Source: Acinetobacter lanii
Lineage (GTDB): Bacteria; Pseudomonadota; Gammaproteobacteria; Pseudomonadales; Moraxellaceae
Direction: 5' to 3'
NCBI RefSeq assembly: GCF_011578285.1
Contig: NZ_CP049916.1
Span: 2,542,001 to 2,606,000, forward strand
DNA: 64,000 nucleotides
The translations under genes and the position numbers were made by a program. This document shows positions 1-64,000 of the stretch, piece by piece. The notes beneath the pieces are model-generated. The model was not told the DNA's origin and searched no databases. It worked only from the letters and a program-made list of their open reading frames with translations. Each line of letters begins with the position of its first letter. Position 1 is the stretch's first letter.

Positions 1-112
1 ACCAATTTAAATCGGTTCTTAAATCTTCATTATTGAGGACTAAACCTTGTGCAAATAAAGTCGATGAAAATCCTGCCAAAAGCATCGCAGTCAACGTTGT
101 TTTTAATATCAT
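1..112 (-). CDS. N-terminus of an exported protein (partial), possibly Wzi-family
   Basis: This minus-strand gene starts with ATG at 112 and runs off the left edge; 37 codons are visible. The first 22 residues form a typical signal peptide (short basic start, hydrophobic stretch with TLTAMLLAGFSS, cleavage likely after LFAQ), so the product is exported. The visible mature start (GLVLNNEDLRTDLNW) resembles my memory of Acinetobacter capsule-assembly Wzi-family outer-membrane proteins, but too little is present to be sure. The start and signal peptide are seen; the family is a guess. Confidence 0.5.
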   Translation of the reverse strand, partial: MILKTTLTAMLLAGFSSTLFAQGLVLNNEDLRTDLNW

Positions 113-319
113 CTGATTTGTTATCTCAAGCTTATTTTATAACCGTCACCTTAGTTATTTTCGGTTTTTTTTTCAACACCTAATCTGTTTTATCCCATAA
201 AAAAACATTCATTTTCCACTAATTTTGAATTTTCATTGGATCTCATTTAACTTTAAATGTAGCCCATTCATCGTTGTGATGAGTGATTTTTAAATATTTT
301 TTTTTAAATTCAAGATATA

Positions 320-349
320 AAAAAAGCCACTCTACTAGAGTGGCTTTTT
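320..349. terminator. Rho-independent terminator downstream of lysS
   Basis: Arms AAAAAGCCACTC and GAGTGGCTTTTT flank a short TACTA loop. The stem is symmetric, with A-tract and T-tract, so it can work on both strands; on the minus strand it ends lysS. Confidence 0.85.
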
Positions 350-369
350 CAGGCGTTTTTTACAAAAAA

Positions 370-1899
370 TTAAACATCTTTACGGCGCATATGTGGGAAC
401 AAAATCACATCACGGATACTTGGGGCATTAGCAAATAACATCACCAAACGGTCAATACCGATCCCTTGACCCGCAGTCGGTGGTAAACCATATTCTAGAG
501 CCTCCACGAAGTCTGCATCGTAATGCATTGCTTCATCATCACCCGCATCTTTTTCAGCTACTTGAGCTTGGAAGCGTTCTGCTTGATCAATCGGGTCATT
601 TAACTCTGAGAAACCATTTGCTAACTCACGACCACCAATAAAGAACTCAAAACGGTCGGTAATGTGTGGATTATCATCATTACGACGTGCCAATGGAGAA
701 GTTTCCGCTGGATATTCTGTAATAAAGGTTGGTTGACGTAGCTTGGTTTCCACTGTTTCTTCAAACACGATGGTTTGCAGTTTACCCAAACCAAAACCAG
801 GCTTCACTTGCTCTTTCAAGGTTTCTTTGACAAATTTAGCCAAGAACTCACGGTCAGCGACATTTTCAGGGGTGAATTCTGGGTTATGTTCAAGAATCGC
901 ATCAAACATTGAGATTTTCTTGAATGGACCTTTGAAGCTATACACTTCTTCGCCATAGGGTACATCAGTAGAACCCAAGATATCGATGGCTAATTTTTCA
1001 AGCATCTTCTCAGTCAATTCCATCAAGTCTTTATAGTCGGCATAGGCTTGATAGAATTCGATCATGGTGAATTCTGGATTATGACGTGTAGATACACCTT
1101 CGTTACGGAAGTTACGGTTAATTTCGAATACACGTTCAAAACCACCGACAACCAAACGTTTTAAGTAAAGCTCAGGCGCAATACGTAAGAACAATGGCAT
1201 GTCCAAAGCGTTATGATGCGTTTCAAATGGACGCGCAGAAGCACCACCCGGAATGATATGCATCATTGGGGTTTCCACTTCCATAAAGCGTTCATTGGTT
1301 AAGTATGCACGAATCCCTGAAACCACTTTGGCACGGATTTCGAAGGTTTTACGTGTTTCTTCATTCACGATCAAATCAAGATAACGTTTACGGTATTTCG
1401 CTTCAGTATCGGTTAAACCGTGGAATTTGTCTGGTAAAGGACGCAGTGACTTGGTCAACAATTCATAATGTTCAATATGAACATATAAATCACCTTTACC
1501 TGAACGACCGATATAGCCTTTAACAGCAATAATATCGCCCAAGTCTAAACTCTTAATTGAAGCCAACACTTCAGGTGCCAATTCTTTACGCGCAACATAA
1601 AGTTGGATACGACCGGTCATGTCTTGGATCACGATGAATGAACCACGGTTCAACATCACACGACCCGCAACCGCCACATAGACTTTCTCGCCCGCTTCAA
1701 TTTCTTCTTTTGATTTATCTGCAAACTGGTCTTGAAGATCTTGTGCATAATCTTCACGCTTAAAGGTGTTCGGCCACGGGCTTACACCGGTTTCTTGCGC
1801 ATGTTCTTGAATCTGCTTTAACTTGGCATGACGCTGTGCAATTAAATCGTTTTCGGAAATGTGGTGTTCTGAAGTCGATTGATCGTTATGTTGCGTCAT
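370..1899 (-). CDS. lysS: Lysyl-tRNA synthetase (class II)
   Basis: This cytoplasmic enzyme charges tRNA-Lys with lysine using ATP. The 509 residues match the usual bacterial class II LysRS length (about 500). An OB-fold anticodon-binding domain occupies about residues 75-180 ([20 protein letters not shown]). The class II catalytic core follows: motif 2 is at about 270-300 ([19 protein letters not shown]) and motif 3 at the C-terminus ([20 protein letters not shown]). The ATG at 1899 is preceded by a GAGG-type ribosome-binding site about 6 bases upstream. The charged N-terminal 40 residues are normal for the family. The gene stands alone and ends in the terminator at 320-349. Confidence 0.97.
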
Positions 1900-2272
1900 C
1901 GCTGCCTCGTATCTCTAATAAAAACGGAAGTTGCATAGCATAGCAGATTTACAGCACGTTGCGAATGAACCTAAGGGTTGTATTGGATAATTATTTCAAG
2001 GCAAAGCAGTCGCAATCTGATTCGATTTCAAGATTAATTCACCCCCCCTTTTTAATACGCTTTTCTAAACATACTAAAATAAGACCTAAGTCTGCTATGT
2101 CTCTGAATCAAGACTATTATTTTTAGACTTTGGTCAATCTTAGACCAAATGCTAAGAGCTTAATTTCAAATAAGACCCTAGAATCATTTTAAACAAAGGC
2201 TTGAAGATTCTATAAAGCAATTTTTTGATAACCCTTATTTTTCTTCATTTAAGACAGTGTGATTAAACAACA
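1900..2272. other. Gene-free stretch between lysS and the YqiA-like gene
   Basis: This divergent intergenic region must contain the promoters of lysS and of the gene at 2273. It is AT-rich with a C-tract near 2042-2048. I see no convincing ORF, hairpin or repeat in it. Confidence 0.6.
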
Positions 2273-2785
2273 ATGAAAAGCTGCGCGCATAAAGTTCTTT
2301 TTTTACATGGTTTAGATTCTTCTCGTGAATCCACCAAATTTGAAGCGATTGATGCTGTCGACAAACTTTGCATTAATGTGGACTATCGCAACCTCAATTT
2401 TAGTACTGTCGAAAGCTTCTATTGTGAAATGATTGAAAAAATCAAACCGAAAATCTTAGTCGGACATAGCTTGGGCGGTTATTGGGCCCTAAAAATGTCG
2501 AAATACTTTGAGTTACCGGCGGTGATTGCCAATCCGAGTTTAAGTCCCAATTTTCGTGAAGATTATCCACAAATTTCGGAACAAGATTTAGATCATGATA
2601 TCCCGCAATTTGCCTATATCGAATTGGGAGATGAGCTTTTAGATATGTATGCCACGGCAGATTGTTTAGAGTCTTATATGCATGTGGAGAAAGTGGAAGG
2701 TGGCCATCATCGTTTAGATGAGCCTGAAAAAATCAATCAATTCATCTATCAAATTGAACAGCTCTATTTGTGCCCTAAAGCTTAA
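2273..2785 (+). CDS. YqiA/UPF0227-type alpha/beta-hydrolase (esterase)
   Basis: This 170-residue cytoplasmic protein has the compact YqiA layout: LHGLDSS near residues 11-17, the nucleophile elbow GHSLGGYWA near 64-72 (Ser66 as nucleophile), a GDELLDM segment carrying the acid, and GGHHR near 142-146 carrying the catalytic His. YqiA-like enzymes hydrolyse short acyl or palmitoyl-CoA type esters; the substrate here is unknown. There is no signal peptide and no clear Shine-Dalgarno sequence before the ATG. The gene converges on apt, with a shared terminator at 2903-2932. Confidence 0.8.
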   Translation: MKSCAHKVLFLHGLDSSRESTKFEAIDAVDKLCINVDYRNLNFSTVESFYCEMIEKIKPKILVGHSLGGYWALKMSKYFELPAVIANPSLSPNFREDYPQISEQDLDHDIPQFAYIELGDELLDMYATADCLESYMHVEKVEGGHHRLDEPEKINQFIYQIEQLYLCPKA

Positions 2786-2902
2786 AGTTTGGATGCACAA
2801 AATTGACAGAGACAATCACCAGCATTGAAATAGATACATTATCAGTAAAATAAAACCTTTAAAATCCAAGTAGTAAGATGAAAAATATTATGACCCAATA
2901 CA

Positions 2903-2932
2903 AAAAAGCCCTGTCATCAATACAGGGCTTTT
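2903..2932. terminator. Bidirectional terminator between the esterase gene and apt
   Basis: Arms AAAAGCCCTGT and ACAGGGCTTTT enclose a CATCAAT loop. It serves the two convergent genes at 2273-2785 and 2965-3507. Confidence 0.85.
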
Positions 2933-2964
2933 GCAATTTAAACCTGATTCAAATCATTCTAAGC

Positions 2965-3507
2965 TTAAGCCACGGCAGCTTCAGGCATGGTTTTGTCGTC
3001 TAAAACCGTCCAAACATTGAAACCTAAATCACCATGTAAATCTGGCAAATCAAGGAAAATACTCGCACCCAATACAGTGTGATTACATTTTTCCATCAAT
3101 TGATTAACCGCTTTTAATGTGCCGCCTGTTGCCAAGACATCATCCACAATAATCACTTTTTGTGGTTCAACTTCAGCAGACATTTCTAAACGATCCATGC
3201 CGTATTCTAAGCTGTAACCTACACCCACCACTGGCGGTGGTAACTTACCTGCTTTACGCACCAACAATAAGCCTTTACCTGTACGTTGCGCCAATAATGT
3301 TGCCAACACAAAACCGCGCGCTTCAACTGCCACAAAGCTTTCCACTTCAGCCAATTGCTCAGCAGGAATACTGTCGATTAAGGCATCTGTCAACGGACCG
3401 ATATTTTGCATAAACAATGGCGTTAAATCGAAGAAACAAATCCCTGGTTTTGGAAAATCTTGGACCGTACGAATGTGAGACCACAAAGCTGTAGATGACT
3501 TGATCAT
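2965..3507 (-). CDS. apt: Adenine phosphoribosyltransferase
   Basis: This enzyme salvages adenine to AMP using PRPP in the cytoplasm. The PRPP-binding loop is VIIVDDVLATGGT, and VEARGFVLA plus KLPPPVVGVGY complete the APRT signature. From ATG 3507 the protein is 180 residues, the usual APRT length, and starts just before the conserved DFPKPGI segment. The open frame continues to a TTG at 3597, which would add 30 residues with no family counterpart, so I reject it. No good Shine-Dalgarno is visible before 3507 (TTCTCCT instead), so the start carries some doubt. Function is sure from motifs. Confidence 0.93.
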   Translation of the reverse strand: MIKSSTALWSHIRTVQDFPKPGICFFDLTPLFMQNIGPLTDALIDSIPAEQLAEVESFVAVEARGFVLATLLAQRTGKGLLLVRKAGKLPPPVVGVGYSLEYGMDRLEMSAEVEPQKVIIVDDVLATGGTLKAVNQLMEKCNHTVLGASIFLDLPDLHGDLGFNVWTVLDDKTMPEAAVA

Positions 3508-4040
3508 AGGAGAACTGGATAAAGACAAAGAATGTGTCAATTTTAACGAATCTAAATCTAAATGAACAGTAAAATGATGCTTTTTAAACCAACCCAAAAT
3601 TTTAAACCACTGATTTATTTATGATCATGATTTAAATAAATATTAAAGATTTAAACTGAGTAATCAATATTGAAGTCGAACCATGAAAGAGAGGATCACA
3701 AGTGCTGATCACTGATCTTTGTTTGTTCTCATGCTGATACATTTTAAATATCAAAACTAAAACCTCATCGATACTATTCGCTTGTGATCTGGGTGTTTTT
3801 TCTCAGACCATTCATATACAACATCAGATGCAATTCGCCCAAACAGCACGTGTTTTGTCCTCCTCAGCCATTCAGCTTCAAATTTAGTCAGTTAAAATCC
3901 GTTATTTACTTTACTTTAGTCCTCGAACTGCGTAAGAATTTGACAGACTATGTGCATTATTAAAATCAGATCATGAGTCAATGCACGCTTGAACATTTTT
4001 ACTGACAACTTGACGGATCTGTCAGTCTTTGGAGAATCGA
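3508..4040. other. Gene-free stretch upstream of apt and rubA
   Basis: This 530-base AT-rich region separates divergent apt and rubA. It must hold both promoters. A TTGACA at 3940-3945 followed 15 bases later by TAAAAT is a weak candidate rubA promoter. No ORF longer than a few codons with a ribosome-binding site is seen. Confidence 0.5.
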
Positions 4041-4205
4041 ATGAAAAAATATCAATGCATCGTTTGTGGATGGATTTATGACGAAGCAGAAGGTTGGCCA
4101 CAAGATGGCATTACCGCAGGCACCAAATGGGAAGATATTCCAGATGATTGGACTTGCCCGGATTGCGGCGTATCCAAAGCCGATTTTGAGATGGTAGAAA
4201 TCTAA
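4041..4205 (+). CDS. rubA: Rubredoxin
   Basis: This is a 54-residue iron-only electron carrier. Four cysteines, C6/C9 in [13 protein letters not shown] and C39/C42 in CPDCG, bind one iron in the standard CxxCG...CPxCG pattern. GGAG lies 6 bases before the ATG. In Acinetobacter baylyi, RubA passes electrons from RubB to the AlkM alkane hydroxylase, and rubA-rubB-estB-oxyR form an operon; the same order is present here. No alkM gene lies in this window. A hairpin with T-run immediately follows the stop, so rubA may be made in excess of the downstream genes. Confidence 0.96.
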
Positions 4206-4213
4206 TCCCTCAG

Positions 4214-4240
4214 AAAAGACCATATTATATGGTCTTTTTT
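4214..4240 (+). terminator. Terminator or attenuator between rubA and rubB
   Basis: Arms AAAAGACCATA and TATGGTCTTTT are followed by more T residues. The hairpin sits 8 bases after the rubA stop and ahead of rubB, so it could stop or partly stop rubA transcripts. Confidence 0.75.
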
Positions 4241-4305
4241 ATTGAAGCTTAGATCAATTTGATCTCCCCTTTTTAGCTCCCAACTTATAAACATTGGAGA
4301 ACAAT

Positions 4306-5484
4306 ATGCACCCGATGATCATCATTGGTTCTGGTATGGCAGGTTATACCCTTGCTCGAGAATTCCGTAAATTAAATGCTGAGCAAGAACTCGTTATGAT
4401 TTGCGCAGATGATGCGGTCAATTATGCTAAACCGACCCTGTCCAATGCTTTAGTGGGCAATAAAGCACCTGAACAAATTGGTCTGGGCGATGCTGCCAAA
4501 ATGTCGGCGCAGCTGAATATGCGTATTGAAACCCATACTTGGGTGAAAAGCATTGATGCTGAAAAGCATGAATTAATCTTGGAACGTGATGGTCAAGAAA
4601 GCACTCAACAGTATTCAAAATTAATTTTAGCCGTGGGTGCTAATCCAATTCGTTTGGCCATTGCAGGCGATGCAAGTGATGCTATTCATGTGGTGAATTC
4701 ATTGATTGACTACCGTGCGTTCCGTGAATCTTTGGCACAAAAAGCCAATAAACGCGTGGTGATCTTAGGTGCGGGTCTCATCGGCTGTGAATTTGCCAAT
4801 GACTTACAAAATACCGGACATGATGTCACCGTAATTGATCTTGCTCCTCAGCCTTTGGGTCGTTTATTACCGAATCATGTGGCAGAAGCCTTCAAACAAA
4901 ATCTAGAGGAAACAGGCATTCAGTTTGTGTTGGGCACGACCGTTGAAAAGGTATCTAAGCATTCAGATGCAAGTTACGAAGTCACTTTAGCCAATGGTCA
5001 ACACTTATTTGCAGATGTGGTGCTGTCTGCAATTGGCTTACAACCGAATATTGCCGTGGCAAAAGAAGCAGGCATTCAAACCAGTCGTGGTGTCATGACC
5101 AATACCCTGCTTGAAACCAATTTGGCAGACGTGTATGCACTTGGTGATTGTGCTGAAGTGAATGGCACTTTATTGCCGTATGTAATGCCACTGATGCAAC
5201 AAGCCCGTGCTTTGGCCAAGACATTGGCGGGTCAAACGACAACGGTACATTACCCAGCGATGCCGGTCGCGGTCAAAACCCCTGCTGCGCCATTAACTGT
5301 TTTACCAGCACCGATCGATGTTGAAGTGAATTGGGAAACTGAAGAGTTGGATGATGGCATGATTGCCAAAGCGCTCGATGCAGAGAATACCTTACGTGGT
5401 TTTGTGCTCTTAGGGCCAACGGCCGGCAAACAACGTTTAACTTTAACAAAGTTAGTTCCTGACTTGATTCCTGCACAAGTTTAA
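4306..5484 (+). CDS. rubB: Rubredoxin-NAD(+) reductase
   Basis: This FAD flavoprotein transfers electrons from NADH to rubredoxin. The N-terminal FAD-binding motif is IIIGSGMAGYTLAREF; a second dinucleotide fold is VVILGAGLIGCEFANDL at about residue 145; and the FAD-closing motif is VYALGDCAEV. From ATG 4306 the length is 392 residues, as in Acinetobacter RubB. GGAGA at 4296-4300 is placed correctly for this ATG; the upstream TTG at 4294 is rejected because it would put the GGAGA inside the gene. It lies 100 bases after rubA in the rub operon and supplies reducing power for alkane hydroxylation. Confidence 0.95.
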   Translation: MHPMIIIGSGMAGYTLAREFRKLNAEQELVMICADDAVNYAKPTLSNALVGNKAPEQIGLGDAAKMSAQLNMRIETHTWVKSIDAEKHELILERDGQESTQQYSKLILAVGANPIRLAIAGDASDAIHVVNSLIDYRAFRESLAQKANKRVVILGAGLIGCEFANDLQNTGHDVTVIDLAPQPLGRLLPNHVAEAFKQNLEETGIQFVLGTTVEKVSKHSDASYEVTLANGQHLFADVVLSAIGLQPNIAVAKEAGIQTSRGVMTNTLLETNLADVYALGDCAEVNGTLLPYVMPLMQQARALAKTLAGQTTTVHYPAMPVAVKTPAAPLTVLPAPIDVEVNWETEELDDGMIAKALDAENTLRGFVLLGPTAGKQRLTLTKLVPDLIPAQV

Positions 5485-5495
5485 GGTTTAAATAG

Positions 5496-5526
5496 AGAGG
5501 ATGTTTTTTAGACAAGAACATCCTCT
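5496..5526 (+). other. Intercistronic hairpin between rubB and estB
   Basis: AGAGGATGTT and AACATCCTCT form a perfect 10-bp stem with an 11-base loop. No T-run follows; instead the GGGA ribosome-binding site of estB begins two bases later. It looks like an mRNA stability, processing or translation-control element rather than a terminator. Confidence 0.65.
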
Positions 5527-5540
5527 TGGGAAAATAAAAA

Positions 5541-6476
5541 ATGAATAGCGCACTCCAATACAATACGTCGCCTTATGCACATTTTATGCAAGAAACCAAA
5601 GTCGATTTAGGCAATGGCATTCAACTTCATGTCGAAATTGGCGGAGAAGCCTCTGACCCTACCATTATTCTGATTATGGGCTTAGGTGCACAAATGCTGT
5701 TTTGGCCGGATTTTTTTTGTAAATCTTTAATTGATCAAGGCTTTCGCGTTATTCGTTTCGACAACCGTGATATTGGTTTGTCTTCCAAAGTGCGTCATCA
5801 AGGTCCACGAGTCAACACCTTTAAACTGATGGGACGTTTTGCTTTTGGGTTGAGCAATCAAGGCTCAGCCTATGACCTTTATGACATGGCGGACGATGTG
5901 GCTTTATTGATCGATCGATTGGGCATAGACAAAGCCCATATCATTGGTGCTTCGATGGGTGGCATGATTGCGCAGATTGTCGCAGCCAAATATCCAGAGA
6001 AAATTGATAAAGTCGGATTACTGTTCACCAGTAACAATCAACCCTTTTTACCCCCGCCATTTCCGAAACAATTGTTCAGTTTGATCGGGAAACCTGCATC
6101 TAATGATGAAGAAGGTATTGTTAAACACAGTTTAAAGGTATTTAATACTATCGGCTCTCCAGGTTACCTCAACCAAGTTGAAGTGATGTCAACTGCGCGT
6201 AAGTTGTATCAGCGTAGTTACCACCCAGCGGGTGTACTTCAACAGTTTTTAGCAATACTATGTACAGGCTCCTTACTTCAAATCGATAAACAAATTCAAA
6301 AATCTACGCTTGTGGTTCACGGCTCGAAAGATCGTTTACTACCGTCTAGTCATGGCAAAGCGGTGTCAAAAGCCATCGCCGGGGCGAAATTTGAATTAAT
6401 TGAAGGAATGGGGCATGATATGCCTGCGCACTTTATTCCACAGCTAAGTGGATTATTTGCAAAACATTTTAAATGA
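5541..6476 (+). CDS. estB: Alpha/beta-hydrolase, EstB-like esterase
   Basis: This 311-residue serine hydrolase has the oxyanion strand IILIMGLGAQ, a nucleophile elbow GASMGGMIAQ (Ser near 138), an acid in VVHGSKDRLLP and His in EGMGHDMP near the C-terminus. It lacks a signal peptide. Position third in the rubA-rubB-estB-oxyR order matches the esterase EstB described in that operon of A. baylyi, so I use that symbol. Substrate is not readable from the sequence; short alkyl esters are a plausible guess given the alkane context. GGGA precedes the ATG at a normal distance. Confidence 0.85.
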   Translation: MNSALQYNTSPYAHFMQETKVDLGNGIQLHVEIGGEASDPTIILIMGLGAQMLFWPDFFCKSLIDQGFRVIRFDNRDIGLSSKVRHQGPRVNTFKLMGRFAFGLSNQGSAYDLYDMADDVALLIDRLGIDKAHIIGASMGGMIAQIVAAKYPEKIDKVGLLFTSNNQPFLPPPFPKQLFSLIGKPASNDEEGIVKHSLKVFNTIGSPGYLNQVEVMSTARKLYQRSYHPAGVLQQFLAILCTGSLLQIDKQIQKSTLVVHGSKDRLLPSSHGKAVSKAIAGAKFELIEGMGHDMPAHFIPQLSGLFAKHFK

Positions 6477-6491
6477 TAAAACTAGGACACT

Positions 6492-7397
6492 ATGGCTGCA
6501 TTACCATCACTAAGACAGCTGTCATATTTAGTGACACTGTCTGAGACGTTGCATTTTACTGAAGCAGCACGTCGCTCATTCGTGACCCAATCTACCCTAT
6601 CTGGGGGGATTATGGAACTTGAGCGTTTACTGGGTGGCGTTCTTGTTGAACGTGATCGTCAAAATGTACGTTTAACCCCATTAGGCGAGCAAGTGGTTGC
6701 ACGAGCACGTGTCCTCCTTGCAGATGCTCAAGATCTAATGCGACTCAGTCGTGAAATGAGCGAACCTTTAACAGGTGATCTGCATCTCGGTATCATTCCA
6801 ACAATTGCACCTTTTATCCTGTCACAACTTTTAGAAGAAGTGCATAAAGAATTGCCTAAGATTCAATTGCATCTTCATGAAGCACAAAGTGAACAACTGG
6901 TTGAAAAGTTAGAACATGGCAACTTAGACATGATCTTCTTGGCATTACCTTTTGACACACGTGGTCTAAAAGTGGCTGAAGTGGCGAAAGAAAGCTTGTA
7001 CTTGGTCTGCAATAAAGCCGACCACAAATCTGTACATGCCAACAGCTTAGATGATCTGGATTTATCCCAACTCATGCTGCTTGAAGAAGGTCATTGCTTA
7101 CGTGATCATACCTTAAGTGTTTGCCCGATTGGCGAGCGTAAAAATGATCATCGCTTAAAAGCAAGTTCATTGCCGACTCTAGTTGAAATGGTGAGCTCGA
7201 ATCTGGGCTTTACCTTGTTGCCTCAAATTGCGGTGAACACCAGCATGCTGAAAAACAATGAGCAACTGGTCGTAAAACCGATTGAAAATGCACCTTCACG
7301 TATATTGTCATTAGTGACACGTAAAAGCACACCATTACATAGCGAATTTGATGTGTTATTACAAATCATGCAAAAAATTACTTCACAGCTTTGCTAA
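6492..7397 (+). CDS. oxyR: LysR-type peroxide sensor OxyR
   Basis: This 301-residue LysR regulator has an N-terminal winged helix-turn-helix (LSETLHFTEAARRSFVTQSTLSGGI, about residues 16-40) and a C-terminal substrate-type domain. The two peroxide-sensing cysteines are present at C202 and C211 in GHCLRDHTLSVC, nine residues apart as in E. coli C199/C208. So it should form the disulfide switch and activate antioxidant genes. It starts 15 bases after estB and ends the rub operon, which links oxidative-stress control to an oxygenase electron chain. A strong terminator follows. Confidence 0.95.
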   Translation: MAALPSLRQLSYLVTLSETLHFTEAARRSFVTQSTLSGGIMELERLLGGVLVERDRQNVRLTPLGEQVVARARVLLADAQDLMRLSREMSEPLTGDLHLGIIPTIAPFILSQLLEEVHKELPKIQLHLHEAQSEQLVEKLEHGNLDMIFLALPFDTRGLKVAEVAKESLYLVCNKADHKSVHANSLDDLDLSQLMLLEEGHCLRDHTLSVCPIGERKNDHRLKASSLPTLVEMVSSNLGFTLLPQIAVNTSMLKNNEQLVVKPIENAPSRILSLVTRKSTPLHSEFDVLLQIMQKITSQLC

Positions 7398-7424
7398 GTT
7401 TAAATTAGCAAACCTGTGAACGAT

Positions 7425-7452
7425 AAAAAAGGAGCCTTAAGGCTCCTTTTTT
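7425..7452 (+). terminator. Terminator of the rubA-oxyR operon
   Basis: Arms AAAAAAGGAGCC and GGCTCCTTTTTT with a TTAA loop, 27 bases after the oxyR stop. Confidence 0.9.
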
Positions 7453-7553
7453 AATGTCAGATTGGCTGTACTGCGTGATCCATTCACAGCGATTTCCGCT
7501 TAGGTGTCAGCTAAATCCCTCACACCTCGCTCAATGACCTATTTAAAGCTTAG

Positions 7554-9629
7554 TTATTTAAAAGAATCGATTAAGATTTGTTGTGCGTTATGCGGCTCTT
7601 CACCCTCTTTGAGTTTAACGCGATCCCACGTACCATCACCGTTCAACGTCCATGCACGCTGATTGTCTTTTAAGTAATTGATCAGGCCTTGTTGATAGAT
7701 GTGTTTTTTCAAAGTTGCATCGCCCACAGGGAAGCAAACTTCAACACGATTAAATAAATTACGATCCATCCAATCGGCACTTGAACAATACAGTCTTGAA
7801 TCCCCAGCATTACTGAAGTAATAGACACGGGTATGCTCCAAGAAACGTCCCACAATCGAACGCACCCGAATATTTTCAGATAAATTTGGCAAACCCGGAC
7901 GCAAGCAACAAATCGAACGAATGATCAAATCAATTTGCACACCTGCTTGTGAGGCTTCATACAACTTATTGATCAATTGCACTTCGGTCAGTGCATTGAC
8001 TTTAACAATGATTTGCGCCGGTTTTCCGGCTTTGGCATGCTCAATTTCATCATCAATAAAACTGATCAGTTGATTGTGCAAGGTAAATGGCGCATGCAAT
8101 AATTTTTTTAGCTTCGCCATCTTGCCCATACCGGTCAACTCTTGGAAGATCCGATGTACATCTTCACAGAGTTCTTTGTCAGTGGTCATCAAGCCATAGT
8201 CGGTATAAATCCGCGCATTGGTCGCATGGTAGTTACCTGTACCCAAATGTACATAGCGCACCAACTTATTGTTTTCACGGCGTACCACCAAGATCATTTT
8301 GGCATGGGTTTTATAGCCCACAATGCCATACACCACCACAGCACCCGCTTCTTGTAACACATTGGCCACTGCAATATTCGATTCTTCATCGAAACGGGCA
8401 CGCAGTTCAATCACTGCGGTGACTTCTTTACCATTGCGTGCCGCTTCAGCAAGCACCTGTACAATTTCAGAATCCGGTCCACTCCGATATAGCGTTTGTT
8501 TGATTGCCAATACTTGTGGGTCACGTGCAGCTTCACGCAATAAATTAATGACCGGTGCAAACGATTCAAAGGGATGATGCAGCAAAATGTCTTGCTTTTT
8601 CATGGCTGAAAAAATGTTTTCCGACTTTTTCAAGACTTTTGGAATCACTGGCGTATGTGAGTCATAACGCAAATGTGGACGTTTAAAGTTCGACAATAAA
8701 CGCGCCAAATTGACCGGACCATTGACGCGATACAATTGATCGACATCCAAATCAAATTCATTCAGCAAATAGGTATAAATAGGTTTCGGACAATTTTCAG
8801 TGACTTCCAAACGTACTGCTCGACCAAAACGACGTGAATTCAATTCGCCTTTTAAAGCCTTGGCCAAATCTTCAACGTCTTCATTTAAAGCTAGATCGGC
8901 ATTTCGGGTCACGCGGAATTGATAACAACCGGTTGCGGTCATGCCCGGGAATAAATCAGAAACGTGCTCATGAATGATGGCAGACAGCATCACATGGTGT
9001 TCTTTACCATCCGTCAATTCATCTGGCAAACGCACCACGCGAGGCAATGAACGGGGCGCAGGCACAACCGCTAAATCAATTTGACGACCAAAAGCATCTT
9101 TACCTTCTAGTGTAATAATAAAGTTCAGGCTCTTATTGACCAAGCGTGGGAATGGATGTGCTGGGTCTAGGCTGATTGGGGTCAATACGGGTGCGACTTG
9201 TTCTTGGAAATATTTTTTCACCCACTGCGACTGTGCAGGCGTCAATTCACCACGACGTAAGAAGCAAATGTCTTCTTCACGCAGTTTAGGGAAAATTTCA
9301 TCATTTAAAATACGATATTGACGCTCAATCGCCGCGTGTGCGGTTTGGGAAATCGTTTCTAAGACTTGTTTTGGCGTTAAACCATCAGGACTTCGGCTTT
9401 CATTGCCGAGTTCCAACTGCTCCATCACCCCTGCAACTCGAATTTCAAAGAACTCGTCCATATTACGTGAGAAGATCAGGAGGAAATTTAAGCGCTCTAA
9501 CAAGGGATGCAGTGGATCAACCGCTTGTTCTAAGACACGCAAGTGAAAATCAAGAATCGAAAGTTCACGATTAATATAGCGTTCGTTATACGAATATTCT
9601 GTCGGGAGAGTAGAAACTGCGGTATTCAT
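7554..9629 (-). CDS. ppk1: Polyphosphate kinase 1
   Basis: This enzyme polymerises the terminal phosphate of ATP into polyphosphate. From ATG 9629 the length is 691 residues, close to E. coli Ppk (688). The N-terminal domain begins [19 protein letters not shown]. The phospholipase-D-like catalytic half carries the phospho-accepting His in [11 protein letters not shown], the second His in [10 protein letters not shown], and [19 protein letters not shown]. An open frame continues 24 residues upstream to 9701, but those residues overlap the mtgA terminator and have no family match; an AGG precedes 9629. It lies downstream of mtgA on the same strand, separated by a terminator. Confidence 0.96.
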
Positions 9630-9689
9630 AACCAACCTGCATACAAATGATCTAGGCTTAGTATGCTTCAAAATGATGACAATTTGATA

Positions 9690-9718
9690 AAAAAAGCCCA
9701 AAAAATTTGGGCTTTTTT
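9690..9718 (-). terminator. Terminator between mtgA and ppk1
   Basis: Arms AAAAAAGCCCAAA and TTTGGGCTTTTTT form a symmetric hairpin just after the mtgA stop when read on the minus strand. Confidence 0.85.
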
Positions 9719-9732
9719 AGACTTTTTTGATC

Positions 9733-10407
9733 TTATTGAGGGATTTGGCTATAACGCATATATTTTAAGATCAGACGTTTGCGGTACTGTAGTTTTCGAT
9801 CTTTGCGATGCTCTTGATAATACTTAGGATTGGGCAAGATCGCAGCCAAGAAAGCCGCTTGTTCACGTGACATATTTTTTGCACTGTGTCCAAAATAGTG
9901 TTGACTCGCCGCTTCCACCCCATAAATATTTTCACCAAATTCGACCGAGTTTAAATAGACTTCAAGAATACGCTGCTTTGACCACACCCGTTCCATCATC
10001 CACGTCGCAACCGCTTCTTGTCCTTTACGCACAAAAGAGCGTTTATTAAATAAGAATAAGTTTTTAGCCAATTGCTGAGAAATGGTCGAACCGCCCGCAA
10101 CCACTTTACCTTTGTCTTTATTGCGCTCTAAAGCATGTTGCATGCCTTCCCAATCAAAGCCTTTATGCTGTAAAAATTTACCATCTTCAGCCGCCACAAT
10201 CGCATGTTTAAAATAATTACTGATGTCATCATAATCACGCCATTGATGTTTGATCGGCTGTGAATCTGACCAATAATCCAAACGCATCATCATGGTGGTA
10301 TCGACCGGATGCGTACGCCACCACACCAAACTTGAAAAAATCCAAAGCTGAACCAAAAGCACCAAACTGACAACCACCAACAGTGTGCGAACAATAAAAG
10401 CTTTCAT
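9733..10407 (-). CDS. mtgA: Monofunctional peptidoglycan glycosyltransferase
   Basis: This is a GT51 enzyme that polymerises lipid II into glycan strands on the periplasmic face. The 224 residues contain one N-terminal membrane anchor (about 7-30) and a single transglycosylase domain. Catalytic Glu74 lies in [14 protein letters not shown]; the [15 protein letters not shown] motif and the second catalytic segment [14 protein letters not shown] are intact. There is no penicillin-binding transpeptidase domain, as expected for MtgA. Confidence 0.95.
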
Positions 10408-10487
10408 GTCAGTTTTTTATCTCCGGAATATCATATTTTTCATGCTAAGCTTAGAATTAAGTGACTCAATTACAGTACAAAAAGAGC

Positions 10488-11303
10488 ATGTCTGATCATT
10501 TCACACCTTCAGCAAAAAATAAATTAGAAATTCACTTGTGGTGGATCACTGCCTGTCTGATTGCGATCAATGTCGGTTTATTTGCATGGCAGGTGATGCA
10601 AGGCATGGACATTAGCCAGCCCAGTACGCTAGATGCCATTGGTTGGGGCGCTGATTATGCACCACTGAGCTATTTGTCTGAACCGTTTCGGCTGTTTAGC
10701 AGTATGTTTTTCCATTTTGGCTTGGTGCATTTGATGCTGAATATGTGGGCACTATATTTGTTCGGGCATATCGCCGAACAGTTGTTTGGTCGCCTATATT
10801 TTATCGGCTTATATTTGCTTGCAGGTTTGATGGGGAGTCTATTGAGTGGCTATATCAGCATTCAAGATACTTATGAACTGATTCAACTCGGTCAACCTGA
10901 AGCGAGTCTCTATCCGAGCGTGGGTGCAGGCGCATCAGGCGCTGTGATGGGCTTGGGTGCGGCATTAACCGTGTTGTCGCTGTTTCCTGCTTTGCCGCAG
11001 CAACGTTTTATTTTAGATAAAAAAACCTTGTTGATGGTGATGGGTATTAACTTGGTTATGGGCTTTACCATCAGTGGGATTAATAATGCTGCGCATATTG
11101 GTGGCATGCTGATGGGAGCGATTTTAGTGGTGATTTGGTATGCATCACAAAAGACCAGCAAGGCGTCAATCGGTTTAATCATGGGGCTGATGATCGGCAC
11201 TGCGCTGTGTTATGGATTCTATCTTTACAATCTGCATTTGGTGGCAGAGATCGAACCGCTGTGGAAAGAATTGGCGCAGTGGGTTGGGGAAAATCAGCGC
11301 TAA
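10488..11303 (+). CDS. Rhomboid-family intramembrane serine protease
   Basis: This multi-pass inner-membrane protease cuts transmembrane segments of client proteins. The catalytic serine motif GASGAVMG and the catalytic histidine in NNAAHIGGMLMGA are both present, with the HLMLNMWALYLFG loop helix typical of rhomboids (FHFGLVHLMLN). Six or seven membrane spans are visible. From ATG 10488 it is 271 residues; a GTG at 10461 in frame adds nine residues and neither start has a well-spaced ribosome-binding site. It differs clearly from the smaller rhomboid at 22903, so the window encodes two. Client unknown. Confidence 0.9.
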   Translation: MSDHFTPSAKNKLEIHLWWITACLIAINVGLFAWQVMQGMDISQPSTLDAIGWGADYAPLSYLSEPFRLFSSMFFHFGLVHLMLNMWALYLFGHIAEQLFGRLYFIGLYLLAGLMGSLLSGYISIQDTYELIQLGQPEASLYPSVGAGASGAVMGLGAALTVLSLFPALPQQRFILDKKTLLMVMGINLVMGFTISGINNAAHIGGMLMGAILVVIWYASQKTSKASIGLIMGLMIGTALCYGFYLYNLHLVAEIEPLWKELAQWVGENQR

Positions 11304-11574
11304 ACGCAATTGCCCATTGATCCACTTAGCCCCATCGGCTTTGTTGATGCCTGACATTCAAGGGCTTAGATGATTAAGCAAATCCATAGCTAAACTGCAA
11401 AGTGGACCGGCTTAGATCTAGCATTTATGCGTATTTAGGATCAGCGCTTAAAGGATTTGACTTTAAATAAGCGCGACTCCTCCCCTGCCTCAATCGAAAA
11501 ATCTTTTGCTTATGCGTAGATCTAGGTTTCGATTTCCCCATCATTAAAGCCTGCCATACCACTGACTGAAAAGG

Positions 11575-14070
11575 TTATTGGTTTAATTCTCTCAAGCTTT
11601 GCAGTGGCGCAATATCTGACAGATAACTCAGTCTATAGCGTCCAATTAAGGCACAAAGCACTAACATCAGCAGCGGAAGAATCAACCAAATTTCAAAGTG
11701 CAATTGGGGTTCTAAATTCATTTTTTGACTGACAATGGCACTCATCACCTCAGCAAATAGACACGATACAATGCCTGCAATCAACCCAATCAAGCCAATT
11801 TCCAAACTCATCATATTTTTTAAGCGTGCTTTAGAACTGCCAAAAGAACGCAATAAAGCCACTTCTTTTTTGCGTTCATCCATCAAGAGATTGATACACG
11901 CCATTAACACCAAAAAGCCAGACAAGCTGACTAACAGCGCCAATACGGTAATGATTTGCACCAAGACATTGACCAGATTTTTCACCTCTTGCAACATCAG
12001 TGAAACATCAATAAACACGGTATTGGAAAACTGTTGAATCAAGGCCACCAACTGCGATTTTTGCTCAGGTGGCACATAGAAACTGCCCAAATAACTGCCG
12101 GCATTTTCATCCATGCTTTGGGGTGCAAAAATAAAGAAAAAGTTTGGACTAAAGCTCTCCCATTCGACCTGTCTTAAGTTGACCACTTTGGCCTGTAGTT
12201 CACCCTCAGGTAAGCTAAAGGTCAATTGATCACCCAATTGTATGCCCAAGCCTTTAGCCAATTTGGCTTCAACCGAAACTTCACCTGCTTGCGTCAAATT
12301 CGCACGCCCAGAAACAATCAGATTGTCTTTAGGGTATTGATTGGCTTGGGTCAGGTTCAACTCACGTTTTAAGGCATTGTTCGTTTTGACCAAAGCCGGA
12401 TCAAAGGGCGTGCCATTGTGTGCAATCAACCGCCCTTTCACATTGGGATACAGCGGTGTGCTGTTCCAACCTTTGGCTTGAAGTTGTTGCTTAAACTGAT
12501 CCACTTCAAACGGCGGTAGACCATACACAAATTGATTGGGTGTACCGGCAGGCAGTTGTTGTTGCCAGCGTTCTAATAAATCCGAACGTAACACGACCAA
12601 CACTGTCATTAAACTGAGTCCCAACGCCAAAGCGGTAATTTGCAGTGCCGTCTGTGACGGTGTTCGAACATAACTCGACCAGCGATTTTTTAAAGCTTTT
12701 ATGCTTTTGAGCAAGATCCAAACCATCACAAAAAGGACTGCGCTGAGCAAGAGCATTGCCCCCATCACCAGTGCACTCAGCATGATATTTGAAGTCAACA
12801 CCAAGCTAAACACCACCAAACTGAGTGTGCCTGTCACAAACATTACCCACAGTGATCGCACTGATTTTTCTTGCTGACGAATCACTCTGATCGGCGGAGT
12901 ATTGAGGAGTTGCGAAAGACTCGGTAATACAAAGCCCAACAGCACTATGGCACTGGTGAAAATCGCAACTGGCAAAGGTCCCCACAGCATTTCCCATAGG
13001 CTAAACTGCAACTCTAAATGGGGAATCAATTGCAACATCAATTGTAACAACCCATAGCCCAATGCCAATCCAACCCCACTGCCTAGCAGCATAGCAATGC
13101 CGATAATGATCAATAAAAGCAGTAAATAGGCTTTTAAAATCTGAGCTTTACCCGCCCCCATACAGCGCATAAGCGCAATGTGATCTTGGTTCTGCTGTAC
13201 ATAACGTTGACTACTCAAAGCAATGGCAATACCACACAGTAAAATGGTCAGAATATTGGCCAGTTGTAAGAAGGTATCAAGGTTTTGAATCGGTTTCATT
13301 AAGCGGGTATTGCCATCATCCGCTTTACGCAGTTTTAAACTGCTGGAACTTGCGGCATCATCGTCCGTTGTTTCACGCTGCAAATGCTGATGTTGACCCT
13401 CTCCTTGTGGCGTATGCGCTTTAAACTGTTGCTCAAATTTTTTCAGTTGATTTGGCTCACCGGCCAGCAATAAGCGATAGTCAATACGGCTACCGGTTTG
13501 AATCGCATGGGTACGTTCAATGTCCTGCTGTGAAATAATCACGGTAGGAGAAAATGCTGAAAATCCGAGTTCCTGATTGTTATCCTTTTCAATCACAGCG
13601 CTGACTTTAAAGCCTGCATCAGCAATATTTAAGGTATCTCCGATTTTGACTTGAAGCAGATCCATAGAACGTTGACTCAGCCACACTTGACCTGAACTAA
13701 TTGACGCTTGGGTAGGCTGTACCTTCAACTCACCCCGCAGTGGAAAATCTGCATCGATGGCTTTGACATTGACCATGACAAAATTATCTTGGGTATGTGC
13801 CATAGAGCTAAACACAGTCACTTCAGATTGTTTTAGCTGCTCTGTTTTGGCTAAGTCTTTCCATTGCGCTGAAATTGGCACATTGTCGGTCAATACCAGA
13901 TCTGCTGCTTGCATTTTGGCGGCTTGTAAAAATACTGCTTGCTGTATTTGCGCATTGCTAAACTTTAAAGCCGTGGTGGCGCTGATCGCTAAACTTAATG
14001 CGATGATCAGCAGATACACCCCTGAACTGGCAAAACTTTGTCGCAATAAAGGTTGAACTAAGCCCATCAT
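11575..14070 (-). CDS. ABC exporter permease, FtsX/MacB fold (YbbP-like)
   Basis: This 831-residue membrane protein has the YbbP layout: an N-terminal membrane span with a large periplasmic MacB-type domain (about 30-250), three spans with the LMRCMGAGKAQILKAYLLLL FtsX signature (about 300), further spans, a second periplasmic domain (about 510-700) and a final FtsX repeat (VALLRSFGSSKARLKNMMSLE). Its start overlaps the stop of the ATPase gene by 4 bases (ATGA), so the two are translationally coupled. The pair lies divergent from tesA as ybbAP does in E. coli. Likely substrate is a hydrophobic or envelope compound; not known. Confidence 0.9.
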   Translation of the reverse strand: MMGLVQPLLRQSFASSGVYLLIIALSLAISATTALKFSNAQIQQAVFLQAAKMQAADLVLTDNVPISAQWKDLAKTEQLKQSEVTVFSSMAHTQDNFVMVNVKAIDADFPLRGELKVQPTQASISSGQVWLSQRSMDLLQVKIGDTLNIADAGFKVSAVIEKDNNQELGFSAFSPTVIISQQDIERTHAIQTGSRIDYRLLLAGEPNQLKKFEQQFKAHTPQGEGQHQHLQRETTDDDAASSSSLKLRKADDGNTRLMKPIQNLDTFLQLANILTILLCGIAIALSSQRYVQQNQDHIALMRCMGAGKAQILKAYLLLLLIIIGIAMLLGSGVGLALGYGLLQLMLQLIPHLELQFSLWEMLWGPLPVAIFTSAIVLLGFVLPSLSQLLNTPPIRVIRQQEKSVRSLWVMFVTGTLSLVVFSLVLTSNIMLSALVMGAMLLLSAVLFVMVWILLKSIKALKNRWSSYVRTPSQTALQITALALGLSLMTVLVVLRSDLLERWQQQLPAGTPNQFVYGLPPFEVDQFKQQLQAKGWNSTPLYPNVKGRLIAHNGTPFDPALVKTNNALKRELNLTQANQYPKDNLIVSGRANLTQAGEVSVEAKLAKGLGIQLGDQLTFSLPEGELQAKVVNLRQVEWESFSPNFFFIFAPQSMDENAGSYLGSFYVPPEQKSQLVALIQQFSNTVFIDVSLMLQEVKNLVNVLVQIITVLALLVSLSGFLVLMACINLLMDERKKEVALLRSFGSSKARLKNMMSLEIGLIGLIAGIVSCLFAEVMSAIVSQKMNLEPQLHFEIWLILPLLMLVLCALIGRYRLSYLSDIAPLQSLRELNQ

Positions 14071-14813
14071 ACATTTTGCTCATGTTTGAGGTTTAGGGCT
14101 GCATGTTCAATCAGTTGCCCCTCTTTTAATTCAAAATGTCGCTGACATTGCTTTGCCAAAGCTGGATCGTGGGTCACCAGAACCAAGGTGGTGCCCAATT
14201 CACGATTCAATGCAAACAGCAATTGCTCAATTTCAGTCGCGGTATCACCATCTAAATTGCCTGTCGGCTCATCGGCAAATATAATTTTGGGGTCACTGAC
14301 CAACGCGCGTGCAATGGCCACCCGTTGTTGCTCGCCCCCCGACAGCACTTTTGGGGTTTGATGAATTTGACGCTCTAACCCGACTTTTTTAAGCAATGCT
14401 TTGGCTTTTTCTTCCGCCTTGGCATAGTTAAATTTTGGATCTAAACGTAAGGGCAACATCACATTTTCAAGTGCGCTGAGTGCGGGTAAAAGCTGAAAGG
14501 ATTGAAAGACAAAACCAATATATTTCAGACGAATCAATGCCCGTTGCTCTTCATTCAGCTCATGCACTGCTTCGCCATGTACAAAGAGTTTGCCTGATGA
14601 AGCCTGATCTAAAGTCGCCAAAATACCCAATAAAGTGGATTTGCCTGATCCTGAACGTCCGGTTATTGCCACCTGCTCACCGGCAAAAATCTCCAGATCT
14701 AAATCTTCAAATATGCTGAGACTTTTTTGCTTTAATGCAATCCGCTGTGACAGTTGCTGTGCAGAAATGATCGCTTGTGGCATGATGGATGAACGAGAAT
14801 CAGACTGAACCAT
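14067..14813 (-). CDS. ABC transporter ATPase (YbbA-like)
   Basis: This 248-residue ATPase belongs to the MacB/LolD class and powers the permease encoded downstream. Walker A is GRSGSGKST, the signature is LSGGEQQRVAIARAL, Walker B is IIFADEP and the switch His is in LVLVTHDP. An AGAGG ribosome-binding site lies 7 bases before ATG 14813, which is why I keep that start over M11. The start is only 11 bases from the divergent tesA start, so each promoter must lie inside the opposite gene. Confidence 0.93.
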   Translation of the reverse strand: MVQSDSRSSIMPQAIISAQQLSQRIALKQKSLSIFEDLDLEIFAGEQVAITGRSGSGKSTLLGILATLDQASSGKLFVHGEAVHELNEEQRALIRLKYIGFVFQSFQLLPALSALENVMLPLRLDPKFNYAKAEEKAKALLKKVGLERQIHQTPKVLSGGEQQRVAIARALVSDPKIIFADEPTGNLDGDTATEIEQLLFALNRELGTTLVLVTHDPALAKQCQRHFELKEGQLIEHAALNLKHEQNV

Positions 14814-14824
14814 AGAACGCCTCT

Positions 14825-15469
14825 ATGAAAACCATAAAAAGATTAAGTTTTAGAAAAATAAAGATTATTTTTTGTGCTTTTATATGTAGCATGATGTGGC
14901 TATGGCCTGCCACTGGTTTTGCAAAAACTATCCTGATTTTGGGCGATAGTCTAAGTGCTGGATATGGCATTAACCCTGAACAAGGTTGGGTCGCCTTACT
15001 GCAACGCAAACTCAATCAAGATTTTCCAAAGCAGCATAGCGTGATTAATGCCAGTGTTAGCGGTGAAACCAGCAGTGGTGCTTTGGCGCGTTTACCGAAA
15101 CTGTTACAGACCCACCGACCGAATATCGTGGTGATTGAATTGGGCGGCAATGATGCCCTCCGTGGACAACCGCCAAAAATGATCCACAACAATCTCAATC
15201 AATTGATTCAGTTGAGCAAACAATCAGAAGCGACGGTGATTTTATTGGGGACGAAAATTCCACCCAATTATGGCACGGCCTATAGCAGCGCTTTTGAAAA
15301 CAATTATAAAGTGCTCAGCCAACAGCATAAAATTAAGCTGTTGCCGTTCTTTATGCAGGGCATTGCAGGCAATAAAAATCTGATGCAAAAAGATTTGATT
15401 CATCCAAATGCCACGGCGCAAAAGCAATTACTCAACAATGCTTACCCCTATATAAAAGGCGCTCTATGA
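14825..15469 (+). CDS. tesA: Periplasmic SGNH esterase / acyl-CoA thioesterase I
   Basis: This 214-residue lysophospholipase/thioesterase has an N-terminal signal sequence (basic MKTIKRLSFRKIK, hydrophobic stretch, cleavage near GFAK). The four SGNH blocks are seen: GDSLSAGYG with nucleophile Ser42, the Gly in SGETSSG, GGNDALRG, and DLIHPN with the catalytic Asp/His. TesA hydrolyses fatty acyl thioesters and lysophospholipids in the periplasm. It is divergent from the ybbAP-like exporter, an arrangement conserved with E. coli. Its TGA stop lies in the loop of its own terminator. Confidence 0.94.
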   Translation: MKTIKRLSFRKIKIIFCAFICSMMWLWPATGFAKTILILGDSLSAGYGINPEQGWVALLQRKLNQDFPKQHSVINASVSGETSSGALARLPKLLQTHRPNIVVIELGGNDALRGQPPKMIHNNLNQLIQLSKQSEATVILLGTKIPPNYGTAYSSAFENNYKVLSQQHKIKLLPFFMQGIAGNKNLMQKDLIHPNATAQKQLLNNAYPYIKGAL

Positions 15470-15480
15470 GCGCCTTTTTT
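15454..15480 (+). terminator. Terminator of tesA, overlapping the stop codon
   Basis: Arms AAAAGGCGCT and AGCGCCTTTT plus T-run. The tesA TGA at 15467-15469 spans the loop/descending arm border, so the last codons of tesA form the ascending arm. Confidence 0.85.
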
Positions 15481-15510
15481 GAGATATTCGATCAACAATA
15501 ACCAAACCGA

Positions 15511-16125
15511 TTAGAAATCGAGGAATGTCACTTCACCGGTTTCAAGTGAATATTCAGCACCGACAATTTTAAGTTGACCTTTGGCAATTAAACTTTCTAA
15601 TACCGCAGAACCGTGACGCAGTTGGTTTACTGAAGCAAACACATTGGAACGCACTGCATGACCACAGAGTTTTTTCAAATCATGCTTTAACTCTGTTTGC
15701 ATTAAAATTTCAACCGATGGACGGACTCGATTCACAATCGACATCAAATTCACCGATGGGGGTTGATCTGGATTGGCCAACGCTTCGATGGTCGATTCAA
15801 TCGCGCCACAGTGGGTATGACCAAGTACAATCACTAAAGGACAATGAAAGCTTTCTGCTGCAAATTCAACACTTCCGACTTGTGAGGGTGCCACAATATT
15901 CCCCGCCACACGGATGACGAACAGATCGCCTAAGCCTTGGTCAAACACCATTTCCGCAGGGACACGTGAGTCTGAGCAACCCAACACAATCGCAAAAGGC
16001 TCTTGGGTCTGTGCCATCTCAGCACGTTCTTGGTGAGTCAATTGTCGCTGGTGATTGGTTTGACCCTGTACAAAACGTAAATTTCCTGTTTTTAAACGTT
16101 CTAAAGCTTCTTCTGCAGTAAGCAT
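15511..16125 (-). CDS. Beta-class carbonic anhydrase
   Basis: This zinc enzyme interconverts CO2 and bicarbonate. The zinc ligands C50, H103 and C106 lie in GCSDSR and GHTHCG, and Asp52 of the Asp/Arg dyad is present. From ATG 16125 the protein has 204 residues, normal for the bacterial family, and AAGGA lies 7 bases upstream. An in-frame extension to 16185 is rejected since it lacks a site and family match. It has no signal peptide, so it acts in the cytoplasm. It stands alone, convergent with tesA. Confidence 0.94.
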   Translation of the reverse strand: MLTAEEALERLKTGNLRFVQGQTNHQRQLTHQERAEMAQTQEPFAIVLGCSDSRVPAEMVFDQGLGDLFVIRVAGNIVAPSQVGSVEFAAESFHCPLVIVLGHTHCGAIESTIEALANPDQPPSVNLMSIVNRVRPSVEILMQTELKHDLKKLCGHAVRSNVFASVNQLRHGSAVLESLIAKGQLKIVGAEYSLETGEVTFLDF

Positions 16126-16443
16126 GTTCAATTCCTTGGGCCGATTAACTGAAATGATTCTAATACCGAGAATTTTTAAAGTCACTGACTAAACTGATCG
16201 CGCAACACATATTTTATGAATTGATCCGTAATAGATTGATCTCAACTGTACAGGCTGTCTTGTTTAATTCATCAACGGTTTGGCTTTTATTTTCAGCGCC
16301 ATCTACATAGAGATGTGTTTAATCGGTTTCATGCGATTGGCAGAAACTTCAAAAACTACCCAATCTCAGCAAATGTTATACAGATAAAATTCAACAATAC
16401 TGCATGCTATTCAAACAAAAACAATTGAATTGGAACAACTTGC
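16126..16443. other. Gene-free stretch between carbonic anhydrase and lipase genes
   Basis: This divergent promoter region is AT-rich. I see no ORF, repeat or hairpin of note. Confidence 0.5.
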
Positions 16444-17460
16444 ATGCCGTTGATCAAATCGCTGCGTTCTTTTACTTCCCTGCCATGGGCTTTGATATTA
16501 ACAAGCCTGAGTTGCTTGCATTTTAGTCATGCTGCAACACCTACTGAATATGTGAATTACCAAAAAGTTCAGCTCGAAGAACGCGCTTGGGCTGGTTTAC
16601 ACACCAACTCTGTGCGTATTGGCGACATCGTTTGGAGCTATAGCGAAGGCGGAGCTAAAAATAAACCGACCATTGTGTTGATTCATGGCATTGGGGGAAA
16701 TAAAGACACGTGGAATGATGTCGCTCGTGAACTGACTCAACATTACCATGTGATTATTCCAGATTTACCGGGCAGTGGTTCTACCCAAGTTTCAAAAAAT
16801 TTCGATCTCAGTTTAAATCACTTAAATGAACAACTGCGCCGTTTTATCGAAACTTTAAATATTCAGAACAACTTAAATATTGCAGGACATTCAGTGGGCG
16901 GTTCTGTAGCGCTGATGTATGCGTCTAAATACAACTTTGACACCCAAAGTGTGTTTTTGATTAGCAGCGGTGGATTATTTAAAAACAATCAAACCTCGTA
17001 TTTGAACAATCCGATTTACCTTAAACAGCTCTTGGTGACCAAACCTGGCGATCTCGATTTTGTCTTAAAAAAAGTCATGTATCGTCCCCCTTTCGTTCCC
17101 TCCATTATCAAAAAACAACAGGAACAGCTATTGATTGAGAAATCTTTAGAAACTTCACAACTGATTACCCAACTGACTGAGCTGAACAAAGAATTTAATA
17201 TAAATAGCTATGCTGCAATGCTCAAAAATATTGAAGCACCGACCCTGATTTTATGGGGTAAGCAGGATCAAATTGTCAATGTCGAAGTGGCACAAGAACT
17301 AAAATCCAATATCAAACGGGCGCAAGACCCCATTATTTTAAACAATGTCGGGCATGTACCGATTTTAGAAGCGCCAGAAAAAGTAGCCCAAAGCTATTTA
17401 GCGTTCTTAAATACAGTACAATTACAGCAAAATATGACGTCCAAACCCAATGGACTTTAG
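16444..17460 (+). CDS. Secreted lipase/esterase of the Lip1 type (alpha/beta-hydrolase)
   Basis: This 338-residue hydrolase has an N-terminal signal sequence (MPLIKSLRSF..., hydrophobic to SHAAT), so it is exported or membrane-tethered. The oxyanion motif is IVLIHGIGGNKDTW, the nucleophile elbow GHSVGGSVALM (Ser near 155), the acid lies in LWGKQDQIV and the His in NNVGHVPILEAP. The overall layout matches cold-type lipase 1 of Moraxella/Psychrobacter (triacylglycerol lipase family). It is followed after 12 bases by an unknown gene on the same strand, probably co-transcribed. The exact lipid substrate is inferred from family only. Confidence 0.85.
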   Translation: MPLIKSLRSFTSLPWALILTSLSCLHFSHAATPTEYVNYQKVQLEERAWAGLHTNSVRIGDIVWSYSEGGAKNKPTIVLIHGIGGNKDTWNDVARELTQHYHVIIPDLPGSGSTQVSKNFDLSLNHLNEQLRRFIETLNIQNNLNIAGHSVGGSVALMYASKYNFDTQSVFLISSGGLFKNNQTSYLNNPIYLKQLLVTKPGDLDFVLKKVMYRPPFVPSIIKKQQEQLLIEKSLETSQLITQLTELNKEFNINSYAAMLKNIEAPTLILWGKQDQIVNVEVAQELKSNIKRAQDPIILNNVGHVPILEAPEKVAQSYLAFLNTVQLQQNMTSKPNGL

Positions 17461-17472
17461 AGATGATTTTTC

Positions 17473-18483
17473 ATGAGCCAACATCCCCTTATTGAGCAAC
17501 TGATTGAAGCGCAACTGGCATTTTTAGACCAAGAATTTGCTCAGCCTGACACTGTGCAGAACGAATTTTTAAGTTTCTATCATTGGTTTCGCAAGCAACC
17601 GCTCGAAAAGCTTTGGAGCTTTCCCCAAGTCAATGATTTGCTTCAAAAACAAATTTTAGCCACGCCTGCGAGCGAATTTTTGCTTGAGCAAATCGCCGAT
17701 CATATTCGTTTGGCTTTGGCGCATTCGGTGAATGACACAACCAAAATTGAAGATATCATTCCGGTGGCGACCATTGATAAGATTGCGCAATATGTGGCAA
17801 GTAAAAGTGGGCATCGTCAGGCACTGATCCATCGTATTGTGAATAATCCTGCGTTCTCAACCACGCTAACGCAATTGATTCATCACTCGATTCAAGACTA
17901 TATCGATAACTCAGTGATGAATAAACGAGTTCCCGGCGTGGGACGTTTTATGAAAATGGGTAAATCGGTGCTGGAAAGCGTCACCGACTCCAATTTAGAT
18001 GACACCGTTAAGCATTACCTACAAAAAAATATTATTAAAATTAGTCAACTCAGTGAACAAGTCATTAATCATCAGTTTGATGACAACAAGCTTTATCATT
18101 TTCAAGCCAACCTGTGGCACAAAATTAAGCAAGTGCCTCTTTCAAGTTTGCGCAAATATATTGAAGTGTCTGACCTGCCAAAAACCGTGGGTATGGGACA
18201 TGAGATTTGGGATCATATTCGTCAAACCGACTATCTCAAACAACAACTCCATGATGGGGTGTATGCTTGGTATATTCGCAACGCTGAACGTCATTTTGAT
18301 TCCATTTTAAACGACATCAATATTGATGAACGTTTGATTCAAAATGAATTACAGAATTTATTACTGCCTGTGATTCAACAGATGATTTCATCTGAGCATT
18401 TGAGACAACGTGCTCGAGTTTATTTAGAGAAATTTTATTACTCAGAGAAGACGTTGAGTATTTTGAACTTAAACCAAGCTTAA
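17473..18483 (+). CDS. Conserved protein of unknown function, partner of the lipase gene
   Basis: This 336-residue protein has no signal peptide and no clear membrane spans. It is mostly helical, rich in Gln, His and Leu, with repeated helix-turn segments. A central patch (MNKRVPGVGRFMKMGKSVLE, about 156-175) is the most glycine/basic stretch and may be a conserved core. I do not recognise a domain. It lies 12 bases after the lipase gene and shares its terminator, so an operon is likely; a role in lipase handling or lipid metabolism is only a guess by neighbourhood. Confidence 0.75.
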   Translation: MSQHPLIEQLIEAQLAFLDQEFAQPDTVQNEFLSFYHWFRKQPLEKLWSFPQVNDLLQKQILATPASEFLLEQIADHIRLALAHSVNDTTKIEDIIPVATIDKIAQYVASKSGHRQALIHRIVNNPAFSTTLTQLIHHSIQDYIDNSVMNKRVPGVGRFMKMGKSVLESVTDSNLDDTVKHYLQKNIIKISQLSEQVINHQFDDNKLYHFQANLWHKIKQVPLSSLRKYIEVSDLPKTVGMGHEIWDHIRQTDYLKQQLHDGVYAWYIRNAERHFDSILNDINIDERLIQNELQNLLLPVIQQMISSEHLRQRARVYLEKFYYSEKTLSILNLNQA

Positions 18484-18488
18484 AAATG

Positions 18489-18514
18489 AAAAAGCCGCTT
18501 GATGCGGCTTTTTT
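18489..18514. terminator. Bidirectional terminator between convergent genes
   Basis: Arms AAAAAGCCGC and GCGGCTTTTT around TTGAT. It ends the lipase operon on the plus strand and the methyltransferase gene on the minus strand. Confidence 0.88.
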
Positions 18515-19792
18515 TTATGGTTCAATCACAGTGGCACATTCTGCGAAGACTCGCCAATTAAGCTGTTGTTCCTGCATCCACTGATTCATCTTGCTCACCA
18601 CGATGTGATCTATTTGGGTTGTCGTAGGATGTATATACCCTGCCCACATTAACAGCATCATAATTTCCCCGAATTGAGATAGCGTAATGTGCAGCTTTAA
18701 ATGATTAAATAAGGCTTTAACACTCAAAGGTGTATCTGCCAATGCGCTGAGAATTTTCTCGCAAATCTCAATCACATCATTGATCATACCGATTTTAGGG
18801 TCATGAGCTAAAGACTGCCCTACAGGTGCCTTGGGCATCAGCCTAAATTGTACGTTTTGAAACCCTGTGTCTGGCTCAGGCTTGGTTCTATTTTTAATAT
18901 ATAAATCTTGTCTTTGTAAGGTATAACGTGCAATGTCTTTCGCCGTTTCTTGTAAAGTCACCAGTGGCAATTGATCAATGACTTTTTTTAATGCCGGTGG
19001 CAAAGAGAGACTGTCCATATTTTCAATGATCCCGGCACCTGCTGTATAAGCCATTTGAATTGAGCCGAATCGACGAATCATATCGGCCGAATGTTGTGGT
19101 TGCCAATGTTGCGACAAAAAATCATGGGCTATATAGCTGGGTTTATCTTGAGCAAGTGCAGATAAATCTTGTTTTAAACTGGGCACTTTTTGAAATAAGC
19201 CCACATCGTGTTGAGCGAGTTGCCTTGCAAAATGTAATGTTTGAACAGCTTTAGTATTAGAATCGCCTTGTAAATTACGGGCCATTTCTACCATTAATTT
19301 TTGAATAGAACTGAAATGTGTCGCCCCGGGATGACTCATGTAACTGCAATAAAAAATTCCACCTGGCTTAAGCAGTTGATCTACTATATCTGTAATACTT
19401 TGCTGGTATTGATCGTTAATCCAAGACCAAACCCCATGCGTCACAATAAAGTCAAAACTTTCTAAATCGAGATCCAAAATCTCATCAAAACTTGCCTGTA
19501 TGAATTCAATATTCGAGATGTCTGTTCTCTCTATCCCTTCTTGAGCCACCAAAAGTTGCTGAGGATTAAAATCCACACCAACGAAATGTCCGTTTGGATG
19601 CGCCGCCGCGGTTAGGTGCAAATGAATTCCCATGGCACAACCTAACTCTAAATAGCGAAAGGGTCGATCAATATTCGGAGCATGAAATCCTTGCTGTTGA
19701 ACAATGACAGTCATCCAAAGTGGCATCGCTTGTTTATGCACAAAAGTTGGATATGGCACATCAACAACATAGCCATCCTTCAATTGATTCAT
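18515..19792 (-). CDS. SAM-dependent methyltransferase with PKMT-type regulatory domain
   Basis: This 425-residue protein has a class I SAM-binding fold in its first half: motif I YLELGCAMGIHLHL (about 47-60), motif II VGVDFNPQQL, motif III FDFIVTHGVWSWI and LLKPGGIFYCSYMSHPG. The second half (about 215-425) resembles the methyltransferase regulatory domain also found in Rickettsia protein-lysine methyltransferases that modify outer-membrane protein OmpB. No signal peptide. It lies 67 bases downstream of the TonB-dependent receptor gene on the same strand, with only a hairpin lacking a T-run between, so it may be co-expressed under Fur control. Target is unknown; the receptor or another surface protein is an attractive guess. 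Confidence 0.83.
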   Translation of the reverse strand: MNQLKDGYVVDVPYPTFVHKQAMPLWMTVIVQQQGFHAPNIDRPFRYLELGCAMGIHLHLTAAAHPNGHFVGVDFNPQQLLVAQEGIERTDISNIEFIQASFDEILDLDLESFDFIVTHGVWSWINDQYQQSITDIVDQLLKPGGIFYCSYMSHPGATHFSSIQKLMVEMARNLQGDSNTKAVQTLHFARQLAQHDVGLFQKVPSLKQDLSALAQDKPSYIAHDFLSQHWQPQHSADMIRRFGSIQMAYTAGAGIIENMDSLSLPPALKKVIDQLPLVTLQETAKDIARYTLQRQDLYIKNRTKPEPDTGFQNVQFRLMPKAPVGQSLAHDPKIGMINDVIEICEKILSALADTPLSVKALFNHLKLHITLSQFGEIMMLLMWAGYIHPTTTQIDHIVVSKMNQWMQEQQLNWRVFAECATVIEP

Positions 19793-19821
19793 TCTTCCCC
19801 CTGCATCTATTATTACTCATA

Positions 19822-19852
19822 AACCATCAGCCTAATATTTGGGCTGATGGTT
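19822..19852 (-). other. Hairpin between receptor and methyltransferase genes
   Basis: AACCATCAGCC and GGCTGATGGTT form an 11-bp stem with a 9-base loop. Read on the minus strand only TTTATGAG follows, not a strong T-run, so it may be a leaky terminator or a mRNA-stabilising structure. Confidence 0.6.
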
Positions 19853-19859
19853 GAGCGAA

Positions 19860-21935
19860 TTAAAAACGTGTTGTAAATCCACCATAGTAAACGGCAGGAT
19901 TGCTGGTGCCATAATCACTGCCCGTATCAACTTTAACACCTGCGATATTTTGAACCCCTGCACGTAGCGTTAAGTATTTATTCACGTTATACGTCGCCCC
20001 AAGATCTGCGGTCATATATGCTTTGGCAAAAGTGGGTTCTTTCGGTGTTGTGGTCACGTTACCATTACTTAACGCATAATCTACATCACCAATTTCAACA
20101 CTTTGTTTACCCAAATATTGCGCCTTAGCAAATAAGCTCAGCTTATCTGTTGGTTCCCAAAATAAAGACAGATTAGAGGTAATTTCAGGGGTTTCTAAGA
20201 GTGTTGCACCTGTGACCTTATTCTTTGACTCCAACATATACGTGGTATTACCCGTCATACGAACCGTATCTGTCAGCTTGGCTTTATAATTCACCTCGAT
20301 GCCACTGGTACGTGCTTTATCGACATTCCTTTGCGTGGTGTACCAGACATTGGTAATGGGATTCTGACCCAAGTAACTGTTCTGCATGAGGTCATTGATG
20401 TCACTCAGGAAGTAGGTCACATCGAGTCCAGAGCCATCCTGCTCATAGCCAAAACTAAGTTCATAGTTGGTTGAGGTTTCAGGTTTTAAGTCAGGATTAC
20501 CCAACATTTGACAGCCGCCACCTGGGTAACCAACAACAATAAGCGAGTTACACCCCATTCCCATAGAACCTGTACTCGATGTGCCACTACGTTCACGTAG
20601 ATTTGGCGCACGGAAGCTACGAGAGACACCGCCTTTTAAGGTCCATTCATCTGCAGGATGGTAGACCAAATAACCCCGAGGCGAGAAGTTTAGATCAAAG
20701 TCTTCATAGTTATCTAAACGGCCACCTAAGGTTAAAATCAGATTGTCTTTGAGGTAAATTTGGTCTTCAGCAAACACAGACCATGAGTAGGTATCTGGTT
20801 CTAAATCATTGTTCGTTAATTTATTGTCTTCAACATCGCTATCTAAATTACCAATATTAGACGCATTGGAGACTTGTTCGTATTTATATTGTGCACCCAC
20901 CGTCAGATCATTACGTCTGCCCCACACCTGACGCTCTTGAGACGCTTTCAAATCCAACACGGTTTCCTGTGCTTTGGTTTCCACCTTGTCATCATTGATA
21001 AAACTGTCGTCATTGTTTTGAATCTGGTTATGGTAAAGATCAATATTGGTTTTTAACCCATTTTTAAAGCGTCCTTCATGCCCAATCCCGACCCCATAAC
21101 GTTCCATCTCATAGCCGAATTGTTCCCCTGCACCTTCAAGTGTTTCCGATTCATCATTGCCCCATGATGCATCTAAATTAAAGGTATGTGCATCAGTGGG
21201 TGACCACGTTAAACGCCCATTCACGGTATCTGCCGTTGAACCTGATGTTCCTCCTTCAGGATCAGAATCTGCCGCACGATCGGTACGATTGATCCCTAAA
21301 CGGAAGCCTATGGTGTCCGATACAGGCCCAGCCAATGTCGCACCAAAATTTTTGGTGTCTCCGCGTTGACTGGTATCAGGTTTGCTGTAATTCACCGTGG
21401 CTGTCCCGGTCAAATGGTTGGGTACTTTTTTAGTGATGATATTGATCACACCACCCACCGCTTCAGAACCGTAAAGTGTTGACATAGAACCACGAATCAC
21501 TTCGATCCGTTCGATCATGTCAGGAGAAATCCAATTTAAATCTTGATCGACTTTATCTGGACGATGTCCCAATAAAGATTGATTGCCGATACGCTTACCA
21601 TCAACCAAAATCAACGTGTATTTGTCTGGCATGCCACGAAAGGTAATTTTAGACCCCGCCCCAGCATTGGAATATCCGCCTGTCACACCCGGCAAATCAC
21701 TCAACACTTCAGCCAAACTGTTAAAGGGCTGACGCTGGATATCTTCACTTGTGATAACACTAATGGAAGCAGGCGCATCTTTGACATTGACCTCGGTTCC
21801 ACTCGCTGAAACAACAATCGTCTCAAGTTCAGTGACCTGACTCTCTTCTTGTTCAATTGTTTGTGCTTGAGTACTGAGACCTAAACTACTGAGTACTGCC
21901 ATAGTCAAAGTTGACTGAATCCATTTGTTTTTCAT
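19860..21935 (-). CDS. TonB-dependent siderophore receptor (FepA/catecholate-like)
   Basis: This outer-membrane ligand-gated porin imports ferric siderophores using TonB energy. From ATG 21935 it has 691 residues, with a signal peptide ending at about STQAQ, a TonB box region (LETIVVSAS), a plug domain (about 50-170; ITFRGMPDKYTLILVDGKRIG, VEVIRGSMSTLYGSEAVGGVINIITKK-like core) and a beta-barrel ending in the C-terminal Phe (GGFTTRF). GGAAG lies 8 bases before this ATG; a frame extension to 21995 is rejected. A Fur box lies 86 bases upstream, so iron limitation should induce it. Ligand not determinable. Confidence 0.93.
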   Translation of the reverse strand: MKNKWIQSTLTMAVLSSLGLSTQAQTIEQEESQVTELETIVVSASGTEVNVKDAPASISVITSEDIQRQPFNSLAEVLSDLPGVTGGYSNAGAGSKITFRGMPDKYTLILVDGKRIGNQSLLGHRPDKVDQDLNWISPDMIERIEVIRGSMSTLYGSEAVGGVINIITKKVPNHLTGTATVNYSKPDTSQRGDTKNFGATLAGPVSDTIGFRLGINRTDRAADSDPEGGTSGSTADTVNGRLTWSPTDAHTFNLDASWGNDESETLEGAGEQFGYEMERYGVGIGHEGRFKNGLKTNIDLYHNQIQNNDDSFINDDKVETKAQETVLDLKASQERQVWGRRNDLTVGAQYKYEQVSNASNIGNLDSDVEDNKLTNNDLEPDTYSWSVFAEDQIYLKDNLILTLGGRLDNYEDFDLNFSPRGYLVYHPADEWTLKGGVSRSFRAPNLRERSGTSSTGSMGMGCNSLIVVGYPGGGCQMLGNPDLKPETSTNYELSFGYEQDGSGLDVTYFLSDINDLMQNSYLGQNPITNVWYTTQRNVDKARTSGIEVNYKAKLTDTVRMTGNTTYMLESKNKVTGATLLETPEITSNLSLFWEPTDKLSLFAKAQYLGKQSVEIGDVDYALSNGNVTTTPKEPTFAKAYMTADLGATYNVNKYLTLRAGVQNIAGVKVDTGSDYGTSNPAVYYGGFTTRF

Positions 21936-22020
21936 ATCGTTACTTCCAAAAAAATTAAGGAGAGATCTAGAATTTTTCGTAGCGTATTGTAACAATGAAA
22001 AATATTAATGCAATCAATTT

Positions 22021-22035
22021 TAATAATCATTATCA
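22021..22035 (-). promoter_or_regulatory. Fur box of the TonB-dependent receptor gene
   Basis: TAATAATCATTATCA read on the opposite strand is TGATAATGATTATTA, matching the 7-1-7 Fur motif TGATAATnATTATCA with one mismatch. It lies in the promoter region of the receptor gene. Confidence 0.8.
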
Positions 22036-22057
22036 TTTACATATTTTAATAAGCAAA

Positions 22058-22085
22058 AAAATAGCCTCCATATTGGAGGCTATTT
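22058..22085 (-). terminator. Terminator of nfuA
   Basis: AAATAGCCTCCA and TGGAGGCTATTT with TAT loop; on the minus strand a T-run follows. It separates nfuA from the receptor promoter. Confidence 0.85.
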
Positions 22086-22104
22086 GGTATTTCGAAGGCT
22101 TAAA

Positions 22105-22743
22105 TTACTTGAAATAAGCACCTTCAGATTGACTGTGATCGGTTTCATCGACCACATGTGCAAGCTCTGGAATATGCTGTTGTAAAGTTGTTTGTACACC
22201 CTGCTTCAAAGTAATATCGATTGAAGAACAGCCTTGGCAACCGCCACCGAATTTAAGCACAGCAGTTAAACCATGCTCTTCATCATTTTTAACTTCAACC
22301 AATGCACAATTACCGCCATGCCCTTCTAGACCTGGGTTAATCTCGGTTTGAAGTACATAGGTAATACGCTCTTCAATAGACGCATCAGGTCCGACACGTG
22401 GCACTTTTGAATTGGGTGCACGGAAAGTCAATTGACCACCAAAACGGTCTTTATTGTAATCAATTACGGCATCGAGCAAATAAGGGATCGATGGTGCATC
22501 GATATATGCGGCAAAATTCGGATAATCTTGTTTGTAATCTGTAGGTACAACTTCTTCAGGAGCACTGTACGCCATACAACATTCAGCACGTGGTGTCCCT
22601 GCATTTTCCACAAAAACACGCACAGCAATACCCGGAGTATTTTGTTTAGCAAGTAAATCAAAAAGATACTCTTGAGCAGTTGGTGTAATGAGTAAATTTG
22701 GAATTTCTTCAGCAACTGCAGTGCTGGTGTTCTCAGTCGACAT
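22105..22743 (-). CDS. nfuA: Fe/S biogenesis carrier protein NfuA
   Basis: This scaffold/carrier delivers [4Fe-4S] clusters to target enzymes, especially under oxidative stress or iron starvation. The 212 residues have a degenerate A-type domain at the N-terminus (about 15-110, with the ECC and lost third Cys) and a Nfu domain (about 125-195) with the cluster-binding pair C169/C172 in GGCQGCSS. A terminator follows it. Location between two Fur-boxed iron genes suits an iron-homeostasis role, though no Fur site is seen at nfuA itself. Confidence 0.95.
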   Translation of the reverse strand: MSTENTSTAVAEEIPNLLITPTAQEYLFDLLAKQNTPGIAVRVFVENAGTPRAECCMAYSAPEEVVPTDYKQDYPNFAAYIDAPSIPYLLDAVIDYNKDRFGGQLTFRAPNSKVPRVGPDASIEERITYVLQTEINPGLEGHGGNCALVEVKNDEEHGLTAVLKFGGGCQGCSSIDITLKQGVQTTLQQHIPELAHVVDETDHSQSEGAYFK

Positions 22744-22902
22744 AACAATATTTCCTCAAGCTGAAGCGTCTATTTTAACTGAAGATCGGGGGTAATATTA
22801 AAAAATCAACTAAAATTGTCGGAATTATTATTAAATTAATATGCAATAGGCATTGAAATGGCATTATGATCAAACAATAGATAAAAATTGAACGAATTCT
22901 TT

Positions 22903-23520
22903 ATGCTACATTTACCTTTTAATCATACTGTTACCCTGATCATTATTACGGTGATCATCTCCCTGATTGCATTTTCCAATCAAAAAGTCATGGATCGTCT
23001 GATTTTTTGGCCCCCTGCGGTTCAAAAATCACAATACGACCGCTTTATCAGTCATGGCTTTATTCATGCTGACGGCACACATTTGTTGTTTAACATGATC
23101 ACACTGTTTTTCTTTGGCAGTGTGATTGAAAGTTTTTATCGCCAATATTTATTCGATTTGGGCTTTGTGCTGTTTTATTTGGGTGCCTTAATCGTTGCGA
23201 TTTTGCCGAGCTATCTCAAACACAAAAATGATTCGCATTGGGCCAGTCTAGGCGCTTCAGGTGCAGTGTCTGCGGTGCTGTTTGCTTATATTTTATTTGA
23301 ACCGTGGAAACTGATTTTTGTGTTCTTTATTCCCGTTCCTGCGATTATTTTTGCGGTGCTGTATGTCGGCTATAGCGTCTGGTCTGGCAAAAAAGGCAAC
23401 AGTAATATTAACCATAGTGCACATCTATGGGGTGCAGCATACGGGGTGATCATGACCATTATTTTAGAACCGCGTGTGCTTCAGCACTTCCTAAGTAAGT
23501 TATCGCAACTGCCTTTTTAA
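22903..23520 (+). CDS. Small rhomboid-family intramembrane protease
   Basis: This 205-residue six-span membrane protein carries the rhomboid signatures: loop HGFIHADGTHLLFNM, catalytic Ser in GASGAVSAV and catalytic His in NHSAHLWGAAYG. ATG 22903 (MLHLPFNH) is preferred to an in-frame TTG at 22888. It is the minimal rhomboid type without extra domains. Client unknown; neighbours are nfuA (divergent) and an iron-siderophore binding protein downstream with its own promoter. Confidence 0.88.
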   Translation: MLHLPFNHTVTLIIITVIISLIAFSNQKVMDRLIFWPPAVQKSQYDRFISHGFIHADGTHLLFNMITLFFFGSVIESFYRQYLFDLGFVLFYLGALIVAILPSYLKHKNDSHWASLGASGAVSAVLFAYILFEPWKLIFVFFIPVPAIIFAVLYVGYSVWSGKKGNSNINHSAHLWGAAYGVIMTIILEPRVLQHFLSKLSQLPF

Positions 23521-23560
23521 CTGCTTTGCGCTTTAAAATACAATACTGACTAAATGTGAT

Positions 23561-23586
23561 TAATTATCAATTGATAATTATTTTCA
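23561..23586 (+). promoter_or_regulatory. Fur box and palindrome upstream of the siderophore-binding protein
   Basis: TGATAATTATTTTCA (23572-23586) matches the 7-1-7 Fur motif with one mismatch. It overlaps a perfect 20-base palindrome at 23561-23580 centred on CAATTG, so two overlapping Fur dimers could bind. Confidence 0.78.
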
Positions 23587-23655
23587 TTTAAGAGTTTATT
23601 TGTTAAGCTATGCTCCATTAAATTTCACAAAGAAAATCAATGGAGTCGCACCAAA

Positions 23656-24600
23656 ATGAACAAAAAGGCATTATTACTCAGCGTGATGTTATCCATGCTG
23701 GGTTTCAGTGGCGCAGCTTTCAGCCAAAGTTTTAGTTTAAATACTGGTAAAGAAAGCATTCAACTGAAACACCCCCCGAAAAATATCGCGGTCTATGATT
23801 TATCTGTTTTAGACACGTTAAATGCCTTAAACGTGCCTGCCAAAATTGTCCCTCAAACCACCTTTCAAGGTCACTTGGCCAACTACAATGCGGAACAATT
23901 TGTCAAAGCGGGCACTTTGTTCGAGCCTGATTTAGCGAAACTGAAAGAACTCAAACCGGATTTAATTTTTGTCGGGGGTCGTTCTGCCAAGAAACTCGCA
24001 AGCTTGCAACCGATTGCACCCACCGTTCTGTTGTCAGCAGATACCAGTCACTATATGGCTGATTTAACCCAGCGCACGCAAAGTTTGGCAAAAGCCTTCG
24101 ATCGTGAAAAAATTGCGCAACAAAAACTCGATGAAATCAAAAAACTTCAAGCTAAATTAAAAGCAAAAACCCAAGGCAAATCTGCAATTATGTTCTTTGC
24201 CGTCAGCGATAACTTTATGCCACAAGCTGAAAATGATCGTTTTGGCTTTATCTATGAGCTTACTGGCTTTAAATCTGTACTACCGCTTGCTGAAAAATCT
24301 GATGCCCCACGCCCAGAAGCGGGTTCAGCTGAAGCGATTAAAGCTGCCAATCTAACGGCTGAAAAGCTTAAAACTGCCGTACAACAACAACCGGATTATC
24401 TGATTGTATTAGACCGTGGTGCAGTCAATACCCAAAAATATGCGTCTAAAGACAATATTTTAAAACATGAAATTTTGTCTAAAACCGATGCGGTGAAAAA
24501 TCAAAAGGTCATTTATGTCAATGCGGATGCTTGGTACTTAACCGGTGCTGGCTTGGACAATACCATTTTCATGCTTAAAGAGCTGATTGCTGCGATCTAA
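23656..24600 (+). CDS. Siderophore ABC transporter substrate-binding protein (FatB/CeuE-like)
   Basis: This 314-residue periplasmic protein binds ferric siderophores. The signal peptide ends near AAFSQS; the protein has a class III binding-protein layout with two lobes joined by a long helix (about 130-175, rich in Lys/Gln). Family motifs include IAVYDLSVLDTLNAL, LKELKPDLIFVGGRSAKK and VIYVNADAWYLTGAGLDNT. A Fur box lies 70 bases upstream. No permease or ATPase genes are adjacent, so it is an orphan that must use a transporter encoded elsewhere or act otherwise. A terminator follows the stop. Confidence 0.9.
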   Translation: MNKKALLLSVMLSMLGFSGAAFSQSFSLNTGKESIQLKHPPKNIAVYDLSVLDTLNALNVPAKIVPQTTFQGHLANYNAEQFVKAGTLFEPDLAKLKELKPDLIFVGGRSAKKLASLQPIAPTVLLSADTSHYMADLTQRTQSLAKAFDREKIAQQKLDEIKKLQAKLKAKTQGKSAIMFFAVSDNFMPQAENDRFGFIYELTGFKSVLPLAEKSDAPRPEAGSAEAIKAANLTAEKLKTAVQQQPDYLIVLDRGAVNTQKYASKDNILKHEILSKTDAVKNQKVIYVNADAWYLTGAGLDNTIFMLKELIAAI

Positions 24601-24623
24601 ATTCATCGCACTCAATGTTTAAA

Positions 24624-24648
24624 AAAAGGATGCGCTATGCATCCTTTT
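24624..24648 (+). terminator. Terminator after the siderophore-binding protein gene
   Basis: AAAAGGATGC and GCATCCTTTT with GCTAT loop. Confidence 0.85.
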
Positions 24649-24881
24649 CTTATCCATCATTTTTAATCATGCACTAACGATAACACTGCTGATCGCGACT
24701 GTTTAGACAATTTAACGGTCATCAAATGGTTTGATTTTTACGCCTAGCAAGCTGATGGATTCATAGGCTTATTCAAATATATCGATACAATTATGGTAGT
24801 TAATGTCACCCTCCAAACTGATTTGGCATAGATAATGTATACATCTGTATATTAATAGCCAATCACGCTGAGAGTTTTTGC

Positions 24882-26429
24882 ATGTCCAATCCTTTAGATG
24901 GTTTACACTTCCCTATTCAAGCATCAAATCAAAAACCAAGTAGTTCTAAAACAGGACAAGCGATTCTCTCTGAAGCCTTGTCATTGGTCGATCATCAAGC
25001 CTCTCAAGCGGTACTATCAGAAAAAAACTGGCGTAAGCAGTATCCTAAATATTTTAAGGCTTTGGTTGAGCATGGCATTCAAAATCAGGCGCATCCACTG
25101 ACCATTGCACAATCTGGTTTAGACAAAGCCCATCATACTTTTGAATTTTATCGTGAAGGTCAAAAGTATGCGCTCAAAGATATTATGCATTTACCTAGTC
25201 AAGTTTTGCATACAGTAAAACTCAAAGGTGAAAGCTCAGCTCATCCAGAATGGTACATTCCTTATAAGGGGCAGCAGCTCAAAGGTGAAGCGCTACTGGC
25301 TCAAATTCAAACTTGGCAAGATGCCGGGATTATTGAACCTAGCCATGCCGATGCTTTACGTTTGGCACATGCGCATCCTGAATGGTTTGATTTGTCTGAC
25401 CGGACTATGGTGTTGTTTGGCGCAGCTTCAGAAGCCGGTCCACTGACATGGTTATCTAAATGGAAAGCCAATATTGTGGCGGTAGATTTACCCAATACGC
25501 GTGTATGGGAGAAAATCTTAAACACGGTCAAAGACGGTAATGCCACACTCTATGCACCAAGTGTTGAAGCCTTAGATGACACTACTCCAATTGAAATTTT
25601 AAAAGACAAACTCGGGGCAAATCTACTGACTCAAACGCCTGAAATTGCGCATTGGCTCGTTCAAAATGAGCATGATCTAGATTTGGCTGCGATTGCCTAT
25701 TTAGACGGTGAAAAGCATGTTCGTGTGTCGATGGCGATGGACAGCATTATGCAATATGTCAGCACACATAAAAGCAATACCAGCCTGATGTATATGTGCA
25801 CCCCAACGGACGTTTATGCCGTGCCAAGTGAAGTAGTGAATGCATCAAAAGATAAGTTTCAGCAGCGTTCTAAGTCTGCTCAACTCCTCTCTAAAGGTAT
25901 TTCTCTGGCCACCCAAGACCAGTTTTTCCAAAAGAATTTGCATGATGTGATTACATCAGACAATGGTAAGCAGTATGGGATTGCAGACTGTTTGGTGGTC
26001 GAACAAGGTCCAAATTACGCTTTAGCAAAACGTCTACAACAATGGCGTGCAACGCTTGCCCGTGCCAATGGTCAACAGGTGAGTATTAATATTGCACCAT
26101 CAACAACGACCCATTCGGTGGTCAAGAATCCTCTACTCAAAGCGGCCTTTAACGGTGCAGGTATTTTTGATGTGGAAGCCTTTGAGCCATCGACCACCAA
26201 TGCGATTATGGCGGCACTTTGGGTGCATGATTTACGTAACCCGAAGTCGATTGCCAACCCTGAAGTGACAATGGATCATCCGCTTGAACTGATGATGGAA
26301 GGTGCCAATCACGGCGGTTTATGGCGGGTAGCTTATCTGGCCCGTACCGCTTTACCTTTTGCAGCCCTCTATGGTTTTGCTGAAGAAAAACTGCCTGTGA
26401 AGAAAGTACTCAGCTTATTTAAAAAATAA
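24882..26429 (+). CDS. Conserved protein with Rossmann-like segment, function unknown
   Basis: This 515-residue soluble protein is not one I can name. A Rossmann-like strand-loop-helix (MVLFGAASEAGPLTWLSKWKA, about 189-209) followed by IVAVDLPN suggests nucleotide or SAM/NAD binding with an acidic residue at the end of the second strand. The C-terminus has hydrophobic helices (VAYLARTALPFAALYGF) that could associate with a membrane. No signal peptide. It has its own upstream region and ends at a perfect terminator, so it is monocistronic. A dehydrogenase-like fold is a guess. Confidence 0.75.
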   Translation: MSNPLDGLHFPIQASNQKPSSSKTGQAILSEALSLVDHQASQAVLSEKNWRKQYPKYFKALVEHGIQNQAHPLTIAQSGLDKAHHTFEFYREGQKYALKDIMHLPSQVLHTVKLKGESSAHPEWYIPYKGQQLKGEALLAQIQTWQDAGIIEPSHADALRLAHAHPEWFDLSDRTMVLFGAASEAGPLTWLSKWKANIVAVDLPNTRVWEKILNTVKDGNATLYAPSVEALDDTTPIEILKDKLGANLLTQTPEIAHWLVQNEHDLDLAAIAYLDGEKHVRVSMAMDSIMQYVSTHKSNTSLMYMCTPTDVYAVPSEVVNASKDKFQQRSKSAQLLSKGISLATQDQFFQKNLHDVITSDNGKQYGIADCLVVEQGPNYALAKRLQQWRATLARANGQQVSINIAPSTTTHSVVKNPLLKAAFNGAGIFDVEAFEPSTTNAIMAALWVHDLRNPKSIANPEVTMDHPLELMMEGANHGGLWRVAYLARTALPFAALYGFAEEKLPVKKVLSLFKK

Positions 26430-26452
26430 GTGATTACACAAAATTAAAGTAT

Positions 26453-26480
26453 AAAAAACGCTGCCATGGCAGCGTTTTTT
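26453..26480. terminator. Perfectly palindromic bidirectional terminator
   Basis: AAAAAACGCTGCC meets GGCAGCGTTTTTT as a perfect 28-base palindrome, between convergent genes. Confidence 0.9.
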
Positions 26481-26505
26481 ATTTAAAGATCTTGCTTCAA
26501 ATCAC

Positions 26506-28122
26506 TTACAGAATTTGGATAAACAACCAGAACAAACCACCTGATAAACAGATCGTCACCGGTAAAGTGAAGATCCAAGCAGACAGGATGCTTTTCACCA
26601 TTTTAAAGTTTAGACCTGATTTATTCGCTACCATGGTCCCTGCAACCGCAGAGTTCAATACGTGAGTGGTCGATACCGGCATACCAAACCCATCTGCCGC
26701 AGCAATGGTCGACATCGCGACAAGTTCAGCTGACATGCCTTGACCGTAAGTCATATGGTCTTTACCAATACGCTCACCCACAGTCACCACAATACGCTTC
26801 CAACCCACCATTGTCCCTAGACCGAGTGCCAATGCCACAGCCACTTTCACCCAAGTAGGGATGTACTGTAGGAATGAATCCAAGTTTTTACGATAAGTCT
26901 TTACAGAGGCTTCCCCTGCTTCAGACATCGCAGGCAATGCTTCAGATTTTTCTAAACGTTTAAATGCAGTAGTACTTAAGTACATGTCATTACGGAATTC
27001 AGACACTTGCGCTTCTGGAATGTCTTTAAGGTCGTGATAATTTCCAACACGCTCACCCAAATGATCGGTCAAACTCGCCAAAGCAGGCACCACTTGTGGG
27101 TTCAATTCTTTGGTTTGAATGTACTTGGTGATCACATCACGTGCTTGCGCATCTGAAATATCATCATGCTGTGCATACATGGCAGTCGCTGTTTGCGCCG
27201 ACAATGCTTTAAACGATTGGATATGTTCATGGTCCAAATTCTTATTTAAAGAATACGCCAATGGCATGATTCCGATCAGAATCAGCATAATCAATCCCAT
27301 GCCTTTTTGACCATCATTTGAACCATGTGCAAAGCTCACACCGGTACAGGTAAAGATCAAAATGGCACGAATCAGCGGTGGTGGTGGTTTGTTGCCTTCA
27401 GGTGGACGGAACAGCTCAAGTTGTTTCTTGAACACTTTCTTCACCAACAAAAACACCAAACCCGCAAACACAAAGCCGATTAAAGGCGAGAACAACAACG
27501 CCTTACCGACTTTAAGCACTTGCTCCATATCGACACCACTTGCACCACCTTTATTCATCAGGTAGTTCATGATGCCCACACCCAAAATCGAACCGATTAG
27601 CGTGTGTGAACTCGATGCTGGAATCCCCAAGAACCACGTGCCCAAGTTCCATAAAATGGCAGAAATGAGCATGGCAAACACCATGGCAAAGCCTGCACCT
27701 GAGCCGACATTCATAATCAACTCAACTGGAAGCAATGCAATAATGCCGTATGCCACAGCACCACTAGCAACCATCACCCCTAAGAAATTACAAAAGCCTG
27801 CCCACATCACTGCCACAGGTGCAGACAATGCATTGGTATAGATCACCGTTGCCACAGCATTGGCTGTGTCATGGAAACCATTGACAAATTCAAAGCCCAA
27901 AGCGATGAACAGTGCCGTACCCAGCAAGATGAGTGAATATAAACTTAAAGGGGGAACGTGAGCTAAATCTGCAGAAACCTGAAAACCAATATAGATAAGT
28001 GTAGAAATAATAAGCGTCAAAAACACCGGCATAAAAAATTTCGGTGTAGGTACGTGAACATTCGAAGATGTTTCAGTCGTCGCTTGTGCTGAATCTGAAA
28101 TAGGAGCTTGATTAGAATTCAT
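26506..28122 (-). CDS. pit: Inorganic phosphate transporter, PiT family
   Basis: This inner-membrane carrier imports phosphate (with metal) driven by the proton gradient. The 538 residues (from ATG 28122) show about 10-11 membrane spans and the duplicated PiT signature: GFEFVNGFHDTANAVATVIY in the N-terminal half and the GxFxHGSNDGQKGMG-like GVSFAHGSNDGQKGMG in the second. A long cytoplasmic loop (about 285-400) separates the halves. An upstream TTG at 28164 in frame is less likely. No pho-type neighbour (PhoU-like) is present; it is monocistronic. Confidence 0.93.
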   Translation of the reverse strand: MNSNQAPISDSAQATTETSSNVHVPTPKFFMPVFLTLIISTLIYIGFQVSADLAHVPPLSLYSLILLGTALFIALGFEFVNGFHDTANAVATVIYTNALSAPVAVMWAGFCNFLGVMVASGAVAYGIIALLPVELIMNVGSGAGFAMVFAMLISAILWNLGTWFLGIPASSSHTLIGSILGVGIMNYLMNKGGASGVDMEQVLKVGKALLFSPLIGFVFAGLVFLLVKKVFKKQLELFRPPEGNKPPPPLIRAILIFTCTGVSFAHGSNDGQKGMGLIMLILIGIMPLAYSLNKNLDHEHIQSFKALSAQTATAMYAQHDDISDAQARDVITKYIQTKELNPQVVPALASLTDHLGERVGNYHDLKDIPEAQVSEFRNDMYLSTTAFKRLEKSEALPAMSEAGEASVKTYRKNLDSFLQYIPTWVKVAVALALGLGTMVGWKRIVVTVGERIGKDHMTYGQGMSAELVAMSTIAAADGFGMPVSTTHVLNSAVAGTMVANKSGLNFKMVKSILSAWIFTLPVTICLSGGLFWLFIQIL

Positions 28123-28620
28123 GCAGACAGAGAAAGAGGATGAGAATATCCCCTTATTGTTCAATTAAATTGTGACAATTATATGACAAGAAGCCGTGTT
28201 ATAAAGCAACTAATCTGGCTTTATGCCTTAATAAAGCACAGCAGTGTCATTAATATGTTTTATATTTTTATATTTTTCATAAGCTTAAACTCCATTTTCA
28301 CATATCAATTTTAGTTAAAATTTAGATCAATTTTTGTAATAAAAGTTGAAAAGTATTACAAAAAAACGTGACTCAATCGCACTTTATGACATCTTGAATA
28401 TGAAATATGACAATCCAATGACCATTTGAATTTTGATACATTTTAGCTCATTTTTTATCAGCTTTGCTGTAAATACTGTGGCTGTATTTTTTGCATTTTT
28501 CACATTTGCTTATCAAATTTTCATATCTTGCTTATGTATCATTCTGAAGAACCTTGGCAAAAAAAAGTCATTAATTCTGCTAATATTACTTACGTTTTAA
28601 TTCCTGCTGAGAAAGTTTGA
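28123..28620. other. Gene-free AT-rich stretch between pit and metH
   Basis: This roughly 500-base divergent region is very AT-rich. I see no riboswitch-like structure (no cobalamin or SAM box recognised). A 28-codon ORF, 28534-28620, ends with TGA directly against the metH ATG in the same frame; it has no ribosome-binding site. Confidence 0.5.
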
Positions 28621-31600
28621 ATGTCCACATTGAACACCCTGAGAGAGCTTCTCTCCCAACGTATCCTGATCATTGATGGTGCGATGGGTACCATGATCCA
28701 ACGTCACAAATTAGAAGAAGCGGATTATCGTGGTGAGCGTTTCGCAGACTGGGCATCTGACCTTAAAGGCAATAACGACCTCTTGGTATTGACGCAACCA
28801 CAGATTATTCAAGGCATTCATGAAGCTTACCTCGATGCCGGTGCTGACATTATTGAAACCAACAGCTTTAACGGTACCCGTGTTTCGATGTCGGATTACC
28901 ACATGGAAGATTTGGTTACGGAAATCAACCGTGAAGCAGCACGTATTGCCAAAGCAGCCTGTGAAAAATATTCAACCCCTGAAAAACCACGTTTTGTGGC
29001 AGGTGTGCTTGGGCCAACGTCTCGTACCTGTTCGATTTCACCAAATGTGAATGACCCCGCTTTTCGTAACATTAGCTTTGATGAACTCAAAGAAAACTAT
29101 ATTGAAGCTGCGCATGCCCTGATTGAAGGCGGTGCAGATATTCTCCTGATCGAAACGGTTTTCGATACCTTGAACTGTAAAGCGGCGATTTTTGCAGTCA
29201 AGCAAGTGTTTAACGAAATCGGCTATGAATTACCGCTGATGATTTCAGGCACCATTACCGATGCTTCAGGTCGTACTTTAACTGGTCAAACCGCTGAAGC
29301 ATTCTGGAACTCAGTGCGTCACGGTGACCTACTCTCAATTGGCTTTAACTGTGCCTTGGGTGCAGATGCCATGCGTCCACACGTCAAAACCGTGTCTGAT
29401 GTTGCCAATACGTTTGTGTCAGCGCATCCAAATGCCGGATTACCGAATGCCTTTGGTGGTTATGATGAAACGCCTGAACAAACCGCAGCATTCTTAAAAG
29501 AGTTTGCTGAAAGTGGTTTGATCAATATCACCGGTGGTTGTTGTGGTACCACCCCAGATCATATTCGCGCGATTTACAATGCGGTTAAAGACATTAAACC
29601 GCGTCAAATTCCAGAGATTGCCCCTGCCTGTCGTTTAAGTGGTTTAGAACCGTTTAACATTACCCAAGATTCATTATTTGTGAATGTCGGTGAACGGACT
29701 AACGTCACTGGTTCTAAAAAGTTCTTACGCCTGATTCGTGAAGAAAACTTTGCTGAAGCACTTGAAGTGGCGCAGCAACAGGTTGAAGCCGGTGCGCAGA
29801 TCATCGACATCAACATGGATGAAGGCATGCTCGATTCACAAGGGGCAATGGTGCACTTTTTGAATCTTGTTGCGTCTGAGCCTGATATTTCTCGTGTACC
29901 GATCATGATTGACTCTTCAAAATGGGAAATCATTGAAGCAGGCTTGAAATGTGTCCAAGGTAAAGCGGTCGTCAACTCGATTTCTCTCAAAGAGGGTTAT
30001 GACGAGTTTGTTGAACGTGCCCGTTTATGTCGTCAGTACGGCGCTGCAATCATTGTGATGGCGTTTGATGAAGATGGTCAGGCAGACACAGCAGCACGTA
30101 AGCGTGAAATCTGTAAGCGTTCTTATGACATTTTGGTCAATGAAGTGGGCTTCCCTGCTGAAGATATTATTTTTGACCCGAACGTGTTTGCGATTGCAAC
30201 GGGGATTGAAGAACACAACAACTATGCGGTGGATTTCATTGAAGCCACTGGTTGGATTAAACAAAACCTACCGCATGCGATGATTTCAGGCGGTGTGTCA
30301 AATGTGTCGTTCTCGTTCCGTGGTAATGAACCGGTACGTGAAGCGATTCACTCGGTGTTCTTGTACCATGCGATTCAGCAAGGGATGACCATGGGGATTG
30401 TCAACGCCGGTCAAATGGCGATTTATGATGATATTCCTGCGGAACTAAAAGCTGCCGTTGAAGATGTGGTGCTGAACCAAAACCAAGGCGAATCCGGTCA
30501 AGATGCGACTGAAAAACTGCTTGAAGTGGCCGAACAATACCGAGGTCAAAGCGGTGCGCAAAAAGCCGTCGAAAACTTAGAATGGCGCAATGAGTCAGTC
30601 GAAAAACGTCTTGAATATGCTTTGGTCAAAGGCATTACCACTTTTATTGATGAAGACACTGAAGAAGCGCGTTTAAAATCGAAACGTCCACTAGATGTGA
30701 TTGAAGGTCCTTTAATGGACGGCATGAATGTGGTCGGTGACTTGTTCGGTTCAGGCAAAATGTTCTTACCGCAAGTGGTGAAATCTGCCCGAGTAATGAA
30801 ACAAGCGGTGGCTTGGCTCAACCCGTACATCGAAGCTGAAAAAACTGCAGGTCAGTCTAAGGGTAAAATCTTGATGGCAACGGTGAAAGGCGACGTGCAC
30901 GACATTGGTAAAAACATTGTCGGTGTGGTGCTGGGCTGTAACGGCTATGACATCGTTGACCTTGGCGTGATGGTGCCTGCTGAGAAAATCTTGCAAACTG
31001 CGATTGATGAGAAAGTCGATATCATTGGTTTGTCGGGTTTGATTACTCCTTCATTGGATGAAATGGTGTTTGTTGCCAAAGAAATGCAACGTAAAGGCTT
31101 TAACATTCCACTGATGATTGGCGGTGCAACCACCTCTAAAGCGCATACCGCAGTGAAGATTGATCCGCAATATTCAAATGATGCGGTGATTTATGTCGCC
31201 GATGCGTCTCGTGCTGTGGGTGTAGCAACCACTCTTCTTTCGCCTGAGATGAAGCCGAAGTTTATCGAAGATACCCGTGCGGAATATGAAAAAGTACGTA
31301 CCCGTGTTGCCAACAAACAACCGAAAGCGGCGAAGTTGTCTTATGCTGAATCGGTTGAAAATGGTAAGCAGATTGATTTCAGTGCCAATGCGCCTACTGT
31401 ACCCAATCTGTTGGGTCGTGAAGTCCTGACCCATTACCCACTTGAAACCTTAGTGCCGTATTTCGACTGGACACCATTCTTTATTTCTTGGAGTTTGGCG
31501 GGCAAATTCCCTGCGATTCTAAAAGATCATGTGGTGGGTGAAGCTGCAACGGATTTGTATAATCAAGCGCAAGCAATGTTAAAAGACATTATTGACAACA

Positions 31601-32313
31601 AACGCTTCGATGCCCGTGCGGTATTTGGTATCTCACCTGCTAACCGTGTCGGTGCAGATACCATTGCTGTTTATAGTGATACTTCTCGTTCAACTGTAAC
31701 GCATACCTTTGAACATGTTCGTCAGCAGTCTGACAAAATTACCGGTAAAGCCAATTTGTCTTTGGCTGACTTTGTGGCGAAGCCTGAACAAGCAGAAGAC
31801 TTCTTGGGCGGTTTCACTGTATCGATCTTTGGTGCAGAAGAAATGGCGAATGAGTTTAAAGCCAAAGGTGATGACTATTCTGCGATTTTGGTGCAGTCTT
31901 TGGGTGACCGTTTTGCTGAAGCCTTTGCCGAGCATTTGCATGAACGTATTCGTAAAGAATTCTGGGGCTACCAAGCCGATGAACAGTTGTCGAATGAGGA
32001 ATTGATTAAAGAGAAGTATGTTGGTATTCGTCCTGCACCGGGCTATCCTGCATGTCCTGAGCATTCTGAAAAAGCGACATTGTTTAGTTGGTTGGATTCG
32101 ACCAATCAGATTGGCACGCAGTTGACCTCAAGTTTTGCAATGTGGCCACCATCAAGTGTCAGCGGTTTCTATTACAGCAACCCTGAGTCTGAATACTTTA
32201 ACGTGGGTAAAATCGCGCAAGATCAGCTTGAGGATTATGCGAAACGTAAAGGTTGGACATTGGATGAGGCGAAACGTTGGTTAGCGCCGAATTTGGATGA
32301 TTCGATTTCTTAA
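28621..32313 (+). CDS. metH: Cobalamin-dependent methionine synthase
   Basis: This 1230-residue cytoplasmic enzyme transfers a methyl group from methyl-tetrahydrofolate to homocysteine through cobalamin (E. coli MetH is 1227). Modules in order: homocysteine-binding barrel with zinc Cys residues ([17 protein letters not shown]; 1-330), pterin-binding barrel ([13 protein letters not shown]; 350-620), cobalamin cap and B12 domain with the lower-ligand His in [10 protein letters not shown] (about 650-890), and the C-terminal reactivation domain binding AdoMet ([12 protein letters not shown]; about 900-1230). Nothing is missing. It is monocistronic with a terminator right after. Confidence 0.98.
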
Positions 32314-32334
32314 GAATCACCTAGTTTTGATAAG

Positions 32335-32362
32335 AAAAATCCCCTCGATTGAGGGGATTTTT
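32335..32362 (+). terminator. Terminator of metH
   Basis: AAAAATCCCCTC and GAGGGGATTTTT around GATT, 20 bases after the stop. Confidence 0.9.
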
Positions 32363-32369
32363 ATTTTTG

Positions 32370-32477
32370 AATCCTCCTAAATCCCCCTAAATCCCCCTTT
32401 AACAAAGGGGGACTTTCTCGTATCAAATGAATTACGTGACAGCTCCTCCCTTTTTTAAAGGGAGGTTGGGAGGGATT
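32370..32477 (-). repeat. Double-hairpin palindromic repeat, copy 1 (inverted)
   Basis: About 108 bases starting AATCCTCC and ending GGAGGGATT. Inner hairpins are CCCCCTTT/AAAGGGGG and CTCCCTTT-type/AAAGGGAG. Its reverse complement aligns with copies 2 and 3, so it is in the opposite orientation. It begins 8 bases after the metH terminator. Confidence 0.85.
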
Positions 32478-32539
32478 AAATTGCTATAAATAAAATGAAT
32501 ATTTAAAATGCTTAAATCTATAAAATTTAAGATTGAAAA

Positions 32540-33343
32540 ATGGCAATAATAAAAAGTTTAGATTTAGGAAGCCTAGAAAGTATCTGTAAAATTTTAGGTG
32601 AAACTAATAATGGGCTTTCTGGGACAGAAATTACCAAGTATCTAGTTGAATGTAATATCAAAGATCTTCAATTAAATTCAACAAAATGGAAGCGCTTATA
32701 TGATGCTCTATACTCTAAACAAACTGAAGATCGCTGTTCCAATAATGTCTTAAATTTTATTAGATATGTTATACGTCCTTCACGACACATCCATAGAAAA
32801 GAATGGTTTGAAAATATACGCAATGAACTGAATTATGTTTTATCATTTGAAGGTTTATCACTAACTGAAAGTGGCGAACTCAAGCAAGCAGACAAAGTTC
32901 AGACCTTTGATGAAGCTGAAGCAAGAGCACAAAATTTAAGAAAAGCATTATTGGATAGAAAAATACACCCCGATGTCTTAGCATTATGTAAAGCAGAATT
33001 GCTTGTAGATAACTACTTTCATGCAGTATTCGAAGCAACTAAAAGTATTGCTGAAAAAATTAGATTAAAAACTAAATTAACAAGTGATGGAGCTGAATTA
33101 GTTGATCAAGCCTTTAGTTATAAAGCTAAAATTCCTTATCTAGCATTAAATAGACTTACTACTGAAAGCGAAGAAAGCGAAGAAAGCGAACAGAAAGGCT
33201 TCATGAATTTACTTAAAGGTGTATTTGGAACTTTCCGCAATACTACTCCACATGTTCCAAAAATTAAATGGAATATCGAAGAACAAGATGCTCTTGACAC
33301 ATTATCAATGATTTCATTAATACATCAATACATCGAAAGCTAG
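32540..33343 (+). CDS. TIGR02391/Hypoth_Ymh-family protein (HEPN-like), C-terminus frameshifted
   Basis: This 267-residue protein looks like the TIGR02391 (Ymh) family: the KIHPDVLALCKAELLVDNYF segment (about 141-160), TSDGAELVDQAF (181-192) and GFMNLLKGVFGTFRN ending in RNTTPH (R233, H238). That last motif fits the RX4-6H pattern of HEPN RNases, often linked to phage defence or toxin systems; RNase activity is inferred. A 27-base run of three 9-base units (33164-33190) encodes the Glu/Ser stretch. A likely one-base loss in an A-run near 33335-33339 cuts the last ~15 residues. It is flanked by inverted repeat copies 1 and 2 and is AT-richer than its neighbours. Confidence 0.78.
   Translation: MAIIKSLDLGSLESICKILGETNNGLSGTEITKYLVECNIKDLQLNSTKWKRLYDALYSKQTEDRCSNNVLNFIRYVIRPSRHIHRKEWFENIRNELNYVLSFEGLSLTESGELKQADKVQTFDEAEARAQNLRKALLDRKIHPDVLALCKAELLVDNYFHAVFEATKSIAEKIRLKTKLTSDGAELVDQAFSYKAKIPYLALNRLTTESEESEESEQKGFMNLLKGVFGTFRNTTPHVPKIKWNIEEQDALDTLSMISLIHQYIES
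33164..33190 (+). repeat. Short tandem repeat inside the HEPN-like gene
   Basis: Three exact copies of GAAAGCGAA, encoding an ESE-type acidic stretch. Units are 9 bases, so copy changes keep the reading frame. Confidence 0.9.
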
Positions 33344-33385
33344 ATAAAGCAGAAGAAGCCCGCAAAATTCACGAAGGGAATTGAT

Positions 33386-33494
33386 AATCCCTCCTTACCT
33401 TCCTTTAAAAAAGGGTGAAACTATGTGAATCCACAACCACAATAAAATTCGCGGAAAGTAGTCTCCCTTTATCAAAGGGGGACTTAGGGGGATT
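33386..33494 (+). repeat. Double-hairpin palindromic repeat, copy 2
   Basis: About 109 bases starting AATCCCTCC and ending TTAGGGGGATT. It shares the inner AAATTCGCG segment with copy 3. Its right end supplies the last codons and stop (TAA) of the DUF559 gene on the minus strand. Confidence 0.85.
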
Positions 33495-33846
33495 CCTGAA
33501 GACAAAACCGATGAATCACTTCCACCACATCACCAATTTGTCCCATCACCTGCCCATTATCAAATCTCAATACGTTTAAACCTAACTGAGCCAAAGCTTC
33601 ATCTCGAATCCGATCTGCTTCTAAACCTTCTTCAGTAAAGTGCTGACCACCATCACACTCAATCACTAAATTGGCAGCAGGACAGTAAAAATCCACAATG
33701 TAATTCAAAATTGGTTTTTGTCGATAAAACTGCAAACCCAATATTTGCTTATTACGCAGTCTTGACCATAACAGCTTTTCAGCATCGGTCATATTGTTGC
33801 GTAAATCACGTGAAGCTTGTTTTAAGTTTTTATTGTAAGGTTTCAT
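33484..33846 (-). CDS. DUF559-family endonuclease-like protein
   Basis: This 120-residue protein has the DUF559 (Vsr/PD-(D/E)xK-like nuclease) layout: an N-terminal basic helix with LRNNMTDAEKLLWSRLRNKQ, then YRQKPILNYIVDFYCP and LVIECDGGQH, which hold the predicted catalytic Asp and Glu-x-Asp. Members are small predicted nucleases of unproven function, relatives of the very-short-patch-repair nuclease. Its stop codon and last two residues lie inside repeat copy 2, and copy 3 lies 25 bases behind its start, so the gene is tightly bracketed by two direct repeat copies. Confidence 0.88.
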   Translation of the reverse strand: MKPYNKNLKQASRDLRNNMTDAEKLLWSRLRNKQILGLQFYRQKPILNYIVDFYCPAANLVIECDGGQHFTEEGLEADRIRDEALAQLGLNVLRFDNGQVMGQIGDVVEVIHRFCLQESP

Positions 33847-33871
33847 TCTTTATTCTACTAATTTATTTTTT

Positions 33872-33977
33872 AATCCCTCCTAACCTCCCTTTAAGAAAGG
33901 GAGGAACGTCTCGAATCCCAAACTGCCATCAAATTCGCGTGAAGTCCCCCTTTGCAAAAGGGGGACTTAGGGAGGTT
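33872..33977 (+). repeat. Double-hairpin palindromic repeat, copy 3
   Basis: About 106 bases, AATCCCTCCTAACC to TTAGGGAGGTT. Left hairpin CCTCCCTTT/AAAGGGAGG; right hairpin GTCCCCCTTT/AAAGGGGGAC. It has the same orientation as copy 2 and opposite to copy 1. Confidence 0.85.
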
Positions 33978-34189
33978 CTTTATGAAAATTTATTTTGTAT
34001 TCAAATCTACAATACCCACAACTTTTTAAAGAATCAAAAACGTTTTGAAGTTTCTATTCTCTATTAGAAAAAATTTAGCCAAAGACCAAAAACCCCACCT
34101 TATCAATTTTTCTACTCATTCTTAGACTAAATGACGATATAATACCGGTTGACTCAGTATTCTCCCAAATTACCCGTGTTGGTGTTTCC

Positions 34190-35920
34190 ATGAAAAAACT
34201 AATGAACGATGCTGAAAACATCGTAGTCGAAATGTGCAAAGGCTTTGTACTGGCACATCCAGAGTTGGCGTTTAACCCATCTTATAAAATCATTTCACGT
34301 AAACAAAAACACCAAAACGTAGCCCTCATCAGTGGTGGTGGTAGCGGTCACGAACCTGCTCATGCAGGCTTTGTCGGTACAGGTATGCTCGATGCTGCTG
34401 TATGTGGCGACGTGTTTGCTTCACCATCACAAATCCAAGTCTATAAAGCGCTTAAACAAGTGGCGACAGACAAAGGCGTGTTGATGATCATTAAAAACTA
34501 TTCTGGCGATATGATGAATTTCCAGAATGGTGCAGCGCTTGCAACCGATGATGGCATTCAAGTGGACTATGTCAAAGTCGCAGATGACATTGCCGTTAAA
34601 GACAGCCTTTATACTGTGGGTCGTCGTGGTGTTGCAGGTACTGTATTTGTACACAAGATTGCCGGTGCAGCAGCGACTCAAGGTCTAGACTTAGCTCGCG
34701 TTAAAGCAGTTGCACAAAAAGCCGCAGACAATGTGATTAGCCTTGGTTTTGCTTATACTTCATGTACCGTTCCTGCGAAGGGTACGCCTACATTTACATT
34801 GGCAGATAACGAAATGGAATACGGCGTGGGTATCCACGGCGAACCAGGTATCCGTCGCGAAAAAATCTTGCCATCAAAAGAATTGGCTCAGCGCATCATC
34901 GATGACTTGTTCCTTGACCGTCCAGACATGAAAGAAGTGGCTGTATTGGTCAATGGTTTTGGTACAACCCCTCTTCAAGAGCTGTATGTGTTTAACCATG
35001 ATGTCTGCCAACATCTTGCAGCCAAAGGCATCAAAATTTACCGTACTTTCGTCGGTAACTACATGACCAGTATCGACATGAACGGTGCATCGGTATCGTT
35101 ATTGGCATTGGATGATGAACTGAAAACGTTCTTAGATGCAGAAGCCAATACCCCTGCCTTTAAAATGGATGGTTCAGCGGCTCTACCCTTAGAACTTACG
35201 GCACAAAATGCGCAAGCTGAACAAGGCGTAATGACCGATGTGGAAACACGTGCTGAACATGCACACATCGCCAACGAACAGTTCACCATTGAAAATATGC
35301 GTTATGCGGTCGATGTGATGTCTGCGTGCATTATTCGTAATGAAGTCCCATTCTGTGATCTTGACGCACATGCAGGTGACGGCGACTTCGGTATGAGCGT
35401 GGCAAAAGGCTTTAAACAGCTTAAACGCCAATGGCAAGAATTGGTTCAAGCAGAAAGCATGGATGAGTTTTTACTTAATTCTTCTATGATCATTATGGAA
35501 CACTGTGGCGGGGCTTCAGGTCCAATCTGGGGTTCAGCGTTCCGTGCAGCAAGCAAAGCGATCAAAGGTAAACATACTTTAAGCGTGGCAGATTTTGCAG
35601 AGATGCTTCAAGCTGCGGTGAAAGGCATTCAAGTGACGGGTGAACGTTCATTTGGTCGTGGTGCTGTGGTCGGTGATAAAACCCTGATCGATGCGCTTGT
35701 ACCATGTGCAGATTCTTGGTCTGCCAACACCGACAAGAGCTTTAAAGAAAACTTTGCTTTAGGTGCAAAAGCTGCAGTTCAGGGTGCGGAGTCAACCAAA
35801 GACATTGTGGCACGTATGGGTCGTGCAGGTACAGTGGGTGATCGTAGCTTAGGCTATCCAGATGCAGGTGCGCACGGTTTAGGTGTGATCTTCACTGATC
35901 TGTCAGAACACATCAAATAA
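34190..35920 (+). CDS. ATP-dependent dihydroxyacetone kinase (DhaK-DhaL fusion)
   Basis: This 576-residue kinase phosphorylates dihydroxyacetone to DHAP. The N-terminal DhaK domain (1-330) has GGGSGHEPAHAGFVGTGM and the substrate-binding His216 in GIHGEPG. The C-terminal DhaL domain (about 365-576) has the metal-binding Asp cluster DLDAHAGDGDFG and GGASGPIWGSAF. The fusion indicates the ATP-using (Citrobacter/eukaryotic) type rather than the PTS-linked type. It is monocistronic. Together with glpK at 54645 it gives two entries of C3 sugars or polyols to triose phosphate. Confidence 0.93.
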   Translation: MKKLMNDAENIVVEMCKGFVLAHPELAFNPSYKIISRKQKHQNVALISGGGSGHEPAHAGFVGTGMLDAAVCGDVFASPSQIQVYKALKQVATDKGVLMIIKNYSGDMMNFQNGAALATDDGIQVDYVKVADDIAVKDSLYTVGRRGVAGTVFVHKIAGAAATQGLDLARVKAVAQKAADNVISLGFAYTSCTVPAKGTPTFTLADNEMEYGVGIHGEPGIRREKILPSKELAQRIIDDLFLDRPDMKEVAVLVNGFGTTPLQELYVFNHDVCQHLAAKGIKIYRTFVGNYMTSIDMNGASVSLLALDDELKTFLDAEANTPAFKMDGSAALPLELTAQNAQAEQGVMTDVETRAEHAHIANEQFTIENMRYAVDVMSACIIRNEVPFCDLDAHAGDGDFGMSVAKGFKQLKRQWQELVQAESMDEFLLNSSMIIMEHCGGASGPIWGSAFRAASKAIKGKHTLSVADFAEMLQAAVKGIQVTGERSFGRGAVVGDKTLIDALVPCADSWSANTDKSFKENFALGAKAAVQGAESTKDIVARMGRAGTVGDRSLGYPDAGAHGLGVIFTDLSEHIK

Positions 35921-35949
35921 GCTGTATTTGAGGTTTAGATTTTAAAATC

Positions 35950-35979
35950 AAAAGCATCGAATCCGTTCGGTGCTTTTTT
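35950..35979 (+). terminator. Terminator of the dihydroxyacetone kinase gene
   Basis: AAAAGCATCGAA pairs with TTCGGTGCTTTT (one G-T pair) around TCCG, followed by T residues. Confidence 0.8.
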
Positions 35980-36111
35980 ATGCTCAACAATTTTGAATGT
36001 CTGATCAGGTCTCACGCTTTCCCGCAGATAGATGCTCATTTCAGTAATATATTTAAGTCGCTGAGTTATGCTTAAATAAATCACCATCAAAATCACAACA
36101 ATGATGAACTC

Positions 36112-36468
36112 ATGATGAAAAAAATAATCTTTGCACTTGCTCTACTTTCTTTAAGCCCATGGGCTTTGGCTGAATGTAAAAATGCCAATGTTTATGATGA
36201 TATTGCCTGCTATGAGAAAGAACTCAAAAGCAGTAAAAGCCAACTCAATCAGACGTATCAAAAGCTCTATAGCGCGCCAGACAGTGAAGGAAAAACTATT
36301 TTAGAACACGCTCAAAAGGATTGGCTTCAATATAAAAACAGCCATTGCGATCAACTACAAGCCTATATTGCACGCGAATCATTAGGTGCAGGGTCTAAAT
36401 TAATCAATCTTTCATGCAATGCTGAATTGATACAGGATCGAATACGAGAACTTAAAGGTTTCCAATAA
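36112..36468 (+). CDS. LprI-like (DUF1311) periplasmic protein
   Basis: This 118-residue protein has a signal peptide (MMKKIIFALALLSLSPWALA, cleavage before ECKN). Four cysteines (ECKN, ACYEKE, HCDQ, SCNAEL) and the segment LNQTYQKLY...KTILEHAQKDWLQYKNSHC match the LprI/DUF1311 fold, which in mycobacteria inhibits host lysozyme. Lysozyme inhibition is a family suggestion, not shown here. ATG 36115 is an alternative start. It is monocistronic and convergent with the next gene. Confidence 0.82.
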   Translation: MMKKIIFALALLSLSPWALAECKNANVYDDIACYEKELKSSKSQLNQTYQKLYSAPDSEGKTILEHAQKDWLQYKNSHCDQLQAYIARESLGAGSKLINLSCNAELIQDRIRELKGFQ

Positions 36469-36533
36469 ATCATCAGTTAAGTCTTAAACACGCTCTGGTC
36501 TAACTTACTTCGCCCGATCGAGTCGTATTATTT

Positions 36534-37721
36534 TTAAACTTCCAAATAATGACTGACAGTATTACGCCCTTTATTTTTAGACAGATACAACGCTTGATCG
36601 GCAACTTTAGCGATATCCTCCAAATGCTTGCCTGAGTCTGACAAAGCAACACCAAAACTAGCGCTCACTTTTAAAAGGGTTCCATCTGCTAAGTGAATCT
36701 GCTCCATTTCAATGGCTTGACGACAGCGTTCAGCTACTTCCATTGCATCTGCTAAATTTTGTTCAGGCAAAATCAATACAAATTCCTCTCCCCCAAAACG
36801 TCCGACGATGTCATTGCCTCGTACATGGGCTTTTAGCACCTGTGCGACACGTCTTAACACTTCATCGCCAATATCATGCCCATAATTGTCATTAATTTTT
36901 TTAAAATAATCTAAATCTAAAATCACCAACGCATAAGGTAGTTTCTTTTTATACTGTAAGTGTTCAGCATAATCTGTGCTATAACGGCGGTTATACACAT
37001 TGGTCAGCCCATCAATTTGACTTAAGGTTTCAATCTTGCGTTCACGACGGCGCCATTGCCTTAGTAAAATTTCAAAAAATAAAGCAGAAATCATCAGAAT
37101 CGGGATATACAAAATCAGCATACTGTTCATCCAAAATGAATTTTTATAAAACTCACTGTTGTTTAAACGTTCACTGAATAACGGAGCATAGGAAATCGCA
37201 TCAATCGAGGTCAAATAACCAATCCCTACCAAGACCACCGCCACAATCACCGCGATGCTATAAATCACTTTGGGTTGATAAAACACAAAGCCAATCAATA
37301 AAATATTGACCACACCCGCCATAGCGGCAGGACTATAAATGCCCACAGTATGCGCCGAGTAAATGAGCAATAGGCCAAAATACAGCGGAATAAACCATCC
37401 CATGAATGTGCGGAACGTTTTAAATCGCTTAAAAGTCAGAGAAATGATGAGGATTAGACTGGTGAGTGCGATCTGACAGTAAGTGGTGAACATCCGGTAG
37501 TCATGATAACTTTCACTCAGCCAAATGCGGTTTTCAGAATGGTAATTAATCACGTACCATGACAAATGTCCGCACACCGTCAGCAGAGCAAACAGCAGTA
37601 ACAAAATCCCTTTATTAAAATCAGGCCAATAAATCAGCACATTGTCGGTTTCAAATAAATGAAAGCGGATTTGTGCCCATGCCTGTTTTATTTTATGGAT
37701 CAGTCGCTGCATTATTTTCAT
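36534..37721 (-). CDS. Membrane diguanylate cyclase (GGDEF), copy 1
   Basis: This enzyme makes cyclic di-GMP from two GTP. The 395 residues have six membrane spans (about 35-220; IYSPAAMAGVVNILLIGFVF) and a C-terminal GGDEF domain (about 235-395). The signature is GGEEF; LDYFKKINDNYGHDIGDEVL is intact; and the inhibitory I-site RxxD is present as RGND five residues before GGEEF. The membrane domain closely resembles those of the genes at 39983 and 41596. ATG at 37712 is a possible alternative start. Confidence 0.92.
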   Translation of the reverse strand: MKIMQRLIHKIKQAWAQIRFHLFETDNVLIYWPDFNKGILLLLFALLTVCGHLSWYVINYHSENRIWLSESYHDYRMFTTYCQIALTSLILIISLTFKRFKTFRTFMGWFIPLYFGLLLIYSAHTVGIYSPAAMAGVVNILLIGFVFYQPKVIYSIAVIVAVVLVGIGYLTSIDAISYAPLFSERLNNSEFYKNSFWMNSMLILYIPILMISALFFEILLRQWRRRERKIETLSQIDGLTNVYNRRYSTDYAEHLQYKKKLPYALVILDLDYFKKINDNYGHDIGDEVLRRVAQVLKAHVRGNDIVGRFGGEEFVLILPEQNLADAMEVAERCRQAIEMEQIHLADGTLLKVSASFGVALSDSGKHLEDIAKVADQALYLSKNKGRNTVSHYLEV

Positions 37722-37934
37722 ATTATCGGCTAAGGTTTATATCAATTATTTTCGGCAAAATTATTTCAGGGAAATACCCCATGCCTTACTCAGGCATGAT
37801 TTTTATCCTTTTATGTATAGCATTATCTTTGCTGAAAAATCCAACACTAAATCTATGATTATGTTGATTTATCCTGTTCTAATATAAAAATTTAGAAAAT
37901 CTTAACTCATCCCAACTTTGATCTTTAGGACTGC

Positions 37935-38411
37935 TTATAAGCGTTCTACAAACAAGATTCCATTTAAATGATCGACTTCGTGTTGCACAATCCGTGCAGG
38001 AAAACCCTGAAAAGACGTTTCAACCACTTCACCATTTAAAGTGTAATAACGCACCTTAATCCGTTCAGCGCGCGCCACATCTCCACGTTCGTTCGGCACA
38101 CTCAAACAGCCCTCTTCCCCCAATATAGTCTGTTCAGATGCAAACACAATTTCCGGATTGACCATCACCACGGCATCCATATCGGGTGCGTCCGGATAAC
38201 GAATATTGGGACGCGATGCCACTATAATCACTCGCTTAGACACATAGACCTGTGGTGCAGCAATGCCCACGCCATTACGTTCCAACATGGTGTCCTGCAT
38301 TGCATCTGCCAATGTATTTAACCATGCACTGCCAAACTCATGTTCGCTGACCGGAGCAGCCACAATGCCAAGTACTGCTTCGCCGCGTTGCGCGACCGCT
38401 AAAATTGTCAT
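37935..38411 (-). CDS. def: Peptide deformylase
   Basis: This metalloenzyme removes the formyl group from new proteins. The 158 residues have all three motifs: GVGIAAPQV, EGCLSVP (metal Cys) and QHEVDHLNG (two metal His and catalytic Glu). AAGGAAG lies 7 bases before the ATG. It lacks the fmt neighbour of the main def gene, so it is probably a second, unlinked deformylase; activity should still be expected from intact motifs. Confidence 0.93.
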   Translation of the reverse strand: MTILAVAQRGEAVLGIVAAPVSEHEFGSAWLNTLADAMQDTMLERNGVGIAAPQVYVSKRVIIVASRPNIRYPDAPDMDAVVMVNPEIVFASEQTILGEEGCLSVPNERGDVARAERIKVRYYTLNGEVVETSFQGFPARIVQHEVDHLNGILFVERL

Positions 38412-38753
38412 GCTTGATCTTCCTTTGTATATATGTGTTTGTCTGAGTGGAGATGGTTTTTAATGCTTATCGGCTTTGATGGTAATAGGCGTTACTGCTA
38501 GGATTTTTAAAGCTCAGCGTTTTTAATACTCAGCGTTTTGAATGTTTTAGCTTAAATCCGAATGCTTGAATTTTAAACTGATTTATTTTCATATACACAT
38601 CAATAAACACCGATAAGCATCATTCAAATGAAAGTTTTGAAACTGCAACATACCTCGCTACCCATGCATCTTCCTATTTAAAAATAAATCAAGATATTGC
38701 TTATCGCTTGAGCATGTTAAAATTCTGGCATACAGTTTTTGTTATAGGCGCTC
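38412..38753. other. Gene-free stretch between def and the split cyclase gene
   Basis: AT-rich divergent promoter region. A short direct repeat (CTCAGCGTTTT twice, near 38513-38541) is the only pattern seen. Confidence 0.5.
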
Positions 38754-39932
38754 ATGACCGCACAAGTAAATTATTTTAGTTTGCTGATTCCCATTTTTTT
38801 AATGGTGATTGCGGGGATTCTGTTCGTTTTAGCTTTTCTCAATAAAATTTCTAATTATATGAAATGGTTTGCCGCAGCGATTTTTGTCTCTGTCTGTGTG
38901 CAAATTTTACAAACCATTGTTCTACCGAGCGATATTTATCGTTTTGCCCCACTGAACTGTTTTCTGTTTTTTATTTCAGTGCTGTGTACCGCACATGCCG
39001 TCTATCTTAGACTCGGTATAGCCACCCATTGACGCTTTGTACTCACGACCTTAGTGATCAGTGAGTTAATCCTAACTTATTACTGTTGGGTTGAGCCGAA
39101 TTTGGATGTTCGGCTGAGCATCGTGGCGATTTGTTCAGTGTTACTGTGCTGCAATAACCTAGTTGACTTGGTGCAGTCAAAATCTTCCCATTTTCTCGAT
39201 ACCCTATTGAAAATCAGTCTATATGGCATGATCTTTGCGATTGTGCTGCGTGCCGTGTATATGGTACTGATTTACAATCAAATCTCATGGATTGAACAAC
39301 GTGATCTGATTTGGGCATTAACCCAATTTTTGATGCTCTTTTTCGCTATTGTGATGATCACCATTTTCATCAGTTGTTCGATTCAAGACACCTTAATTCG
39401 GCTTTCTCGTGAACGCAATTTAGACCCGCTGACTGGCTTAATCAACCGCCGTGCTTTGGACGAACATATTGAACGACTTAAGCTTGAAAACGGCCACAAG
39501 CAGCATGCCATTATCCTGTGTGATATCGATCATTTTAAACAGGTTAATGATCAATATGGTCATGCCGTAGGAGATGCTGCATTAAAGCATATCGCGCAGA
39601 TGATGAATAAAGCCGTGCGTAAGTCCGATGAGATTGCCCGAATCGGTGGTGAAGAATTTCTGATTTTATTGCACGATGTGCATGAAGGTTTTGCCCTCAC
39701 TGTGGCAGAACGGATTCGAACCGTTGTTGAAATGACACCCTTACAGATTGAACAGCAAAACATTTATATGACGGTGAGTTTTGGTGTGAGCTTTTTTAAA
39801 CATTATGATGATATTGCTCAAGCCAAGCAAAATGCGGATTTATTGCTGTATCAAGCCAAAAAATTTGGTCGCAATAAAGTTCAGTGGCAACTGCAATCTC
39901 AATTAAAAACTTTGAATACGCTTAAGCCTTGA
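38754..39932 (+). pseudogene. Membrane diguanylate cyclase (GGDEF) split by an in-frame TGA
   Basis: One continuous frame of 392 codons is interrupted only by TGA at 39030-39032. Before it are 92 codons with three membrane spans (MTAQVNYFSLLIPIFL...); right after it the same frame continues RFVLTTLVISELILTYYC with further spans and then a complete GGDEF domain (LDPLTGLINRRALDEH, DIDHFKQVNDQYGHAVGD, GGEEF, I-site RKSD). A Trp (TGG) to stop change in the membrane domain is the simplest reading. A GTG at 39054 in the same frame could restart a shorter, 292-residue cyclase lacking the first spans. UGA-C is a leaky context, so read-through or a sequencing error remain possible. Confidence 0.85.
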
Positions 39933-39982
39933 ACATCAGATGTGATTCAAAGCGGTTACATGATCCTGTACGCCTGCGCTGT

Positions 39983-41320
39983 TTAAATCTCTTGCGTTAA
40001 CAGCGTCATTGAACTGTTGTAACACAACACCTGATTACGTCCCTGATGCTTGGCTTGATATAAGGCTTGATCTGCTCTGCGAATCGTATCTTCTTTGGCC
40101 ATGCCTTGCTGAGAAAAGGCCACACCAAAACTGGCGCTGAATTGAAGTGGACGCCCTTCTTGGGTTTCAATACTGGCCTGTTGAATCGCTTGACGACATG
40201 CTTCGGTCATTTTCAACACATACTCCAAGCTTTTATCAACAAAAATCAAAATAAATTCTTCGCCCCCATAACGACCCACCAAGTCTTGTATTAAGTGCTG
40301 TGTTCTCGCATGTTGTAGCGTTACACTCAATTTGCGTTTTTGCATGGATGGGGCTTTAGATTGAGTTAAACGGTTCGAGTCTTCAGAATTAGACGGTAAT
40401 GGTTTAAATTGCATCGGCTCGACATCAGCAGCTAAGCCTTGAATCTGATCTTTTAAAATTTTTGCAACTTCTATCAGCACCGCATCACCGGCTTCATGCC
40501 CAAAATCATCATTGATCTTTTTAAAAAAATCCAAATCCAGCAATGCCACCGCATAAGGCAGTTGTTGTGCTTCAATTTGTTGTAAGCTTTGTCCAATACT
40601 GCGTCGGTTATCGATGCCGGTCAGTGGGTCTTTACGACTAATCTCATTAATCAATTGTTCACGGTTACGCCACTGGGTCAGCAAAATTTCAAATAACCCC
40701 AAGCTGGCAAAAAAGATCGGAATATATAAGAACATCATACTGAATACCCAGTATGGATTCTCATATAACACTTGTTGATTCAGTTCCGCACTAAAAATCG
40801 GTGCATGCGCAAAGGTGCCATTGGAACACAAAAAAATGACCGCCAACAACGCCACAGTAATCGGAATAAAGGTCAGATAAATCATTTTGCGTTCATGCAA
40901 AACTAAGCCGACTGTCACCAAATTAATGTAGCCTGCAATGGTTGCAGGACTTGAGATCCCGATGCTATATCCGGCCAAAAGTAGTGTCGAACCCAGATAG
41001 GCCACGGCAAAATAAGGCATATACCGCTGAATCAAAGCATGCTGTTGCAAGCGATAGGTGAGATAGGTCAAGCCAAAATATAAACATGTCCCGACCACAA
41101 AGACCGTTAAATAAAGGCCAAAGTACTGCGGATTAATCCAATGATTTAAGGAGGGCGTATAAAAGCTGAAAAGCAGCCAAATCACCCAAAAACTGTAATA
41201 CACGCCGCCCATCAACAAAATCAAAATACTTTTGCGGATGTTGTCCCACTGCATGATTACGCTCGAATCCATAAAGTTTTTTATGCGTTCATTCGTCCTG
41301 AAAAACCATGCATTGCTCAT
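39983..41320 (-). CDS. Membrane diguanylate cyclase (GGDEF), copy 3, with insertion
   Basis: 445 residues: six membrane spans (about 30-225; IGISSPATIAGYINLVTVGLVL) and a GGDEF domain. Between the first half (LDLDFFKKINDDFGHEAGD) and GGEEF an extra stretch of about 50 residues (GLAADVEPMQFKP to QHLIQD) rich in Ser/Gln/Lys is inserted. The I-site Arg is lost (LIQD instead of RxxD), so product inhibition is probably absent. GGEEF itself and the C-terminal ADQALYQAKHQGRNQV are intact. ATG at 41272 is an alternative start. Paralogous and adjacent, same strand, to the gene at 41596. Confidence 0.92.
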   Translation of the reverse strand: MSNAWFFRTNERIKNFMDSSVIMQWDNIRKSILILLMGGVYYSFWVIWLLFSFYTPSLNHWINPQYFGLYLTVFVVGTCLYFGLTYLTYRLQQHALIQRYMPYFAVAYLGSTLLLAGYSIGISSPATIAGYINLVTVGLVLHERKMIYLTFIPITVALLAVIFLCSNGTFAHAPIFSAELNQQVLYENPYWVFSMMFLYIPIFFASLGLFEILLTQWRNREQLINEISRKDPLTGIDNRRSIGQSLQQIEAQQLPYAVALLDLDFFKKINDDFGHEAGDAVLIEVAKILKDQIQGLAADVEPMQFKPLPSNSEDSNRLTQSKAPSMQKRKLSVTLQHARTQHLIQDLVGRYGGEEFILIFVDKSLEYVLKMTEACRQAIQQASIETQEGRPLQFSASFGVAFSQQGMAKEDTIRRADQALYQAKHQGRNQVLCYNSSMTLLTQEI

Positions 41321-41595
41321 AATATGAATCGATTACTCTCTAAATTTTTTTAATGTCAGTGAAATGATTTGAACATATCCGTTGTTCATAAAATCGACTA
41401 TAGCATAGCGTATTTCAACACTGCTCAAAAATGAATAAAACTTTTAACTTTTTATCTTGAGTCATCAGAAGTGTGCATGGTTTTATTTTAGATGAATATT
41501 GTCGAGTCAATGCAGATCAATGTACTCAGTATTCAGCATGGAAGATCAATAGGCTTTGCATGTTTGATCGAAACGAAAATGTGATTCTATGCGTA

Positions 41596-42765
41596 TTAAA
41601 TACTGTCTAAATAAGGTTTGACTTGGTTTCGTCCACTGTCTTTGGCTTGATACAACGCTTGATCTGCCTGACGAATAATCACCTCTTTACTTAAACTTAG
41701 CTTCGACAATGCCACCCCAAAACTTGCAGAAGCATGAATCATGGTCGATTTATTGATATAAATCGGTTCTTTTTCAATTTCAAGACGACAGCGCTCGGCA
41801 ATGTCCATCGCTTGTTTTAAACTTTTATTCTTTAAAACTAAAATAAATTCTTCGCCGCCAAATCTTCCCACCACATCTTCACCTCGCAGATTCGCAGACA
41901 ATATTTTCGCGACTTTCTTCAACACTTGGTCACCGACATCATGCCCATAACTATCATTGATCTTTTTAAAATGATCAAGATCTAACAAGACCAAGGCATA
42001 GCTTTGCTGATCTTGCTGAATTTGCGACAGATTGCTGGCAATTTTTCGGCGGTTATAAATCCCGGTCAATGGGTCGATTTGACTGATTTCATTGATTTGT
42101 TTTTCACGGTTACGCCACTGCGTTAAGAGCACTTCAAATAAGACCAAGCCTGCAAAAAATATCGGAATATACAAATACAGTTGGCTATATACCCAAAATT
42201 CATTGTGAATCAAAATACTCCGATTCACTTCTTCACTATAAACCGGCGCATAGGTCATTTTGCCCAACATGCTTAACACAATCGCAATCAGTAGATAAAT
42301 CGTGATGGGAATAAAAATGATATAAATAATTTTACGCTCGAACAGCACCAAACCGACTGTGACCAAACTGATATAACCTGCAATCGTGGCAGGACTGCTG
42401 ATCCCGATGGTATAGCCGCCATAAATAAAGGTCAGCGAAAAAAAGATAATCGAGATATAAGGCAAATAGGTTTGGGCATAGACATTATGCCGATAATAAT
42501 GACACGGCCATATCAACAGAAAACTTAAAATACAGCAGATACTCATGCGGGTGACATGAAATTTAAAATAATCAGGATTCAACCAATGCTGTAAAGAAGG
42601 CGTCAATGAACAACCCAAATACCAAGCAATCCACAAAATATGATCGATGCCACCCAAAAACAGCACCAACATACTTTTGTTTAAATTACTCCAATTCATC
42701 AACACACTATTGTTCATAAACTGCTGAACAGGTGATGAATGAATGATTTGTGTCAGTAATTTCAT
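41596..42765 (-). CDS. Membrane diguanylate cyclase (GGDEF), copy 4
   Basis: 389 residues: six membrane spans (about 35-230; IGISSPATIAGYISLVTVGLVL) and a standard GGDEF domain with DPLTGIYNRRKI, LDLDHFKKINDSYGHDVGD, I-site RGED and GGEEF. It is the intact-form paralogue of the gene at 39983, from which it is separated by 275 AT-rich bases; a tandem duplication is likely. Signal sensed by the shared membrane domain is unknown. Confidence 0.92.
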   Translation of the reverse strand: MKLLTQIIHSSPVQQFMNNSVLMNWSNLNKSMLVLFLGGIDHILWIAWYLGCSLTPSLQHWLNPDYFKFHVTRMSICCILSFLLIWPCHYYRHNVYAQTYLPYISIIFFSLTFIYGGYTIGISSPATIAGYISLVTVGLVLFERKIIYIIFIPITIYLLIAIVLSMLGKMTYAPVYSEEVNRSILIHNEFWVYSQLYLYIPIFFAGLVLFEVLLTQWRNREKQINEISQIDPLTGIYNRRKIASNLSQIQQDQQSYALVLLDLDHFKKINDSYGHDVGDQVLKKVAKILSANLRGEDVVGRFGGEEFILVLKNKSLKQAMDIAERCRLEIEKEPIYINKSTMIHASASFGVALSKLSLSKEVIIRQADQALYQAKDSGRNQVKPYLDSI

Positions 42766-43183
42766 TTTAATGCGATGTACTCAGATTAATATGAACATGC
42801 CTCATGATTAATCCAGTTCTATTCTTATATCGTGTTCAAAGCAAAATTTGCTTAAAAGCCCCTTTAAATTAAAAAATAAGAGATTTAGTTCTCACTATTG
42901 ATCTTATATCTATAATTTATCACAACAAATTTACCCCTAAGCTGAAGATAATTCAATCATTTTGTTCAATTTTTTATCACATATACCAATTCATGCTGAC
43001 CCAATTAAGGCTGTTATTTTTTTCAAAACGAAATTGGCTTAAAAACAGACATCATCATGTATCAGGATTCAATCCTGCATAAACTCATCGTCTGAATATC
43101 AGCTCAAATACCCTGCTTTTAATGATGATGGTTTTAATAATGATGGTTTTATTATTGGGCTTTGAGGATTGCCGTATTAATCA
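42766..43183. other. Gene-free stretch downstream of the small unknown gene
   Basis: About 420 AT-rich bases upstream of the cyclase at 41596. A short imperfect tandem repeat (ATGATGGTTTTAAT / ATGATGGTTTTATT, 43122-43153) is seen; no ORF supported. Confidence 0.5.
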
Positions 43184-43471
43184 TCATGCTTTTGATGATG
43201 GTTGTTTGATATGAAAATGCACAGTTACATCATCCGAGACGTGAATATTCAGATAATGCGAACCATAGTAAATCACTGCATCAAATTGTTCTGCACCATC
43301 ATCTAAGCCACTACAGCACCATTGTGTGCCTTGGGGAAAATCGCTGAGCCATGTGGCCTTGTAAAAATCTGACACTGAATCAAACTGAATATACTGCTCA
43401 GGCATCGCCATGATTTTCATGGCAAGATCATCAAACTTTTTCAACTGCATTTGTTTAAAATCGATGATCAT
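43184..43471 (-). CDS. Small protein of unknown function behind pnuC
   Basis: From ATG 43471 this is a 95-residue soluble protein (MIIDFKQMQLKKFDDLAMKI...). It has a Trp/Cys patch (PQGTQWCCSGLDDGAEQFDAVIYYGSHY) and no signal peptide. GGGAT lies about 10 bases upstream; a longer frame to 43531 overlaps pnuC. I do not recognise a domain. It lies 37 bases after pnuC on the same strand, so it may be co-transcribed with it; a link to nicotinamide riboside use is only positional. Confidence 0.65.
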   Translation of the reverse strand: MIIDFKQMQLKKFDDLAMKIMAMPEQYIQFDSVSDFYKATWLSDFPQGTQWCCSGLDDGAEQFDAVIYYGSHYLNIHVSDDVTVHFHIKQPSSKA

Positions 43472-43508
43472 CGCCACATCCCATCTCAACGATTCAACGT
43501 ATAAATTT

Positions 43509-44099
43509 TTAAAGACGAACAGATTTAGCAAGGCTGTGTTGCTGTTGCTTTCTGACCTGTAACCATTGCCACCAACCGAATGCTGCTAAGCCAATAAATG
43601 CCGCATAAAGCCCTGCCGTTAAAAATAAATCTTTATAAATAAACATACCGACATAAATGATATTTACAAACACCCACAACACCCAAGTGGCAATATGTTT
43701 ACGACTGGTCCAATAGGTAGCCAACAAACTAAACGCGGCTAACTGAGAATCCAACATCGGCAAGGCAGCATCGGTAAAGTGTTTTAATACCAAACCAAAT
43801 AAGAGTCCTCCAACTGCCGCCATGATCATTTGTATGATCACCGTGCTAGTTGCGATTGGCTCGATTCGAATGATGTGTTCTTCTTGTTTACCCCTTAACC
43901 AATAGTAAAACCCATATAGATTCACCACCATAAAGAAAAATTGCAGAATCGTTTCACCATACAGCTTAAATTCATAGAACAAGTAGGCGTACAGCACGAA
44001 AGCCACAAAGTTAAACAGCCAGCACCACATATTCCTGAGCACTGTCAGCGTCACTCCAATTAGGCTAATGATCACCGCGAAGATTTCTAAAGGAGACAT
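43509..44099 (-). CDS. pnuC: Nicotinamide riboside transporter PnuC
   Basis: This inner-membrane facilitator takes up nicotinamide riboside for NAD synthesis. From ATG 44099 it has 196 residues with six or seven spans. Family features seen: the start SPLEIFAVIISLIGVTLTV, NMWCWLFNFVAFVLYAYLFYE, the NLYGFYYWLRG segment with the signature WxxG, and ATYWTSRKHIATWVLWVFVNI. An upstream in-frame GTG at 44144 would add 15 residues. No NadR-type kinase gene is adjacent. Confidence 0.9.
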   Translation of the reverse strand: MSPLEIFAVIISLIGVTLTVLRNMWCWLFNFVAFVLYAYLFYEFKLYGETILQFFFMVVNLYGFYYWLRGKQEEHIIRIEPIATSTVIIQMIMAAVGGLLFGLVLKHFTDAALPMLDSQLAAFSLLATYWTSRKHIATWVLWVFVNIIYVGMFIYKDLFLTAGLYAAFIGLAAFGWWQWLQVRKQQQHSLAKSVRL

Positions 44100-44339
44100 A
44101 CCATTTACTACATCTGAAGATGCTCTATTATGAAAATGAATCACATAAATACAAGTAGATTAATGCGTCATCGCCCAAATTTCTGATCCCTAAGCAACTC
44201 ATTATATTTTACCCATTATGACTTTCATCCAGAAAATGAACGCTTAAGTTTTGACCTTACTCTTTACATGATTTACAACTAGAAAGGTACATAGATCTGT
44301 ACTCAGCCCAATCTTCATTTTTAAATGGAATCAAAGCTT

Positions 44340-45119
44340 ATGAGCAATGCAAGAATTAGCCGTGAAATCAAAGGGCATCTTTACCTCATAGGACTCAACC
44401 GAGCAGAAAAACGCAATGCTTTTGACAGTCAAATGATTGATGAACTGTCCCAAGCCCTCACCGATTATGAAAATCAACCTGCGTTGCGCTGTGCCGTGAT
44501 CTTTGCACATGGTGATCATTTCACTGCGGGTTTAGATTTGGCAGCACTACAAACCAAAATGTCGAGCGGCATCTTTACAAAAGACCCGAAGGTCGTCAAT
44601 CCATGGGGAACATCTGGTCGCACTCGAACAAAACCTGTGGTCGTCGCGGTACAGGGCTATTGTTATACCGCAGGGATTGAATTGTTATTAAATGCCGACA
44701 TTGCCATTGCTCAAGCCAATACGCAATTTACCCAAATTGAAGTACTGCGTGGCATTTTACCTTTTGGCGGAGCAACTTCACGCTTTGTAAAAGCAGCCGG
44801 ATGGAATAAAGCCATGCGCTATCTGCTTACCGGCGATGTTTTTGATGCTCAAACTGCGCTAGACCTTAATTTAATTTGTGAAATCACCTCCAATCACCCT
44901 TTACAACGTGCCATTGAGTTGGCTGAGAAAATCGCAACTGCAGCACCGCTTGCCGTTCAAGCCACAATTGCTGCAGCTAAGGATGCCCTTGAGCTGGGTG
45001 AAAAACAGGCCTTTGCCAAACTCAATCAACATTTACAGCCTTTACTTAAAACACAAGATCTACAAGAAGGCGTTGATGCCATGTTAGAACGCCGAGCACC
45101 GAGATTCGAAGGTAAATAA
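44340..45119 (+). CDS. Enoyl-CoA hydratase/crotonase family protein
   Basis: This 259-residue cytoplasmic protein (from ATG 44340; ATG 44325 is possible) hydrates a 2-enoyl-CoA in beta-oxidation or a related pathway. Oxyanion-hole segments HFTAGLDL and GYCYTAGIELLL are present. Both catalytic glutamates align: Glu in GIEL and Glu in QIEVLRGILPFGGA. The fold starts at RISREIKGHLYLIGLNRAEKRNAFD. A 5-base-spaced partner gene is absent; it is followed by a separate hydrolase gene after 86 bases. Confidence 0.88.
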   Translation: MSNARISREIKGHLYLIGLNRAEKRNAFDSQMIDELSQALTDYENQPALRCAVIFAHGDHFTAGLDLAALQTKMSSGIFTKDPKVVNPWGTSGRTRTKPVVVAVQGYCYTAGIELLLNADIAIAQANTQFTQIEVLRGILPFGGATSRFVKAAGWNKAMRYLLTGDVFDAQTALDLNLICEITSNHPLQRAIELAEKIATAAPLAVQATIAAAKDALELGEKQAFAKLNQHLQPLLKTQDLQEGVDAMLERRAPRFEGK

Positions 45120-45205
45120 ATTCGATTACAGCATAAATAATCAAAATGTTTTAAAACAGTTAAAATCACGCCTGCTTAAAGCAAAAAAAATAAAGGGATA
45201 TTCAA

Positions 45206-46090
45206 ATGCACAATGCCCAAGCTAAAAATTCAAATGAAATCAGCATTCAAAAACAACAATTCAAAGCCCTCGATGGTTACGTCCTAAGTGGCATTCGATA
45301 TCACCTTCAATCTGAGATTAAAGCCAAAATCATTGTGGCCAGTGCTACAGGAGTACCCCAGCCCTTTTATCGTCGCTTTGCTGAATATGCCGCTAAGCTC
45401 GGCTATGAAGTGTTGACCTTTGATTATCGTGGCGTTGCTGATTCTGCACCTGCACAGCTTAAAGGCTTCGAGATGTCCTATTTAGATTGGGGGGCTTTAG
45501 ATTTAGCAGGTGCTATTGAGTTTTTGGCTGAGGATTCAATTCCTCTCTTCATCGTTGGGCATTCTTATGGTGGTCAAGCCTTAGGTCTTACACCCAATCA
45601 TGACAAAGTCAACGCCATGTACTGCTTTGGTACAGGCGCAGGTTGGTCAGGCTATATGCCGTTTAAAGAAAAATTTACAGTGCAAGTGATGTGGAATATC
45701 ATTTTCCCACCCATAGTTGCCCTCAAAGGCTATTTACCTTGGAGTAAACTGAATATGGGGGCTGATCTCCCTTTAGGGGTCTACCAACAATGGCGCAAAT
45801 GGTGTAAACATCCAACGTATTTCTTTGCCGATCCAGAACTACCAGACCTGAAACAACGTTATGCCAACGTGAAAACCAAGATCTTTGCAGTCTCTGCACT
45901 AGATGATGACTGGGCTTTACCCAACTCGCGTCATGCATTTATGCAACATTACACGCATGCCAATTTAAAATTTATTGATATTTCTGCATCAGACTATGGA
46001 CTGAAACAGATCGGTCATATGGGGTATTTCAGAAAAGGCGCTGAACCGATTTGGAATGAGATGATCCACACCTTAGAACAGCTTATCTAA
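45206..46090 (+). CDS. Alpha/beta-hydrolase (COG4757-like)
   Basis: This 294-residue hydrolase begins with a lid-like strand region (KALDGYVLSGIRYHL), then IIVASATGVPQPFYRRFAEYAA, a TFDYRGVADS strand, and the nucleophile elbow GHSYGGQALGL (Ser near 119). Acid in SALDDDWALP and His in IGHMGYF complete the triad. No signal peptide. AAGGGA lies 9 bases before the ATG. Substrate is unknown; family members are annotated as predicted hydrolases. Confidence 0.83.
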   Translation: MHNAQAKNSNEISIQKQQFKALDGYVLSGIRYHLQSEIKAKIIVASATGVPQPFYRRFAEYAAKLGYEVLTFDYRGVADSAPAQLKGFEMSYLDWGALDLAGAIEFLAEDSIPLFIVGHSYGGQALGLTPNHDKVNAMYCFGTGAGWSGYMPFKEKFTVQVMWNIIFPPIVALKGYLPWSKLNMGADLPLGVYQQWRKWCKHPTYFFADPELPDLKQRYANVKTKIFAVSALDDDWALPNSRHAFMQHYTHANLKFIDISASDYGLKQIGHMGYFRKGAEPIWNEMIHTLEQLI

Positions 46091-46212
46091 GCTTATTTTT
46101 ATTTCACTATTGATAACATTATTAATTAGACATGTTCATTAAAGCTGATTTAGAGCACTCATCCTGAGCATTTATATATGCTTTAACTTCAAGTTAGCTA
46201 ATTAATTCATAA

Positions 46213-46677
46213 CTAGGCCACTAAGCTTCTAAATTCGCGTTTATGCTCCACCCCATTGGCATCGACATGCGTATAGAAAATACCATAACGACTCGCATAA
46301 TATTCAAGGGATTGATTTTTATAGGACCAATAAATCGACCATTCTTCAAAATCAAATTGATTGATTTGACTACGTGCTTGCGTTGGCATCTTATTTAAAA
46401 ATTCATATTGAATCTGATTGGCATAATCTAATTTTGATTTTTTATAAGCTTTTTCAAATAACAATTTAGCCACATCATCAAACATTCGGATATCTTCTTG
46501 ACTAATGATTTCAGCTACTGCAATACGAGGCTCGTTGATCACTTTCGGAGAAGGTTTAAGCAGTTTGCTTAAATCAAATACAGAATTTCCTCCTAATCCT
46601 TGAATTTTGGGTTGAAATACAAATTTCCACACAACATATAGAAAAATGATGAACAACAATATAATCATTAATTTCAT
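46213..46677 (-). CDS. Membrane-anchored protein of unknown function
   Basis: This 154-residue protein has one N-terminal membrane span (MKLMIILLFIIFLYVVWKFVF) with the rest probably outside or cytoplasmic, including Asp/Lys-rich helices and a Tyr/Trp-rich C-terminus (WSIYWSYKNQSLEYYASRYGIFY). AAGGGGA precedes the ATG. No known domain recognised. It is convergent with the hydrolase gene and sits next to an AT-rich gap before the rRNA operon. Confidence 0.7.
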   Translation of the reverse strand: MKLMIILLFIIFLYVVWKFVFQPKIQGLGGNSVFDLSKLLKPSPKVINEPRIAVAEIISQEDIRMFDDVAKLLFEKAYKKSKLDYANQIQYEFLNKMPTQARSQINQFDFEEWSIYWSYKNQSLEYYASRYGIFYTHVDANGVEHKREFRSLVA

Positions 46678-47150
46678 AGCATTCCCCTTTTCGGAAATTC
46701 CAAAATAAAAAATTCAACACAAGTAGAATGAGCCATACAAAATTTTATAATCGCGAGATAATCCATTTTGATTTTTCGATCTAATCTAAGCTTGTCCTGC
46801 TTACCGTTGATTATTCTATCGCTATGCTGATATGACATTTTTATTTAAGTGTAACAATTATTGACCATGTAATTTTTAAAATACGATCTATTTAACATTA
46901 TAAATCCATTCTGAGATTGATCATAAAATAATCTATTATTTTATCTTATTCAATTACAAAGTAATTTTTAATACAAATTAAATCATTCAAATTTTTTTTT
47001 GTTTTATATGATCATTATTCTATTTGATAAACATTACACAAATAATCTTAGTGTTATGACGCTAACAATTCAAGTATTGATTTATGAAATTTTTCAAGCA
47101 TAAAAAAACACCCTGCTCGATAGAGTCAGGGTGTTTTTAGGAATAATGAG
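46678..47150. other. Gene-free AT-rich stretch before the 5S gene
   Basis: About 470 bases, very AT-rich. It contains the promoter of the gene ending at 46213 and the rrn terminator (47103-47139). No other ORF or repeat is supported. Confidence 0.6.
47103..47139 (-). terminator. Terminator of the rRNA operon
   Basis: AAAACACCCTG and CAGGGTGTTTTT arms with an 11-base loop, 12 bases beyond the 5S 3' end; T-run on the minus strand. Confidence 0.85.
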
Positions 47151-47263
47151 CTGGCGATGACTTACTCTCACATGGGTAACCCCACACTACCATCAGCGCT
47201 AAGAGGTTTCACTTCTGAGTTCGGGAAGGGATCAGGTGGTTCACTCTTGCTATTGTCGCCAGC
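47151..47263 (-). rRNA. rrf: 5S ribosomal RNA
   Basis: On the minus strand the transcript begins GCTGGCGACAATAGCAAGAG and ends GAGAGTAAGTCATCGCCAG. The terminal GCTGGCGAC/GTCATCGCCAG helix and the central CCCGAACTCAGAAGTGAAAC are diagnostic. Ends are estimated within a few bases. Confidence 0.95.
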
Positions 47264-47436
47264 ACAACTGTTTATGGATACTCGCTTAGTCTTACGTATG
47301 TGCTAAGTGTTTTTCCAAATGAGTTATTAACAGAAATACTTGAGTTGTTTAGTTTAACTAGCTTGATCACTAAATCAAGGTGTTTTGATGAATATCGAAT
47401 CAACTGATGCTTTATACAACAACTGTTTGGGTGTTG

Positions 47437-50328
<2,892 letters not shown>

Positions 50329-50758
50329 CAACCCCAAACAGTCGTTAACCCTTACAAGTGGGGTTAGCAACAGATCGATTGCTCGATCATACAGTTGGCG
50401 TCTCGTAGATTTAACTACAGTACAGCTTCAATTAGATTCATATACCAAAACGCTTGATTCAGTTAATTTCGCTAGTTCTCATTCAATCACTTCAACTTCA
50501 TAACTTACGTTATGTCGTTTCCGCTTTTGGAATGAGTTAAACAATTAATTTCAACTCAAATATATTCTGTTAATGATTGTCTACGTCCTCATCGGAGCGC
50601 AGCAACTGTGATAAATCACAGAAGTTAACAAGACGCGCATTATACGCAATTTCTTACTAATTTCTATAATCTAACCAACTGATCGCTTACTCAGTGCTCG
50701 AAGTATAACTTCTCGCTTAAATTTTAAGGAAAAGCAGTGCTTTTCTGATCTTAAAATT
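50329..50758 (-). other. Spacer between tRNA-Ala and 23S
   Basis: About 430 bases of transcribed spacer. It contains the leader half of the 23S processing stem; no further tRNA is seen in it. Confidence 0.7.
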
Positions 50759-50834
50759 TGGTGGAGACTAGGAGAGTCGAACTCCTGACCTCCTGCGTGC
50801 AAAGCAGGCGCTCTACCAACTAAGCTAAGTCCCC
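50759..50834 (-). tRNA. tRNA-Ala (TGC)
   Basis: 76 bases with encoded CCA. Acceptor GGGGACT pairs with AGTCTCC; anticodon TGC within CTTTGCACG; GTTCGACTC T-loop. Confidence 0.95.
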
Positions 50835-50909
50835 AGCTTATCATATAGATTCGATATATCTTTACGTTCTGTTCGCTTCAGTATTTTCATACTGCGTTAG
50901 TCAGATAGT

Positions 50910-50986
<77 letters not shown>

Positions 50987-51046
50987 CAGATACATCTTCA
51001 TGAAGAACAACTTGTTGTGGATTCTTACCGATCGTCAATCTTTCGT

Positions 51047-52585
<1,539 letters not shown>

Positions 52586-53142
52586 AAAATCAGTAGTGCC
52601 TAAAGGACACCAATCTTGGCTCATCAATTTTCTGACAAATATTTCTCAAATAAACTTCGAGTAATTTCTACCATCAATCAATGAAAATAATTTCGATCAA
52701 TCAACCAGTAAAAATCCACACAAGTTGTTCTTCATAATCTCTTAATGATCTTCTTGCTCTTCGTCAGAGACAAGTTCAACGCAAAACATCTAACAACTTA
52801 ACCTATTCAGCTAAGTTCGTTTGCTGTATCGCGTCGGGATGCTGCGTATTCTATACAGTTTCAAACCAAGCACAACCCCTATTTTCATTTAATTTAATCG
52901 GGTGTTTATTTTTTAAACCAAATATCCATAAAATCTAGTTTTACGGTGATTTAATCATCAAGTTGGTCGAATTAATTTGATTTATTGTCTGTAGATAATC
53001 AATTTAGCATGCGACTCTAAGCTGCAATTGCTGTTTTTGAGAATAAGTTATTCGAACTACTATTCATGAATCAAATGATTCACTCTCTCAAAATACTCAA
53101 TTAGGCTTTGAGGATAGAAACAACGAGGAGCGTGTTTACTGT
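52586..53142 (-). other. rRNA operon leader and promoter region
   Basis: The transcribed leader contains the 5' half of the 16S processing stem. The rrn promoter lies at 52848-52875, and the AT-rich stretch behind it resembles an UP element. No gene seen. Confidence 0.7.
52848..52875 (-). promoter_or_regulatory. Candidate rrn promoter
   Basis: Read on the minus strand: -35 TTGTGC, 16-base spacer, -10 TAGAAT, then a G+C-rich discriminator ACGCAGC as expected for growth-rate and stringent control. An AT-rich region lies upstream. Confidence 0.65.
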
Positions 53143-53370
<228 letters not shown>

Positions 53371-53382
53371 TTAAACAAAGGT

Positions 53383-54057
53383 ATGAATAACACAGAAAGT
53401 CGCATCGATAGTTGACTAGCCACTTTAGCTGCAAGCAATGAATGCTTTTATAAAACAGCAGATATAGAACAGCAGATAGAAACCTTGCTGGTGACTCTTC
53501 TTAAAAACTTACCTGATGTTGACACTTTTTATCATGGGTAGTTTGAGTATGCCTTTGGCATAGGCTGTCGTCCTTAAGAAATGCTTGAATTTAGACAAAT
53601 CGATATCGATTGGTTTAATGGCACATTCAAGGTCAGCAAAAGCCGTGTAAAAGGATTAGAAAAGAAAGTGACCAAAACACATACTTCTCGTGAGGTCTAT
53701 CTGAATGAACGCTCAACTTTAGCTTTAAAAGCTTTGCTTCAATTTAAAAAGGATCAAGGCTACCAAACAGACTATGTAATGCTATGTCCCAAGACGAAGG
53801 AACCATTCTTTAATGAAAAGCCGCCTAGGGAGCGTCTTGTAGAAGCAATGAAATCGTGTTCTATACGGCATCGCCCTGCTTACAATGCACGGCACACGTA
53901 TGCAACAATGCTACTCATGGATGGGGTAAATCCAATGTTTGTCGCTGATCAACTTGGGCATAGCCTACAAATGCTCATCAAGCGCTATACTAAATGGTTG
54001 CATGGGGATAAAAATAAGCAAGAAATTGCGAAACTTAGCGTAGCACGTACAACCTAA
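53383..54057 (+). pseudogene. Tyrosine recombinase (integrase) remnant with three in-frame stops
   Basis: One frame from ATG 53383 to TAA 54055 reads as an integrase but carries TGA at 53413, TAG at 53539 and TAA at 53575. The homology is continuous across the last two: DVDTFYHG-stop-FEYAFGIGCRP-stop-EMLEFRQIDIDW, where families usually have Tyr/Phe and Ser. The catalytic domain has Arg in GCRP, Arg/His in ARHTYATMLL, HS in LGHSLQML and the Tyr in KRYTKWL, so these remain. The N-terminal arm- and core-binding domains are missing. It lies about 100 bases from the 3' end of ssrA, a common phage attachment site. Confidence 0.88.
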
Positions 54058-54090
54058 AAACTTTGAAATCAAAAGCTTATGGAATGAAAA

Positions 54091-54108
54091 ATGTGGCAAA
54101 TATGTGGC
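54091..54108 (+). repeat. Direct repeat beside the integrase remnant
   Basis: ATGTGGCAA occurs twice, separated by a single base pair step (ATGTGGCAAAT, ATGTGGCAATA). Its place between integrase end and ssrA fits an arm-type or attachment-region site, but this is inferred. Confidence 0.4.
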
Positions 54109-54111
54109 AAT

Positions 54112-54137
54112 AAAAAAGCCACTTAATATAAGTGGCT
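54112..54137 (-). terminator. Terminator of ssrA
   Basis: AGCCACTT and AAGTGGCT arms with an ATATA loop and T-run on the minus strand, 20 bases after the tmRNA 3' end. Confidence 0.8.
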
Positions 54138-54155
54138 GATTTACAACAAGAATTT

Positions 54156-54514
54156 TGGTGGAGATGGCGGGAGTCGAACCCGCGTCCGCAAGCACTACAC
54201 TCGAGAATACTACATGCTTAGATATCGTCTACTGTTTTAACTCTTTGTGACCCGACGAACAGGGTACAAATCGCGATCCTCTAAGTTTAGTACAACACCC
54301 CGAGGCTTGATGTTATACGGACTTGTGTGCGTGCGCTTCAGTCGGGATCTCTAACCACAAGTATTCAGAGATGCGGACAAGCTGCCCTTAGGCAGCTAGA
54401 GCGTAAGATTCGTCGTTTGCGACTAAAATATGCAAATTTGATTTACGAGAGAAAATGCGCTCTCGGCATGCATCTATGAGCTTCATCACCAGCGTCGAAG
54501 CCAGGAACATCCCC
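54156..54514 (-). ncRNA. ssrA: Transfer-messenger RNA
   Basis: tmRNA rescues stalled ribosomes. It starts GGGGATGTTCCTGGCTTCG at 54514 and ends with the tRNA-like GGTTCGACTCCCGCC and CCA at 54156. The tag frame at 54388-54420 encodes ANDESYALAA then TAA, close to the ANDETYALAA tag of Acinetobacter. About 359 bases. Its 3' end is a favoured integrase target, which fits the relic beside it. Confidence 0.95.
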
Positions 54515-54644
54515 AAAGTTACAAACGGATCATAACACAAATTTTAAGATTTACGAGAGAAAATCTAAACATTTGAAGAATGGTCTGCGTTTAATTTTAA
54601 TATTGCGGTAATATTCTGTTTTTCAAGTCTGTAAAACACTAAAC

Positions 54645-56123
54645 ATGAGCTATTTACTTGCCCTCGATCAAGGAACCACTTCAAGTCGTGCGATCATTTT
54701 TGATGAACATGGAAAAGTACATGCAACAGCTCAAAGAGAAATTCAAATTCATACCCCACATTCAGGCTGGGTTGAGCAAGATGCACAAGAAATTTGGGCA
54801 ACACAAATTGCAGTCGTCCAACAAGCAATTGCCTCTGCACATCTGCTTGCCAAAGATATTAAAGCCATTGGCCTCACCAACCAGCGTGAAACCACTGTGG
54901 TTTGGGACAAAAGAACGGGGCACCCGCTTGCACCTGCCATTGTTTGGCAAGATCGTCGTGCGAGTGAATGGTGTAATGGACTGATTCAGCAACAACTTGA
55001 ACAAAAAATTCAAACCAAAACTGGACTCCGTATCGATCCGTACTTCAGCGCAGGCAAACTGGTGTGGTTACTTGAGCATATTGAAGGTTTACGTGATCTT
55101 GCAAATCAAGGACATGTTGCCTTTGGCACCATTGATAGTTGGCTGATCTGGAATCTAACGCAAGGTGCAGAACATGTCATTGAAATGAGTAATGCCTCAC
55201 GAACCATGCTCATGGATTTGGAAAAGCAACAATGGGATGAAGAATTAATCGACTTATTTAATATTCCCAAAGCGTTGTTACCGCAAATTATTGCTTCAGA
55301 TCATTATATTGCCAATACAGCACAAGGCTTACTTGGTGCAGAGATTCCGATTACGGGTATTTTAGGCGATCAACAATCTGCCCTATTTGGTCAATCCTGT
55401 TTTGACGTGGGCACAGCCAAGAATACCTATGGTACAGGCTGTTTCATGCTCTTTAATACAGGTTCAGACATTCAAAAGAGTCAAAATAAGTTACTGACCA
55501 CTTTGGCATGGAATTGTCATGCGCAATCCACCTATGCTTTAGAAGGTAGCGTCTTTATGGCGGGTGCGATTGTACAATGGTTGCGTGATGGCTTAGGTAT
55601 TATTAAAAACAGCAATGAAGTCGAACGTTTAGCCTGCAAAGTCGATAGCAGTGAAGGGGTGGTGTTGGTGCCTGCCTTTACAGGATTGGGTGCACCTCAT
55701 TGGGATACTGATGCACGCGCCCTGCTGTGTGGCATGTCTCGTGGAACAAATAAAGCGCATATCGCTCGCGCCGCTTTGGAGTCCATCGCTTTTCAAGTGT
55801 CTGACGTCTTGACCGCCATGCAATCTGACATTACCCATCCTTTAAAAGAACTACGGGTCGACGGCGGTGCCAGTCAAAATGATATGTTGATGCAGTTCCA
55901 AGCCGACATTTTAAATGTACCCGTTCTTCGTCCAAAGTTGCTCGAATCTACCGCTTGGGGTGCCGCAGCGATGGCAGGCCTAAAAGCAGGTGTGTTTCAT
56001 TCTTTAAGTGAAATTTCTGAATCATGGCAACTTGACCGTCAGTTTGAACCAAGTATGAGTGAGGATCAGCGACAGTATCACCTTAACTTATGGAATGATG
56101 CATTGCGTCGAGCTCAATCTTAA
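54645..56123 (+). CDS. glpK: Glycerol kinase
   Basis: This cytoplasmic FGGY-family kinase makes glycerol-3-phosphate from glycerol and ATP. The 492 residues include the N-terminal phosphate loop DQGTTSSRAIIFD, glycerol-binding NQRETTVVWD and WQDRRASEW, GILGDQQSALFGQ with the catalytic Asp, and RVDGGASQNDMLMQFQADIL in the ATP-binding half. No glpF or glpD is adjacent. A terminator lies just downstream, convergent with the efflux operon. Confidence 0.95.
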   Translation: MSYLLALDQGTTSSRAIIFDEHGKVHATAQREIQIHTPHSGWVEQDAQEIWATQIAVVQQAIASAHLLAKDIKAIGLTNQRETTVVWDKRTGHPLAPAIVWQDRRASEWCNGLIQQQLEQKIQTKTGLRIDPYFSAGKLVWLLEHIEGLRDLANQGHVAFGTIDSWLIWNLTQGAEHVIEMSNASRTMLMDLEKQQWDEELIDLFNIPKALLPQIIASDHYIANTAQGLLGAEIPITGILGDQQSALFGQSCFDVGTAKNTYGTGCFMLFNTGSDIQKSQNKLLTTLAWNCHAQSTYALEGSVFMAGAIVQWLRDGLGIIKNSNEVERLACKVDSSEGVVLVPAFTGLGAPHWDTDARALLCGMSRGTNKAHIARAALESIAFQVSDVLTAMQSDITHPLKELRVDGGASQNDMLMQFQADILNVPVLRPKLLESTAWGAAAMAGLKAGVFHSLSEISESWQLDRQFEPSMSEDQRQYHLNLWNDALRRAQS

Positions 56124-56152
56124 TCACACTTTGCAATGACTCAACCAATCAA

Positions 56153-56187
56153 GCAAAAAAAACGAAGTGAAATCACTTCGTTTTTTT
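56153..56187. terminator. Bidirectional terminator between glpK and emrB
   Basis: AAAACGAAGTGA and TCACTTCGTTTT around AA, with A-run and T-run on both sides. Confidence 0.88.
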
Positions 56188-56218
56188 ATGACTATTTTCC
56201 TGTACAAGTAGGAATCAA

Positions 56219-57745
56219 TTAATGGGCATGCCCACCTTCAACAGGTCCTTTTGGTCGAGGACACAGCCAAATGATTAACCCTGCCACCACAAAAATGGTT
56301 GCTAGAATAAAAAAGACATGATTAATAGATAGTGTCATCGCTTCCTTATCCACAAGATTTGAAATCATGCCCAATGCTCCATCAGGACTAAAACCCAATT
56401 GGGCTAAACTTCGTTGTGTTTCTTCAACATGCAGTTGTCCCACGACTTCACTACGCGCAACTTTGGCATGATCATCCCAAATCGTGACCGCAATCGAGGC
56501 ACCAATTGCACCTGCCATGGTTCTTAAAAAGTTCATTAAGCCCGCAGCCGAAGCAATTTCCTCAACACGTACTGATGCCAAAGCAATATTGGTCAAAGGA
56601 ATAAAGAAAAATGGTACCGCAAAACCTTGAATGATTTGGGGCAAAGACAATGCAAAGAAATCAGCTTCTGTAACCCAAAATGCCCGCATCAGCGTGACCC
56701 CACCTAGTAAGGTCAGACCAAAACATGCCAAAGCTCGCGGATCTGTTTTGGTCGCCAATTTCGCCACAATCGGTGACATCATCAGACTGCCAAAGCCCAT
56801 GGTCGCAGTCAGATACCCTGCCCAAGACGCGGTATAACCCAAATTGATTTGGAGCCATTGTGGAATCAAGACAATACTACTGAAAAAGGCGCCAAAACCC
56901 ATTGCCAGAGCTAAGGTGGCAATAGTAAATCCGCGATAGCGAAAGATTCGAATATTCACCACAGGATGTTTTTCAGTCCATTCCCAAATCACAAATACGG
57001 TAAAACCGATCAGTGCAATAATTGCTAAAATTTCAATTAAGCCACTATTAAACCAATCATGCTCATGCCCCAAATCGAGCATCAACTGTAATGCCCCAAT
57101 CCAAATAATGAGGAGCGCTAAGCCCACACTGTCAATTTTTAGTTTAGCAATTGGCGTTTCTGCAGATTTGAGCAAGCGCATTGCAGCAAAGGCACACATC
57201 ACACCTACAGGGATATTAATAAAGAAGATCCAGTTCCATGACAGATTGTCACTGATGGTTCCACCCAAAATCGGTCCTAAAATCGGTCCAACCACGGTGG
57301 TCATGGCCCACATGCCCATGGCTTGCGATTGCTTTTCAGGCGGAAAAATACGCAGTAACAGCATTTGACTGAGTGGCATGATTGGCCCGCCGAATACCCC
57401 TTGTCCAATACGACAAATCACTAGCATTGCCAAACTGCTCGACAGTCCACACAGAATCGAAAATATCGTGAAACCCAATAGGCTGATACTGAACACACGT
57501 ACTGCACCAAAACGCCCTGCTAAGAATCCTGTGAGGGGGACACAAATCGCTTCTGCTACAGCATAAGAGGTAATGACCCAAGTCCCTTGTGAACTTGAAA
57601 CAGCAAGGCTTCCGGTAATATGGGGTACCGAGACATTGGCAATGGTCATATCAAGCACGACCATAAAATTTGCCAATGCCAACACAAAGGCAGAAAGTGC
57701 CAGCTTGCCCCCTTTTAAATCGCCAAATAACGCCGTGTTATTCAT
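56219..57745 (-). CDS. emrB: DHA2-family multidrug efflux MFS transporter (EmrB-like)
   Basis: This 508-residue, 14-span inner-membrane drug:proton antiporter is of the EmrB/QacA type. Motif D1 LDMTIANVSVP, motif A-like GFLAGRFGAVRVF and motif C GPILGPILGGTISDNLSW are present. It starts 7 bases after emrA stop, so the two are co-transcribed and form an exporter that needs an outer-membrane TolC-type partner encoded elsewhere. Drug range cannot be read from sequence. No regulator (e.g. MarR EmrR) is adjacent. Confidence 0.92.
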   Translation of the reverse strand: MNNTALFGDLKGGKLALSAFVLALANFMVVLDMTIANVSVPHITGSLAVSSSQGTWVITSYAVAEAICVPLTGFLAGRFGAVRVFSISLLGFTIFSILCGLSSSLAMLVICRIGQGVFGGPIMPLSQMLLLRIFPPEKQSQAMGMWAMTTVVGPILGPILGGTISDNLSWNWIFFINIPVGVMCAFAAMRLLKSAETPIAKLKIDSVGLALLIIWIGALQLMLDLGHEHDWFNSGLIEILAIIALIGFTVFVIWEWTEKHPVVNIRIFRYRGFTIATLALAMGFGAFFSSIVLIPQWLQINLGYTASWAGYLTATMGFGSLMMSPIVAKLATKTDPRALACFGLTLLGGVTLMRAFWVTEADFFALSLPQIIQGFAVPFFFIPLTNIALASVRVEEIASAAGLMNFLRTMAGAIGASIAVTIWDDHAKVARSEVVGQLHVEETQRSLAQLGFSPDGALGMISNLVDKEAMTLSINHVFFILATIFVVAGLIIWLCPRPKGPVEGGHAH

Positions 57746-57751
57746 GAGCGA

Positions 57752-58933
57752 TTACTTCGTTTGTGTATCTGAACGAAGATCGATAGTGGCTTCCATAGAA
57801 AGACCCACACGTAAAGGATGTTTTTTCAACGGCTCAGGGTCCAGTTGAATGCGAACTGGCAAACGCTGAACCACTTTAATCCAGTTTCCTGTGGCATTTT
57901 GCGCAGGAATCAGCGCAAAGGCTGAACCTGTTCCGCCTGAAAAGCCGACCACGGTACCTGTATATTCAACATCATCGCCATATAAATCTGAGGTGAGTGT
58001 GGCTTTTTGACCGACACGGACATCCTTGAGCTGACTTTCTTTAAAATTGGCATCGACATACATATTGACTAAAGGAACCACTTTCATCATGGATGTCCCT
58101 TGCGCAATCCGCTGTCCCACTTGGACATTACGACGTGCAACGACACCATCGAGAGGTGCTTTGATTTCGGTACGCTCAAGATCTAATTTCGCCTGATCCA
58201 ATTTGGCTTGCGCCACTAACACATCAGGCGTAGAGGCCTGATTGGCGCCTTTAATCAATGCTTCATTGGCTGCCAAATTACTTTGCGCGGCTTTACGTTT
58301 GGATTCCGCTTGTGCCAAAGTCGCTTTAGATACGTTTAAAGCTGCTTTTGCTGCATTCATGGCACTTTGTGCTTTGGTAAACTCTTCTTTTGAAATGGCA
58401 CCCGTCGCACTCAGTTGTGAACGGCGTGAAAACTCAAGCTGGGCTTGTTCATAGTTCACTTCTGCCTGTGCAACTTGAGCCTGTGCACTCTTGATATCAT
58501 CTTCACTGATGGCAATCTGTGAAGTTAAGGCACTACTGTTGGCACTAGTTTGGGTAAACTGGCGTTTTGCTTTTGCCAATTCAGCTTCTGCTTGCGCTAA
58601 AGCAATTTTAGCATCACGCGGATCGATACGAACCAGTACATCGCCTTGCTTTACCTGCTGAGTATCTTTGACCAATACTTCAGCCACCTGACCATTGACC
58701 ATGGAGCTAATGTCAGCCGATTCAACATTTACATAAGCATTATCGGTGCTGACGGAGTTGCTAAAAATAAATGTCCAAATCAGATAAATCATCAGGGCAA
58801 TTGCTACAACAATCGCAACAATCGTTAAGCCCTTTTTACGTTTTGATTTCATTGAGGCATCTTGTTGTGCATCTGAGGAAGCATTTTGATCTGTGTTCGG
58901 ATTAGACGTCGTATTATTTGAGGCATCCGTCAT
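57752..58933 (-). CDS. emrA: Membrane fusion protein of an EmrAB-type efflux pump
   Basis: This 393-residue HlyD/EmrA-family adaptor spans the periplasm. An N-terminal membrane span (about 33-55, LTIVAIVVAIALMIYLIWTF) follows a charged polar segment. A lipoyl half (VNVESADISSMVNGQVAEVLV), a long coiled coil rich in Ala/Gln (about 110-235), the second lipoyl half (IKAPLDGVVARRNVQVGQRI) and a beta-barrel follow. First gene of a two-gene operon with emrB. Confidence 0.92.
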   Translation of the reverse strand: MTDASNNTTSNPNTDQNASSDAQQDASMKSKRKKGLTIVAIVVAIALMIYLIWTFIFSNSVSTDNAYVNVESADISSMVNGQVAEVLVKDTQQVKQGDVLVRIDPRDAKIALAQAEAELAKAKRQFTQTSANSSALTSQIAISEDDIKSAQAQVAQAEVNYEQAQLEFSRRSQLSATGAISKEEFTKAQSAMNAAKAALNVSKATLAQAESKRKAAQSNLAANEALIKGANQASTPDVLVAQAKLDQAKLDLERTEIKAPLDGVVARRNVQVGQRIAQGTSMMKVVPLVNMYVDANFKESQLKDVRVGQKATLTSDLYGDDVEYTGTVVGFSGGTGSAFALIPAQNATGNWIKVVQRLPVRIQLDPEPLKKHPLRVGLSMEATIDLRSDTQTK

Positions 58934-59245
58934 CGTATATTCCTAACTATAAATTGAACTGCATGGGACCCTTCACTGATACGGAGAATGAAGGCAACTA
59001 CTCCCCAAAATGAACCAAACGTTCAAATTTTAAGAGTCATGGTTTTAAATTATTGGCCGTGATTTTACTGTGAAATAGACAAAACCTAAGTATTAAAAAG
59101 TTACTCATGCGTTTAAAAAGCCGCCATAAATGAGGTTTTTTATCATTTTTATAAAAAAAGAGTTGGGAAAAATCATAACGATAAAAAAAACCACTCATCT
59201 TAGAGTGGCTTTTCCAATATTCGTCGGATTTTGTTAGCGCTGACA
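58934..59245. other. Gene-free stretch between emrA and the thioesterase gene
   Basis: It holds the emrA promoter region and the terminator of the gene at 59246. No regulator gene is present. A 69-codon minus frame spanning the terminator lacks a ribosome-binding site and is rejected. Confidence 0.55.
59183..59212 (-). terminator. Terminator of the thioesterase gene
   Basis: Minus-strand arms CCACTC/GAGTGG with loop TAAGAT and a long T-run. Confidence 0.78.
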
Positions 59246-59743
59246 TTAGAAGGCGTAGGATGCAATCCCTGCGGCAATCGGTTTACCTTCATCATTCAAC
59301 ATGGTCATACGCATGGTGCAACCTTTACGCCCCATACGTAGGGTTTCTGCTTTAGCAATAAAATACTGACCACGACCCGGTGCCAAGTAATCAATGCGTA
59401 AATCAACCGTGGCCAAACGAGAAACTTTTTTCAAGGTATCCGCCATTTGGTCTGGTTCAGCACGGCTATATAACTCACCCATTGCGACAATACCACCAAT
59501 ACTATCCAATAAGGTTGCTGCCACCCCACCATGTAAGATTTGGAATGAAATATTACCAATCAAATTCGGTGCCATTTCAATATAACCTTCGATTTGGCCA
59601 TCCACCACACGCATTTGCATGTTGTTGTGGGCTAAGTAGGGAGAGGTATTAAATACTTGTGTGAGCTGGTTCAACACCACATTCAAGTCAACTTTCGAGC
59701 CTAACTGGATATTGCCCGTCCATTTTTTTTGCACATCGTTCAT
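59246..59743 (-). CDS. Hotdog-fold thioesterase (YigI/PaaI-like)
   Basis: This 165-residue cytoplasmic protein hydrolyses acyl-CoA-type thioesters. The hotdog core has the HGGVAATLLDSIGGIVAM motif (catalytic acidic residue in LLDS and conserved HGG), then a second helix-strand unit with TVDLRIDYLAPGRGQYF and GRKGCTMRMTML. The length and layout match YigI. Substrate not shown. Divergent from hemB. Confidence 0.86.
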   Translation of the reverse strand: MNDVQKKWTGNIQLGSKVDLNVVLNQLTQVFNTSPYLAHNNMQMRVVDGQIEGYIEMAPNLIGNISFQILHGGVAATLLDSIGGIVAMGELYSRAEPDQMADTLKKVSRLATVDLRIDYLAPGRGQYFIAKAETLRMGRKGCTMRMTMLNDEGKPIAAGIASYAF

Positions 59744-59829
59744 AACAAACTCAAATCAACATAATGAGAAAAACCATTCAGGAATTTCCCCAAAAACCGC
59801 ATTAAGGGTCTACAATAACCGTAAGTTAA

Positions 59830-60864
<1,035 letters not shown>

Positions 60865-60878
60865 TTTTTTGAAAGACT

Positions 60879-60909
60879 TAAAAAGCCAATCTGATGATTG
60901 GCTTTTTTT
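60879..60909 (+). terminator. Terminator of hemB
   Basis: AAAAAGCCAATC and GATTGGCTTTTT around TGAT. Confidence 0.9.
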
Positions 60910-61030
60910 ATGCGCTAAATTTTGATGATGTTACATTTAAGATTCAGGCAAAGCTTTACTGTTGATTGACTGACAATTCAAATGAGTATGCTCTAATAAG
61001 CGCATTGAAAATTTGAGATGGAACTCAAAC

Positions 61031-62149
61031 ATGCATATTGCAATTGTTGGGTGCGGAATCAACGGATTACTCACAGCCCTTGAGCTTTTAGAACACAACT
61101 GCACGATCACGCTATTTGACCAACAACAGGCAGGAAAAGCGGCATCTTGGGCAGGTGGTGGCATTCTCTCCCCTATGTATCCTTGGCGTTATCCTAAAGC
61201 GGTCAATGATTTAGCCCAATATGGCAAAGCGTTGTATCAACAATGGAATGCAAAATTACAGCCGATTACAGGGATTGATTTTGAAATTCATGACACCGGC
61301 ATGTTGATCTTTGATCAAGAGGATTTTGAAATGGGTTTAAGTTATGCCGAGCAAACTCGGCAACCGATGCAACAGGCAAAAATATTAGATCAGACGCATT
61401 TAAAACAGATCAATCCACATATTTCAGATCAATTTAAACAAGCACTGCATTTTCCGCATTTATCTAATATTCGAAACCCTCGCCTACTCAAATCCATCCT
61501 GATCTATTTAAAACAACATCCTAAAGTTCAATTTTTTGAAAATACTTGGATTGATCAATTCGAGATTCAGCATAGTCAAATACAATCGCTTAAAGCACAA
61601 AATGGCCAGCATTTTCAGGCCGATCATTATGTGATTGCGACAGGATCATGGTCGGCACATTGGTCTGCTCAACTCAAATGCAGTATTCCGGTGAAACCGA
61701 TTCAGGGGCAAATGTTATTGTTTAAAACCCCTGAGCAGTGGTTACCAACCATGTGTATGAATCGAGTGATGTATCTGATTCCACGTACAGATGGTCATGT
61801 GGTCTGTGGTTCAAGTATGCAAGACTTAGGATTTGAACATCGTCCCAGCTTAAAGACTCAGCAAGACATTTATCAAGCCAGTATTGAATTGGTGCCTGAC
61901 CTTGAACAATTTCCCATAGTCAAACAGTGGGCAGGCTTAAGACCGAGTTCTCCTGAAGGTATTCCTTATATTGGTCAAATGCCTAACTTTAAAAATCTAT
62001 GGGCAAACTTCGGACACTTTAGAAATGGACTGTGTATGGCACCGGCATCTGCAGTCTTACTTCGTGAGTTGATCTGTGAACATGCGCATACTGTAGATGC
62101 TCAAGCCTACAGTCCCTTAAGGCACTTTCAGGCTAATACTGCTGAATAA
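61031..62149 (+). CDS. thiO: Glycine oxidase-like FAD enzyme (ThiO)
   Basis: This 372-residue D-amino-acid-oxidase-family flavoenzyme has the FAD motif IAIVGCGINGLLTALELLE, then AASWAGGGILSPMYPWRYP, which is the ThiO-type substrate region, and the C-terminal motif GLRPSSPEGIPYIGQMP. ThiO oxidises glycine to the imine used in thiamin thiazole synthesis. ATG 61031 is preferred over a TTG at 61013; GGAACT lies upstream. Thiamin genes are not adjacent, so the assignment to ThiO rather than another DAAO is by family. Confidence 0.86.
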   Translation: MHIAIVGCGINGLLTALELLEHNCTITLFDQQQAGKAASWAGGGILSPMYPWRYPKAVNDLAQYGKALYQQWNAKLQPITGIDFEIHDTGMLIFDQEDFEMGLSYAEQTRQPMQQAKILDQTHLKQINPHISDQFKQALHFPHLSNIRNPRLLKSILIYLKQHPKVQFFENTWIDQFEIQHSQIQSLKAQNGQHFQADHYVIATGSWSAHWSAQLKCSIPVKPIQGQMLLFKTPEQWLPTMCMNRVMYLIPRTDGHVVCGSSMQDLGFEHRPSLKTQQDIYQASIELVPDLEQFPIVKQWAGLRPSSPEGIPYIGQMPNFKNLWANFGHFRNGLCMAPASAVLLRELICEHAHTVDAQAYSPLRHFQANTAE

Positions 62150-62161
62150 TAGATTTCCCAT

Positions 62162-62190
62162 AAAAAAGGCATGTTCACACATGCCTTTTT
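62162..62190. terminator. Terminator shared by thiO and the next gene
   Basis: AAAAAGGCATG and CATGCCTTTTT with TTCACA loop. Confidence 0.88.
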
Positions 62191-62212
62191 AAATTTTGCA
62201 TTGCAATCGTAT

Positions 62213-62659
62213 TTATTTGATCAATTTCGCAGCCATTCGCTGTGCTTGTTTGCCGTAGAACCAATAGGTAATGAGATAAAGTGGGATTGCCAATAGCATG
62301 ACCATAGTAATCATGAGACTGAGAAATTTTCCATTTTGCATATAGGTGGTGAAGTACAACCACACTTCAGGATCTTTACGAGAGAACATAAAAATTCCGA
62401 ACAGCACGCCCGCAAAATTGTATCCCCAAAAAATCAGGGTATAGGCTAGCGTGAACTTTTTACGCTCTTGTTGGGTTGGGGCACGACCCTGTTGCTTTAA
62501 AAAAATCTTCAGTACAATAATAATGGCAATCAGATAGGGTAAGGCTGTCACGACCCCTGCAATCTGTGAAGGCAGTAATGCTGCAATCACGCCAGCCACT
62601 AAAGTTAAGCCTAAACAAATGATAAAGAACCATAAATAGTATTTGGTTAATGAAACCAT
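62213..62659 (-). CDS. Four-span membrane protein, ABZJ_00895 family
   Basis: This 148-residue inner-membrane protein has four spans (about 5-27, 35-53, 70-92, 108-132), with KIFLKQQGRAPTQQERKKFT as a cytoplasmic loop. It resembles the ABZJ_00895 family of unknown function found in Acinetobacter. It is convergent with thiO. No function is known. Confidence 0.72.
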   Translation of the reverse strand: MVSLTKYYLWFFIICLGLTLVAGVIAALLPSQIAGVVTALPYLIAIIIVLKIFLKQQGRAPTQQERKKFTLAYTLIFWGYNFAGVLFGIFMFSRKDPEVWLYFTTYMQNGKFLSLMITMVMLLAIPLYLITYWFYGKQAQRMAAKLIK

Positions 62660-62754
62660 GACCTATGCCTACAGCGTTTAAAACACCATTATAAAAAGTT
62701 TTCATTTTTTTTTCAGTTTATTGTCAACCAATCTGTAACCCATGACGTTATATA

Positions 62755-62940
62755 GGGTACAAGGTCTGTAGCAACCGTGATGATTTGCCATGGCATCCGC
62801 AATGAAGCACGGCGACCTGTATCCCAATGAGACTTATAAATCATGCTTCAGAGCATAAAAATTTAGTTTAGTAGCCTAGATTTTATTGATCGAAGTATTT
62901 TGGCCGACGATTTTCTATCACTCGAATCGTCGGCTTTTTA
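62755..62940 (+). ncRNA. Candidate structured non-coding RNA
   Basis: No ORF with a ribosome-binding site lies here, but three nested or consecutive hairpins do. The first, 62755-62825, has an outer stem GGG-TACA-GGTC with GACC-TGTA-CCC, an inner stem CCGTG/CACGG and an apical TTGC/GCAA. Then ATGCT/AGCAT with loop TCAG (62843-62856). Last, GCCGACGATT/AATCGTCGGC followed by TTTTT (62903-62939), a strong intrinsic terminator. TATA-rich sequence (62748-62753) lies just before. This is the architecture of a self-standing small RNA of about 185 bases; identity unknown. Confidence 0.6.
62903..62939 (+). terminator. Terminator of the candidate small RNA
   Basis: GCCGACGATT and AATCGTCGGC with a 12-base loop and TTTTT after. 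No protein gene on the plus strand ends just before it, so it must end some other transcript. Confidence 0.88.
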
Positions 62941-63025
62941 TTTGTTATTTTCTTTATCCAAAGATGACACTAGGTTTCTCTCCTGCCATACTTTTGACAA
63001 AATCATAAAAATATTCAATTGCTCC

Positions 63026-64000
63026 ATGCCCAAGAAAATAAAAAAAGTATCGCAGCATAAGTTTCAATTTCGATCCTCTTTTTGGTCGCTGTTCAATTCC
63101 AAAATCATGTTTGGACTGACGTTGATTGTCCTTGCTTTCTACATATATATCTTTGTTGTTCTTTTTCAAACTGAACAACGTTTAATCCCGTTGAATATGT
63201 TGGCACTCATGTCTGGACTGATTTATCAAAGCTATCAAGTGACTCGAAATATTGAAAAAATTTTGATTTACCTCATTGTGAGTGCTTTTATAAGTTTATT
63301 GGCATTCGGTAAATTCGAAAATGAAGGCGTCTATCAGATCGAATCGCATATCAACTTTTGGGTTTATAGTTTTGTTTTCGTCTATCTATTGGTGATGTGG
63401 ATCGAACATGACAAATACTTAAAGACCAGTTTGAATGAAGGGACAAGCTTGTTATTCAGTTTGGGATTACTGTATTGGATGTACAGTAAAAATCTATTGG
63501 CATTTACTTCAATCTGGACACAACTTTTCAGTTTGGTCGCTGTATTGTTTAGCTTATTCTCCATCATACACGCCTTATTCCCTCTCAAACATCATGCATT
63601 CAGTCGTTTTATTTTGAGTTTGGGTAGCTGTGTCATCATTATTATTCTAAGTGTCGAGCATTTTATTCATCTTAATCATCTTGCAGATTCAAATGTCACT
63701 CAAACATGGGCTGATCACTTACTGCTTATTTTGCAATATTTTTTGCTGGGTATTTCTGCGCTGTATCTATTTCAAAATTTTATCTTAATCTTGCAGTATC
63801 TACCGAATAAATATAGTTCTTCTTATGTATCAGATGTAAAAGCCACCACACAGGAACATATTCAACGTTATTCAACACAACAATTGTCCACCTTTGAAGC
63901 GCTTTTTTGTATGTTTATTTCACTGATGGCATACCTGACAAATATATATGTTCAATTGATTCCAACCAATGTGTGCATTTGGTGGGTAATTTTCTGCTGT
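63026..64000 (+). CDS. Multi-pass membrane protein (partial, runs off the window)
   Basis: An open frame with no stop runs from ATG 63026 to the end of the window (325 codons). It starts basic (MPKKIKKVSQHKFQFRS) and shows about eight membrane spans (e.g. FGLTLIVLAFYIYIFVVLF, LIYLIVSAFISLLAF, LLILQYFLLGISALYLF). No family recognised. The frame is open further upstream to a TTG at 62942, but no ribosome-binding site is clear for either start. It lies just after the small-RNA terminator. Confidence 0.65.
   Translation, partial: MPKKIKKVSQHKFQFRSSFWSLFNSKIMFGLTLIVLAFYIYIFVVLFQTEQRLIPLNMLALMSGLIYQSYQVTRNIEKILIYLIVSAFISLLAFGKFENEGVYQIESHINFWVYSFVFVYLLVMWIEHDKYLKTSLNEGTSLLFSLGLLYWMYSKNLLAFTSIWTQLFSLVAVLFSLFSIIHALFPLKHHAFSRFILSLGSCVIIIILSVEHFIHLNHLADSNVTQTWADHLLLILQYFLLGISALYLFQNFILILQYLPNKYSSSYVSDVKATTQEHIQRYSTQQLSTFEALFCMFISLMAYLTNIYVQLIPTNVCIWWVIFCC

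Follow-up and report, generated by a model that had tools for sequence, protein, structure and literature searches.

An in-frame TGA at a conserved tryptophan position interrupts a predicted membrane diguanylate cyclase gene in Acinetobacter lanii

The closest described counterparts of the gene reported here are diguanylate cyclase genes of Shigella flexneri, three of which (dgcE, dgcQ and dgcN) raise c-di-GMP despite a stop ahead of the GGDEF domain, according to the accessible part of the report (PMC11327459). Bands of full-length size are given there for dgcN and, in the discussion, for dgcQ, although a results passage assigns dgcQ to restart. Among possible causes of the Shigella products, read-through is mentioned (PMC11327459, same portions of the text). 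Within the genus Acinetobacter, a frameshifted pdeC reaches a prevalence of 97–100% in some clonal groups of A. baumannii (PMC13243610, in the sections available). With respect to the stop codon itself, UGA followed by C is called a weak, inefficient terminator, and for misreading by tRNA-Trp in Escherichia coli it is a following A, not C, that is named (PMC5289835, in excerpt). The UGA-suppressing tRNA-Trp of Hirsh is a G24A change, as stated in the part of PMC13092985 that is accessible.

The gene considered here lies in a stretch of 64,000 nucleotides of the A. lanii genome (contig NZ_CP049916.1, positions 2,542,001 to 2,606,000), which in its entirety is called the window below. With S. 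flexneri dgcE, dgcN, dgcQ and dgcM it shares a premature stop upstream of a complete GGDEF domain, together with intact copies in relatives and several GGDEF genes in the genome, whereas expression and c-di-GMP were measured in Shigella and the window gene, which belongs to another protein family and another host, is known from sequence alone (compared with the accessible part of PMC11327459). What it shares with A. baumannii pdeC is the genus and the nature of the event, an enzyme of c-di-GMP turnover lost through one lesion; the affected gene there is a phosphodiesterase and the lesion a frameshift, as opposed to a cyclase and a nonsense codon, found in one genome, in the window (PMC13243610, available sections). 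The interrupted cyclase is one more case of an already known type, a nonsense-broken cyclase gene in a genome with many GGDEF genes, and matters mainly to annotators, who might otherwise list two genes.

A sequence-only reading had described a frame open from 38754 to 39932 except for one TGA, and this description is borne out by the sequence, the list of open reading frames (ORFs) and homology on both sides of the stop. From the ATG at 38754 to the terminal TGA ending at 39932 there is a single forward-strand frame, the sole break of which is the TGA at codon 93 (Table 1), and no further stop or frame break is present. In the ORF list the upstream piece (38754..39032, TGA included) encodes 92 amino acids, the stretch that follows in the same frame (39033..39932) is open for 299 codons ahead of the final TGA, and the earliest start codon past the stop, a GTG, would give a product of 292 amino acids. 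At most one stop in a 391-codon frame is expected by chance with a probability of about 1e-9, assuming independent bases of this composition; because homology extends to both sides of the TGA, the frame is a real gene and not a chance occurrence. The downstream part matches PF00990 with an E-value of 1.6e-44 (151.9 bits against a curated cut-off of 23.8), and the GGDEF domain is complete, with both class marks of a membrane-bound GGDEF diguanylate cyclase, the GG(D/E)EF active site and the RxxD I-site, as had been read from the sequence. Hydropathy analysis, in which overlapping peaks were merged by eye, places three hydrophobic segments before the TGA and four after it, with the GGDEF domain last. 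The interrupted gene is accordingly predicted to encode a membrane diguanylate cyclase with seven hydrophobic segments.

Table 1. Coordinates of the interrupted cyclase gene, its neighbours and other features (window positions unless another genome or locus is named)
Feature	Coordinates	Strand	Basis and remarks
N-terminal membrane part of the diguanylate cyclase	38754..39029	+	92 codons, three hydrophobic segments; 57/92 residues identical to L028/G144
In-frame TGA, codon 93, next base C	39030..39032	+	Trp aligned in 22/29 relatives
C-terminal part: four hydrophobic segments and GGDEF domain	39033..39929	+	164/293 aligned residues identical to L028/G144
GGDEF domain motifs: DPLTG (39423-39437), RKSD I-site (39618-39629), GGEEF (39645-39659), KFGRN (39861)	39423..39875	+	profile search and motif reading
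GTG, first in-frame start after the stop	39054..39056	+	ORF list, pairing energy; no Shine-Dalgarno pairing
Peptide-deformylase-like gene, divergent neighbour	37935..38411	-	named by sequence recognition; arrangement same in G144, G138, G040
Neighbouring GGDEF gene, one open frame	36534..37721	-	profile match; 67% identical match in G144
Neighbouring GGDEF gene, one open frame, domain matched in two stretches	39983..41320	-	profile match
Neighbouring GGDEF gene, one open frame	41596..42765	-	profile match
Second tRNA-Trp(CCA), two identical copies	G000 C1:1190201-1190274 and 1190466-1190539 (L175:302-375, 567-640)		outside the window; short D loop, U11-A24
Further stop flags, window genome (G000)	L224, L223, L219		L224: one; L223: one; L219: two in one gene
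Further stop flags, G144	L240		one in one gene, two in another
Frameshift rows	L219, L234		L219 gene: two; L234 (G144): one

Homologues were sought in genomes of the genus, the upstream part in 119 and the downstream part in 119 and then in 175 genomes, the latter including the window genome, and 29 matching loci were aligned (18 from the smaller search and 11 more from the larger). Membrane part and GGDEF domain lie in a single open frame of 381–428 codons in 27 of the 29 (386 codons in L006), in contrast to the window; the two others, L012 and L038 (genomes G044 and G174), are frameshifted at places other than the window stop. A stop at the column of the TGA is absent from all 29. Tryptophan, the residue that the sequence-only reading had expected at codon 93, occupies this column in 22 of the 29 loci and in all 20 with an E-value of at most 1e-55 in the 175-genome search. 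The seven remaining loci, with Y, S (three), P and I (two), are the seven weakest matches of the 119-genome downstream search, and two of them, L017 and L018, look as if they may belong to another GGDEF family. The nearest homologue, L028 in G144, is 58% identical downstream, and the 80 matching loci from other genera reach up to 45% identity. Homologues in the form of two separate genes, which would have spoken for two genes by design, were not encountered, and that arrangement is ruled out by their single frames and the lack of a conserved split; a frameshift is likewise ruled out for the window cyclase, where the break is an in-frame stop, and applies to L012 and L038 only.

The genomic setting of the gene is also shared. 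In all nine relative regions that were fetched, the cyclase lies near at least one non-GGDEF neighbour of the window gene, for example metH, dhaK, a DUF559-type gene or a pnuC-like gene (in G173 only the DUF559-type gene), where names were assigned by recognition of the sequence and GGDEF genes by profile search. The divergent pair formed by the cyclase and the deformylase-like gene recurs in G144, G138 and G040, which carry an intact orthologue at the same place. These conserved neighbours and the divergent pair make it most likely that the window gene is the orthologue, still in its ancestral position. The locus evolves fast (58% identity, against 90% for the nearby dhaK, in G144). Between 36534 and 42765 the window holds four GGDEF genes in about 6 kb, three on the reverse strand and the interrupted one on the forward strand; the neighbour at 39983–41320 has an insertion of about 50 residues in its GGDEF domain, shortly before the GGEEF motif. 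In the genome as a whole, 26 GGDEF rows were obtained, two of which are one gene, giving 25 genes, the interrupted one and 24 others. Elsewhere in the window, the interval of about 48000–53500 contains nearly no ORFs of 110 codons and has tRNA-Ile and tRNA-Ala genes at about 50762–50985; it is presumably a ribosomal RNA operon.

Counted against G138 as outgroup, private residue changes number 31 in the window copy and 32 in the G144 orthologue over 383 columns (25 and 24, respectively, in the downstream part), and the differences are distributed over the three codon positions as 129, 80 and 226, a pattern as in coding DNA. In the dN/dS comparison with the nearest orthologue, at 58% identity, synonymous sites are saturated or nearly so, and a recent relaxation of selection would be invisible. 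Since there is neither an excess of changes nor a second lesion, it would appear that the stop is recent on the scale of the split, or that the product still matters and remains under constraint, or that the base is wrong.

We consider it likely that the window gene, which encodes a fast-evolving and probably dispensable membrane diguanylate cyclase, became a nonsense allele recently. An ancestral cyclase with seven hydrophobic segments would have been inherited in the genus together with its neighbourhood, and a nonsense codon would then have been gained, recently as far as one strain of the species can tell, at the conserved Trp position between the third and fourth hydrophobic segments. Most ribosomes would stop after 92 residues and yield a three-segment membrane fragment without the enzyme, while the GGDEF enzyme would be made at most at a low level, from a leaky UGA or from weak internal starts; some full-length enzyme is plausible. 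Because the genome encodes 24 further GGDEF proteins, the loss is probably tolerated, and gene loss does occur in this cyclase family, as the frameshifted relatives L012 and L038 (two of 29) show. Among the four options offered by the sequence-only reading, a recent pseudogene, taken as a pseudogene or a weakened allele, fits best with the single-frame homologues, the Trp column and the conserved neighbours. The lack of acceleration and of a second lesion, however, would also fit a working gene or a wrong base.

If the UGA were leakily read as Trp by the ordinary or the second tRNA-Trp, a low dose of full-length enzyme would result, and Trp is indeed the residue expected at this column; in addition, UGA followed by C is a described weak terminator (PMC5289835, in excerpt), a second tRNA-Trp(CCA) whose D stem pairs U11 with A24 is encoded twice in the genome, the window branch is not accelerated, and the Shigella genes dgcE, dgcQ and dgcN provide a precedent for c-di-GMP being raised despite stops before the GGDEF domain (PMC11327459, accessible part). 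The support for UGA-C read-through, an option named earlier, is circumstantial. The TGA lacks conservation, since a stop at this column is missing from all 29 homologues; no other stop falls on an aligned Trp in the 241 genes compared, and the second tRNA-Trp also occurs in genomes with an intact cyclase, such as G144, which leaves the presence of the stop here unexplained. Moreover, TGA ends 37 of 297 sampled ORFs (12.5%) and therefore works as a stop in this genome, and we regard a gene kept working by read-through as unlikely. A similarly low probability is assigned to translation of the C-terminal part alone, as a shortened GGDEF protein, from an internal start. The restart at GTG 39054 that had been proposed finds no backing in its Shine-Dalgarno pairing (+0.2 kcal/mol); modest pairing is seen at TTG 39102 (-4.5 kcal/mol) and GTG 39123 (-4.8 kcal/mol), which are among several in-frame starts ahead of the GGDEF domain, and with an even number of segments left, the domain could stay on the cytoplasmic side. 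As the gene's own ATG is also weak in this respect (-2.4 kcal/mol), these energies are poor evidence either way. In Shigella, bands of dgcM and dgcQ are assigned to the stop and an adjacent methionine in the results passage (PMC11327459, as far as accessible), whereas the homologues of the window gene have no conserved split, and a simple consensus scan of the forward strand from 38400 to 40050 yielded no promoter-like site, the promoter and terminator scan around the cyclase remaining at the level of shuffled sequence.

A base-call or assembly error, the last of the earlier options, is suggested by the fact that all other features of the gene look intact; it runs up against a genome assembled in 2 contigs and 100% complete, in which the window ORFs matched in sense in G144 show no other inner stop and only three further, short ORFs were flagged in 384 kb, and without any burst of errors in the sampled genome we rate it as quite improbable. 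Selenocysteine at 39030 has nothing in its favour beyond the identity of the codon, UGA. The residue at this column is Trp rather than Cys, and neither SelB nor tRNA-Sec exceeded the cut-offs in the genome (the best SelB candidate reaches 180 bits against 242 and covers positions 1–262 of 581, and the two best tRNA-Sec places are tRNA-Ser); a selenoprotein is therefore rejected as having practically no chance of being correct.

Drawn from 419 kb of G144, the sample behind these comparisons comprised 326 ORFs with a minimum length of 100 codons and overlaps of no more than 30%, of which 241 were matched at 45% identity or more in 384 kb, about one ninth, of the window genome. Inner stops were flagged in four of the 241, the cyclase, which alone has its stop at an aligned Trp, and three ORFs of 121–165 codons; in the reverse scan 243 of 297 ORFs were matched, with stops flagged in two genes and a frame break in another. 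Besides the cyclase, the flags amount to seven stop positions in five genes, none with an aligned Trp, and three frameshift rows (Table 1). In both genomes the L224 flag merely shadows an ORF of 105 codons on the opposite strand, the first L240 flag, between two longer ORFs, may be a difference in start, and the others fall in short frames. When the window ORFs were compared with G144, the flagged stops other than that of the cyclase lay, as judged from coordinates, before annotated starts or in shadow frames. Outside the window, at about 2686–3271 of L219, a short ORF, either a gene or a chance frame, that has 165 codons in G144 is broken in the A. lanii genome by stops and a frame change. 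Neither a burst of assembly errors nor a recurrent set of in-frame TGA codons at Trp sites is seen in the sample. Widespread recoding of UGA to Trp is disfavoured by the single in-frame TGA at Trp among 241 genes in 384 kb, and no tRNA with a UCA anticodon was found among 84 tRNA places, which come from a search that scored 150 of 350 candidates and which, by a tally of coordinates, all lie in loci scanned with ARAGORN.

The window genome encodes one tRNA-Trp(CCA) of the usual proteobacterial form, as in E. coli, and a second form that is present in two identical copies between tRNA-Leu(TAG) genes. With positions numbered after the E. coli tRNA, the D stem has U11-A24 in the second form and U11-G24 in the first, and the second form has G at position 9; of the mark of variant tRNAs, a tRNA-Trp(CCA) with A24 or C9, it thus has A24 and not C9. 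It resembles the Hirsh-type tRNA-Trp in its CCA anticodon and A24, here paired with U11, and differs in having another tRNA body, G9 and an anticodon stem of at least 5 bp, and in that its properties are read from the gene (compared with the accessible part of PMC13092985). In the tRNA body of the second form, A24 may be normal. The 4-bp anticodon stem of PMC13092985 was not found in either tRNA-Trp form, both of which fold with at least 5 bp.

Matches to the second form occur in 164 of the 175 genomes searched within the genus; the other 11 assemblies are listed with 20 or more contigs each. The second form is 99–100% identical over 74 bases among the matches listed and down to 88% in another search within the genus, and a tRNA-Leu(TAG) gene lies near it in 26 of the 30 loci read (not at L185, L186, L187 and L206). 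A literature search, covering its sources in part, turned up no paper on this tRNA. Because it is also present in G144, where the cyclase is intact, the second tRNA-Trp is not the cause of the stop and could at most soften its effect. It would be a long shot that this near-invariant, genus-wide tRNA with its suppressor-type D stem reads a fraction of UGA as Trp, and that genes of this kind tolerate UGA and run at a low, tunable dose. The cyclase stop would be an inexpensive natural site at which to test UGA leakiness in a genus that has this odd additional tRNA-Trp; if leaky, it would be a natural reporter of stop-codon reading in the genus and would suggest a role for the conserved tRNA. Outside the genus, matches fall to 77% in three genomes of a single genus, where 71 bases align, and to 79% across 55 bases in genus g9, and a Paenibacillus plasmid matches at 86% over 72 bases. 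Among the full-length phage matches listed, tRNA-Trp genes are 75–79% identical to the second form, and two Acinetobacter phage records are identical to it at 100%.
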